This document shows, piece after piece, positions 1 to 42,549 of a stretch of DNA of 42,549 nucleotides (within the stretch, counting starts at the first letter, position 1; each line of letters opens with the position of its first letter). The notes beneath the pieces are model-generated. The model searched no databases. It was given only the letters and a program-made list of their open reading frames with translations, and had not been told where the DNA came from. The DNA is from Coprococcus sp. (lineage in GTDB: Bacteria > Bacillota > Clostridia > Lachnospirales > Lachnospiraceae). The position numbers were made by a program, and so were the translations under genes. The stretch lies in NCBI GenBank assembly GCA_022793995.1, contig JAAWDY010000034.1, positions 1 to 42,549 of the forward strand, written 5' to 3'.

Positions 1-69
1 AAAGCAATTCTGGAACAATATAATAAGCGGTATAAAATAGCACATACTATATCTAGTATTCTTAGATGA
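1..69 (+). CDS. C-terminal fragment of an unidentified ORF at the left edge
   Basis: An open frame enters from the left edge and ends at a TGA at 67-69, giving 22 residues rich in Lys, Tyr and Ile. It is too short to assign. Imperfect repeats of the kind seen at insertion sequence ends follow directly, so it may be the end of a transposase-related gene. That link is inference only. Confidence 0.3.
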   Translation, partial: KAILEQYNKRYKIAHTISSILR

Positions 70-150
70 CCCTCAAACATTAAATTACAAGTGGCTCCGA
101 AGCTTTAAATTGGTGGCTCTCAAGCATTAGAATATTCATTGTCTGCATCT
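69..150. mobile_element. probable terminal repeats of an IS21-like element (right end)
   Basis: Three imperfect 22-bp direct repeats lie in tandem at 69-90, 91-112 and 113-134. The last two both begin GTGGCTC and share an AAGC core. Multiple short direct repeats just inside the terminus are typical of IS21-family ends. The rest of the element would lie outside the window, so the family is a guess. Nothing else is recognisable between 135 and 229. Confidence 0.35.
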
Positions 151-229
151 CGGAACCTCCATTTTTTTCCAATCATATCATCGGATATTCCGAACAACAA
201 TAAACAAAATTCCATTATGCACAAATCGG

Positions 230-1432
230 TTACTTCTCCTCGCATACCTGGAAAATAAAGAATTTCAGATAGTAAGACTCATCCGCGGACCACAAAATCG
301 GATGATCCGGCGCCTGCGTCCGGTACTCAACCTGCCGGAGCCTTTTATGCGCCTGTCTCGCCGCCTGCGCGATCGTCTGCGCAAATAATTCCGGTGTCAT
401 AAAGTGGGAGCAAGAACAAGTAGCCAGATATCCGCCATCCCGTATGAGCTTCATGGCGCGCAGATTGATCTCCCGATAGCCCTTCACCGCATTTTTCACC
501 GAGCTTCTGGACTTGGTAAACGCAGGCGGATCCAGGATAATCACGCCGAACCTCTCTTTTTTCTCTTCCAGAGACGGAAGCAGTTCAAACACATCCTCGC
601 ACACAAATTTTACCCTGTCCTCAAGATGATTCAGACTCGCGTTCTCCCTCGCCTGCTCCACCCCAAGCGCGGAAGCATCCACCCCAAGAACATTCTTTGC
701 TCCGGCGATTCCCGCGTTGAGCGCAAAGGAACCGGTATGGGTGAAACAGTCCAGCACCCGCGCGCCCGCGCACAACCGCTGTATCGCTTTCCGATTATAT
801 TTCTGGTCGAGGAAAAATCCCGTCTTCTGTCCGTCCTTTACATCCACAATATATCGGACGCCGTTTTCCACGATTTCTACGCGGGTATCAAACTCCTGCC
901 CGATAAATCCTTTCCGAAGCTCCATTCCTTCCTGCAGACGCACCTTGGCGTCGCTTCTTTCATACACGCCGCGAATCCGAATCCCGTCCTTTTCCATCTC
1001 TTCCTTTAAAAATCTGATGATCGTCTCCTTCAGTCGGTCTATCCCAAGCGCAAGAGACTGCACCACCAGCACGTCCGCAAACTTGTCCACAACCAGCCCT
1101 GGAAGGAAATCCGCCTCTCCAAAAATGACCCGGCAGCTATCCGTATCTACTATCTTTTTCCTGTATTCCCACGCACTTTGCACACGCTCCCGCAGAAAAG
1201 CGTCGTCCACTGCCTGCCCCTCTTTGCGCGATAGCATTCTCACCCGGATCTTAGAATGCGAATTAATAAAACCACTCCCAAAAGCGTACCCATCAAAATC
1301 CCGCACGCAGACGATATCTCCATCCGCCGCCTTCCCGGTGACCGACGCGATCTCATTATCAAAAATCCACGCGCCTCCGGACTTCAGGAGACGCCCTTCA
1401 CCCTTTTTTACTGTTACAATAGCCTGTTCCAT
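230..1432 (-). CDS. rlmI: class I SAM-dependent 23S rRNA (cytosine-5) methyltransferase, RlmI-like
   Basis: This 400-residue protein probably methylates a cytosine (C1962 in E. coli numbering) of 23S rRNA in the cytoplasm. An N-terminal PUA-like domain (about residues 1-75) is followed by a middle domain with GQKTGFFLDQ. The Rossmann fold has motif I VLDCFTHTGSFAL, motif IV DPPAFTKS and the CSCSHF segment with the Cys used by m5C enzymes. Length fits the family. The open frame extends 41 codons further upstream, but ATG 1432 has a GAAGAGG ribosome site and the extension runs through a promoter-like region, so the short start is preferred. It is divergent from the DUF3810 gene. Function is confident; the exact target base comes from family knowledge. 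Confidence 0.9.
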   Translation of the reverse strand: MEQAIVTVKKGEGRLLKSGGAWIFDNEIASVTGKAADGDIVCVRDFDGYAFGSGFINSHSKIRVRMLSRKEGQAVDDAFLRERVQSAWEYRKKIVDTDSCRVIFGEADFLPGLVVDKFADVLVVQSLALGIDRLKETIIRFLKEEMEKDGIRIRGVYERSDAKVRLQEGMELRKGFIGQEFDTRVEIVENGVRYIVDVKDGQKTGFFLDQKYNRKAIQRLCAGARVLDCFTHTGSFALNAGIAGAKNVLGVDASALGVEQARENASLNHLEDRVKFVCEDVFELLPSLEEKKERFGVIILDPPAFTKSRSSVKNAVKGYREINLRAMKLIRDGGYLATCSCSHFMTPELFAQTIAQAARQAHKRLRQVEYRTQAPDHPILWSADESYYLKFFIFQVCEEK

Positions 1433-1482
1433 CGATATTACCTCTTCCCAGTCTTTGCCTGCTTTACTCCCTTTTATCCATA

Positions 1483-1509
1483 TGGTATACTTCAAATTAT
1501 AATATACCA
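1483..1509 (-). promoter_or_regulatory. putative promoter/operator upstream of rlmI
   Basis: On the minus strand a TATAAT lies at 1496-1501, inside an inverted repeat with 7-bp arms TGGTATA (1483-1489) and TATACCA (1503-1509). A repressor bound there would cover the -10 box. No good -35 box is visible. Confidence 0.4.
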
Positions 1510-1586
1510 CTCTATCCCGAAATGCGATTTCACGAGGGATACCTTCGCCGGCCACGCAATTTCATTCACAGAAAGGAGGACCCGCC

Positions 1587-2714
1587 ATGGCAGAACCGAC
1601 GCCCCATACATCTCATAATTACAGGAAAGCCGTCGTCAGCGTCCTTCTTTTGGCCGCTAGTCTCGGGCTGCTTTTTACAGCCCGTTTTTCCAGTTCCTTT
1701 GCCGATTGGTACGTTCTCCACATTTACAGAGTCCTCGTAAACGTCGCCGGCCGTTTTTTCGGACTCTTTCCCTTTTCCGTCTCAGAGGTCGGTCTTTATC
1801 TGCTGAGCCTTGGATTCTCTTTCTTGTTCCTCCGTTTAATCGTGAGATCGTTTCGCAAAAACGCTGGCTGGAAGGAATGGATTTCCTTCGGCACAAACTG
1901 CTTTTTTACGGCATCCGTCCTGTTCCTCATCTACACAATCTGCTGCGGCGTCAACTACAATCACGTCTCTTTCTCAGAATCCGCGGGAATCGAAACCTTC
2001 CCATACGATGTCGAGGAGCTGGCCGATGTCTGTACATACCTGACAAGCCAGGTGAACGCCCTGTCTCCCAAGGTCGTCCGCGCTGAAGACGGGACTGCCA
2101 TCATGGGAAACGACGTGCCGCATCTTGCTGTGTCAGCCATGGAACATCTTGGCACAATCTACAAAGAAATGGACGGCTCTTACCCCCGGCCAAAAGGGCT
2201 TGCCGTCCCCTACATATTATCCGTCCAACATTTAAGCGGGATTTATTCTCCGTTCACCATAGAAGCAAACTACAACAGCGCTATGGTAGAATACAATCTT
2301 CCCTTTACCGCCTGCCATGAGCTGTCGCATCTTCGCGGCTTCATGCAGGAAGAGGAAGCCAACTTTATCGCCTTCCTCGCCTGCATCCATTCCGACAGTA
2401 TCGAATTCCAGTACAGCGGCTATCTTTTGGGCTGGCTCTATGCAACAAATCAGCTCTACCGCGCCGACTATGAAGCTTATCAGGAAATCTACGGTACGCT
2501 CTCGGATGACGTCAAATGCGACCTTGCAGCAAACAGCGCCTTCTGGCGCAGATACGACGGACGGATCGCCGAAGTTGCAAACCAGATCAACGACAACTAT
2601 CTTAAAGCAAACGGGCAGTCCGACGGCGTACGAAGTTATGGGCGGATGACCGACCTGATGGTCGCTTACTGCCGCAGCCTTGCGGAGGACCACAATCCTG
2701 CTCACGGCCATTGA
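1587..2714 (+). CDS. DUF3810 family membrane protein with zinc-metalloprotease-like HExxH motif
   Basis: A 375-residue protein with two or three N-terminal membrane segments (about residues 12-34, 50-72 and 90-112) and a large C-terminal domain probably outside the membrane. The sequence HELSH at residues 244-248, followed by QEEEANF, matches the HExxH...E arrangement of zincin metallopeptidases and is the hallmark of DUF3810 proteins. No substrate is known. A strong AAAGGAGG lies nine bases before the ATG. The gene is divergent from rlmI and convergent with the DegV gene. Family assignment is confident; peptidase activity is inference from the motif. Confidence 0.85.
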   Translation: MAEPTPHTSHNYRKAVVSVLLLAASLGLLFTARFSSSFADWYVLHIYRVLVNVAGRFFGLFPFSVSEVGLYLLSLGFSFLFLRLIVRSFRKNAGWKEWISFGTNCFFTASVLFLIYTICCGVNYNHVSFSESAGIETFPYDVEELADVCTYLTSQVNALSPKVVRAEDGTAIMGNDVPHLAVSAMEHLGTIYKEMDGSYPRPKGLAVPYILSVQHLSGIYSPFTIEANYNSAMVEYNLPFTACHELSHLRGFMQEEEANFIAFLACIHSDSIEFQYSGYLLGWLYATNQLYRADYEAYQEIYGTLSDDVKCDLAANSAFWRRYDGRIAEVANQINDNYLKANGQSDGVRSYGRMTDLMVAYCRSLAEDHNPAHGH

Positions 2715-2729
2715 AATCACCGCCCGACA

Positions 2730-3593
2730 CTACTTCCTAGCGATCGTCACCGCCACGCCTACGGCTCCTGGTCCGGTATGCGTCGCTACACTGAATGAAA
2801 GCGGACTGTACGACACATCCATCTGAAATTCTTCCGATAGGGCTGTGCACCAGCTTTTTGCATCTTCTGGCGGCAGGGCCGCCCCTGCCACTGCCAGACG
2901 CATACGGCTCTTTTCCACATCCGGGAAACGGGTTTCTATATCATGTCTTAACGCCTCAATGGCCGTGGTTTTTGCCTTTTTCATACCGCGGACCTTCGCA
3001 AAGGTATCAAGACGGCCGCCCTGTATCGTCAGAACTGGCTTGATATTCAGAACTGAGCCAAGGGCCGCCACAGCCGGCGTGATTCTGCCGCCTTTCTTCA
3101 AATACTCCAGCGTATCCACAACAATATAGATACTCGCGTCATACGATGCCGCTTCCAGTTCTTCCTTGATCTTTTCCGCCGTCATTCCACTGTCCGCAAG
3201 CCTCTTTGCTTCCAGCACAGACTCCCTGAGCGTGACTGAAATCCTATGGTTATCCACTACCATTACTTTTCCATCATAATCTCTTGAAAGACCGGCTGCC
3301 GTCTCCCAAGAATTGCTGAGCCCGCTGGACATCGGGATATGTACGAGTTCGTCATATCCGTCCTCCAAAACATGGTCCCACAGATCCATCACATCGGCTG
3401 GAGCAGGCTGCGAGGTCGTCACATCTTTTCCTCCTGTCAGACATTCGTAGAACCTTTCTTGCGAAAGATTCGCGCCCTCGAAACATACTTCCTCGTCGAT
3501 GATTACCGGCATGGGAAGCAGGTAAATTCCTTCTTCCTTGGCCTCCTCCTTCGTAATTCCGCTGTTCGTGTCTGTAACGATCGCTGTTCTCAT
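2730..3593 (-). CDS. DegV family fatty-acid-binding protein
   Basis: A 287-residue DegV protein. Members bind a fatty acid in a cleft between two domains and, as FakB subunits, present it to the kinase FakA for acyl phosphate formation. The sequence has the N-terminal IVTDTNSG, the ligand-binding IPMSSGLSNS, the DTLEYLKKGGRI segment and the C-terminal HTGPGAVGVA. The open frame could begin 27 codons earlier, but ATG 3593 is preceded by GGGAGAG and starts at the conserved MRTAIVTDT. It lies 91 bp downstream of the redox fusion gene on the same strand and may be co-transcribed. A second DegV is at 35949-36818. No FakA kinase is in the window. Confidence 0.9.
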   Translation of the reverse strand: MRTAIVTDTNSGITKEEAKEEGIYLLPMPVIIDEEVCFEGANLSQERFYECLTGGKDVTTSQPAPADVMDLWDHVLEDGYDELVHIPMSSGLSNSWETAAGLSRDYDGKVMVVDNHRISVTLRESVLEAKRLADSGMTAEKIKEELEAASYDASIYIVVDTLEYLKKGGRITPAVAALGSVLNIKPVLTIQGGRLDTFAKVRGMKKAKTTAIEALRHDIETRFPDVEKSRMRLAVAGAALPPEDAKSWCTALSEEFQMDVSYSPLSFSVATHTGPGAVGVAVTIARK

Positions 3594-3684
3594 ACTTCTT
3601 CTCTCCCTTGTCCGTGGTTTATCGGAGCCTCCTGCGCCATAATCCGCGGATTCCTCTTCGGACGCCGCATTCACTTATATTTAC

Positions 3685-6255
3685 TTAGCAGGTCGCGCCG
3701 CCAACCACATTTTTCTTTAGGATAGCCTCCCTGTCGATCTTACTGTTCAGAAGCTTATCCTGCACATATTCAAATCCCAGGCGGGCGATCGTGTCCGCGA
3801 AACGCTCTCCTGACTCGCCCTCATCACGGAAGAACAAGATCGCGCGCTCTACAAGATCCACGACTTCCTCTTCCGATGTGAAAATCTTATCCAGCGGACG
3901 GCCTTCGGCAACTTTCTTGCCCCATCGCCCGCCAATATAAACTTTATACCCTGATACCAACTCATTCACAGCGCCAAACGGACACTTGCCGACGCAGCGC
4001 CCGCAGTGATTGCATTCTGCCTGGTCGATCCGCATCTTCCCATCTTCAACCTTCGCCACACGAATCGGGCACGCGCTTTCAACCTGGCACACCTTACATC
4101 CCCGGCATTTCTCCAGGTCGATTTCCGGGACTTTCTGTCCCACAATACCCAAGTCATTCAAATCCGGTTTCACACAATTATTCGGACATCCTCCCACCGC
4201 AATCTTGAATTTGTGTGGAAGGGCAACCCCATGGTATCCTGTATAATACAAATCGTGCATTTTCTCGGAAAGCGCAAACGTATCAATCAATCCATACTGG
4301 CAGGTCGTCCCTTTGCAGGATACGACCGGACGCACCTTTGAACCGGTTCCGCCTGTCTCAAGTCCTGCTTCCTCGAGAAACGCCATGAGCGCGTCCAGAT
4401 TGTCGTAGGAAACCCCTTGAATTTCCAAAGTCAAACGCGTCGTCATCGTCACTTCACCGGAACCAAAACGCTCCGCCGCTTCCGCAATCTTCTTCTGTTC
4501 ATCGGCCGTAATTTTACCGTTTCTGGTAATCACACGCACATTAAACACGTCGTCATACCGTTTATCCTGCAGGCAGCCAAGCCCTTTTACCCTTTTAATC
4601 TCTTCCGGGGATAATTTCCCTCCACTTCTAGGCACCTTTACTTCATTAAAAGTCACCCCGCCTTCCAGAACCAGCGTGTTCGTATAGCCCAGGGCTTTCA
4701 TCCTATTCTGCAGGAAATATCCGCGCTTTCCTTTCGCGCATACCAGAAGAATCTTCTCGTCTTTAGCGAGCCCCTCGATCGGCGATGTCACCGTAGTCAA
4801 ATCCACCCAGCGTGCATTCGGAATCGCCGCTTTGGGCTGCACGTCAATTACTGTGTATCCCTTTGCCGCGCCTGCCGCATACTCCGCGGGAGACATGCTC
4901 TCAAGCAGGCCGTCCAGTTTATTCTCCAGGATATAGCAGGCCGTGACGAACGGATGGATTGCCGTGGAGAACGGCGGCGCATACGCGAAATCAAGCGTAT
5001 CGAAGTCATCAAGCTTCATACCCTGTGAAATCCCGGTGACCGCGATATCCGTCATCTTATCCACCGCTCCCGCGCCAAGCACTTGAATCCCTAGCAGCTT
5101 CCTTGTCTTACGGTCCGCAGTTATTTTCACAACAAAGGACGATGCCCCCGGATAATAATGCGCCTTGTCATCCAGAACGGCAACGGAAGACACCGCGTCG
5201 TATCCGGCCTTCTTCGCCTGTTCTTCTGTAAGTCCGGTCCTTCCGCCGTTTAACGTAGGCAGAAGCCGCACCACGCCTGTACCCATACATCCGCCGTAGC
5301 AGCTAGGAGCGCCGTTCAAGCGTTTTGCAAGAACACGTGCCGCGATATTGGCCGTCGATCCCATTGCCGACCACTGTCCTTGGCCTGTAAGAGCATTCTT
5401 CACCATCGCACAGTCGCCCGCCGCATATACGTCTGAGAGATTCGTCTGGAGGCGCTCATCCGTGAGGATCGTCCCTTTGAACATCTCGATTCCTGAATCC
5501 GCCAGGAAATCGGTCGCCGGACGCACACCGATTGCCATAACGACCAGATCTGCCGGGAGGAAACCGTTATCCGTCTCCACACCCTCCGCATGCGCTTCTC
5601 CCCGCACGCCCTTCAAGCTGGTCGATGTCAGCACACGCATCCCTGCCGCTTTTAGCTGACGCTTCGCGTAATCCGCCATCTCTGCATCAAACGCATTCGG
5701 CATAATCTGGGGCGCCATATCGATCACCGTTACAGTAAGACCTTGTGCCATCAGATTCTCCGCAACCTCCAGGCCAATGAACCCGGCGCCGCACACGACT
5801 GCCTTCCGGCAATGATTTTTCTCTATGTATTCCCGAGCGTTCACCGCATCGTCAGGAGTGCGGACACAGAACACGCCTTCCTTATCCGCCCCTTCTACCG
5901 GAGGCACGAACGGAACGGCCCCGGTTGCAATAATCAGCTTATCATACCCTTCTTCAAACGTTTCGCCGGACGCCCTGCGGATCGTCACAGTCTTATTTTT
6001 TGCGTCTACACCGACAGCCTCGTTTCCAGTAAAAACTTCCGCCCCGGTAAGAGCCGCGTACTTCTCAGGAGAATTCACAATCAAAGACGCTCTGTCCGGG
6101 ATATCCCCGCCAATATAGTATGGCAGGCCGCAGCCCGCATAAGAAATATCCTGACTTTTCGTGAAAATCTTCACTTCCGCCTGCCTGTCGCAGCGTTTTA
6201 GTTTTGCCGCCGCCTTCGTCCCTGCGGCAACGCCGCCAAGAATTACGTATTTCAT
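3685..6255 (-). CDS. FAD-dependent CoA-disulfide-reductase-like / rhodanese / siroheme reductase fusion with 2x[4Fe-4S] ferredoxin
   Basis: An 856-residue fusion. Residues 1-450 are a pyridine-nucleotide-disulfide oxidoreductase of the CoA-disulfide reductase group: an FAD fold at the N-terminus, a single active Cys in YAGCGLPYYIGG, an NAD fold and a dimerisation domain. Residues about 455-550 are a rhodanese-like domain with Cys in LLVCAKGKRG. The next part resembles a sulfite/nitrite reductase siroheme half-domain, with CKGTTC and GGCPNNC as likely Fe-S/siroheme ligands. Two ferredoxin motifs follow (CRGCKVCQVESACP and CNHCGRCVGKCP). A role in persulfide, polysulfide or sulfite reduction is likely but inferred. 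ATG 6255 has a strong AAGGAGATG. The upstream promoter carries overlapping palindromes. Confidence 0.85.
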   Translation of the reverse strand: MKYVILGGVAAGTKAAAKLKRCDRQAEVKIFTKSQDISYAGCGLPYYIGGDIPDRASLIVNSPEKYAALTGAEVFTGNEAVGVDAKNKTVTIRRASGETFEEGYDKLIIATGAVPFVPPVEGADKEGVFCVRTPDDAVNAREYIEKNHCRKAVVCGAGFIGLEVAENLMAQGLTVTVIDMAPQIMPNAFDAEMADYAKRQLKAAGMRVLTSTSLKGVRGEAHAEGVETDNGFLPADLVVMAIGVRPATDFLADSGIEMFKGTILTDERLQTNLSDVYAAGDCAMVKNALTGQGQWSAMGSTANIAARVLAKRLNGAPSCYGGCMGTGVVRLLPTLNGGRTGLTEEQAKKAGYDAVSSVAVLDDKAHYYPGASSFVVKITADRKTRKLLGIQVLGAGAVDKMTDIAVTGISQGMKLDDFDTLDFAYAPPFSTAIHPFVTACYILENKLDGLLESMSPAEYAAGAAKGYTVIDVQPKAAIPNARWVDLTTVTSPIEGLAKDEKILLVCAKGKRGYFLQNRMKALGYTNTLVLEGGVTFNEVKVPRSGGKLSPEEIKRVKGLGCLQDKRYDDVFNVRVITRNGKITADEQKKIAEAAERFGSGEVTMTTRLTLEIQGVSYDNLDALMAFLEEAGLETGGTGSKVRPVVSCKGTTCQYGLIDTFALSEKMHDLYYTGYHGVALPHKFKIAVGGCPNNCVKPDLNDLGIVGQKVPEIDLEKCRGCKVCQVESACPIRVAKVEDGKMRIDQAECNHCGRCVGKCPFGAVNELVSGYKVYIGGRWGKKVAEGRPLDKIFTSEEEVVDLVERAILFFRDEGESGERFADTIARLGFEYVQDKLLNSKIDREAILKKNVVGGATC

Positions 6256-6276
6256 AGCTATTTCTCATCTCCTTCT

Positions 6277-6326
6277 ACAAATGTATTTGTTACATGTTAT
6301 TATAGTATTTTTTTGGAGATTGTCAA
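6277..6326 (-). promoter_or_regulatory. sigma-A promoter and palindromic operator of the redox fusion gene
   Basis: On the minus strand TTGACA (6321-6326) and TATAAT (6299-6304) are separated by 16 bp, an almost perfect sigma-A promoter. Just downstream lie two overlapping palindromes: ATGTA-5-TACAT (6281-6295) and ACAAAT-2-ATTTGT (6277-6290). A repressor of the ArsR type, common for persulfide-responsive genes, would fit, but the regulator is unknown. Confidence 0.7.
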
Positions 6327-6374
6327 TGCGTAGGCACGGACGTGTCAAAGGATACGTCATATCCATGGGCAAAC

Positions 6375-6401
6375 AACAAAGACAGCCCTTTTACCGGCTG
6401 T
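6375..6401 (-). terminator. rho-independent terminator after psd
   Basis: A 7-bp stem GACAGCC/GGCTGTC (6381-6387 and 6395-6401) is followed on the minus strand by a T-rich run. It lies about 55 bp after the psd stop codon and closes the phospholipid operon. Confidence 0.75.
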
Positions 6402-6455
6402 CTCTCCCCAGGATATAAGCATGTTCTCCCTAATCCCCAGGCATTTTCAATTCTT

Positions 6456-7334
6456 CTATTTCGCAGGTATGTGTCTTCTGCCTACCCGTTCCCCAAGCTT
6501 TACCTTTGTTTCGATTCCCAGCTCTGAATTTCTAAGGATATCTTCATCCGGGCAGGCCTTTCCCGCCTGTGTCATGAGAATCACCGTCGAACCGCCGAAG
6601 GCAAAACAGCCCTTTTCTTCTCCCCGCCGGACCACTTTTTTCCCAGGAGTGTTCTCGATCTTCCCGACCAGCATCGCTCCTACCTCCATCTGGATGACCG
6701 GACCGAAATTAGAAGAGCGGAGCAGGGCATATTCCCTCGTATTCTCCTTATAGATCGGCAGCCTATCTCCGGCCGCTGGATTCACCGTATGGAAAATACC
6801 GGGAATGTGTATATTCCTGGATACATATCCGTCGTCGACATAAATATAATGATGGTAATCTTCCACGCACAGCCGGAATATCCACAGATACCCGTCGGCA
6901 AATCCTTCTGCCAGCCTGCGGTTCTTAAGAAGACTTTCTACCGTGTACCTGGTCTGTTTGACCGAAAATATACTTTTGTCCGTAATTTTGATGACCGTGA
7001 CCCGGCTATCGCAGGGACTTACCCAAATATGCCCCCCCTGCTCTATTTTCCGCGTTCCCCTCTTCATCTCGCGCTTAAAGAAATCATTATAAGACGTATA
7101 TTTCTTCGGCACATACTCAGACATATCAATCGAATGGTTACGAATAAACGGACGGATCAACCATTTGGATGCTTGTGAATCCAAAACCCAGCCTCCCAGC
7201 CTGGAACATGCCGGCGAGACGAACGGCTTTAGAAGAAGACGGCCAAACCAATGCCCGTACAGCGCCTCCAAAAGACGGTCCTGCGCAGAATTTTCAGCTT
7301 TTACCTTCCGTTTACGATCCGCTGCAAGATACAT
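6456..7334 (-). CDS. psd: phosphatidylserine decarboxylase
   Basis: A 292-residue proenzyme that converts phosphatidylserine to phosphatidylethanolamine at the membrane. It has the YTSYNDFFKR segment, the core DYHHYIYVDDG and PGIFHTVNP, and near residue 250 the FGGST self-cleavage motif, whose Ser becomes the pyruvoyl group. Length fits the larger Psd type. ATG 7334 has an AAGGAGG site; it starts 34 bp inside the 3' end of pssA, so translation is probably coupled. It is the last gene of the operon before the terminator. The pathway partner pssA directly upstream makes the substrate. Confidence 0.93.
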   Translation of the reverse strand: MYLAADRKRKVKAENSAQDRLLEALYGHWFGRLLLKPFVSPACSRLGGWVLDSQASKWLIRPFIRNHSIDMSEYVPKKYTSYNDFFKREMKRGTRKIEQGGHIWVSPCDSRVTVIKITDKSIFSVKQTRYTVESLLKNRRLAEGFADGYLWIFRLCVEDYHHYIYVDDGYVSRNIHIPGIFHTVNPAAGDRLPIYKENTREYALLRSSNFGPVIQMEVGAMLVGKIENTPGKKVVRRGEEKGCFAFGGSTVILMTQAGKACPDEDILRNSELGIETKVKLGERVGRRHIPAK

Positions 7335-8005
7335 ATCCCTCCTCCTTTCTCCATACGGTGGTGCATATAAAACCAAAAGCTTCTCCCCATAAGCACCATG
7401 ATTAAAACCGCTAGAGCCACTACCCCCACAAGCAGGAACAACTGTACTGTGTTCAGCTTACGCAGTTTAAAATTAGTAATAAAAAGAATGCCTACGACCA
7501 GTACCAACACATGGAGGGCGACATGCAATGCCTGTTTCCCTGGAAAAAGTGGAGATACAACAAACAAAATGGGCAGGGCGATCGCCATGGAAGTGATCGG
7601 AAGTCCCCGGTAATACTGCTTATCCTCATCCGTCTCCGCCTGCCGTTTGATCTCCATCACATTGAAATATCCGAGGCGGACAACCCCTGCCAGCCCATAG
7701 AATACCAGAATCGGGAAACTATACCAGAATCTCATTCCTGCCTTATAACAGATGAGGATCGGAAGGATGCCAAAGCACACCACGTCACAGAGGGAGTCAA
7801 TCTGAATTCCAAAGCTCTTCTCATCGTCCGTCCGGTTCTTTTTCGTCCGTGCGATCTTCCCGTCGAACATATCACATAATCCGGAAACCGCCAGGTAAAA
7901 GACCGCCCAATTCAAATGTCCCTCCATCGCACAGCACATACCTGTGACCGCTGAAGCGAAGCTGATATAAGTAAGTACTACCGTATAATCCCAAAATCCT
8001 AACAT
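7301..8005 (-). CDS. pssA: CDP-diacylglycerol-serine O-phosphatidyltransferase
   Basis: A 234-residue integral membrane enzyme that joins CDP-diacylglycerol and L-serine to make phosphatidylserine. The CDP-alcohol phosphotransferase signature is seen at about residues 44-75: D-x2-DGKIAR, then after a 12-residue insert G-x3-D-x3-D. About six further hydrophobic segments follow. The ribosome site is GGGGAG. Its 3' end overlaps psd by 34 bp. The operon context with psd makes the serine substrate much more likely than glycerol phosphate. Confidence 0.9.
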   Translation of the reverse strand: MLGFWDYTVVLTYISFASAVTGMCCAMEGHLNWAVFYLAVSGLCDMFDGKIARTKKNRTDDEKSFGIQIDSLCDVVCFGILPILICYKAGMRFWYSFPILVFYGLAGVVRLGYFNVMEIKRQAETDEDKQYYRGLPITSMAIALPILFVVSPLFPGKQALHVALHVLVLVVGILFITNFKLRKLNTVQLFLLVGVVALAVLIMVLMGRSFWFYMHHRMEKGGGICILQRIVNGR

Positions 8006-8035
8006 TCTTGTCTCCCCTCTCTTCTTTTGTCTTTC

Positions 8036-9070
8036 TCAATCCTTTTCAGACTCAGAACGCACAGCCGAATAATAAATCTGCGCTACAACCGTGAACAGCG
8101 CGCTGATGAAAAGCTGGCTGTAATACCCCAATCCCCTTGATACGACCATCGCAGGGAGTGTGATCGCTCCAAAGACCGGAAGAAAAATCTTCAAAAACAG
8201 GCTTTCGCTAATCCCCATCCCTCCCGGGAGGGGAAGCATATCAACAGATACGGATATCACCGCCTGCAGGAACACAACATCCCACATAGAGGTTCCCTTC
8301 ATGTGAAACGCCAGATAGACCATCCACGTGACTGCAAATAGCGCCATCCTCTGGACAAAAGTAATCAAAATAACGTAAAAAAGCACCATTCCATGTTCTT
8401 TCAAATAAACGGCCGTCTCGCGATAAACCTGCATAGCCGCATGAAACTTCTCCCGCCGCGTCTGACTACGCTTCAGGATATGGAACCGCTCCATAAAATT
8501 CATTCCTTTTTCAATCACCGACTCTGCCAGGATGGGATGAAATACCAAGATTGTCATGAACGTCACGCAGAAAACATTCAAGGCGACACCCAGATAAAAG
8601 ACTGGGAGGATACCGCCTAGATAACGGTGCATGAATCCTCTGCCGAAACACATCACTCCAAGCCCAACCACGACCAGAACTAGCTTATAGGTGATCGTAA
8701 TAATCATCAAGATCACTGTCGCGAACGGAATCGGGATTCTCTCTTTTTTCATAAAATAGATCTGCATCGGCTGTCCGCCGGTTGCCGAAGGTGTGATACA
8801 GCTAAAGAAAAATCCCACGGAAGAAAATAAGAAACATATCCTTTTTTTTAAACGAATGCCAAACGAGCGCATCATATACCATATGATTATGGACTCTCCC
8901 CAGATAAAAAAGGTCACAAGTGCTACTCCGGGAAGAAGCCATCTAATATCCGCTTTCCTGAGGGCGTCCATCATCGCCCCCAAATCTTCTCCATAAAAAA
9001 CGCCATATATCGTAAGAAGAAACACGGTGAGAAGAAAAATCGTATTCCAGACAATTTTATTTTTTGTCAT
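8036..9070 (-). CDS. lysylphosphatidylglycerol synthase TM-domain / YbhN-AglD-like membrane protein
   Basis: A 344-residue polytopic membrane protein of the UPF0104 family, which is related to the flippase half of MprF. About eight hydrophobic segments are visible, with the family motif LPGGMGISES near the C-terminus and SPSATGGQP-like text (ITPSATGGQPMQ) in the middle. The ATG overlaps the stop of the PAP2 gene as ATGA (9067-9070), so translation is coupled. Placed between a PAP2 enzyme and pssA/psd, it may translocate or sense a phospholipid. No aminoacyl-transferase domain is present, so it is not a full MprF. Confidence 0.85.
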   Translation of the reverse strand: MTKNKIVWNTIFLLTVFLLTIYGVFYGEDLGAMMDALRKADIRWLLPGVALVTFFIWGESIIIWYMMRSFGIRLKKRICFLFSSVGFFFSCITPSATGGQPMQIYFMKKERIPIPFATVILMIITITYKLVLVVVGLGVMCFGRGFMHRYLGGILPVFYLGVALNVFCVTFMTILVFHPILAESVIEKGMNFMERFHILKRSQTRREKFHAAMQVYRETAVYLKEHGMVLFYVILITFVQRMALFAVTWMVYLAFHMKGTSMWDVVFLQAVISVSVDMLPLPGGMGISESLFLKIFLPVFGAITLPAMVVSRGLGYYSQLFISALFTVVAQIYYSAVRSESEKD

Positions 9071-9765
9071 TCTCTGTCTCTCCTTACCCGGTATATTTTC
9101 TCATTTGCTTGATTCCAAAGCCTTTCGTAAGCTCTCCAGATGGCGGGCCTTCTCCCGACCCACAGACATGCCTCGGCTAAAAGGACGCCGCCTGCCACGT
9201 CCACGATCACATGCTGCTTTGTCGTCAATGTGGAAACACAGACCATAATGGCAAAAACGCAGGAAGCCCATCTATACCACACCGGAACCCCCTTCTTCCC
9301 TCGCACCCCCGCATAGCAGAGCCAGCTAACCAGACAATGGATCGACGGAAATAGATTATCCGCCGCGTCGATCGAATATACCAGGAGCATCACTTGATTC
9401 CAGAAACCGTCCGGCTCCACATACGGTCTGGTATTCGTTGTCGGGAACAACAGAAAACACGTCAGACATACAAGTCTTGAAAGAAAATCCCCTGCAAAGA
9501 ACTGGCTGACCTCTTCTTTCTCCTGCTTTGCAATCAAAATGTAATTGACGACCCAGAACAGATAACAGCCCAGATAAACCGCACAAGAAGGCGTCCAAAG
9601 CGGGATCAAAGCATCCAACGGACTTTCAATGTTATAATGATACCAGTCCCCCGCCAGCATCCGTGAGCCTCCGTAAACGGCAAAATTCCAAAGAACTGCC
9701 AGCAAAAGCGGAAACACGCGGTCTTTTGGAATCATCCCTGACGCTCTCTTTTGTATCTGCTCCAT
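9067..9765 (-). CDS. PAP2-superfamily membrane phosphatase/transferase
   Basis: A 232-residue membrane protein of the PAP2 (lipid phosphate phosphatase) type. The catalytic segments are NTRPYVEPDG, PSIHC and TKQHVIVDVAGG, carrying the two His residues needed for phosphotransfer at the outer face. Five or six hydrophobic segments surround them. The arrangement resembles inositol-phosphorylceramide-synthase-like PAP2 members as well as plain phosphatidate phosphatases, so the substrate is open. It is the first gene of the phospholipid operon, with a GGGG ribosome site and a clear promoter upstream. Confidence 0.85.
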   Translation of the reverse strand: MEQIQKRASGMIPKDRVFPLLLAVLWNFAVYGGSRMLAGDWYHYNIESPLDALIPLWTPSCAVYLGCYLFWVVNYILIAKQEKEEVSQFFAGDFLSRLVCLTCFLLFPTTNTRPYVEPDGFWNQVMLLVYSIDAADNLFPSIHCLVSWLCYAGVRGKKGVPVWYRWASCVFAIMVCVSTLTTKQHVIVDVAGGVLLAEACLWVGRRPAIWRAYERLWNQANEKIYRVRRDRE

Positions 9766-9812
9766 ATTCCCCTTGTTCCTCCTGATTTCTAAGACCGTGT
9801 CATATCTGTTAA

Positions 9813-9841
9813 AATATAACCCATCTTTTATACTTGTTCAA
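9813..9841 (-). promoter_or_regulatory. sigma-A promoter of the phospholipid operon
   Basis: Minus strand TTGAAC (9836-9841), 17-bp spacer, TATATT (9813-9818). It is about 48 bp upstream of the PAP2 start codon and is the only strong promoter seen before pssA and psd. Confidence 0.65.
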
Positions 9842-9869
9842 GGGTCTTCATAATATTTTAAGGATTCTT

Positions 9870-11054
9870 TTAACATTTTCCATCTCTTTTACCACAGAGA
9901 AGAATTCCTACAAGGAGCAAAATTGGAAAGACAACTCCCGCCAAAATTCCCAACTTCAGATCGTCCCCTGCCGTACTGGATACAATCCCGACGACGGTTG
10001 GGCCTCCCGAGCATCCCAGATCCCCGCCCAGAGCCAGAAGCGCGAACATCGCCGTTCCGCCCCTCGGAAGAGCCCCGGACGCCTTGCTGAAGGTACCCGG
10101 CCACATAATCCCGACTGAAAGCCCGCAGACCGCGCAGGCCGCCAGGCTGAGCTGCGGAACCGGAAACAGGGATATGCCAAGATAGGAAAGAATACACAGG
10201 CAACTGCTGTATATCATAAACCTCTCCAGACGGATACGGTCGCCGTATTTTCCATAAAATGCTCTGGATGAGCCCATAAGTACCGCAAATGCCATCGGGC
10301 CTGCAAGATCGCCCGCCGTCTTGGAGATTCCAAGCCCTTTCTCCGCAAGGGTGGATGCCCATTGGCTCACCGCCTGTTCGCTTGCCCCTGCACAGACCAT
10401 CATAATTAAGAGTACCCAGAATATCTTCATACCGAACAATTCCTTTAGCCGCAGCCCGGATTCTCCTTCTTCCATCAGTGGTGCGATCGGTACTTTCGTA
10501 AATGCGAATGCGTTGCTTAGGGGAATCAGCGCCCAGACGATTGTTAAAGCCCGCCAGTTTGCGATACCGAATATCTGAAAAAAAACGGTAGAAAGCAGTA
10601 CAACTCCTACATGCCCCCAGCAGTAAAATGAATGCAGCATACTCATCGCCTTTTCCTTATTCTCGGAGGGACAGGCTTCCACCACCGGGCTTACCAGGAC
10701 TTCCAGAAGTCCTCCGCCGACGGCATAGACCATTACTGAGATCAATATCCCACTAAACGGCGACGGCAGTATCTCCGGCAGGACTGTCAAAAGGAGCATT
10801 CCCGCCGCTGCCATCACATGCGCCGCTACCATCGAAACCCGATAACCGATTTTGTCCACAAATCCGATGGATAAAAGATCCACCAGAAGTTGTATCCCGA
10901 AATTAAAGGTCACCAAAAGCGTGATCTGTGAAAGCGGGATAGAATAGGAACGCTGGAAAGTTAAAAATAACAAGGGTACAAAATTATTGACACAGGCCTG
11001 CACGATATACCCCACAAAACAGGCTGTGATCGTCTTATCATATTGATTTTTCAT
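9870..11054 (-). CDS. MFS transporter
   Basis: A 394-residue major facilitator with about 12 hydrophobic segments and a central charged loop (residues about 185-205). The N-terminal half has the cytoplasmic loop FVDKIGYRVS between TM2 and TM3. Overall it resembles fucose-permease-like or YfkF-like sugar/drug transporters. The substrate cannot be told. ATG 11054 with GGAGGAG was chosen over an in-frame ATG six codons upstream that lacks a ribosome site. It appears monocistronic. A strong stem-loop lies in its leader. Confidence 0.85.
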   Translation of the reverse strand: MKNQYDKTITACFVGYIVQACVNNFVPLLFLTFQRSYSIPLSQITLLVTFNFGIQLLVDLLSIGFVDKIGYRVSMVAAHVMAAAGMLLLTVLPEILPSPFSGILISVMVYAVGGGLLEVLVSPVVEACPSENKEKAMSMLHSFYCWGHVGVVLLSTVFFQIFGIANWRALTIVWALIPLSNAFAFTKVPIAPLMEEGESGLRLKELFGMKIFWVLLIMMVCAGASEQAVSQWASTLAEKGLGISKTAGDLAGPMAFAVLMGSSRAFYGKYGDRIRLERFMIYSSCLCILSYLGISLFPVPQLSLAACAVCGLSVGIMWPGTFSKASGALPRGGTAMFALLALGGDLGCSGGPTVVGIVSSTAGDDLKLGILAGVVFPILLLVGILLCGKRDGKC

Positions 11055-11075
11055 ATTCGTTCTCCTCCACATTCA

Positions 11076-11103
11076 AATACCCCGCAGCAAGCTACGGGGT
11101 ATT
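11076..11103. repeat. REP-like stem-loop, 9-bp arms
   Basis: Perfect arms AATACCCCG (11076-11084) and CGGGGTATT (11095-11103) enclose a 10-base loop. It lies in the leader of the MFS gene and has no T-run on either side, so it is not a standard terminator. Similar GC-rich hairpins with this type of core are repeated in many Firmicutes genomes, so a dispersed repeat is likely. Confidence 0.5.
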
Positions 11104-11125
11104 GGGTCTACGCTTTGCTTCGCGG

Positions 11126-11152
11126 AATAAAAAGGAGGGCATTCCCCTCCTT
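11126..11152 (-). terminator. rho-independent terminator after the 329-residue protein gene
   Basis: An 8-bp stem AAGGAGGG/CCCTCCTT (11132-11139, 11145-11152) is followed on the minus strand by TTTTTATT. It lies directly after the stop at 11160. Confidence 0.8.
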
Positions 11153-11159
11153 CCCATGT

Positions 11160-12149
11160 CTACGCCCTTGCCGCTAGTACCCGCTGCCTTCCGATCAGGT
11201 ATTTTCCCTGTATCCGCGTCATTTCCTCGATCCGCTTAAGGAAAAACTCTGTATTTGCTATGTTCGGGTTCCGGGCTGCGTTCAACTTTTCCTTGATCGA
11301 CGCCAGGAAACTCTCTTTACTTGAAGTGTCCGCGCCGGAAAATGTCTGATCCAGCTTCACCTCATCCAGCTTTTTATATCGTTCATCCCGGAGTTTTTCA
11401 TAATCCGTCCTGTTCGCCTCAACCAAGGTTAAGTGCTTCATCGCCCAGCGAAGGGTGAAAAAGGCGGCTTCCATCTCGTCTCCCTTAGATGACTGCAGCA
11501 ATTTCTTATAAGCCGCGAATGCCTTTGGGTCTGATTTTTCCATTGCATAGATGTACAAGTCCGCATTGCTGTCATGGACATATCCGTCTCCGTCTATTTG
11601 AATGACATGTTTCACACTATATTCCATCCCACATGTCCCGACACGCTTTCCCTCCATCCCGATCTTTGCGATCTGGCGCATTGCATCCATGAAGGAATCT
11701 TTGGTCTTATCATCCATAAAATTGTCCGCAAGATACTGTGCTTTCTCCACACCCAGGGAGATCAGCGCCTTCCGGTCCGCTTCGTCAAGACCGTGGACGT
11801 TGCTCGGAAGAAGGTCGCTCCAGATAATATCATATACGTTATCTTTTAATTCCTGGCTCTTCCCCTTCAGTGCATCTACGATCGCATTATCGATTCTGGA
11901 GTACCCGGTATAATAAGGAGTCACATGGCGGATGACCGAAATCGCCCCTCTCTTTGTAGGCTCCACGGCAGAAACGTCTTTGACCGCCGCGGCGGATACA
12001 TCCTCCTGGAGTGCCAGCGGCTTCTCATTCATGGGTTTTACCGATGCAAAATTTTTCTTTATATTTTCCACCTGTGCCGAAGAGATCTTCTCAGCCCAGG
12101 GTGTGATCGGACTGTTTCCGATAGGATGGCAATATCCACATTCGTACAT
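11160..12149 (-). CDS. uncharacterised 329-residue protein
   Basis: I do not recognise this family. There is no signal peptide or membrane segment. The N-terminus has a CGYC pair at residues 4-7, then a charged linker, then a mostly helical, Lys/Asp/Glu-rich protein with a central VGTCGMEYSVKHVIQIDGDG stretch that looks like a small beta element. The C-terminal 60 residues are likely helical (EFFLKRIEEMTRIQGKY). AAGGAG lies eight bases before the ATG. It follows the sensor kinase gene at 12269 by 119 bp on the same strand and may be a target or partner of that two-component system. It ends in its own terminator. Confidence 0.75.
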   Translation of the reverse strand: MYECGYCHPIGNSPITPWAEKISSAQVENIKKNFASVKPMNEKPLALQEDVSAAAVKDVSAVEPTKRGAISVIRHVTPYYTGYSRIDNAIVDALKGKSQELKDNVYDIIWSDLLPSNVHGLDEADRKALISLGVEKAQYLADNFMDDKTKDSFMDAMRQIAKIGMEGKRVGTCGMEYSVKHVIQIDGDGYVHDSNADLYIYAMEKSDPKAFAAYKKLLQSSKGDEMEAAFFTLRWAMKHLTLVEANRTDYEKLRDERYKKLDEVKLDQTFSGADTSSKESFLASIKEKLNAARNPNIANTEFFLKRIEEMTRIQGKYLIGRQRVLAARA

Positions 12150-12268
12150 AGAGCATTCTCCTTTCCTCAGTGTAAAATGATATCTACGAATTGTTTCGTG
12201 CTTCGCACTGATATGATATATTATTTATTTCGGATAAAATGCATATTTTCTTAAGAAGCAAATCTCTT

Positions 12269-13390
12269 CTAATGCTCCGGCATCTCGATCCGGATCTCTA
12301 GGCCTCCTTCCGGCACATTGCGGTATTTCAGCTTCCACCGGTGCATTCTTACAATCTCCCGGCATAAAGGTACTCCCAGTCCTTTGCCGTTTATCTTTTC
12401 CTTAGGAACCGCATGCGCGCCGTTTAATATATCAAGCATCTTTTCTTCCAGATGATCGTCTTCATTATAGAGTATGATCGTGTCCTTATCAAAGCGCAGG
12501 CTCACATTTTCTCCCTGCCTGCATGTATTAGAGGCCAGATTCCGCAGAAGGCTCAGAAGCAGCGCCCTGTCCCCATACAAATATCTGGCGCGGCTTTCAA
12601 CGCTCAGGTGAGGAAAATATCCTTTGAGATCTTTTGCCAACGCCTCTGTCTCAATCTGTTTCATCTCTATTTTCCCACCCCATAGGTTGCCCATAACCAG
12701 CAGGTTTTCTATCAGCACATTGATATGCCGTGCCTGCTCGTCGATCTGTGTGCTGGCAAACGCAATATCTTTTGCCTCAATATTTCCAAGGAGAATGTAT
12801 TGGGCGTAACCCTGGATCGACGTCAGAGGCGTTCTTAACTCGTGCGCAATATTGCTGACCGGCGCGTAAATTCTTTTCATCATACCGTACAAAATCGCTG
12901 AAAGGATCACTATGATACATACAGCCGCCGCCAAAAGGAGCATCATCTGCTTTTTCTGCGTTTCATATAAAGCGCCGATTTCTTCCATGTATATGACAGA
13001 GACTTTGTTGCTGGAAGATTCCGTGTACGTGTTCGCAATACACGTATATACCTTGTCGCCGTTCCTTACGATCTGGAAATCCTTTTCCTCCTCCCCTTCC
13101 CACAGAAACGGCCTATTGTCCGCCAATATGCTGTTCTGCCTTTTCACCTGCAGAAACATATTCTGCTTTTCCAAATCCTCACAATACCATTTCAGCCTCG
13201 CTTCCCCGCCCGCTTCCTCCAGGAACGGCTGCAAGGCGTATTCCAGGCTGCGTTCATTAAAAAGTGAACTTTCACAGCATTTATCCAAATTCGCATAGAA
13301 GGAATACTGCTGAATAATGAAAATGCCTCCAAATAAAATGACAATCAAAAGTGACATTGTCAGAACATAATTTTTTTCCCAGATTTTCAA
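12269..13390 (-). CDS. sensor histidine kinase with degenerate ATP-binding domain, TTG start
   Basis: A 373-residue membrane kinase: TM1 (about residues 10-28), an extracellular domain of about 120 residues, TM2 (about 148-170), then the H-box HELRTPLTSIQGY with the phospho-His. The N-box is present (LLRNLASNT), but the usual DxGxG G1 motif is replaced by YNEDDHLEE; a G2-like GKGLGVPLCREIV remains. It may be a weak kinase or mainly a phosphatase. The start is TTG, overlapping the regulator stop as TTGA (13387-13390), with GGAG eight bases upstream. Signal unknown. Confidence 0.85.
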   Translation of the reverse strand: MKIWEKNYVLTMSLLIVILFGGIFIIQQYSFYANLDKCCESSLFNERSLEYALQPFLEEAGGEARLKWYCEDLEKQNMFLQVKRQNSILADNRPFLWEGEEEKDFQIVRNGDKVYTCIANTYTESSSNKVSVIYMEEIGALYETQKKQMMLLLAAAVCIIVILSAILYGMMKRIYAPVSNIAHELRTPLTSIQGYAQYILLGNIEAKDIAFASTQIDEQARHINVLIENLLVMGNLWGGKIEMKQIETEALAKDLKGYFPHLSVESRARYLYGDRALLLSLLRNLASNTCRQGENVSLRFDKDTIILYNEDDHLEEKMLDILNGAHAVPKEKINGKGLGVPLCREIVRMHRWKLKYRNVPEGGLEIRIEMPEH

Positions 13391-14037
13391 AGCGGTATCT
13401 CCAATCGATAGCCCGTTTTATATACGGTCTTAATATATCTTTCCCAGTTCAATTTCTTCCTGAGCCGCTGAACGTGCACGTCGACCGTCCTCTCGTCGCC
13501 TTCATAATCCCAACCCCAGGCCGCGTTTAAGAGCTGTTCCCTTGTCATGGTTATATTTTTGTTATAGATAAGGCTTTTCAGCAGTTCAAATTCCCTTTTT
13601 GTCAAATCGATCTCCTTCTCATCCAAATATACCCTGGAAGAGAGCAGGTCGACTCTTGCCTGCCCCAGACAGAAGATATCCTCCCGTTTATACCGGCGCA
13701 GGACAACGCCTACCCGCGAGATCAATTCCTGGATGTGGAACGGTTTCACGATGTAATCCTCCGCTCCCCCGTCCAGCCCTCTTATCCGGTCCCCGATCCC
13801 ATCCCGCGCGGTCACATATATGACCGGAAGGTCCGCAAGCCGCTTTTTAACTGCAAACCCGTCCATGTCCGGAAGATTGATATCCAGAAGGATCAGATCA
13901 ACGGTTTCCTTTTTTACCATCAAAAGCGCCTCGCCGCCCGTATAGGCGGCAAGGCATTGATGTCCGTTCATCGACAATGTCCGTACCATAAGATCATTGA
14001 TCGCTTTATCGTCTTCTACTATCAACAATTTCGCCAT
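13387..14037 (-). CDS. OmpR/PhoB-family response regulator
   Basis: A 216-residue regulator. The receiver domain has acidic residues LIVEDD, phospho-acceptor Asp in LLDINLPDMDG, and the switch Thr and Lys in VTARD and IVKPF. The C-terminal winged helix ends ERTVDVHVQRLRKKL...YKTGYRLE, typical for promoter-binding OmpR types. It begins one base after the stop of the small anchored protein gene and overlaps the kinase start, so three genes form one unit. It may control its own operon through the inverted repeat at 14643-14661. Confidence 0.92.
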   Translation of the reverse strand: MAKLLIVEDDKAINDLMVRTLSMNGHQCLAAYTGGEALLMVKKETVDLILLDINLPDMDGFAVKKRLADLPVIYVTARDGIGDRIRGLDGGAEDYIVKPFHIQELISRVGVVLRRYKREDIFCLGQARVDLLSSRVYLDEKEIDLTKREFELLKSLIYNKNITMTREQLLNAAWGWDYEGDERTVDVHVQRLRKKLNWERYIKTVYKTGYRLEIPL

Positions 14038-14038
14038 T

Positions 14039-14506
14039 TTAATCTACTCCATATGGATGGTCGGATCTTCGGAACACTTCCTGGTCTATCCAGACGATCT
14101 GTTCCTCCGTCAAGTCTTTTATCTTCGCTGTTTTCACGTCGATCTGATTCTGATCGCAGACTTCAAGAATCGCATCTTTTGCGCCATCTCCCGCATTGAC
14201 ATCGTTCATGATGTTCTCCAGCGAACTGTTTCCCCAATGTTCCTCGGCATATTCGTCAAGGAGGGGGCATTCTCCGTTCTCCGCAAGCAGCTGCCTGGCA
14301 AACTTCCTGCTGTTCTCAAGGAAGCTCTTGCTCAGCGCCACGATATCCTTCTCGGAACGCTCCTCCAATTTCTCTTTCGCCGAATCCTCCGCATGGGCCT
14401 TTGAACTGCCCATTGCCGCCATACTGCCGGCGACATATGCGACTGACAATACGATTACAAAAACTCCTACCATTAAAATGCTCTTCCACTTTTTAACAAG
14501 TTTCAT
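14039..14506 (-). CDS. small membrane-anchored extracytoplasmic protein
   Basis: A 155-residue protein with one N-terminal hydrophobic segment (about residues 9-30, rich in Val, Ala, Gly) that acts as signal or anchor, then an acidic helical domain outside the membrane. A single Cys pair (CPLL and EVCDQ) may form a disulfide. Family not recognised. ATG 14506 has TGGAGG seven bases upstream; the longer ATG four codons earlier has none. It is the first gene of the two-component operon and may be the sensed or sensing accessory of the kinase. Confidence 0.75.
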   Translation of the reverse strand: MKLVKKWKSILMVGVFVIVLSVAYVAGSMAAMGSSKAHAEDSAKEKLEERSEKDIVALSKSFLENSRKFARQLLAENGECPLLDEYAEEHWGNSSLENIMNDVNAGDGAKDAILEVCDQNQIDVKTAKIKDLTEEQIVWIDQEVFRRSDHPYGVD

Positions 14507-14620
14507 AGTAACCTCCATTCCGCAGAGTCATGACGCTCCGCTTCGTCTTTTTTTGTTTACAGCGTCATCATAACAGCGGGATATGTCAAAGTTGTTTCAG
14601 GTTGGAAAAATTTCAAAAAT

Positions 14621-14649
14621 ATTATACACCGAACGAACACTGTTGTCAG
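14621..14649 (-). promoter_or_regulatory. promoter of the first two-component operon
   Basis: Minus strand CTGACA (14644-14649), 17-bp spacer, TATAAT (14621-14626). Its -35 region lies back to back with the divergent plus-strand promoter at 14656. Confidence 0.65.
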
Positions 14650-14655
14650 TATAAT

Positions 14656-14684
14656 TTGACAAACCTTTCCGCCTATATTAAAAT
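14656..14684 (+). promoter_or_regulatory. sigma-A promoter of the YbaK/ProX gene
   Basis: TTGACA (14656-14661), 17-bp spacer, TAAAAT (14679-14684). TTGTCA (14643-14648) and TGACAA (14657-14662) form an inverted repeat between the two divergent promoters. The leader to the start at 14771 is about 80 bases. Confidence 0.65.
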
Positions 14685-14770
14685 GGACTGCAAAGTAACA
14701 GTCTTAATGACAGACAAATACAGGATAATTGCATACCTTACGAATATTGATTAGGAATGGAGGATTCAAA

Positions 14771-15319
14771 ATGGGATTAATTTTATGCAAAGGACGTCCC
14801 GAAAATGCGGACGGGCGATTGGAAAAGGAGACGAGGCTATACGACCTGCTGGACAGCCTGAATCTGGAATATGAGCGGGTCGACCATGCCCCGGCCATGA
14901 CAATGGAAGACTGCCATGACGTCGACGAAGTGCTGGGCATCACGATGTGCAAAAATCTGTTTCTGTGCAATCGGCAGAAGACTCTGTTCTACCTGCTTCT
15001 CATGCCGGAGGACAAGACGTTCCTCACGAAAGAGCTGTCCTCACAGATTGGAAGCGCACGCCTTTCTTTCGCTAAAGCTGAGTTTATGGAAGAATTTTTA
15101 GGAATCACCCCCGGCGCGGTGAGCGTTATGGGACTGATGAATGATACGGATAACCGGGTAAAGCTGCTGGTAGATGAAGATCTCTTGAATGACGAATTCC
15201 TGGGATGTCATCCCTGCGTCAACACCTCCAGCTTAAAGCTCCGTACGAAAGATGTATTCGGTCCCTTCCTTGCGGCTGTACACCATGATATGACGACGGT
15301 ACACCTGGAAGGGGAATAA
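14771..15319 (+). CDS. YbaK/ProX-type aminoacyl-tRNA deacylase
   Basis: A 182-residue protein of the YbaK/ProX/EbsC fold. These enzymes hydrolyse mischarged Ala-tRNA(Pro) or Cys-tRNA(Pro). It has the N-terminal YDLLDSLNLEYERVDHAPAMT, the conserved Lys in CKNLFLCNR, the glycine-rich GITPGAVSVMGLMND, and the C-terminal HPCVNTSSLKL. The ProX subgroup (about 160-180 residues, free-standing) fits best and would clear Ala-tRNA(Pro). ATG 14771 has TGGAGG; the open frame reaches 14 codons further but without a ribosome site. A DUF3784 gene follows eight bases later. Confidence 0.88.
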   Translation: MGLILCKGRPENADGRLEKETRLYDLLDSLNLEYERVDHAPAMTMEDCHDVDEVLGITMCKNLFLCNRQKTLFYLLLMPEDKTFLTKELSSQIGSARLSFAKAEFMEEFLGITPGAVSVMGLMNDTDNRVKLLVDEDLLNDEFLGCHPCVNTSSLKLRTKDVFGPFLAAVHHDMTTVHLEGE

Positions 15320-15326
15320 AATCTGT

Positions 15327-15644
15327 ATGATGGCTGAATTTGCGTTTTGTCTATTGATGGCTGCCGCCGCTTATGTCACGAGTTATTTTCAGTTTAAAGA
15401 AAAAGGACTCCTTCTCAATAATGCCTGGTTTTATGCCTCAAAGGAAGAACGTCTAAAGATGGATAAAACACCACATTACCATCAATCAGGCGTGATATTT
15501 TCCCTTATGGGCACTATCTTTTTGCTGATCACTATCCAGATCGCAACCGGGTTAAAATGGGTGTTCTATACGTATATCGCCGTCATCATTGCCACGGTGA
15601 TCTATGCGGTCGTATCTTCCATACGGACTGAAAGGAAGCGGTAA
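15327..15644 (+). CDS. DUF3784-like small membrane protein
   Basis: A 105-residue protein with three hydrophobic segments (about residues 2-18, 54-72 and 76-96) and a cytoplasmic loop containing KMDKTPHYHQSG. This layout matches DUF3784-type small membrane proteins, which have no known role. Two adjacent ATG codons (15327 and 15330) could serve; GGAAGGGG lies 12-15 bases upstream. It is directly after the ProX-like gene and probably co-transcribed. Confidence 0.75.
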   Translation: MMAEFAFCLLMAAAAYVTSYFQFKEKGLLLNNAWFYASKEERLKMDKTPHYHQSGVIFSLMGTIFLLITIQIATGLKWVFYTYIAVIIATVIYAVVSSIRTERKR

Positions 15645-15786
15645 AGACAGCGATAAACGCGCTGAGGAAACAGAAATATGAATTTTATCCGACAACAGAA
15701 TGCTTCGCCTCGTTGCTCGGATTTGTGATAGATAAGCGTACTGGCTAATTTTTTACATCTCCTCCACATCTAACGTACAAGCCTCC

Positions 15787-15834
15787 CACAACTCCCTGCT
15801 ATGATCATACTAACGATCACGGCAGGGAGTTGTG
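15787..15834. promoter_or_regulatory. long perfect stem-loop upstream of the VanY-like gene
   Basis: Arms CACAACTCCCTGC (15787-15799) and GCAGGGAGTTGTG (15822-15834) pair perfectly over 13 bp. An inner 5-bp stem TGATC/GATCA continues across a two-base mismatch to an 8-base loop. No T-run follows on either strand. It ends 41 bp before the start codon at 15876. The rest of the 231-bp gap (15645-15875) holds a second weaker hairpin (ATCCGA/TCGGAT near 15684-15719) and no credible gene. Confidence 0.6.
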
Positions 15835-15875
15835 CTGTCGTGAAAGTAAAATCATTGAATGGAGGCTAAGCTGAA

Positions 15876-16589
15876 ATGAAGGGAAAAAAGATTGTCGCCG
15901 CAGGTGCGGCGCTCCTCATTGCACTGTTCTTTAGTACGCACAAACCGGCGGCAGAAAATGTCAGCACGGTAAAGGAAGCGGATGTAAAGGCCGCCGGCAG
16001 TTCAAGAGTGCAAAACACTACGTCCGATGATGAGGATGCATGGCAGCTCCGCCTGGTTAACCGCTGGAACCCTCTCCCTCAGTACTGGTCGGTAAACGTC
16101 ATACAGTTAAGAAACGGACAATCGATTGATGAGCGATGTTACCCCGACCTGCAGGATATGATGGACGACTGCCGGGCCAAGGGATTATCGCCGGTCATCT
16201 GCTCCTCCTACCGAACATGGGCGCGTCAGGAAGAGCTGTTCAACGCGGAGGTTGATCTGTTGAAAAATCAGGGCTATAGCGATGAGAAAGCTAGAGAAAA
16301 AGCGGGGACAGCCATCGCCGTTCCTGGGACAAGTGAACATCAGCTAGGACTGGCCGCGGATATTGTGGACAGCAATTACCAAAGCCTGGACAAGGGCCAG
16401 GAGGACACTCCGGTACAAAAATGGCTGATGAAAAACAGCTGGAAATATGGCTTTATCCTGCGCTATCCTAATGGGAAAAGCGATATCACCGGAATTATCT
16501 ACGAACCCTGGCACTACCGCTATGTAGGGAAAGAAGCGGCAAAAGAAATTTATCAAAGAGGGATATGCCTGGAAGAATATCTTGATTAA
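15876..16589 (+). CDS. VanY-like D-alanyl-D-alanine carboxypeptidase (peptidase M15B)
   Basis: A 237-residue exported zinc peptidase that trims the terminal D-Ala of peptidoglycan stems. The N-terminal signal or anchor spans about residues 4-20. The catalytic domain has SSYRTWARQEELF, then SEHQLGLAAD (the SxHxxGxxxD zinc site, with His and Asp ligands) and EPWHYRYVG (the third zinc His). ATG 15876 follows GGAGG by about 11 bases. It stands alone between a long hairpin and a terminator. No vanA-type ligase is near, so this is housekeeping wall trimming, not a resistance cluster. Confidence 0.9.
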   Translation: MKGKKIVAAGAALLIALFFSTHKPAAENVSTVKEADVKAAGSSRVQNTTSDDEDAWQLRLVNRWNPLPQYWSVNVIQLRNGQSIDERCYPDLQDMMDDCRAKGLSPVICSSYRTWARQEELFNAEVDLLKNQGYSDEKAREKAGTAIAVPGTSEHQLGLAADIVDSNYQSLDKGQEDTPVQKWLMKNSWKYGFILRYPNGKSDITGIIYEPWHYRYVGKEAAKEIYQRGICLEEYLD

Positions 16590-16660
16590 TGTGAATTTTA
16601 TTGTAAATATAGGAGATTAGATCAGCCTACATGCTCTATCTTCAAATGACCGTGTAAAGC

Positions 16661-16702
16661 CGCATGGAACAGTCTCTTAGATTCTGAACCATGCGCCTTT
16701 TT
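16661..16702 (+). terminator. rho-independent terminator after the VanY-like gene
   Basis: Stem CGCATGG/CCATGCG (16661-16667, 16689-16695) with an inner CAG/CTG pair, followed by CCTTTTT. It serves the plus-strand gene and sits just before the stop of the convergent gene at 16707. Confidence 0.75.
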
Positions 16703-16706
16703 GCGT

Positions 16707-17531
16707 TCAATACCAATACCGGTCTACAAACACTTCCAGACTGATCCTTCTTATCGTAGTCTCACTGATATCACCGGTATCGCCGTCCCCTTGCGATAAC
16801 GCGAAGCACTCATCCTCTATCCCTGCAATCAGCCCCTCTTCCTTCAAATGTAGGTAATTATACTTTCCGTCCGTTTCCACAATATTTTCCCCGTGCAGGG
16901 AAAGGGAATCGGCGAAGGCCGCAAGAACCTTGCCCTTTGTATGTTCCATCCGCATAAAATTTCGTTCCGGGGCATGGGACTCTGCGTTCATACGAAGTAC
17001 CTGCCCGGTCACCGCGTTCAATACCAGAGTAAGATCCATCTCCTCTGTATGATAAAGGATCGTCCAGTGTCCATACAGATCCTCTTCCACAAGGGGATCG
17101 ATCGTTTCCGGCTTATTGATGCCGAACGATAGCGCTATATCTCGCCTACCCTCTGACTGCGTGATCTCGACTTCCCCGATATAGGCCAGATAGAATTCCT
17201 CTATCCACTGATTTCCCGCGGCAATTGCCTCGTCCCTCCCCATCTGCCGTCCGAACAGTTCCGAATGTTCTTCCTCACCGAATCCTTCCATGCTTCTAAG
17301 GACTGCCCTCAGTTCATACGGAGATAGCCCTGTTTTTGTTTTTTGCGTTTCACTGTTCGTCTCATTCTGATCCGCCGAAAGATATCCCTCCTGGGACAGA
17401 AGTTCGGTCCGCTGCTTTCTCAAAAGTCCCTGCATTGCCGAGTGTCCGGCATATATAAAAATGCATACCGCCAGTATGCCGGATATCGTACGCCAATCGT
17501 TTTTACACCGCGTCATCCGCACGATCCTCAT
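16707..17531 (-). CDS. uncharacterised membrane-anchored protein downstream of a sensor kinase
   Basis: A 274-residue protein with one membrane segment (about residues 15-35 of the chosen start) and a large extracytoplasmic part. The region around LNAVTGQVLRM and the preceding TILYHTEEMDLTLV resembles the PepSY-like or YycI-like fold in outline only; I cannot assign it. ATG 17531 has GGGAGG eight bases upstream, inside the kinase gene, giving a 29-bp overlap and translational coupling. Its place as third gene after a regulator and a kinase suggests it modulates that kinase, as YycH/YycI do for WalK. This is inference. Confidence 0.7.
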   Translation of the reverse strand: MRIVRMTRCKNDWRTISGILAVCIFIYAGHSAMQGLLRKQRTELLSQEGYLSADQNETNSETQKTKTGLSPYELRAVLRSMEGFGEEEHSELFGRQMGRDEAIAAGNQWIEEFYLAYIGEVEITQSEGRRDIALSFGINKPETIDPLVEEDLYGHWTILYHTEEMDLTLVLNAVTGQVLRMNAESHAPERNFMRMEHTKGKVLAAFADSLSLHGENIVETDGKYNYLHLKEEGLIAGIEDECFALSQGDGDTGDISETTIRRISLEVFVDRYWY

Positions 17532-18933
17532 CGTCCGCACCTCCCTCATCCGCTATGGGAAATCGCACTTCCACGACCGTCCCCTTCCCCTCCCTGCTTT
17601 CTACCGTGAGGCTCCCTCCATGTATTTGCACGATCCTCTGCACCAGGGCCAGTCCGATCCCCGCGCTGTGCCGCTTTCGGGAGCGCGCCTTATCCACCAT
17701 GTAAAATGCTTCCGTGATCCGGGGAATCTCTTCTTCAGGAATCCCTTTTCCGTCGTCAGAAACCCGGATACAATATTCTTTTCCACATTGCTTTCCTTTA
17801 ATCCAGATATTTTTGCATTCCGCTTTTACGGCATTGTCCGTCAAATTCCGCATCAAAGACTTGAGCAGGTCATAATCCGCCCTGACATAGGCCTTCTCTG
17901 CCTGAAACCGAATCTTTACACCTGCCGGGGCGGCCGCCCCGGCAGCATCCCCGGTGATATCCCCCGCTATATCCCCGTCGATATCCTCCATGAGAAATTC
18001 GCCGATCGGCATAACTGTAAGTGGGAAATCCTGGCGATTCAAATTCGTAAGCTCCATCAATTTCAATGAAAGCGCCTCCAGATGCATTCCCTCGTTCCAG
18101 ATATACCACGCAGCCTTTCTTACTTCCTCGCGGGTAAGCTCCCTTCGATACAGCCTGTCCGCATAGCCAATGACGGAAGTCAGCGGCGTTTTCAGCTCAT
18201 GCGCAAAATTCGACACAAAATCCTCCTTTTCCCGTGCGTTTCTTTTCAGCTCTTCAATATTCTCTTCCACCGCATCCGCCATGCGATTGAAACTGTTCGC
18301 CAACTCTCCCAGTTCATCCCTGCTCCTGATGGATAGGCGTTCCGAGTATAACCCGCCTGCAATCCGGTCCGCCGCCCGCGTCATCTTCTTGATCGGATTT
18401 GTCAGAAACAGCGACAAACCAGTGATGAGAAGGACTCCCGCCCCCATCGCAGTATAGAAAAATCGTTCAAAGTATTTCCCCAGCATTTCCTGCTGCCGGA
18501 CCGTCTCCGTAATGTCCGCCTTTGTAACAAGTCCGATATTCCAGCCCTTAAGTTCCATCCTGCTGCCGATAAGAATGAAACTTTCCGCTTCCGTATGCAC
18601 CACCTTGTACCAATAAGAATCCTCCGGCAGGCCGCCAAGGACGATTCCCCTGAAATCTTCCCTTTCCCCTGTGCAAACTTCCGGCTGGCCTTCAAAAAGA
18701 AAACATGCTGGTACAGAAATCTCCTTTCCCATTTCTTCAAAATCACTGTCCCCGCCTGAAAACACCCTGCCCTGAACCGTAAATTTATCATATTTATATT
18801 GCTGCAAGGCAAATTCCAACTCACGGCTGATTTTGGACTCAAAAGAATAGGAAAGTATGAAATAGCCTGCCGCCAAAAACGCAATGCCAAATACTGTGAT
18901 GACACTGATAAAAATCTTTGTGAACAGCCGCAT
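17503..18933 (-). CDS. sensor histidine kinase with HAMP domain
   Basis: A 476-residue kinase. TM1 (about residues 5-28), an extracellular sensor (about 30-160), TM2 (about 168-188), HAMP (NPIKKMTRAADRIAGG...DELGELANSFNRMADA), H-box FAHELKTPLTSVIGYADRL and a full ATP-binding domain: N-box MRNLTDNAVKA, G1 SDDGKGIPEEE, G2 SAGIGLALVQRIV. A short acidic/Ala/Gly-rich insert (DIDGDIAGDITGDAAGAAAPAG region) interrupts the linker between dimerisation and ATPase domains. ATG 18933 follows the regulator stop by one base; an upstream extension of 54 codons lies inside the regulator gene and is rejected. Confidence 0.92.
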   Translation of the reverse strand: MRLFTKIFISVITVFGIAFLAAGYFILSYSFESKISRELEFALQQYKYDKFTVQGRVFSGGDSDFEEMGKEISVPACFLFEGQPEVCTGEREDFRGIVLGGLPEDSYWYKVVHTEAESFILIGSRMELKGWNIGLVTKADITETVRQQEMLGKYFERFFYTAMGAGVLLITGLSLFLTNPIKKMTRAADRIAGGLYSERLSIRSRDELGELANSFNRMADAVEENIEELKRNAREKEDFVSNFAHELKTPLTSVIGYADRLYRRELTREEVRKAAWYIWNEGMHLEALSLKLMELTNLNRQDFPLTVMPIGEFLMEDIDGDIAGDITGDAAGAAAPAGVKIRFQAEKAYVRADYDLLKSLMRNLTDNAVKAECKNIWIKGKQCGKEYCIRVSDDGKGIPEEEIPRITEAFYMVDKARSRKRHSAGIGLALVQRIVQIHGGSLTVESREGKGTVVEVRFPIADEGGADDEDRADDAV

Positions 18934-18934
18934 C

Positions 18935-19588
18935 CTAACCCTCCAGTCTGTAGCCGATACGAAAAACTGTTTTGATCTGCTCCTCCAGTCCCAGCTTCCT
19001 GCGCAGTCTTTGGATATGAGAGTCCAAAGTACGCGTTTCCCCGGTAAACATCTCCTTCCATACCTTTTCATAGAGCCTGTCGCGATAAAGCGCAATATTT
19101 TTGTTTCTCACCAGCTCCACCAACAGATCAAACTCTTTTATTGTCAAGTCAACATTTTCGTTTCCCCTCGTAACCTGCCTGGAATCCAGGTTGATCACAA
19201 TATCATGAAATTTCAGCCGCCTTTCATTTTTCCCCATACGCCTAAGGACTGCCTCCACTCTCGCCGACAATTCCCCCAGCTGGAACGGCTTTACAAGGTA
19301 ATCGTCCGCCCCCATCCTCAGCCCTTTGATCCGGTCCTTCACTTCCCCTTTTGCCGTTAGGAAGATCACCGGCGTTCCTCTCGGCCTGATATATTCCATC
19401 AACTCATACCCGTCTATTCCCGGAAGCATGATATCAAGAAGCACAAGGTCAAAATCCCGCCCCTCCAAAATATCTGCTCCCCTTTCCCCGTCAAAGGCAC
19501 ATACACAGCGGTATCCTTCGTCACTCAGATGCATATATATCAGATTTGCAATCGCCTCATCGTCTTCAACAATTAAGATCTCAGCCAT
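18935..19588 (-). CDS. OmpR/PhoB-family response regulator
   Basis: A 217-residue regulator with receiver residues IVEDDEA, phospho-acceptor Asp in LLDIMLPGIDG, Thr in FLTAKGE and Lys in LVKPFQLGE, and a winged-helix DNA-binding domain ending TRTLDSHIQRLRRKL...RIGYRLEG. ATG 19588 has AGGAGG six bases upstream; the longest open frame adds 101 upstream codons over intergenic DNA with no ribosome site. First gene of a three-gene unit (regulator, kinase, anchored protein). Divergent from the bile salt hydrolase gene, which it might control. Confidence 0.93.
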   Translation of the reverse strand: MAEILIVEDDEAIANLIYMHLSDEGYRCVCAFDGERGADILEGRDFDLVLLDIMLPGIDGYELMEYIRPRGTPVIFLTAKGEVKDRIKGLRMGADDYLVKPFQLGELSARVEAVLRRMGKNERRLKFHDIVINLDSRQVTRGNENVDLTIKEFDLLVELVRNKNIALYRDRLYEKVWKEMFTGETRTLDSHIQRLRRKLGLEEQIKTVFRIGYRLEG

Positions 19589-19658
19589 AGCGCACCTCCT
19601 CTTTATGATTGTACCAGCAAAATGTGGAATAGTTGTGTCATATACGCTTCCAACACAA

Positions 19659-19680
19659 AGCACGAAACAATCCATAGATA
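19659..19680. repeat. 22-bp motif shared with 12181-12202
   Basis: The sequence at 19659-19680 matches the reverse complement of 12181-12202 at 20 of 22 positions (core AGCACGAAACAAT). Both copies lie in leaders and read toward the downstream gene start (bile salt hydrolase here, the 329-residue protein there). It could be a shared binding site or chance. Confidence 0.35.
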
Positions 19681-19744
19681 TTGGATTTTTTCCTAAAAGA
19701 AAGCATATACTAATTCTGACCCCATTGAAAGGAGACGATATAGT

Positions 19745-20719
19745 ATGTGTACAGCGGCAACATATATGACAAAAGATTTTTATTTTGGACGTACACTGGA
19801 TAATAGTTGTTCCTATACCGAGGAGGTCGTTGTAACCCCTCGCAGATATCCCTTTTATTTCCGCAGAACGACTCCGCTCATGACTCACCATGCAATGATC
19901 GGCATTGCGTATGTGTGTGAGGACTTCCCTCTATATTATGATGCGGCAAACGAAAAAGGGCTGGCTATAGCGGGACTGAATTTTGTGGATAACGCCATTT
20001 ACAATGACGTTGATTTACAAAAGGATAATATCGCCCAATTTGAACTCATCCCCTGGATCCTTGGCCAATGCTCTTCCGTGAAAGATGTACGTAGGCTTCT
20101 TGGCTCGATCAACCTGACAAATACCCCATTCAGCGACGATCTCCCGGCCGCCCAGCTCCATTGGCTGGTCGCCGACAGAAGCGAAGCCATCACTGTGGAA
20201 TCCGTGCAGGACGGACTTAAAATCTATGACAACCCGCCCGGCATCCTTACCAACAATCCGCCGTTTCCGGAACAGCTTTTCCAACTGAATAATTATATGG
20301 CGCTTTCCTGTAAGCCGCCCCAGAACCTTTTCTCGTCCAAACTGTCGCTTAAAACTTACAGTCTTGGCATGGGCGCGTTCGGCCTGCCGGGGGATCTCTC
20401 TTCCCAGGCCCGTTTTGTCAGAGCTGCTTTCACAAAAATGAACTCCCGCTCCGGGACGTCTGAATCCGACAGCGTGGCCCAGTTTTTCCATATCCTTGGC
20501 TCCGTCTGCCAGCCCCGCGGATGCTGCGAAACAGAAGACGGCGGATGCGAGATCACACTCTATACGTCCTGCTGTAACGTGGATAAGGGCATTTACTACT
20601 ACACCTCTTATGATAACCATCAGATCTCTGCAGTCGATATGCGCAGAGAAAATTTAGAAGAATCATGCCTGATAAGGTATCCTCTCATTTACGGTGAACA
20701 GATCAGGAGGCAGAACTGA
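19745..20719 (+). CDS. bsh: choloylglycine hydrolase family enzyme, probably bile salt hydrolase
   Basis: A 324-residue Ntn-hydrolase that would cleave glycine or taurine from conjugated bile acids in the cytoplasm. The catalytic Cys is residue 2 (exposed once Met is removed). The other family residues are in place: Arg16 and Asp19 (FGRTLD), Asn79 (GLNF), Asn171 (LTNNPPF) and Arg226 (ARFVR). The LTNNPxFxxQLxxLNNY pattern is typical of bile salt hydrolases more than penicillin V acylases, though substrate cannot be proven. AAAGGAG lies ten bases before the ATG. Divergent from a two-component operon; ends in a strong hairpin. Confidence 0.9.
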   Translation: MCTAATYMTKDFYFGRTLDNSCSYTEEVVVTPRRYPFYFRRTTPLMTHHAMIGIAYVCEDFPLYYDAANEKGLAIAGLNFVDNAIYNDVDLQKDNIAQFELIPWILGQCSSVKDVRRLLGSINLTNTPFSDDLPAAQLHWLVADRSEAITVESVQDGLKIYDNPPGILTNNPPFPEQLFQLNNYMALSCKPPQNLFSSKLSLKTYSLGMGAFGLPGDLSSQARFVRAAFTKMNSRSGTSESDSVAQFFHILGSVCQPRGCCETEDGGCEITLYTSCCNVDKGIYYYTSYDNHQISAVDMRRENLEESCLIRYPLIYGEQIRRQN

Positions 20720-20744
20720 CAAAACATCTGTCAGTTCCGCCTCC
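20706..20744. terminator. bidirectional hairpin between convergent genes
   Basis: Near-perfect 16-bp arms begin GGAGGC (20706) and end GCCTCC (20744), with one mismatch and a 7-base loop. There is no clear T-run, but the position between the bile salt hydrolase gene and the convergent helicase gene fits a shared terminator. Confidence 0.6.
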
Positions 20745-20764
20745 CGTAAATGGAGCGTTCCTCG

Positions 20765-23700
20765 TCACATCGCTTTTATACTTTTCTCAATATGCCGGAT
20801 CTCTTCTTTCGTCAGCTTATATTTCGCATAGAGCTTTTCATCCGTCCATTCCTCATTAAAATCCTGCAGAGGTACGAAACGGTACGTTTTCGAGGTGGCA
20901 TCATGGCTTGCTTTTGCCAGGCTGTGCATGAACCTCACAAACCTAGACTGAAAGTACCGGGCAAGATTCTCTGCGCTTTCTTCATTTAGCCTAAGCTTTC
21001 CGCCGATAACGATGTACGCCTCCGTGCAGATGGTGCCCGGCTCTCCGATCAATGTATTCAGGTTATCGTCGCTTAGTTCTGTCCCTATATTATTGGCCCT
21101 TGGCGTAAACACCTTCCAGACATCGATCAGTTCCTTATGCGAAACGGCCAGTTCTTTCTCCACATAGCCGTATTTTCTTCCCTTTCCCACGCACTTTAAC
21201 GGCGATGCCATTCCTTCGGGGGACGTTCGCCAATCGCCCGTTTTTACAATATTACTCTCTATGCCATAAGGCTTCCGGGACGACACATGCTCCGACATCA
21301 CGCCGTTGGCCTCCCCCATCACTTTTCTGAGTATGTCAAGCGCTCTGTGATCCCGGATAAAAATATCAAGCCCCTCTGTCCTGAGACGGCGTTCATCCGT
21401 ACTTGTCCTTGTTCCGCTCTCATGCGTCACGATCTTTGTCATACTCTTCGAGCTGTCATACTCTCTGTCCCACAGGAAATAACAGACGCCTCCCCGATTA
21501 TTCGTGTCCGGGAAAATGTCCTCCGGGTGCAGGCAGTCGTGCAGCTCCCTGATATGAATGTCGTCCAGCATAGAATCCCTGAACTCATCCATCTCCTTCC
21601 CGCCTTTCCCGCCAGTGTACCATCTCGTAGGAATAATCACAGAAGCATAATCTGGCTCAAGCCCCCTGGCAATATTTACAAAATCAGGGTAGATCGGCCT
21701 TGAACTGGCCCCTGCCCCGCCGTCCTCTTCTTGATAGGGTGGATTGCCCACAACTGCGTCAAATACCATATTACCACCTTCCTCACCTGCATCCTCCTTC
21801 AGAGATATCTCGCCGAAGCTTTTCCCCTGCGTCAGTAATGCCGTGATTCTCTCAATATCAACATCCCCGTCTTCCGTCTTTATGTCAAGGAGGTCATACG
21901 AACAGAACCTCCCCGCGATTGACTTTGTACTTAATCCCAGGATCCGGTACATCTTCCGTGTAAATTCATATGCGGCCGGCGAAGTCGCAACCGTCAATAC
22001 CGAATCCTTGATCTTCTCTGTCGGTATGCCCAGACGGGCGCATCTTCTGCAGACAGCCACGGCAAATTCGCCCATCTTGCCGGCAATGTCCAGTATTTTA
22101 TGATCCGTCATGCCGACTCTTTGAAAGCAATCGTCCGGGATCATTCCTATTATCGCTTCCGCGATATGGATCGGCGTCGTGACCTCCGATTCCGATAATT
22201 TCCCAAATTTGTTCACCGCTGTCATTGCTCTTTGGACCGGAGGGATCGAATCATCATGGGACAATTGATTAATATTTTGGATCTTATAGTCAAGCGTATT
22301 GAGGATGAACGGGTTCATATGCCGTCTCATGAGATGCAGCACGTTTTTGTCCAACTGAAGATTTGCCATGATACGGCGGTTGTCGAAGGTTTCGGCGCAC
22401 GATAAAATGTCGTCCAGGGACGCGGTGGTATCTTCTGTCAGATATGCAAAGAACAGAATCCTCGAATAATAGGTCCTAAACTTATTCTCCAGCGCATCAA
22501 GTTCCGTCTCATCCTCGCTGCCTGTGTTTTCAGAGCCGTCTTCCATTCCTTCCTCTTCTTCAGGGCCGCCTCTCTCCCCGGCGGCGCCAAGACCGCCTCC
22601 CTCTTCTGGTTCATCCATATCCGTCCCATTTTCGCCGCCCTGATAGCCTTCCGTCTGCAGGCCGCCCCTCGAGCCGATCTGTGCCTGCCTCCGAACCTCG
22701 TTTAAAATCTCCTCTATTGAGAAAAGCGACGTGTCGACAGGGATGTCCTGCGCTTCCTCCCGGACTCCCCGGCTGCCCGAATACCGGCTGATCTCACTTA
22801 AGATATCCGTCGCTTTCACCTGTTCGACGCGATCCTTGTTCAGCGTGATAATGGGCGAGATACGCAGCTCCTCCTCCATTCGCTCCCGCAGATGCGAATT
22901 TCCTGCTGTGTCCGTATTGGCATTATAGATCAGTGATTTCTGCTCTTGCATCACAAACATCCGATGCGGGTCAAAATCCACCAGGAGTGTCTGGGGTTTC
23001 ATATTATAATGGATTGTCTCGCCGGATTCATTCTCATATCGGCGTATATACTGGTTTTGCAGCCGGAAAACAGCCTGGTCGTACTCCTGCGGCGAAGCTG
23101 TATCCTTGAGAAATATCATGGTGTCCCACTGTTCCACCGTGCTGCCCGTCAGCATTCGGTTTACGGTCAACGTGATTGTTTTTTGGTCTTCTTTTTCACA
23201 GTCCGCAATCGCCTTTTTTACCGCGGACACGCTCCGGTACTGATTCTGTCTGTCCACCCCGGAAATATTAATCACTTTGTACTGGCCCAAATTCCGGAAC
23301 GAACCGGCATTGGCAGTAAACAGCTCTTCCAGAGCGTCGCAGGACGCGCAGTAGGGCAGCACGCATACGATATGACGGCACATCTTACCTTCCTTGATCT
23401 TCTCATAATCCAAAAAGGAGAGGACGCTTCCGTCTTCTTTGCTGCCGTCGATCGCCGCAAATAAGTCCAGTACTTCTTTTTCATGGATAAACTTCTTATG
23501 GCTTCCGTCGCTTTGCCTTGTAAGCGACCTGGGCTTGAACAAGGCGGAAAACGCATAGGTCGTCCCCTTGCTTTTCAGCCTTTCCAAAAGTGCCTTCGCG
23601 GAGGCGTTCGGTACAAACGCAAAACGTACCATCTGAGGGAATCCGAAATATGGGTTCTTCCATTCCTCCTGCTGCTTTCCCTCCGGGAGGGCGTCGTTTG

Positions 23701-24826
23701 CCGCATCCCACGCTTCCTGTTCCTTTACAATATCAGAAAACTGGCAGAACGCCACGATATCCTCTTTGGCAAATTCACTGCCCATCAGAATACGGTACGG
23801 CGTTCCTGACAAGTGGAGCGTGATCTTCACACGCAGCGCTTTCAGCTGCTCCTGCGCTTCCTCCAGCTCGATGAAATCCTCATCCAGATATTTATCTTTC
23901 ACATCCCTTTCATACCCGGAAGTGCGGAGTACCTTTCCATAGCTTTTGGCCCTCGCGCCGTAATGCGTCTCATCGACAATCATAAGGTCAATCGTACCCG
24001 AAAAGATTTCCTTATGCTTCTCTTTGATCTCGTCGCCCGCAAGATCCTGGAGCGTCAGAAAGATCACCGCGCCCTTTGCGCGGTCCATCTCATTTTTCAC
24101 AGCGTTTTCATCCCGGTTCAACTCGTCGGCACAAAGGAAGGTGTAATCCTTACGGAAATTGTCCGCGCTCTGGACCGTTTTCTTCCATTCTTCCCGTACA
24201 TCCGCCTTCGCAGATACCACCAGGACTGTCCTGGCTGAGATCTCCTTCGCACAGCAAAGGGCTGTGAAAGACTTTCCAAAACGCATGACTGCATACATCA
24301 GAAGGTTCGTGCGCCCGCCCCTTACCGCCGCCTTAAAATTGCGGATTGCTTCCGCCTGGTTCGGCCTTGGCTGCCACCAGCCTGTAGACGCGTAGGTATG
24401 TACCTCGGGCAGGCTCGTCTGTGAATTGTAGTACTGATATTTGTCTTCCCCGTTTTGATAGCTCTCCTGTATATCCTTGACCGCCGCTTTTACATCCGCC
24501 TCCCTGGTATCCTTAAAAAATTCTTTGGAATAGTACACGCCGCAGGGAACCTCCTGCGGCGTCAGCCTGTGCTTCTTAAGGTCTGCCTCCAAGAACTGAT
24601 GCACGGCAAAATCCCGGAAGAAGACTTCCGGCGTAATCGTTGCTTTACTATCAAATTCTTTCACCAGATCCGGGAAATATTTCCGCCACTCATTCAGGCG
24701 CACAGACACCGGACGGAAGGTATCCCCTACCTTCAGATAATCCGGCACCGTGTTCGTAGTAAACGCATAGATATGGGGTTCTACGCGACCTACGATCAAT
24801 TCATCCAGTAATTGTATATTATCCAT
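20765..24826 (-). CDS. GIY-YIG nuclease-like / SF2 helicase / Eco57I-type N6-adenine methyltransferase fusion
   Basis: A 1353-residue restriction-modification-like protein. Residues about 15-85 fit a T5orf172/GIY-YIG nuclease: HIYAF, LKVGDT, VRLNEW and a late FAVHQFLE. Residues about 150-620 are an SF2 helicase: Walker A-like MRFGKS (181-186), DEAH variant VDETH (284-288), motif III LSGTPY (339-344), motif VI QAVFRLQNQYIRR (584-596). A flexible Gly/Glu-rich acidic linker spans 720-778. Residues about 785-1353 hold an adenine methyltransferase: motif X TTPIHIAEAI, motif I ILDIAGKMGEF (911-921), catalytic NPPY (1028-1031), and a target-recognition-like C-terminus. The design recalls single-chain type ISP enzymes but with a GIY-YIG nuclease. 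It follows the partner gene by 21 bp. Confidence 0.8.
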   Translation of the reverse strand: MDNIQLLDELIVGRVEPHIYAFTTNTVPDYLKVGDTFRPVSVRLNEWRKYFPDLVKEFDSKATITPEVFFRDFAVHQFLEADLKKHRLTPQEVPCGVYYSKEFFKDTREADVKAAVKDIQESYQNGEDKYQYYNSQTSLPEVHTYASTGWWQPRPNQAEAIRNFKAAVRGGRTNLLMYAVMRFGKSFTALCCAKEISARTVLVVSAKADVREEWKKTVQSADNFRKDYTFLCADELNRDENAVKNEMDRAKGAVIFLTLQDLAGDEIKEKHKEIFSGTIDLMIVDETHYGARAKSYGKVLRTSGYERDVKDKYLDEDFIELEEAQEQLKALRVKITLHLSGTPYRILMGSEFAKEDIVAFCQFSDIVKEQEAWDAANDALPEGKQQEEWKNPYFGFPQMVRFAFVPNASAKALLERLKSKGTTYAFSALFKPRSLTRQSDGSHKKFIHEKEVLDLFAAIDGSKEDGSVLSFLDYEKIKEGKMCRHIVCVLPYCASCDALEELFTANAGSFRNLGQYKVINISGVDRQNQYRSVSAVKKAIADCEKEDQKTITLTVNRMLTGSTVEQWDTMIFLKDTASPQEYDQAVFRLQNQYIRRYENESGETIHYNMKPQTLLVDFDPHRMFVMQEQKSLIYNANTDTAGNSHLRERMEEELRISPIITLNKDRVEQVKATDILSEISRYSGSRGVREEAQDIPVDTSLFSIEEILNEVRRQAQIGSRGGLQTEGYQGGENGTDMDEPEEGGGLGAAGERGGPEEEEGMEDGSENTGSEDETELDALENKFRTYYSRILFFAYLTEDTTASLDDILSCAETFDNRRIMANLQLDKNVLHLMRRHMNPFILNTLDYKIQNINQLSHDDSIPPVQRAMTAVNKFGKLSESEVTTPIHIAEAIIGMIPDDCFQRVGMTDHKILDIAGKMGEFAVAVCRRCARLGIPTEKIKDSVLTVATSPAAYEFTRKMYRILGLSTKSIAGRFCSYDLLDIKTEDGDVDIERITALLTQGKSFGEISLKEDAGEEGGNMVFDAVVGNPPYQEEDGGAGASSRPIYPDFVNIARGLEPDYASVIIPTRWYTGGKGGKEMDEFRDSMLDDIHIRELHDCLHPEDIFPDTNNRGGVCYFLWDREYDSSKSMTKIVTHESGTRTSTDERRLRTEGLDIFIRDHRALDILRKVMGEANGVMSEHVSSRKPYGIESNIVKTGDWRTSPEGMASPLKCVGKGRKYGYVEKELAVSHKELIDVWKVFTPRANNIGTELSDDNLNTLIGEPGTICTEAYIVIGGKLRLNEESAENLARYFQSRFVRFMHSLAKASHDATSKTYRFVPLQDFNEEWTDEKLYAKYKLTKEEIRHIEKSIKAM

Positions 24827-24847
24827 GAAATATCCTCAGTATTCTCC

Positions 24848-25699
24848 TCAACTTTTCTTCAAAAGGGAGCTGTATAAAAACGTCACTTTAGAACGCCAGT
24901 CATGTATTTTACAAGATTCTTTCCCCGCCTCCCCGAACGGCACGGTAAACGTCAGACCGTCCATCTGCCATATATTCCAGGAAATGATGCGGGCGGCCCT
25001 CCTCAATTCCTCCTGCGACGGCTCCCGCTCAAACCGATATTCCATATTTTCCACAAATGTATCCAGCAGGTTCTTTCTGCCAAGGAGCAGGCTGTCGCCC
25101 TGAAATTCAAATCCATAGACACTCTCAAGAGACCGGTACGCCCATTTCATCCACTCTTCCTCGTTGGACGCGTTCTCATTTACAACCCTAAGCTTACGGT
25201 CAAAAAAACCAATACGGTCCTTTACCTTGATCGGCTCCCCTGTCTGCACATCATATCTGCTTGTCAGATACGGCGCCTCTCCGCAAGCGATCTCCAGCCT
25301 CCTTGCATCCACATAATCCACCCACCTGCGTCCCCGCTCTTCTCCAAATACGATCGGTTCCTCTTTCGTCACCCAACCGTTATCCTGCGACATGTTAAAA
25401 ACATCTTCTCTTTTAAACCATGCCGCGTCCACCAGGTTATTCTGCTGGTTACAGATCCAGGAGGGAGTGGATACCTCCGCCTTCATCTTAGTCCGGTTCG
25501 TTCTCCTGGACTTCCCCTTCGTACTGCGCGGCTGCACGATGGACGCATTTGCTCCCGTAATCAGACTTGCCGTGATCGGCCTGTCCGCTTGGTAAGCGTC
25601 CCCGTATTCCACATAATCCTCCGTCGCCCAGATGATATTCCGTCTTGTCGTCCGGTCTTTCAGCAGGATGCGAAGCACCGACTTATTTAATTCTGTCAT
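24848..25699 (-). CDS. methyltransferase-like partner subunit lacking the NPPY motif
   Basis: A 283-residue protein. It has the front half of an Eco57I-type adenine methyltransferase: motif X AEVSTPSWICNQQNNLV, motif I-like LEIACGEAPYLTSRYD, and VYGFEFQGDSLLLGRKNLL like motif III. It then runs through IISWNIWQMDGL to CKIHDWRS, the point where full-length relatives continue to NPPY, and stops 17 residues later. The catalytic motif is therefore absent. Such small proteins are often called restriction subunit M and sit beside helicase-methyltransferase proteins like the next gene. It probably binds SAM or DNA as a structural partner. ATG 25699 (AAAGGAG at seven bases) is preferred over the adjacent GTG. 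Confidence 0.75.
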   Translation of the reverse strand: MTELNKSVLRILLKDRTTRRNIIWATEDYVEYGDAYQADRPITASLITGANASIVQPRSTKGKSRRTNRTKMKAEVSTPSWICNQQNNLVDAAWFKREDVFNMSQDNGWVTKEEPIVFGEERGRRWVDYVDARRLEIACGEAPYLTSRYDVQTGEPIKVKDRIGFFDRKLRVVNENASNEEEWMKWAYRSLESVYGFEFQGDSLLLGRKNLLDTFVENMEYRFEREPSQEELRRAARIISWNIWQMDGLTFTVPFGEAGKESCKIHDWRSKVTFLYSSLLKKS

Positions 25700-25737
25700 C
25701 ACGGTTCTCCTTTTGTTCCCGCGCCTGGCCAGGCGAC

Positions 25738-27267
25738 TTATGCATTCTTATTCAGCAGGCTGCCCAGCTGTCCCGCATGGGAAAGCGCCGCCGGGTTTTG
25801 TATCAGGTTCATGCGGATTCCATCCCTTCCCCGCAGACTGCCGTCAAAATCCAGCCACCCCAGCATATACTGCTCATAGGCGCTTCCCGTCTTGTCGTAG
25901 GAACCGTTCTTCGTATCCGACACGCTGCCAAAGAAATGGTTCCAATAGGCCGTACCGTTCTGATAACGGTAAATCCCGTTCGTCTGTCCTGACCGCACCT
26001 TTTCAGAATACTGGCTTTTCCCAAACTCCGCCCCTTTGATGAGCGCACGCATCACATCGCCAAAGCGCCGGTACTCTTCCATGGTCTTATCATATACCTT
26101 CCAGACGGAATCCTCATCCAACGCCGCGAATCCGCGGGTATCATAGGAAGTCCCGCCCTTCCTGCGCGCCTCTGCCAAACGTTCAAGAATCCCCTGGATA
26201 TAAGCCCTCCGAAATCCTTCAAATGTTCTTTGCAGCGTATCCTTAAGAAAAGCGCTGGTTCCGTCCGCCCCTGAGAGCTTATCCGTCTTCATGGCAGCCA
26301 TGGCAAGGTCAAGCCCCAGCCGTTCCTCATTCATATCGTAAACATTGACCTTCCGCTCCATCGCAGAAAGCCCGGACGCATACTGCCCCAGGGCGTCCAG
26401 ATCCTTCAAGGTATATCCTCCGCTCTTTCCTCCTGCTTTGGATGGAACCTCCCTCTCCCGCAGCATAGCGGCGACATACTCGTCGTCCTTCGCAAGCCAG
26501 GCGTCTTTGGTTCCCTCCGCCCCGGTAAATCCAGGATTCTGCTTCAGGAAAGCCCTATACTCGTCGATCCTCTCCTCTACTCCTGATTTAAAAGACTCAT
26601 ATATCTTCTGCGTCTCCCCGGTAACGCCGTACCTTTCAAGAATTCCTCCCACCGTTTCCGAGTATTCCCTGGCAGCGCCCTCAAGCGCGTCCTCATAGAT
26701 CACTCTCAGCTCACAGAGACGCTCCTTCTGCTCTACCCCGCTGTATATATTCTTAATCTTATCCTCCATCGCCGCATAGCGCGAAGCAAGATAATCGGTC
26801 TTTCTGTTAAATTCCCCGGATTCGATGGAGGCAGAATGGAACTGAACGCCCCGGAACTCAAATTTCAACATACTAAGATCCGCGTCGCTTACCTCGTCCA
26901 ACAGGCTCCCTTCTCTGAGCCTTCTCTCGATCTCCGACGCGCTTAAAGTGAGATTCGACCTGTCCACCGTGCCGTCCAGGACATCCTGTATATTAAATGT
27001 ATTCATCTTTCTCCACTGCTTGTTAATCGCATCTTCTTTCGTATATCCCGAATAATCAACAGCAAAAAGAGAAGCCGTTATCCTTGAATCGTCCGCCTTC
27101 TTCCATCCGCTCTGCGCTTCCAACTTCCCGCCTGCGCCCTCGCTTCCCGTCCCTTGGGCGCCTGTCTTTTCTCCCTGCGGCATATGTCCCTGGGTTAGTT
27201 TTGCCTGGAACGGTTCCGCCGTATTGGCCGCTGCCGGCAGCGCCGCTATTCTTTCTGCTATTGTCAT
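25738..27267 (-). CDS. uncharacterised 509-residue protein, first gene of the helicase-methyltransferase operon
   Basis: I do not recognise this family. No signal peptide or membrane segment is visible. A low-complexity Gly/Ala/Gln/Glu N-terminal region (about residues 15-55) is followed by long predicted helices (for example KTDYLASRYAAMEDKIKNIY and the AALDEDSVWKVYDKTMEEY region) and an aromatic C-terminal part (TAYWNHFFGS, YMLGWLDFDGS). No nuclease, ATPase or protease motif was found. AAGGAG lies nine bases before the ATG. Its stop is 38 bp before the partner subunit on the same strand, so one transcript is likely. It could be a third component of the system or a chance neighbour. Confidence 0.75.
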   Translation of the reverse strand: MTIAERIAALPAAANTAEPFQAKLTQGHMPQGEKTGAQGTGSEGAGGKLEAQSGWKKADDSRITASLFAVDYSGYTKEDAINKQWRKMNTFNIQDVLDGTVDRSNLTLSASEIERRLREGSLLDEVSDADLSMLKFEFRGVQFHSASIESGEFNRKTDYLASRYAAMEDKIKNIYSGVEQKERLCELRVIYEDALEGAAREYSETVGGILERYGVTGETQKIYESFKSGVEERIDEYRAFLKQNPGFTGAEGTKDAWLAKDDEYVAAMLREREVPSKAGGKSGGYTLKDLDALGQYASGLSAMERKVNVYDMNEERLGLDLAMAAMKTDKLSGADGTSAFLKDTLQRTFEGFRRAYIQGILERLAEARRKGGTSYDTRGFAALDEDSVWKVYDKTMEEYRRFGDVMRALIKGAEFGKSQYSEKVRSGQTNGIYRYQNGTAYWNHFFGSVSDTKNGSYDKTGSAYEQYMLGWLDFDGSLRGRDGIRMNLIQNPAALSHAGQLGSLLNKNA

Positions 27268-27399
27268 CGGCTTATACTCCTTACGTTTATCGTCATAGTC
27301 ATATTTATGTTATCGACATGCCAGGCGATAAAAATAACGACCGCGCAGGTAAATTATTAATTGCCTTTTAAGAAAAAGATAGAAGAATGTCAATTGATA

Positions 27400-27408
27400 T
27401 GTTATAAT
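27400..27408 (+). promoter_or_regulatory. extended -10 promoter of a small membrane ORF
   Basis: TG-T-TATAAT (27400-27408) on the plus strand, no clear -35. A GGGAGGAGG ribosome site and ATG follow at 27455. Confidence 0.45.
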
Positions 27409-27454
27409 TTCTATTTTGTCCAACCTACACCCGACAATGGGAGGAGGTTTTCAA

Positions 27455-27621
27455 ATGGAAATCATCATTACTTTTCTAGTGGCTGTCGCAGCAGGTGTGG
27501 TTTGCCACCTCATCAGCAAATGGCTAGACAGGCATGATAAGGACAGCACACTAGTATCAATCAAACCAGAGTATGTCACATACATTGGCAATCGTACCCC
27601 AGAGAAACGGCATAGCCAACG
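27455..27621 (+). pseudogene. small one-TM protein ORF with lost 3' end
   Basis: An ATG with excellent GGAGGAGG and its own extended -10 promoter starts a frame with a hydrophobic helix (IIITFLVAVAAGVVCHLI), then KWLDRHDKDS. This is the pattern of the short single-TM or type I toxin-like proteins widespread in Firmicutes. The frame does not stop where the small protein should, but runs on to 28075 through the antisense of the MATE gene. The 3' part thus looks lost or fused. Only the segment up to the MATE stop is reported here. A real, short functional protein cannot be excluded. Confidence 0.4.
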
Positions 27622-27628
27622 CTACGCC
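27609..27628 (-). terminator. weak terminator overlapping the MATE stop codon
   Basis: An 8-bp stem with one G-U pair (27609-27616 with 27621-27628) followed on the minus strand by GTTTCTCT. The stop codon of the MATE gene (27622-27624) lies in the stem. Confidence 0.4.
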
Positions 27629-29001
27629 GTGCCTTTATCCGGTATTGGTTTGATCTTCATCCTGTATATCCGTACAAGTAGTATGGACGATAAGGTAAGG
27701 GATACCAGTTCCGCGATCGCGATCGACCACCACACCATACCCAACCCGAAAAACTTAGCGAACAGGTATGCTACCGGCAAGATCACAATAAGCTGCCTTG
27801 CCGCTGACACGATCAGGCTGTATACTCCGTTCCCCAAAGCCTGGAATACCGAGCCGGATACGACGCCGACCCCTGCAAATATGAAGCTTAAGGATATGAT
27901 CCGAAGCGCCGGAACCCCGATCTCTACCATATTTTCTGAGGCATCGAACAGCCTGCGGAGCATAAACTCCGGAGCAATCTGGAAGATTGCAAATCCAACT
28001 GCCATGATACCGATCGCTACCACAATGCTTAACTTCATCGTTTCTATGATACGTTTCCGGTTCTTCGCGCCGTAATTGTACGCAATGATCGGAACCATGC
28101 CGTTATTCAGCCCGAACACAGGCATAAAAACAAAACTCTGCAGCTTAAAATAAATTCCAAACACTGCCGCCGCAGTGGATGAGAACATCAGCAGGATCTT
28201 ATTCATGAAGAATGTCATGACCGAACCGATCGCCTGCATGATGATCGAGGGAATTCCAACCTTATAGATCGCCGCAATCGTTTTCCCATCTGGCCGGAAA
28301 TGCCGCATATTGATATTGATCTCTTTATTTTTCGTAAGGTTTGCATAAAAAGACATGATGACGGCAATAATCTGCCCTGTCACTGTCGCGACAGCCGCCC
28401 CGGCCACCTCCATTTTCGGAAAACCGAATAGGCCAAAAATCAAAATCGGATCGAGAACGATATTGATAACCGCCCCGGTTCCCTGTGTTATCATGTTATA
28501 GATTGTCTTTCCTGTAGACTGCATCAACCGTTCAAACGTGACCTGCATAAAAATACCGACTGACATTACGCAGATGATCGTCAAATACTGTGTTCCGTAA
28601 TGGACGATTTCCGGGTCATCCGTCTGCATACGGAAGAAAAATCCAGCGCCGAATAGTCCGAACAAGGCAAAGACCAGGCAGCTCATCAGTCCGAGGAAAA
28701 TCCCGTTCTTTGCAACGCTGTTCGCCCCCTCAAAATTCTTCTCCCCCAAGCTTCTTGACAAAAGCGCGTTAATGCCGACTCCTGTTCCCACCGAAACAGC
28801 GATCATAAGTGTCTGGATTGGAAACGCCAGAGAAACCGCTGTCAGCGCGCCCTCGCTGAGCTTGGCTACAAACATGCTATCCACAATATTATACAATGCC
28901 TGTACCAACATCGAAATCATCATCGGTAGAGACATTGTTATTAAAAGCCGCGGGACAGGCATAACGCCCATCTTATTTTCTTTGACCTCAGTATGTTCCA
29001 T
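27622..29001 (-). CDS. MATE family efflux transporter
   Basis: A 459-residue multidrug and toxin extrusion protein with 12 hydrophobic segments in two halves. Family features: PRLLITMSLPMMISMLVQALYN..D at TM1, the GTGVGINALLSRSLGEKN loop after TM2, and QALGNG in the second half. It would export cationic drugs or metabolites using Na+ or H+. Three in-frame ATGs lie together; the third (29001) is nine bases after AGGAGG, while the first two are too close, so 29001 was chosen. Promoter TTGCAT-17-TATAAT lies upstream. Monocistronic. Confidence 0.92.
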   Translation of the reverse strand: MEHTEVKENKMGVMPVPRLLITMSLPMMISMLVQALYNIVDSMFVAKLSEGALTAVSLAFPIQTLMIAVSVGTGVGINALLSRSLGEKNFEGANSVAKNGIFLGLMSCLVFALFGLFGAGFFFRMQTDDPEIVHYGTQYLTIICVMSVGIFMQVTFERLMQSTGKTIYNMITQGTGAVINIVLDPILIFGLFGFPKMEVAGAAVATVTGQIIAVIMSFYANLTKNKEININMRHFRPDGKTIAAIYKVGIPSIIMQAIGSVMTFFMNKILLMFSSTAAAVFGIYFKLQSFVFMPVFGLNNGMVPIIAYNYGAKNRKRIIETMKLSIVVAIGIMAVGFAIFQIAPEFMLRRLFDASENMVEIGVPALRIISLSFIFAGVGVVSGSVFQALGNGVYSLIVSAARQLIVILPVAYLFAKFFGLGMVWWSIAIAELVSLTLSSILLVRIYRMKIKPIPDKGTA

Positions 29002-29040
29002 ACTCATCATCCTCCTGTATTTCTATATAGCGATCTTTTC

Positions 29041-29069
29041 ATTATACCATTGGAGGATTTATTATGCAA
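29041..29069 (-). promoter_or_regulatory. sigma-A promoter of the MATE gene
   Basis: Minus strand TTGCAT (29064-29069), 17-bp spacer, TATAAT (29041-29046) with a TGG extension. About 40 bp before the chosen start. Confidence 0.7.
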
Positions 29070-29144
29070 TCAGGATTTTCAGATAATTTCCCGATTACGG
29101 AATTTAAGTTTTCATTCAACCGAATTTCTCCCCTTATATATCCA

Positions 29145-30551
29145 CTATACCTGCGGCTTCGGCCATTTTTCGGCGCCAGCCCTTAAGAAATTCTTCTTAT
29201 CTATAAATTTTGCCCTTCTCTTCATAAACCAGATGGATGCCAGGAAATAGAATATCACACCGCCAACCATGTTGATCCAGTACCCCAGATACATCCCAAG
29301 TAAGGTAAGGAACGCCAGCACGGACGCGATGACCGCGGGAACCGGGTGAATCGGCGCGATATAGCCCCGCTCGATCGTGCCGAGCGGATACATTTTCCGA
29401 AAACGGAACATCATGATAATTGTCAGCACATATACCACCAATGCGGAAAAGATCGAGAACGCCACCACCTGATCCAGCATTCCCGTAAATGCAAACGCCA
29501 GTGAGATCGGAAGAAGGAATACGGTCGCCCGATACGGTGTGTTGTATTTCGGATGTGTCTTCGCGAAAAATCCTGGAATCAACGTATCCCGCGACATAGC
29601 GAACCATGCCCGGCTGGCGTCGTTGATACATCCGTTCGCGGACGCCAGGCATGCCATAACTGTGCCGACAAAGAGCGCCACGATTACAAAAAGCTTGCCC
29701 GTGGCCCTGGCCGCATCGTAGAGCGGATAGGAAGATATTCCCAGCTCATCCGCGGGAACCAGGCCGGAACATACCAGCCAGGTTGTGGTCGCACCGATCA
29801 GCAGCGTAGCAATCCCCACCATAGAGCCCACCGGGAGAGATCTGCTGGTAGAACGGCATTCTTCCGCTGCCAAGGCGCCTCCCTCAATCCCCAGGAAAAA
29901 CCATACGGAAAACTGCATGGCCGCAATGATTCCCAAATAGCCGAACGGCAGGCCGTCAGTCAGTTCCTTCAGATTCAGAAGCGTTGCCTGTGGATCGTAA
30001 AAATTCGTGGAAAACAACAAGATGAACAATGTCACAAACGCCACTGCCGTGATAATAAAGTTCAAGGTCAGCGTGGCATATGCCCCTCGGTAATTCAAAT
30101 AGGTGAGGAACAACAGACTCAGGATGATGTAAGGAAGCGGGTCAATATCCGGGTTCAAGGATTCCAGGATTTCTCCGACCACAAGCGCGTCCGCCGCTTC
30201 TAGCATAGCATACTCGAATACCAGCATAAGTCCGATGTTAAATGCCGCAAGCGGCCCGAGCAGATACTTTGCCATCGTATACTGTCCGCCTGCTTCCGGC
30301 ATGACAGAGCCCATCTCCGTATTCATCATCACGATCATAATGTAAAAGATCGCCACGGTCCAGAGCGCGATGACCGCTCCCAACGAGCCTCCCTTTGCGA
30401 TGGTAAAATTCCATCCCATAAACTCCCCGACCAACACGATCCCCACTCCCAAAGCCCAGATGTGCATGGGACCTAAGACCCTTGAAAGGGACTGGCCTTT
30501 CTTCTCTTTCCCGTCCTGTTCCTCTATGAAATCACTCTTCTGTCCTTCCAT
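29145..30551 (-). CDS. APC-family amino acid/amine permease, ethanolamine-permease-like
   Basis: A 468-residue transporter with 12 hydrophobic segments. The first helix region reads GVGIVLVGEFMGWNFTIAKGGS, and EAGGQYTMAKYLLGP is the usual PxAGGxY motif after TM2; FSVWFFLGIEGGALAAEE follows in TM6. These resemble ethanolamine permease and related EAT-type members. The substrate is uncertain: an amine or amino acid. ATG 30551 is eight bases after AGGAGG, so it is preferred over two earlier in-frame ATGs. It overlaps the 57-residue small protein gene, and is last in an operon of four genes. Confidence 0.88.
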   Translation of the reverse strand: MEGQKSDFIEEQDGKEKKGQSLSRVLGPMHIWALGVGIVLVGEFMGWNFTIAKGGSLGAVIALWTVAIFYIMIVMMNTEMGSVMPEAGGQYTMAKYLLGPLAAFNIGLMLVFEYAMLEAADALVVGEILESLNPDIDPLPYIILSLLFLTYLNYRGAYATLTLNFIITAVAFVTLFILLFSTNFYDPQATLLNLKELTDGLPFGYLGIIAAMQFSVWFFLGIEGGALAAEECRSTSRSLPVGSMVGIATLLIGATTTWLVCSGLVPADELGISSYPLYDAARATGKLFVIVALFVGTVMACLASANGCINDASRAWFAMSRDTLIPGFFAKTHPKYNTPYRATVFLLPISLAFAFTGMLDQVVAFSIFSALVVYVLTIIMMFRFRKMYPLGTIERGYIAPIHPVPAVIASVLAFLTLLGMYLGYWINMVGGVIFYFLASIWFMKRRAKFIDKKNFLRAGAEKWPKPQV

Positions 30552-30705
30552 CCCTGTCCCCTCCTGATTCATTTCCTTTGGCGGAATCTTTCCTTTGTTC
30601 CTCAGCATTCTTTCTTTCCACCGTAATCAGATCGCTAAGAAGCAAATATATAAAAAACGCACAGAGCGCCCAAGCCGCTCCATTCATAATCGTCCAAATA
30701 CTCAT
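30532..30705 (-). CDS. 57-residue single-TM protein in the permease operon
   Basis: A complete frame from ATG 30705 (GGGGG eight bases upstream) to TGA at 30532-30534. Residues about 8-25 form one membrane helix (GAAWALCAFFIYLLLSDLI region), followed by a charged tail with ERKNAEEQRK. The start lies three bases after the stop of the preceding small gene, and its end overlaps the permease start by 20 bp, which strongly suggests coupled translation. Family unknown. A small subunit of the permease, as YhdT is for PanF, is a reasonable guess. Confidence 0.65.
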   Translation of the reverse strand: MSIWTIMNGAAWALCAFFIYLLLSDLITVERKNAEEQRKDSAKGNESGGDRDGRTEE

Positions 30706-30708
30706 TGC

Positions 30709-31011
30709 CTAATCCCCCTTTTTATCTTCATAAGATAAATCAATGATTTCCTTCAGATCCTTTTTGCTTTGCTTCACCAAAAAGATCAGATATCCTGCAA
30801 GCAGTGCTGCGACAAGAATTGCCGTGGCCGGCACGATCTGATATCCTTCCGACGCGTCCACTCCTCCGCCGGCATTCTGAAAAAACATCGTGATCATAAG
30901 CACGATAAAGCAGAGAACCATCACAAAAAAGATATCAACAATAAGCAGAACTTTCTCCATCTTACTGTCATTCTTCTTCTCTGAAACCTGTGTCTTTTTA
31001 TCATCTCTCAT
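30709..31011 (-). CDS. small two-TM protein in the permease operon
   Basis: A 100-residue protein: a charged cytoplasmic N-terminus, TM1 (about residues 20-43), a short Gly-rich outside loop (NAGGGVDASEG), TM2 (about 60-80) and a Lys-rich tail. Family not recognised. Its ATG overlaps the stop of the upstream small gene as ATGA (31008-31011). Its layout resembles the upstream neighbour, though the two sequences are not clearly similar. Confidence 0.75.
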   Translation of the reverse strand: MRDDKKTQVSEKKNDSKMEKVLLIVDIFFVMVLCFIVLMITMFFQNAGGGVDASEGYQIVPATAILVAALLAGYLIFLVKQSKKDLKEIIDLSYEDKKGD

Positions 31012-31322
31012 GACGGATCCTCCTTACCTTTCTGCCCTTTCAAAACAGCTAGATTCTCCAAGTCTTCCTTGTAGATCGTATCCCGATTCCTCCTAATATG
31101 GAAAAATACTGCCAGCATGCCCCAGGTCAGCGCCGCGCCGCTGATCACCGCCACACAGATCACGATCGCCTTCACTGTCCCATTCGGGGCCAGATCCAGC
31201 ACCGTCAGCATGACCGGAGTCAGAATGCTCCACATTGCGGCGACGAAGACGGCGAGCAGAGCACAGTCCCGGCGGTACATCATGCGGATACTTTTCTCAT
31301 TCACCATTTCGCTTTTACTCAT
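31008..31322 (-). CDS. small two-TM protein, first gene of the permease operon
   Basis: A 104-residue protein with TM1 (about residues 20-44) and TM2 (about 50-73), charged ends and no known motif. AAGGAAG lies five bases before the ATG. It begins an operon of three small membrane proteins and an APC permease, behind a promoter and a perfect palindrome. A role in assembly or regulation of the permease is inferred from position only. Confidence 0.75.
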   Translation of the reverse strand: MSKSEMVNEKSIRMMYRRDCALLAVFVAAMWSILTPVMLTVLDLAPNGTVKAIVICVAVISGAALTWGMLAVFFHIRRNRDTIYKEDLENLAVLKGQKGKEDPS

Positions 31323-31341
31323 AACACTTCCTTCTTTCTTT

Positions 31342-31357
31342 TGTTATCGCGATAACA
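31342..31357. promoter_or_regulatory. perfect 16-bp palindromic operator
   Basis: TGTTATCGCGATAACA is its own reverse complement and has the central CG typical of LacI/GalR-family sites. It lies just downstream of the -10 box, 20 bp before the first gene of the permease operon, where a bound repressor would block transcription. No regulator gene is adjacent. Confidence 0.7.
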
Positions 31358-31368
31358 TTTTCGTATTA

Positions 31369-31397
31369 ATCATATACCTGCCCTTCTTTAAATGCAA
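31369..31397 (-). promoter_or_regulatory. sigma-A promoter of the permease operon
   Basis: Minus strand TTGCAT (31392-31397), 17-bp spacer, TATGAT (31369-31374). The transcript would start at or just before the palindrome. Confidence 0.65.
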
Positions 31398-31422
31398 CTA
31401 CTTTTTAATATTCAGTCGGCAG

Positions 31423-31450
31423 TGGACTGCGGCTGAATATATGCTATAAT
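31423..31450 (+). promoter_or_regulatory. sigma-A promoter of the EFR1 gene
   Basis: TGGACT (31423-31428), 16-bp spacer, TATAAT (31445-31450). About 35 bp before the start at 31485. Confidence 0.6.
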
Positions 31451-31484
31451 TGTTGTAAACTTTAAAATTACAGGAGGAGAAAAC

Positions 31485-32255
31485 ATGAAAATTTCGCAAA
31501 TCATCTTCAGCCCGACCGGAGGAACCCAGCGGGTCGTTGACAGCTTAATATCAGAATGGAACTACGATGTCACAGATAAAATCGATTTGTCTGACCCCAA
31601 AACAGACTTTCGTGTTTTTAATCTTCAAGAGTACGACATCGCCGTTATAGCCGTACCCTCTTTCGCCGGACGCGTCCCGTCCGTTGCCGCCGAAAGACTG
31701 GCAAAACTTCGCGGCAGTCAGATTCCGTGTGTCCTTGTCTGCGTGTACGGTAACCGCGCCTACGAAGATACGCTCATTGAATTAAACGACTTAGCCGAAC
31801 AGAGCGATTTCAAAGTGATCGCCGCCATTTCAGCAGTTGCCGAGCATTCCATCATGCACCAATATGCTGCCGGCAGACCCGACAAGCAGGATAAAGCCCA
31901 GCTCAAAGATTTTGCCGAAAAAATCTACCAAAAAATGACCGATACTGCCGCCTGCGATACGACTCTTAAAATCCCAGGAAACAGACCCTATAAAAAAGCC
32001 GGCGGAAGCACACTAATCCCAAAAGCAGACGCCAAATGTACCGGCTGCGGGCTCTGTTCCAACCGATGTCCTGCCGGGGCGATCGACACGGAAAACCTTA
32101 AAATCTCAGATAGCAAGAAATGCATCTCTTGTATGCGCTGTGTTGCCGAATGTCCTCAATCTGCACGCAAGGTAAGCAGTACAATGGTTTCCGTTGCCGC
32201 ATTGGCAATGAAAAAAGTATGTTCCGTAAGAAAGGAAAATGAACTTTATATTTAA
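31485..32255 (+). CDS. EFR1-family flavodoxin-like / 2x[4Fe-4S] ferredoxin protein
   Basis: A 256-residue redox protein. The N-terminal flavodoxin-like domain (about residues 1-150) has the FMN phosphate loop SPTGGTQRV. The C-terminal ferredoxin domain has two clusters: CTGCGLCSNRCP and CISCMRCVAECP. This is the domain order of EFR1-type ferrodoxins, common in gut Clostridia, with electron transfer as the only safe role. AGGAGG lies eight bases before the ATG. Monocistronic. Confidence 0.9.
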   Translation: MKISQIIFSPTGGTQRVVDSLISEWNYDVTDKIDLSDPKTDFRVFNLQEYDIAVIAVPSFAGRVPSVAAERLAKLRGSQIPCVLVCVYGNRAYEDTLIELNDLAEQSDFKVIAAISAVAEHSIMHQYAAGRPDKQDKAQLKDFAEKIYQKMTDTAACDTTLKIPGNRPYKKAGGSTLIPKADAKCTGCGLCSNRCPAGAIDTENLKISDSKKCISCMRCVAECPQSARKVSSTMVSVAALAMKKVCSVRKENELYI

Positions 32256-32304
32256 GATATCTCTCCTTTTGCCATTGGACTGAATTTGCATAGACTATCG
32301 TTTT

Positions 32305-32727
32305 TTATCCCGCTCTTTCATACCACTCCCTGGTGATCTTTTCATGGGAGGAGCCTTGAAACTCCTCCCTCGCCTTTTGTTCCCAGCTCCCATCCGCCAG
32401 ATTGAGCGGGAAATACACGTCTGCCGGATATACCCGGTTCCAACGGTACAAAAGGACTGCCCGCACCTTTTCCAGATGATCGGCCATCGCGTCTCCATTT
32501 TCCACAAAACAATAGTCTTCCCCGCAGGCCGCCGCAAGGAAATCTTCCGATACCAGGATGCCCGCATCTGTTTCTTTTTCAAACAAAGCATAAGAATACG
32601 GGGCCATCCTTAATTTCTTTCCCGTACACTCAAGGAGTATATCCTCTATCAGGACGCGGTCCCGGCTCTGGCGGCGTCCGTAGAACATCATCCCGTTTTT
32701 GTCGTCTACACATGCAATAATAATCAT
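32305..32727 (-). CDS. uncharacterised conserved protein, 140 residues
   Basis: A soluble 140-residue protein beginning with a short hydrophobic strand (IIIACVDD), then KNGMMFYGRRQSRDR. Relatives with this N-terminus are common in Clostridia and are sometimes labelled ribonuclease Z, but there is no HxHxDH metal site here, so I reject that name. The middle has LFEKETDAGILVSEDFL and the end WNRVYPADVYFPL. GGGAG lies before the ATG. It follows the NagZ-like gene by 40 bp on the same strand and may share its transcript. Confidence 0.7.
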   Translation of the reverse strand: MIIIACVDDKNGMMFYGRRQSRDRVLIEDILLECTGKKLRMAPYSYALFEKETDAGILVSEDFLAAACGEDYCFVENGDAMADHLEKVRAVLLYRWNRVYPADVYFPLNLADGSWEQKAREEFQGSSHEKITREWYERAG

Positions 32728-32767
32728 GATATCTCCCTACTATCCATTTTGGGTCCTCAGATTACGG

Positions 32768-34027
32768 CTATTCTATTTTACAATCCAGAATCCGGTAAAC
32801 AGACTCGTCTATTCTCTCTTCCTTGAGCGTTCCATTTCGCAATGCTTCCAGGACGCCTTCATACGCCTGCTCAAAATTTGCCGGCATCAGGACCATGTCG
32901 CCTCCAGCCTGGATAACTTTTACTGCCGCTTCTGCCGGAGTATAGTAGTTCGTAATTGCTCCCATACTCATGGAATCTGTGATGACTACGCCGTCGAATC
33001 CTAATCTTTCCCGCAGAAGTCCTCCTATGATCGCGGGGGAAAGGGTCGCTGGAGTGTTGTCGCCTGTCACTGACGGAAGGGAAATGTGTCCCACCATGAC
33101 AAACTTGGCCCCTGCCTGGATACCGGAAATGAAGGGAAGGAACTCCGTTTCTTCCAGCTGCTCCAGCGTTCTTTCATTCGCGACCGCCTCTTCATGGCTG
33201 TCACCGTCAGTCCCTCCGTGTCCGGGAAAATGTTTTAGAACCGCTTTGACATTACGCTCCTCAAGCCCTTTCACCACCTGCGCCACCATCTGTGCATCCA
33301 CCTTTGCATCTGGACCAAAGGAACGCTTTCCAATCGCCGTATTATTCGGATTCGTCAAAACATCCGCCACCGGTGCAAAATCCATGTCAAAACCAAGGTC
33401 GGAAAGGTAGGTTCCAATCGTCTGTCCTGCCTGGTATGCCTCCTCTATGTCCTGTGACGCGCCGATCGTCTGCATATCCGGCACTTTTTCCACACTAAAC
33501 CCCTCATTATTGGCGATTCTTGCCACCAAGGATCCGCCTTCCTCGTCCACTCCGATAAAGAGCGGATATTTAGAATACGACCGGGAATTTGTGATCATCG
33601 TCTTGATCTGCTCCTCGTCAAGGATATTCTGCTTAAAGTAGACAATCCCGCCGACTGGGTACTTTTCGAGGCTGGCCTTTGTGGCCTCCCCTGCCTGAAT
33701 CACCGTATTCACATGGGTAAGCTGCTCCGGGGTCACCATAAAGAGCTGGCATACCTTTTCCTCGAGGGTCATACCGGAAATAATTCCAGCAATCCGTTGC
33801 TTTCTCTGCTCTTCCTCTCTAAGCTCCGGCCCCTTTTTTTCTTTCTCCTTCTCCGCGGACTCCGGCTCATCCTCACCCTCTGAAGGAGGCTCCACCGACT
33901 CCTTCTCATCAGATTCTCTATCGTGTCCCGGCTCTTCGCCCCGGCATCCTCCCGACACTGCGCACCCGATGAGCACTGTAGCCAGAAGAAATACCATCGC
34001 GGCACGCCTTATTATTTTTCTTTTCAT
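32768..34027 (-). CDS. nagZ: glycoside hydrolase family 3 lipoprotein, NagZ-like beta-N-acetylhexosaminidase
   Basis: A 419-residue exported lipoprotein. A basic N-terminus and hydrophobic stretch end in a lipobox LIGC, with Cys about residue 22. A charged Glu/Lys linker leads to a GH3 barrel: LFMVTPEQ, FIGVDEEGG, then the NagZ signature KHFPGHG followed by the His-bearing SHEE loop, and ITDSMSMGA with the nucleophile Asp. It would remove N-acetylglucosamine from peptidoglycan fragments or glycans outside the membrane. ATG 34027 begins one base after the upstream stop, with AAGGAG in that gene. A start ten codons earlier would spoil the signal. Confidence 0.9.
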   Translation of the reverse strand: MKRKIIRRAAMVFLLATVLIGCAVSGGCRGEEPGHDRESDEKESVEPPSEGEDEPESAEKEKEKKGPELREEEQRKQRIAGIISGMTLEEKVCQLFMVTPEQLTHVNTVIQAGEATKASLEKYPVGGIVYFKQNILDEEQIKTMITNSRSYSKYPLFIGVDEEGGSLVARIANNEGFSVEKVPDMQTIGASQDIEEAYQAGQTIGTYLSDLGFDMDFAPVADVLTNPNNTAIGKRSFGPDAKVDAQMVAQVVKGLEERNVKAVLKHFPGHGGTDGDSHEEAVANERTLEQLEETEFLPFISGIQAGAKFVMVGHISLPSVTGDNTPATLSPAIIGGLLRERLGFDGVVITDSMSMGAITNYYTPAEAAVKVIQAGGDMVLMPANFEQAYEGVLEALRNGTLKEERIDESVYRILDCKIE

Positions 34028-34028
34028 G

Positions 34029-34985
34029 CTATTGTTCGATCTCCTTCTCCATGACAAAGCCTACTTTATTCGCATTGTAATAGGCGCTCACATCATTCGG
34101 CATATCGTACATCTTCCACTCGCCTTTTACCTTCATCATACCCAGACAGTTCTCCGCTCCTCCCTCATTATTCGGCTCGCCCGCTGCCCATGCATAGTAG
34201 GAATCAGGTTCGTTTATCACAAGCTGGAAATCGCTGTTCCCATCTCTGCGCGAAGCTCCAAGCCATAAGACCACGCAGCCTGTTTCGTTCGCCTTTGCTA
34301 CGATCTGGTTAAATTCTTCCTGACTGTTTACCGTCGCCAAATGCCCACCCTGTGACTGGCAGTACGCGTCCGCATCCGTCCACGTCCGCATCCCCTGGAC
34401 CACCTCATACTCATGAATATATGTCTTCTCCTTTGGCTGTTCCCGCGGCTTTTCTTCCACTTTTTCCTGCGCTTTCTCTTCTGGATTCACGGCTTCGCTT
34501 TCATTGTCTTTCTCCTTTTCCGTGTCTTCCTTTTTCTCCTGCTTTTTCCCGCCGTCCTTTTCCTTTTCGTCCTCTTTTTTCTCTTTTCCCTCTTCTACAT
34601 CGCCTGCCGCCTTCTCAGACTTCTTGAGCGACTCTGATTTCTGCGCGGTCTGAAGGGTGTCCTCCTTCGGCGGCGACATCTTCTCCCAGAGGAAGAAACC
34701 ACCCACTCCGACTGCGATTCCCAGAACGATCACCGCGGCGATCGCGATGACAAACGTCTTACTGCTGCCTTTCTTATTCCCTTCTGGATTCTGCGGCATA
34801 TCCCCTGTCCCGTCAGACATAGAGCCTACACCGCCGGTCATTATATCCTCTTCCGAGGTCCGGGTATTCTCCTCCCATGCCGGACTAAACTCCTGCGAAA
34901 CGTTTACCTGCTCCTGTTTTGCTCCGCACTCAGGACAAAATGCCGCCCCTTCCTCTAATCTTGTTCCACAATTATGACAAAACAT
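34029..34985 (-). CDS. zinc-ribbon / one-TM / C-type-lectin-like domain protein
   Basis: A 318-residue protein. A zinc ribbon CHNC...CPEC (residues 3-21) lies inside the cell. One membrane helix follows (about residues 77-98), then a long Lys/Glu-rich spacer (about 105-190), and outside a C-type lectin fold (about 200-315) with WTDADAYCQSQGGHLATV, WLGASR and WAAGEPNNEGG...NC. The EPN tripeptide is the mannose-type calcium and sugar site of animal lectins. Calcium-dependent glycan binding is thus possible but unproven. AAGGAGG precedes the ATG. It is followed one base later by the NagZ-like glycosidase, which suggests joint action on a glycan. Confidence 0.85.
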   Translation of the reverse strand: MFCHNCGTRLEEGAAFCPECGAKQEQVNVSQEFSPAWEENTRTSEEDIMTGGVGSMSDGTGDMPQNPEGNKKGSSKTFVIAIAAVIVLGIAVGVGGFFLWEKMSPPKEDTLQTAQKSESLKKSEKAAGDVEEGKEKKEDEKEKDGGKKQEKKEDTEKEKDNESEAVNPEEKAQEKVEEKPREQPKEKTYIHEYEVVQGMRTWTDADAYCQSQGGHLATVNSQEEFNQIVAKANETGCVVLWLGASRRDGNSDFQLVINEPDSYYAWAAGEPNNEGGAENCLGMMKVKGEWKMYDMPNDVSAYYNANKVGFVMEKEIEQ

Positions 34986-35031
34986 CTCTCTCCTCCTTGT
35001 GTGCTGACACGTTTATTTGCACGCTAACTAC

Positions 35032-35060
35032 AGTGTAACATAGTTTTGCATCAGCGACAA
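35032..35060 (-). promoter_or_regulatory. promoter of the lectin/NagZ operon
   Basis: Minus strand TTGTCG (35055-35060), 17-bp spacer, TACACT (35032-35037) with TG one base upstream. About 47 bp before the start at 34985. Confidence 0.6.
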
Positions 35061-35094
35061 ATACTAAATATTATTAGCTTTTTAGGCATATAAA

Positions 35095-35103
35095 TGGTAT
35101 AAT
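35095..35103 (+). promoter_or_regulatory. extended -10 promoter of the second zinc-ribbon gene
   Basis: TGG-TATAAT (35095-35103), no clear -35. The roughly 95-base leader holds a hairpin with arms TTATGC and GCATAA (near 35129-35157). Confidence 0.5.
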
Positions 35104-35203
35104 TATCAAGAGCTTATTGCAAGTTATGCTTATGCGCCAAAGCGCTTCTGGCATAAAATGCATGAGAGTAAAACACTACTTTTTACGATGAGGAGGAAAA
35201 ATT

Positions 35204-35893
35204 ATGTTTTGCAAACATTGTGGAGCGAATTTACCGGACGGCGTCAAATTCTGCCCGTCCTGCGGCAAGCCGACTGTAAGTCCAGGAGCGGCGCCGACGC
35301 CTGGAGCGGGTCCTGGGCCGAACCCGCCTGTAAACAACACAGCCGCGACGCCTAGCGGAGGCTTTCGTCCATCTCCTGGACCTGGACCAGGGACGCCGGG
35401 AAACGGGACTCCGGGACCGGGCGCGCCGAAAGCTCCTGGAAATAATTTGGGCGGGACTTCATTCATTCCCAATCCTGCCGGATTCAACGTACCTACAACA
35501 AAGCCGAAAAAAACTTACAACATCGGTAACTTTGTCCTTTGGGGAGGATGCGCCGTGGCGGTTCTTTCTTTGTTCCTTCCCTACTGCTCTGCTTCCGCGT
35601 TCGGATTCAGCCAAAGCATTTCCCTGATGGATGCAGATACAGGGATGTATTTTCTTGGGATTATCGGCATCATCGCGGTGCTGAATATTTTCAAGTTGAA
35701 TATTCTGTGTATTATTGGCTCTATATTCAATTTGTGCCTTATCTTTTATGGGCATTCCTATGTCCAGGAAGAAGTGGGCATCCTTGTCGATTTTGAGATC
35801 GGCAACACATTACTGTATCTGGGCGGTTTTGTCATGATCGGAGCCTCTGTCGCCGCCTTGGTATTGTGGAATAAAATGAAAAAAGCGGTATAG
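35204..35893 (+). CDS. zinc-ribbon membrane protein with Pro/Gly-rich linker
   Basis: A 229-residue protein with an N-terminal zinc ribbon CKHC...CPSC (residues 3-20), a Pro/Gly/Ala-rich linker (about 25-100) and four hydrophobic helices (about 110-130, 145-163, 165-182 and 200-222). Zinc-ribbon plus TM proteins of this type are common in Clostridia with no known role. GAGGAGG lies before the ATG. Divergent from the lectin gene, whose zinc ribbon is very like this one; ends in a strong terminator. Confidence 0.8.
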   Translation: MFCKHCGANLPDGVKFCPSCGKPTVSPGAAPTPGAGPGPNPPVNNTAATPSGGFRPSPGPGPGTPGNGTPGPGAPKAPGNNLGGTSFIPNPAGFNVPTTKPKKTYNIGNFVLWGGCAVAVLSLFLPYCSASAFGFSQSISLMDADTGMYFLGIIGIIAVLNIFKLNILCIIGSIFNLCLIFYGHSYVQEEVGILVDFEIGNTLLYLGGFVMIGASVAALVLWNKMKKAV

Positions 35894-35909
35894 TTTACCA
35901 GGACGATAA

Positions 35910-35950
35910 GTAAGGCCGGGAATCTGAAAACGGATTCCCGGCCTTACTTT
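35910..35950. terminator. bidirectional rho-independent terminator
   Basis: A perfect 15-bp stem GTAAGGCCGGGAATC/GATTCCCGGCCTTAC (35910-35924, 35933-35947) with an 8-base loop and a short T-run on the plus strand. It separates the convergent zinc-ribbon and DegV genes. Confidence 0.85.
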
Positions 35951-36818
35951 ATCTATCCTTTCCAAAATGTATCAGGGATAGCATATCCGGACCTGTATGC
36001 GCACCGATGATTGGACTCAGCATCGTTATCTTCACATCAAGATCAGGATGCGCTGCCAGAAGTTCTGCTTTCAGCTTTTCTGCGTCCGCCGTACAGTCCG
36101 CGCAGCAGATATAGACTGAATTCCCAAGCCCGGCATTATATGTGGCGTCAAAATGGCTGATCAGAGACTTCATCGCCAGCTTATTGCCGCGCTTTTTGTC
36201 GATCGTATCAAGCTTTCCATCGCTGTTAATCGTTAAGATCGGCTTAATGTTCAGCGCAGTCCCCACGATCGCGGTCGCTGCTGACACACGTCCGCCCCGG
36301 TGCAGGTACATCAAGTCCTCGACCTTGAACCAATATTGGATGTCCAGCGCATGCTTTCTTAAATCCTCCGCGTTCTCGGCAAGGCTCATTCCTCCGCTTC
36401 GGTTCTTTGCCGCCAGCTCCGCAAGGAGCCCCATCCCACCGGTTGCTCCCAGTGTGTCTACCACTTCGATCTGCACATTGTCGTACTTCTCTTCCAGCTC
36501 CTGTACCGCGAGGCTTGCAGAAGAAAATGTATCGCTCAGCCCGCTGGAAAGACAGAGATAGATAAGCCCTTTCCCCTCTTTCACCAGAGGTTCAAAACAT
36601 TCGATATAGTGGATAGGTGTAATCTGGCTGGTGCTTGTCTCCTGCTTTTGTCTTAATCTCTCGTAAAAATTGTGCATCGCCTCATCCGACTGAAGCTCTG
36701 TACAGCTATGGGATTCCCCTCCCACCATATATTCCATAGGGACAAACCGAATATCCTCATCTTTGGCAAAACCACGTTCAATATCCAGCGATACATCTGA
36801 GTAGATAAAATAGCTCAT
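35949..36818 (-). CDS. DegV family fatty-acid-binding protein (second copy)
   Basis: A 289-residue DegV/FakB-type protein. It has the conserved CLSSGLSDTFSSA ligand loop, VEDLMYLHRGGRVSAA, TALNIKPILTI and the C-terminal IGAHTGPDMLSLIHFG. It differs clearly from the DegV at 2730, so it probably prefers another fatty acid. AGGAGG lies eight bases before the ATG. A good promoter and a leader hairpin precede it; it shares a terminator with the convergent gene. Confidence 0.9.
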   Translation of the reverse strand: MSYFIYSDVSLDIERGFAKDEDIRFVPMEYMVGGESHSCTELQSDEAMHNFYERLRQKQETSTSQITPIHYIECFEPLVKEGKGLIYLCLSSGLSDTFSSASLAVQELEEKYDNVQIEVVDTLGATGGMGLLAELAAKNRSGGMSLAENAEDLRKHALDIQYWFKVEDLMYLHRGGRVSAATAIVGTALNIKPILTINSDGKLDTIDKKRGNKLAMKSLISHFDATYNAGLGNSVYICCADCTADAEKLKAELLAAHPDLDVKITMLSPIIGAHTGPDMLSLIHFGKDR

Positions 36819-36877
36819 TTTTGTACATCCTCCTGAATTAACATTCTTAAATCACCTGTTCGGGACATGTGAACCTA

Positions 36878-36934
36878 ATCGCCTGTCCGGCGATATGCTT
36901 TATAAAGTATACGATGAAATCACTGTGTTTTCAA
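36878..36934 (-). promoter_or_regulatory. promoter and leader hairpin of the second DegV gene
   Basis: Minus strand TTGAAA (36929-36934), 17-bp spacer, TATACT (36906-36911). The leader contains a 6-bp stem ATCGCC/GGCGAT (near 36878-36894). Confidence 0.65.
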
Positions 36935-36985
36935 GGTTTTCTGTTCATTTTAAGGTTATTATAAGAAATCCATTCCGGGAATCAA

Positions 36986-39900
36986 TTAATTTCCAGGCCG
37001 GACTACATTTCCCATTATTGCATCCTTAATTTCATGGGTGGACTTATGTACATCATACCATCCTACCGTTGCAGTATGATCGGAATAGTCTTCATAGACA
37101 TGGAATCCAACATATTCTTTATTCCCATCATTAAGCGAGGTTTCCTCAAGAACAAGCTCTGAAACATTATATCCTGTTTCTGTAAGATATCTTGCTAAAA
37201 CCTCCCGGCAGTCCTCCGACTCTGACCCTGCCGGAGCCGAAGGAATCTCTACTACCTCCTTTATCACTTCGCTCTGTCACGGGTTGATTCCAAGTACTGG
37301 AATGTTCCATATTTCCAGGTTTCATCCTCATAAACGAGTGAAAACTTAATTGTTATGTGCTGTTTACTGACCCGATGACCGAAAAAAATTCCTGCCCGTC
37401 AATCGCTCCCAGCTCTGTTCCAGAAAATTTCCCCGCTTTATCGCAATGCGCTTATCTTTCGCGTCCTCAATAACTGAATTGGCATATTCCAGAAATTCAT
37501 CATCGCTTTTACTGTTAGACGGCAGCATAAAATATGTTCTTGCTTCACTGGTATAAGTCTGACCGTTATGAACAAAGCTGATGTCAAGGGTATGTTCACC
37601 TTCAATTAAATCCTTGATATCAATACAGTTATCGACCAGTGTTAATTCATTGCCATCGGCCAAAACCCGGTCTGCTTTGACCGGAACCGCTTCCGCAAAT
37701 CCCAAATAATCATTTTTTATCAGGCAAGTCCTGTCATTAAAATCAAATGCTGTATCACCTATCATTATTGATTCCGGGAGCGCTATATCCTCCGCCTGGA
37801 ATGCGTTTCCCGTCAGGGTAATCTTCTTTGCGACATGGTTCAGGCATTGCATCAGGGCGAACAGATTTATTTCCCCATCTTCATTGATATCGCCTAATTC
37901 TGTGCTCTTTCTGACGCTAATCTTACACTCCGCATATACTTCCGTATCTTCGTCAAGCGTATAACGTGCTGTCACCTCTCCCTCTTTTTTTTGCACTGAA
38001 AGTATTCTGTTCCACTGAGACAATATCTTTCTCTCCTTCTATTGTCCAGCTTCCCTTCAACTTGGAATCAGGGTATATCTGTGGAATAATCTCCATACTT
38101 TCTCCAATATGTATTACATATGAAGATTGCGAAAGCACGATTTTCTTCTCTAACTCTGCTTCTTTTGTAGTCTCACCGACATTCACTTTGATTATTTTTC
38201 AATCCCCTTTTCAGGAATGTTTACGACTATATCGGCTGTTCCCCAAATTTCTGCTGATATTCTTACATAATCTTTCTCAATCTTTTCAACAGACACTATA
38301 TCCTCAAAGTTAGAAATCGCTGTGAATCCCAGGTTTTCGTCGTTATTAGCTATATACACTGGAATATCTAAAGATTCCCCCATTTTTACAGTTACTTCAT
38401 CCGGTGCTATGATCTGTATATTCTTTTCCACCTCCACATCAATTTCATCTGGTTCCATTGCTATATCAGCATAACTTTTTATGGTTCCATCTGAAATCAG
38501 CTTACAGGAACTTCCAGCTTCCAGCACTGTGTTATCTTGATATCTTAAAAGATATTCCCGGGCATAATTAGTACCTGCACCATCCGTCAAATTATTATCA
38601 TGTTCGATCTCATAATTTATGTTTTTTCCTTTTGCATCCAGCAACCTCAGTGAAGATATGCTGTCTGGTTTCATATACTTGGAAAATACTATTTTTGTGT
38701 AATCAGAATGAACCGTCAAGCTTTCAATGACCGGTTTCTCTTTTGATATCATTGAAACATTAACATTCGTCCGCGGTGGCGGAACACAAAGCCAATCTGT
38801 TTCTGTTGGTTCATATCCGTCTTTTTCAAATACAACTTTCCAGTAACCTTCCGGCACATCCCATGCGTAATCGCCATTAGCATCTGTATAAATCGGGTTT
38901 TTCTGCTCGTATTCTGCGGCATTCCATAGAATTGCTGCGCCTCTTCCAGATTCTCTTTATTGTATACCGAAGCTTTTACATCCTTAAGGCGATTTTCCCT
39001 CACAGCTTCATACACATAACCGCTTGGATCGATTCCCCAGCGGATCTGAATTGTCTGCTCTTTAGCCAGGGCAGTACGGGAATCCCAAAAATAACTGGCT
39101 GTAACGCCTATCAATCCTATAAGCGCTGAAAATCCTATTCCTACCGTACCTGTTATCCCGATCGCTTTAACCGCAGGAGGAAGAACTGCCGCAAACAATG
39201 TATACGAAACCTGATCGTTATATAAAGCATTTGCCCGTTTTATTGCTGTATCTTTATCCTTAATATTCGGAGACTGCCTTATTTCATTTATTAACTCGTT
39301 CCTTGCCATCCCAAAATTATAAATATCGTATGCTGCGGAAGCGCCTTTTGCGAGGATATTCAGGTCAAACGAAACATCATTCAGGGTTGTCCATTCTCCC
39401 GGCGACTGCATACTGAGCTTCAGTTTTGTATAGCTATTAACAGCGCCTGTTCCATTTTCCGGCATATTTTCTGCATCCGTTTCCCCGTTCTGCGCCTCAA
39501 GTTCTTCCGCCGTCTCATCCTGGGGATAACCTGTTGCAAGTCCTTCCATATCCTCTTTGGAAGCATACTGTTCCCGGGCCTTCCGAATGACCTCAGCGTC
39601 CGCCTTTTTCCCGCTTTTATCCTGTGTGTCCGCCCAGCTTCCATCGACCTGCTGGTATGAAATCGTATATGGAATCGAGTTCAGCTCAACGGATGAATCC
39701 ACCAGGTTTACAACTTTGAATTCCGGCTGATAGGACTCCACATTATTGGGACGGAATACCGCGTGCAGAATCTCGCCCTGTACGTTTTTTGCATCTGTAA
39801 ATACTGCGACACACAGAATGGCCGATGTTTCCGCATCGTAATGTGTCGTCCCGTACCCGTCCAGGAAACCTTGCCCAAGGCCGCTGCTGACATAAGTCAG

Positions 39901-40020
39901 CTTGTCCGGATCGTAAACAAGCTGCGCCTCAATGCCGCCCCTGTCAATCCCGTTCTTTTCTTCATGCTGCTGTCCCCCATTTTCACGTATTAGAATCAGG
40001 AAACTTTGTTTCCTATATAA
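36986..40020 (-). pseudogene. decayed large surface protein (cohesin-like, carboxypeptidase-regulatory-like, dockerin-like)
   Basis: One coding sequence of about 1000 residues can be followed through several frames. In order: a cohesin-like segment (QLVYDPDKLTYVSSG), a linker, a hydrophobic Gly/Ile segment (VGIGFSALIGLIGVTASYF), a transthyretin-like repeat (IYTDANGDYAWDVPEGYW and VPPP), beta-rich repeats, and a dockerin-like GDINEDGEINLFALMQCLN. Frames switch at about 38945, 38195, 37990, 37387 and 37276, each repaired by one base. No start codon or signal peptide exists; a TAG closes the frame at 40021-40023. Therefore it is 5'-truncated as well as frameshifted. Three of the changes lie in A or T runs. 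Confidence 0.8.
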
Positions 40021-40037
40021 CTATAATAACTATACTT

Positions 40038-40065
40038 TATAGCTATACCTATATAGCTATACTTA
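40038..40065. repeat. two tandem copies of a 14-bp AT-rich unit containing TATAGCTATA
   Basis: The 10-bp perfect palindrome TATAGCTATA occurs at 40038-40047 and 40052-40061, in a 14-bp near-exact tandem unit. It lies in the 50-bp AT-rich stretch between the terminator of the upstream surface gene and the broken 5' end of the next one. Confidence 0.7.
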
Positions 40066-40098
40066 AAAACAGCGTGGTACCTGTCAGGTACCACGCTG
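40065..40098 (-). terminator. rho-independent terminator after the TAG-interrupted surface gene
   Basis: A 14-bp stem, arms 40070-40083 and 40085-40098 (core GCGTGGTACCTG), followed on the minus strand by TTTTT. It lies ten bases after the stop at 40108. Confidence 0.85.
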
Positions 40099-40107
40099 CA
40101 TTCACTC

Positions 40108-42201
40108 TTATCGTCTTACTCTGCGCCTATGCCCAATGTGGCTGCGTCCCAGACAAAGAATTGCGATTACTGCGGCAGAAACAAACATCAGCATCATATA
40201 CAAGCCTATATTTGCCGTATCTCCTGTGTTGATTCCTGTTCCCTTTTGGTTCGATCCGCCGTTCACTTTATTACCGTTTGCAGAAGAAGCCGCTTTTACT
40301 GTTATCGTACAGGTCGCTGTCTTATCGCCGACCTTCGCGGTTATCTCAGCCGTACCCGCTTTTAACGCGGTCAGTTTTCCATCTTTTACAGACAGGACTG
40401 TCGGATCTGAGCTGGACCATACGACGTCCCTTACATCCGTTGTATTATCCGGGTTGTAAATGATACTCAGTGTATCGGTCGCGCCTACCTGCATTCCCTT
40501 GATAATCTTGTTAAACGCAATGGACTCCAGCGGAATTTCTTTGATTTCGATTTCAGTCTCTACTGTGTATTCACCGACCTTATTCCCGTTTCCGTCTGTC
40601 GCCGTAATCACCGCTTTGATGGTCGTTTTTCCTTCTTTTACGCCCCAAACTGCGCCTGACTGGTCGACTATCGCGATCTCCGGGTTAGAACTTGTCCAGG
40701 TAATCACGATATCGTCTGTGATCTGGTTCTCCGCAATGATGCGCGCCAAGTTCATCTGGCTGTACATATTGATAGACTGACCCTTTAATACCGGCTCCTT
40801 TACTTCCTCAAACTCGATATCTTCTCCAAGCGTTTCATCCAAATGGTTTTCAATCACTGTGATCCTGGTCGTTGCAGAATATGGCGTTTCTGTTCCCGTC
40901 GTTGTTGCGGTGATATTTGCCGTACCTTCTTTCAATCCCTCAATCACGCCTGTTTCCGGATCGACCTTTGCAACTTCCGGGTTGTCGCTTCTCCAGGTAA
41001 CCGTCTTGTCATCCGTTGTATTTTCCGGCTCATAAACAACCTCCAGAACCTTTGTGGACGGGTTCGTTGTTGAATTTCTGTTGATCTTGGCTTGTGCCGG
41101 AAGTGAAATACCTGTCATATGTATCGGCACGAAAATCTCACAGGTCGCTTTTGTACCGTTCCATGCTGTCGCCGTAACCGTAGCTGTTCCGCCCTTTTGT
41201 CCTGCTGTCACGATAACCTTCTCCGCGGAATCCGACGTAGCCGGACTTACAGAAACGATCGCATCGTCGGAACTTGCACAGGAGTCATTGCTGCTGGTCT
41301 ATCTAACGGCCTTATTCTCCGTCGTATCTTCCGGGTCATACACCACGCTAAGCTTTGTGGTCTGCCCCTTCTTGATCGTACTTACCGTTCCCTGAATCGT
41401 TATCTTATTCAGCGGAATCGTTACATTTACAGTGCAGGAAGCACTCTTTCCTTCCGCCGTCGCGGTAATCGTCGCTTTGCCTGCCTTCTTAGCCGTTACA
41501 AGTCCGCTTCCGTTTACGCTTGCCACACTCTCATCGCTACTCTTCCATGTGATCTCACTGTTGGAGCCTGCGGGAGTAAGCGTCGCCGTAAGCTGCTCCG
41601 TCTGGCCTTTGGCGATATCCGCCGTGGTCTTGTTGAGGGCGATTGCGGTGGCTGGGATCGTAACCTTCAGATTTGTATTGTCAACACAACTGTAGGAAGT
41701 AATCGGCTGCGGCGGATTTCCTCCATCCGACATGATAATATTGCTTGTAAATGCAATGTCTCCTGCCGAAGCGTCTTCTAGCGCCTCGAATGGCAACATC
41801 GCAACGCTCCCGTTAACCAACGGATTATTTACCCGGCCTACTACTATACCGATAACGCCGCCGCTCTCGCCCAGCGCTACGGCATCACTCCGTGATGTAT
41901 TCAGCATTACATCCCCAAACATACTCTCATCGTCGTCCGATGCAGGCCGTATAAACCTAAGCCTGTCTGTATCATAGGACAGGTCATATTGAAGACCGAA
42001 CGCCTCCGTATTGCCCGCCATGCTTACTGTTACAGTCACCGTATCCCCGCGGTGCAACACCTGCTTATCTGAGCTTACTGTGAACACCACGTCTCCATCC
42101 GCTGCTTTTACATTGTTCGGTACTACGGCCATGCACATCCCCAATACCAGGACAAAAGAAAGCAGAAATGAAACTGCACTTCTTAGACCCCTTCTCTTCA
42201 T
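40108..42201 (-). pseudogene. cohesin/BIG2 surface protein interrupted by an in-frame TAG at codon 301
   Basis: A 697-codon frame. It has a signal peptide (about residues 1-34), a cohesin-like domain (about 38-170), four or five bacterial Ig-like (BIG2) repeats, and a C-terminal anchor: INTGDTANIG as a variant sortase signal, a hydrophobic stretch, then HRRRVRR. At 41299-41301 a TAG sits in frame where other repeats have Trp (ITWKSS, VTWRSD, ITWTSS, VVWSSS), so a single TGG to TAG change is likely. The rest of the frame stays open to the end. Without readthrough the protein is cut after 300 residues and loses the anchor. AGGAGG is ten bases before the ATG. Confidence 0.85.
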
Positions 42202-42228
42202 TTCAGTAAATCCTCCTAATTATTACAC

Positions 42229-42288
42229 AATATTTTCTAACTGGACGCTTGAAAATGCAATTCACGGCAACCGTACAGTTAGAATATT
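42229..42288. repeat. inverted repeat upstream of the surface-protein gene
   Basis: Arms at 42229-42243 (ending TCTAACTG) and 42276-42288 (starting CAGTTAGA) match over about 13 bp with one extra base, around a 32-bp spacer. It lies 28-87 bp before the start codon and could be an operator, leader hairpin or small invertible element. The rest of 42289-42549 shows no credible gene; a minus-strand frame of about 30 codons reaches the right edge and is unassigned. Confidence 0.45.
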
Positions 42289-42549
42289 TTTAGTTTACCT
42301 TGTAAGTATAGTCTTTAAGGAATTATTTATAAACATTTTGTCCCCTAATAGTTCATACTTATTAATAATAGCTACACTTAGAATTTTGTATAAAAGGCGT
42401 CTGCCATGAGAAGTCCAGCTAATAAATGTCAATAGAAAAATGAAAAATATTTTATCCTAAAAAAGGGCGCACTTATCCCTTGGTGAAAATACCTCTTTTA
42501 AAAAAGATATTGATTTGTTGGATTGCAGTATTATTATGCAGCTATGTCG

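Follow-up and report, generated by a model that had tools for sequence, protein, structure and literature searches.

We propose, with a probability of about 0.45, that two adjacent genes in the window (the whole 42,549-nucleotide stretch of Coprococcus DNA that was analysed) encode one restriction-modification enzyme in which two methyltransferase N-lobes share a single C-lobe, and that methylation requires the smaller protein to dock on that C-lobe. Four features are seen in the sequences and models: the domain order, the lack of the catalytic motif NPPY from the small protein, alterations in motifs I and II of the large protein's own N-lobe (the X-lobe), and, among relatives, the movement of the C-lobe from one gene to another. 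Because the small protein is without NPPY and an X-lobe with an altered SAM site stands before NPPY in the large one, two N-lobes face one C-lobe. The elements of the locus are as follows.

Minus strand: three open reading frames in the order 509 aa, 283 aa, 1353 aa (ORF listing)
24848..25699, minus strand: small subunit, a free-standing methyltransferase N-lobe with motifs X, I, II and III and no NPPY (PADLOC, alignment A1, AF2)
25265..25297, minus strand: small-subunit motif I LEIACGEAPYL, residues 135-145 (alignment A1)
20765..24826, minus strand: large subunit (1353 aa) with nuclease, motor, X-lobe and C-lobe (PADLOC PDLC03626, Pfam)
24470..24775, minus strand: T5orf172 / GIY-YIG-type nuclease domain, residues 18-119 (PF10544)
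22637..24436, minus strand: SF2 motor region, residues 131-730 (PF04851; outer limits set by us)
21791..22480, minus strand: X-lobe, residues 783-1012, an N-lobe with altered SAM site before the C-lobe (alignment A2, AF2)
22076..22078, minus strand: codon of K917, standing where motif I has its first glycine (alignments)
20768..21790, minus strand: C-lobe, residues 1013-1353, catalytic half and target-recognition region (PDLC03375, AF2)
21734..21745, minus strand: catalytic motif IV NPPY, residues 1028-1031 (alignment A2)

The first-pass annotation had described the three open reading frames as a candidate new three-gene system. The sizes, shared strand and gaps that it gave were confirmed by our check of the frames: 38 bp separate the 509-aa and 283-aa genes and 21 bp the 283-aa and 1353-aa genes (the 283-aa frame becomes 284 aa if begun at a GTG one codon upstream). 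A Pfam scan of the neighbours found a CBAH hydrolase, a MATE transporter, a permease and a two-component pair. With 7999 candidates scored per search, 7664 relatives of the 1353-aa protein and 5297 of the 283-aa protein were recovered at E <= 0.001; the search with the 509-aa protein gave 80.

The real core is two genes, and the 509-aa gene is not part of it. Small-lobe relatives were found at no fewer than 574 places in genome contigs, the best 80 of which are spread, by record title, over many groups: Clostridia, Treponema, Parabacteroides, Bifidobacteriaceae, Oceanivirga, Mycoplasma, Alphaproteobacteria and others. Among these best 80 loci of at least 574 the 509-aa gene was detected only at L045 (tblastn, 76% identity), where synteny with the window takes in the transporter, the 509-aa gene, the pair and the bile-salt-hydrolase-like gene alike. 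Upstream of the small gene, 64 of the 80 offer 2 kb or more, the remaining 16 being little informative for the 509-aa gene. Since among these loci it stands beside the pair only in this syntenic near relative, we rejected it as a component, and the gene-neighbourhood check of the proposed trio was negative in the other 79 loci. Of 250 genomes surveyed in the window's family, 13 contain the small protein, 16 the large protein or its parts and 3 the 509-aa protein. Eleven of the 13 genomes with the small protein also match the large one, the other two holding small-protein fragments only; the 509-aa and small proteins share a genome in 1 of the 13, the window's own.

The small protein matches the PADLOC profile MTase_II PDLC03390 (349.8 bits, residues 4-254) and had no match in Pfam and NCBIfam scans. 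E136, C139 and G140 of motif I are invariant in all 22 rows of alignment A1, where the SAM-binding motifs II and III also keep E198 (one D) and D247 (one N). A pattern search of distinct small lobes (identical sequences merged) found the motif I CG in 147 of 157 and the motif II acid in 155 of 157. Judged by these residues, the small lobe is likely to bind SAM. The catalytic motif IV, searched as [NDS]PP[YFW], occurs in 0 of 97 small-subunit relatives (duplicates kept), on which ground a full methyltransferase was rejected as a reading of this protein. An AF2 model built with 22 of the 120 listed relatives superposes on CamA residues 10-155 and ends short of NPPY. Thus the earlier description of a methyltransferase-like partner holds for a gamma-class N-terminal half, without the catalytic motif. 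Neither protein, nor profile A1 or A2, had a hit among PDB sequences.

The large protein matches the PADLOC profile REase_MTase_IIG PDLC03626 from end to end (1419.2 bits, profile positions 7-1359 of 1359), which means that its relatives are already catalogued. Its annotated domains were recovered with Pfam: T5orf172 at residues 18-119 (26.3 bits against a cut-off of 20), ResIII at 152-301 (PF04851, 49.1 bits, above cut-off) and Eco57I at 982-1105 (above cut-off), the last containing the NPPY. T5orf172, which we take to belong to the GIY-YIG superfamily, has Y20, K32, G34, R43, D72 and E102-F103-F104 invariant in 24/24 sequences of alignment A2 (24 of the 120 listed relatives), and H76 in 23; we assume for these residues the roles that they have in GIY-YIG enzymes. 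The profile and the conserved residues support a putative GIY-YIG-type nuclease at the N-terminus, where Mrr-type Pfam families gave no match at E <= 0.1. The motor motifs MRFGKS, DETH, SGTP and QxxFRxQNQ are likewise kept in 24/24, from which we infer that the enzyme uses ATP.

This nuclease domain had been singled out as an unusual swap. The N-terminus is strongly similar to the window's in 31 of the best 80 loci of at least 574 (duplicates kept), and 9 of the 80 are without a usable R N-terminus. When the less similar remainder was scanned (39 of 40 loci, one duplicate dropped), PF10544 was found at E <= 0.01 in 35 of 39 R N-termini. The GIY-YIG-type domain is therefore general among these relatives, and no swap is peculiar to the window.

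The methyltransferase part of the large protein begins with the X-lobe, which carries motif X followed by LDIAGKMGEFA. All 24 sequences of A2 have both the motif I aspartate D913 and K917. Across 128 distinct X-lobes, which fall in four sequence classes (identical sequences merged), the motif I glycine position holds K in 123, T in 4 and G in 0, with 1 uncovered. The window has TS in place of the motif II acid; because a motif II pattern matched only 97 of the 128, we recounted by alignment column and found the acid in 0/128, the variants being PTSS, CKTP, YGxA and FGxA/G. In a direct profile comparison, small lobe and X-lobe aligned over no more than 24 columns near motif X, at a probability of 13%, and the class d profiles of the two cross-match weakly. 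The C-lobe that follows matches PADLOC PDLC03375 (336.9 bits), with NPPY in 24/24 sequences of A2 and in 74 of 75 C-lobes (duplicates kept).

In the AF2 model, X-lobe and C-lobe come together in cis to form a complete methyltransferase fold with a pLDDT of 87.6. The input comprised the window and 22 of 25 loci; the other three were two near-identical copies and the Mycoplasma locus L093, which is broken under table 11. Structure matches of this model include HsdM-type subunits, CamA, M.BseCI and M.TaqI, and it aligns with CamA residues 26-577. Given so confident a fold, we set aside the idea that the X-lobe is a mere remnant. The same model, together with the invariant D913 and the PADLOC name of the whole protein as a Type IIG enzyme-methyltransferase, favours a different account, in which the large protein is a complete methyltransferase in cis whose X-lobe binds SAM despite the lysine; the role of the small protein would then be auxiliary, in regulation, stabilisation or DNA binding. 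We consider this account rather unlikely. The absence of the motif I glycine from every X-lobe covered there and of the motif II acid from all 128, both of which the small lobe keeps, speaks against it, as do two kinds of relative described below: forms in which X-lobe and C-lobe lie on different chains, and several motor-less forms that have small lobe and C-lobe but no full X-lobe.

The window's arrangement, a small lobe followed by nuclease-motor-X-C, occurs in 54 of the best 80 loci of at least 574. In the same set the C-lobe has its own gene in 4, is fused to the small lobe in 1, and the layout is interrupted in 2; the other 19 give a partial view or run into contig ends. Sixty-one loci from these 80 have 4 kb or more downstream (duplicates kept), and in 60 of them C-lobe and motor follow the small gene, supporting the earlier description of a GIY-YIG/helicase/methyltransferase fusion with a small partner; the one exception is L089, where another kind of gene has an X-lobe at its end. 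Split and small-lobe-fused forms have the X-lobe as the last part of the motor protein, and no C-lobe comes after it (8/8 aligned). Small-lobe/C-lobe fusions (L107, L134, L142 and L143) align with the window's X-lobe and C-lobe only from about 27 residues before NPPY, so the N-lobe is the part that differs. In a fourth form the motor is separate, X-lobe and C-lobe make up a protein of about 500-600 aa, and the small lobe has a canonical motif I; the small-lobe frames of this form, called by script from stop to stop, span about 215-300 aa, with one of 378.

Viral loci were classified with profile cut-offs of 200 bits for the C-lobe, 100 for the X-lobe, 90 for the small lobe and 20 for the motor (identical sequences merged). 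Motor, X-lobe and small lobe are all present beside 45 of 55 distinct viral C-lobes. The X-lobe reaches 100 bits in 48/48 motor-bearing loci against 1/7 motor-less ones, that one lying at a contig end, and five of the seven motor-less loci have a small lobe. L175 (which begins 0.3 kb from a contig edge) and L177 each consist of one chain with canonical LEPACGSGNF and NPPYQ; neither a full X-lobe nor a motor was found there. The enzyme of Fusobacterium phage FNU4 is another single-chain small-lobe/C-lobe form without a full X-lobe; a viral scan with it gave 18 pattern matches, of which 0 were confirmed. Phage PTm1 has C-lobe and small-lobe genes with no motor within 9.4 kb, and an X-lobe stretch in two frames. 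Three loci run counter to the pattern: L166, near an edge, has a 23-bit X-lobe piece ahead of its C-lobe, at L168 a C-lobe was recognised but neither N-lobe, and at L201 nuclease-motor-X-C but no small lobe.

This distribution bears on a further possibility, that the small lobe sits permanently on the C-lobe while the X-lobe never uses it and serves only as a structural coupler between motor and methyltransferase. Such a role would fit the way in which the X-lobe tracks the motor in viruses and ends the motor protein in split relatives, as well as the existence of single-chain small-lobe/C-lobe enzymes. The confident cis fold of X-lobe and C-lobe argues the other way, and we regard a pure coupler as rather improbable.

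Among 21 window-type loci, X-lobe identity correlates with nuclease-motor identity (r 0.88), whereas C-lobe identity is nearly independent of both X-lobe (r 0.24) and nuclease-motor (r 0.22); mean identity is 0.35 for the C-lobe and 0.58 for the nuclease-motor. The corresponding values in 26 second-class loci are 0.93, 0.19 and 0.17. This near-independence suggests that the C-lobe is exchanged as a cassette. Co-variation of the C-lobe with either N-lobe gave no lead: given nuclease-motor identity, the partial r of the C-lobe in the window-type set is 0.21 with the small lobe (10/500 permutations as high) and 0.11 with the X-lobe (72/500); in the other set of 26 it is 0.06 (95/500) and 0.09 (45/500), respectively.

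To return to the shared C-lobe that we favour, the X-lobe lacks key SAM-site residues and NPPY lies on the C-lobe, so methylation would need docking of the small lobe. With the small lobe on the C-lobe, the adenine at the site recognised by the C-lobe would be methylated. With the X-lobe in its place, the C-lobe would recognise the site without methylating it, and could hand an unmethylated target to the predicted motor and nuclease. Because one C-lobe would serve both activities, the specificities of marking and cutting would change together. Which N-lobe is chosen at each step is the least certain part of this explanation. One version of it, which we put forward only tentatively and hold to be doubtful, is an N-lobe swap: a SAM-binding lobe supplied in trans would make the C-lobe a writer, and the lysine-plugged lobe attached to the motor would make it a reader that marks out unmethylated sites for cutting. 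In the pocket, the nearly invariant lysine may stand in for the positive charge of SAM.

How does this enzyme relate to known systems? To call it a candidate new system was too strong, as PADLOC-DB 2.0.0 models both proteins and Type IIG-like systems whose GIY-YIG nuclease and translocase are distinct proteins were reported in 2016 (passages of PMC4752239). PADLOC-DB matches the same proteins as REase_MTase_IIG plus MTase_II, labels that treat the small one as a whole methyltransferase and do not describe two N-lobes and one C-lobe. Taken literally they would mean a conventional Type IIG enzyme with a complete methyltransferase encoded next to it, which is very improbable, since the partner is without motif IV and the labels give the name of a whole methyltransferase to halves (PDLC03390 matches the N-lobe, PDLC03375 the C-lobe).

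Type ISP enzymes such as LlaGI and LlaBIII, described in passages of PMC3874165 and PMC4666363 as single chains with an Mrr-type nuclease, share the order of SF2 motor, gamma-methyltransferase and C-terminal recognition region found here, but the window's pair differs in its GIY-YIG-type domain, in the alteration of its SAM site and in having one N-lobe in a gene of its own. For Type IIG the signs point both ways: nuclease and methyltransferase domains lie on one chain, which the PADLOC Type IIG model matches in full, but the SAM site of that chain is altered. In the Type IIG-like OspHL35III, an MmeI-like methyltransferase, a translocase and a GIY-YIG nuclease are three separate proteins (Blow et al. 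2016, PMC4752239). The likeness lies in a methyltransferase with recognition domain, a translocase, a GIY-YIG nuclease and a single recognition module; the passages of that report mention no split or duplicated N-lobe. CamA, in passages of PMC8187626, is an orphan gamma-class adenine methyltransferase of one complete chain with no paired restriction enzyme, and its fold matches both the small-lobe and the X-lobe+C-lobe models. In PacII M1M2S, a non-canonical Type I methyltransferase, M1 and M2 act in m6A and m4C modification and the S subunit is separate; the abstract of PMC9613975 mentions no shared C-lobe. A limited test of titles and abstract openings in open-access PMC found no account of the two-N-lobe arrangement, and passages of PMC1564403, PMC12707154, PMC10853773 and PMC12839542 held no match to it.

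Taken together, we file the enzyme as a new variant within Type IIG/ISP-like restriction-modification, its unusual feature being two N-lobes, one with an altered SAM site, for a single C-lobe. If the C-lobe is indeed shared, this would explain how marking and cutting stay matched as specificity changes, and the pair would be a natural split adenine methyltransferase. Cloning enzymes of this kind would then require both genes for protection.

Two genes of the window lie beside the small-lobe and large genes:

19745-20719, choloylglycine hydrolase gene, convergent with the large gene, matching NF038245
25738-27267, gene for the 509-aa protein

The hydrolase matched the bile salt hydrolase equivalog NF038245 at 452 bits, against a cut-off of 350. 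The 509-aa protein had no match in Pfam, NCBIfam or PADLOC; a protein search returned 80 relatives, and few were found in the family survey.

Among relatives, small-lobe genes (free-standing methyltransferase N-lobes, about 215-290 aa) occur in the viral contigs L144-L149, L152 and L246-L251, not all of which are distinct, the same contig standing under two handles in some cases. Neither a C-lobe nor a motor was recognised within the stretch examined around these genes, which for L146 comprised 6 kb of flanking sequence on each side. The L146 flanks also hold a gene that by eye resembles ParB.

At L089 (7950-10647) an X-lobe (331 bits) forms the C-terminal end of the 578-aa ORF that comes after the small lobe, and the N-terminus of this ORF, judged by eye, resembles a metallophosphoesterase; motor and C-lobe were both unrecognised across the 16.9 kb examined. 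In Tenacibaculum phage PTm1 (L125, 3866-5369) the X-lobe coding stretch is spread over two reading frames, whereas the small-lobe and C-lobe genes are annotated whole; the motor was absent from the 9.4 kb read.

On a Bifidobacterium longum plasmid (L128, 6893-13708) an IS256-family transposase gene separates the small-lobe and C-lobe genes of one such system. The small lobe and motor protein of L119 adjoin a stand-alone C-lobe (5605-6642); the NPPY motif was not found in this C-lobe, which is possibly inactive or altered.
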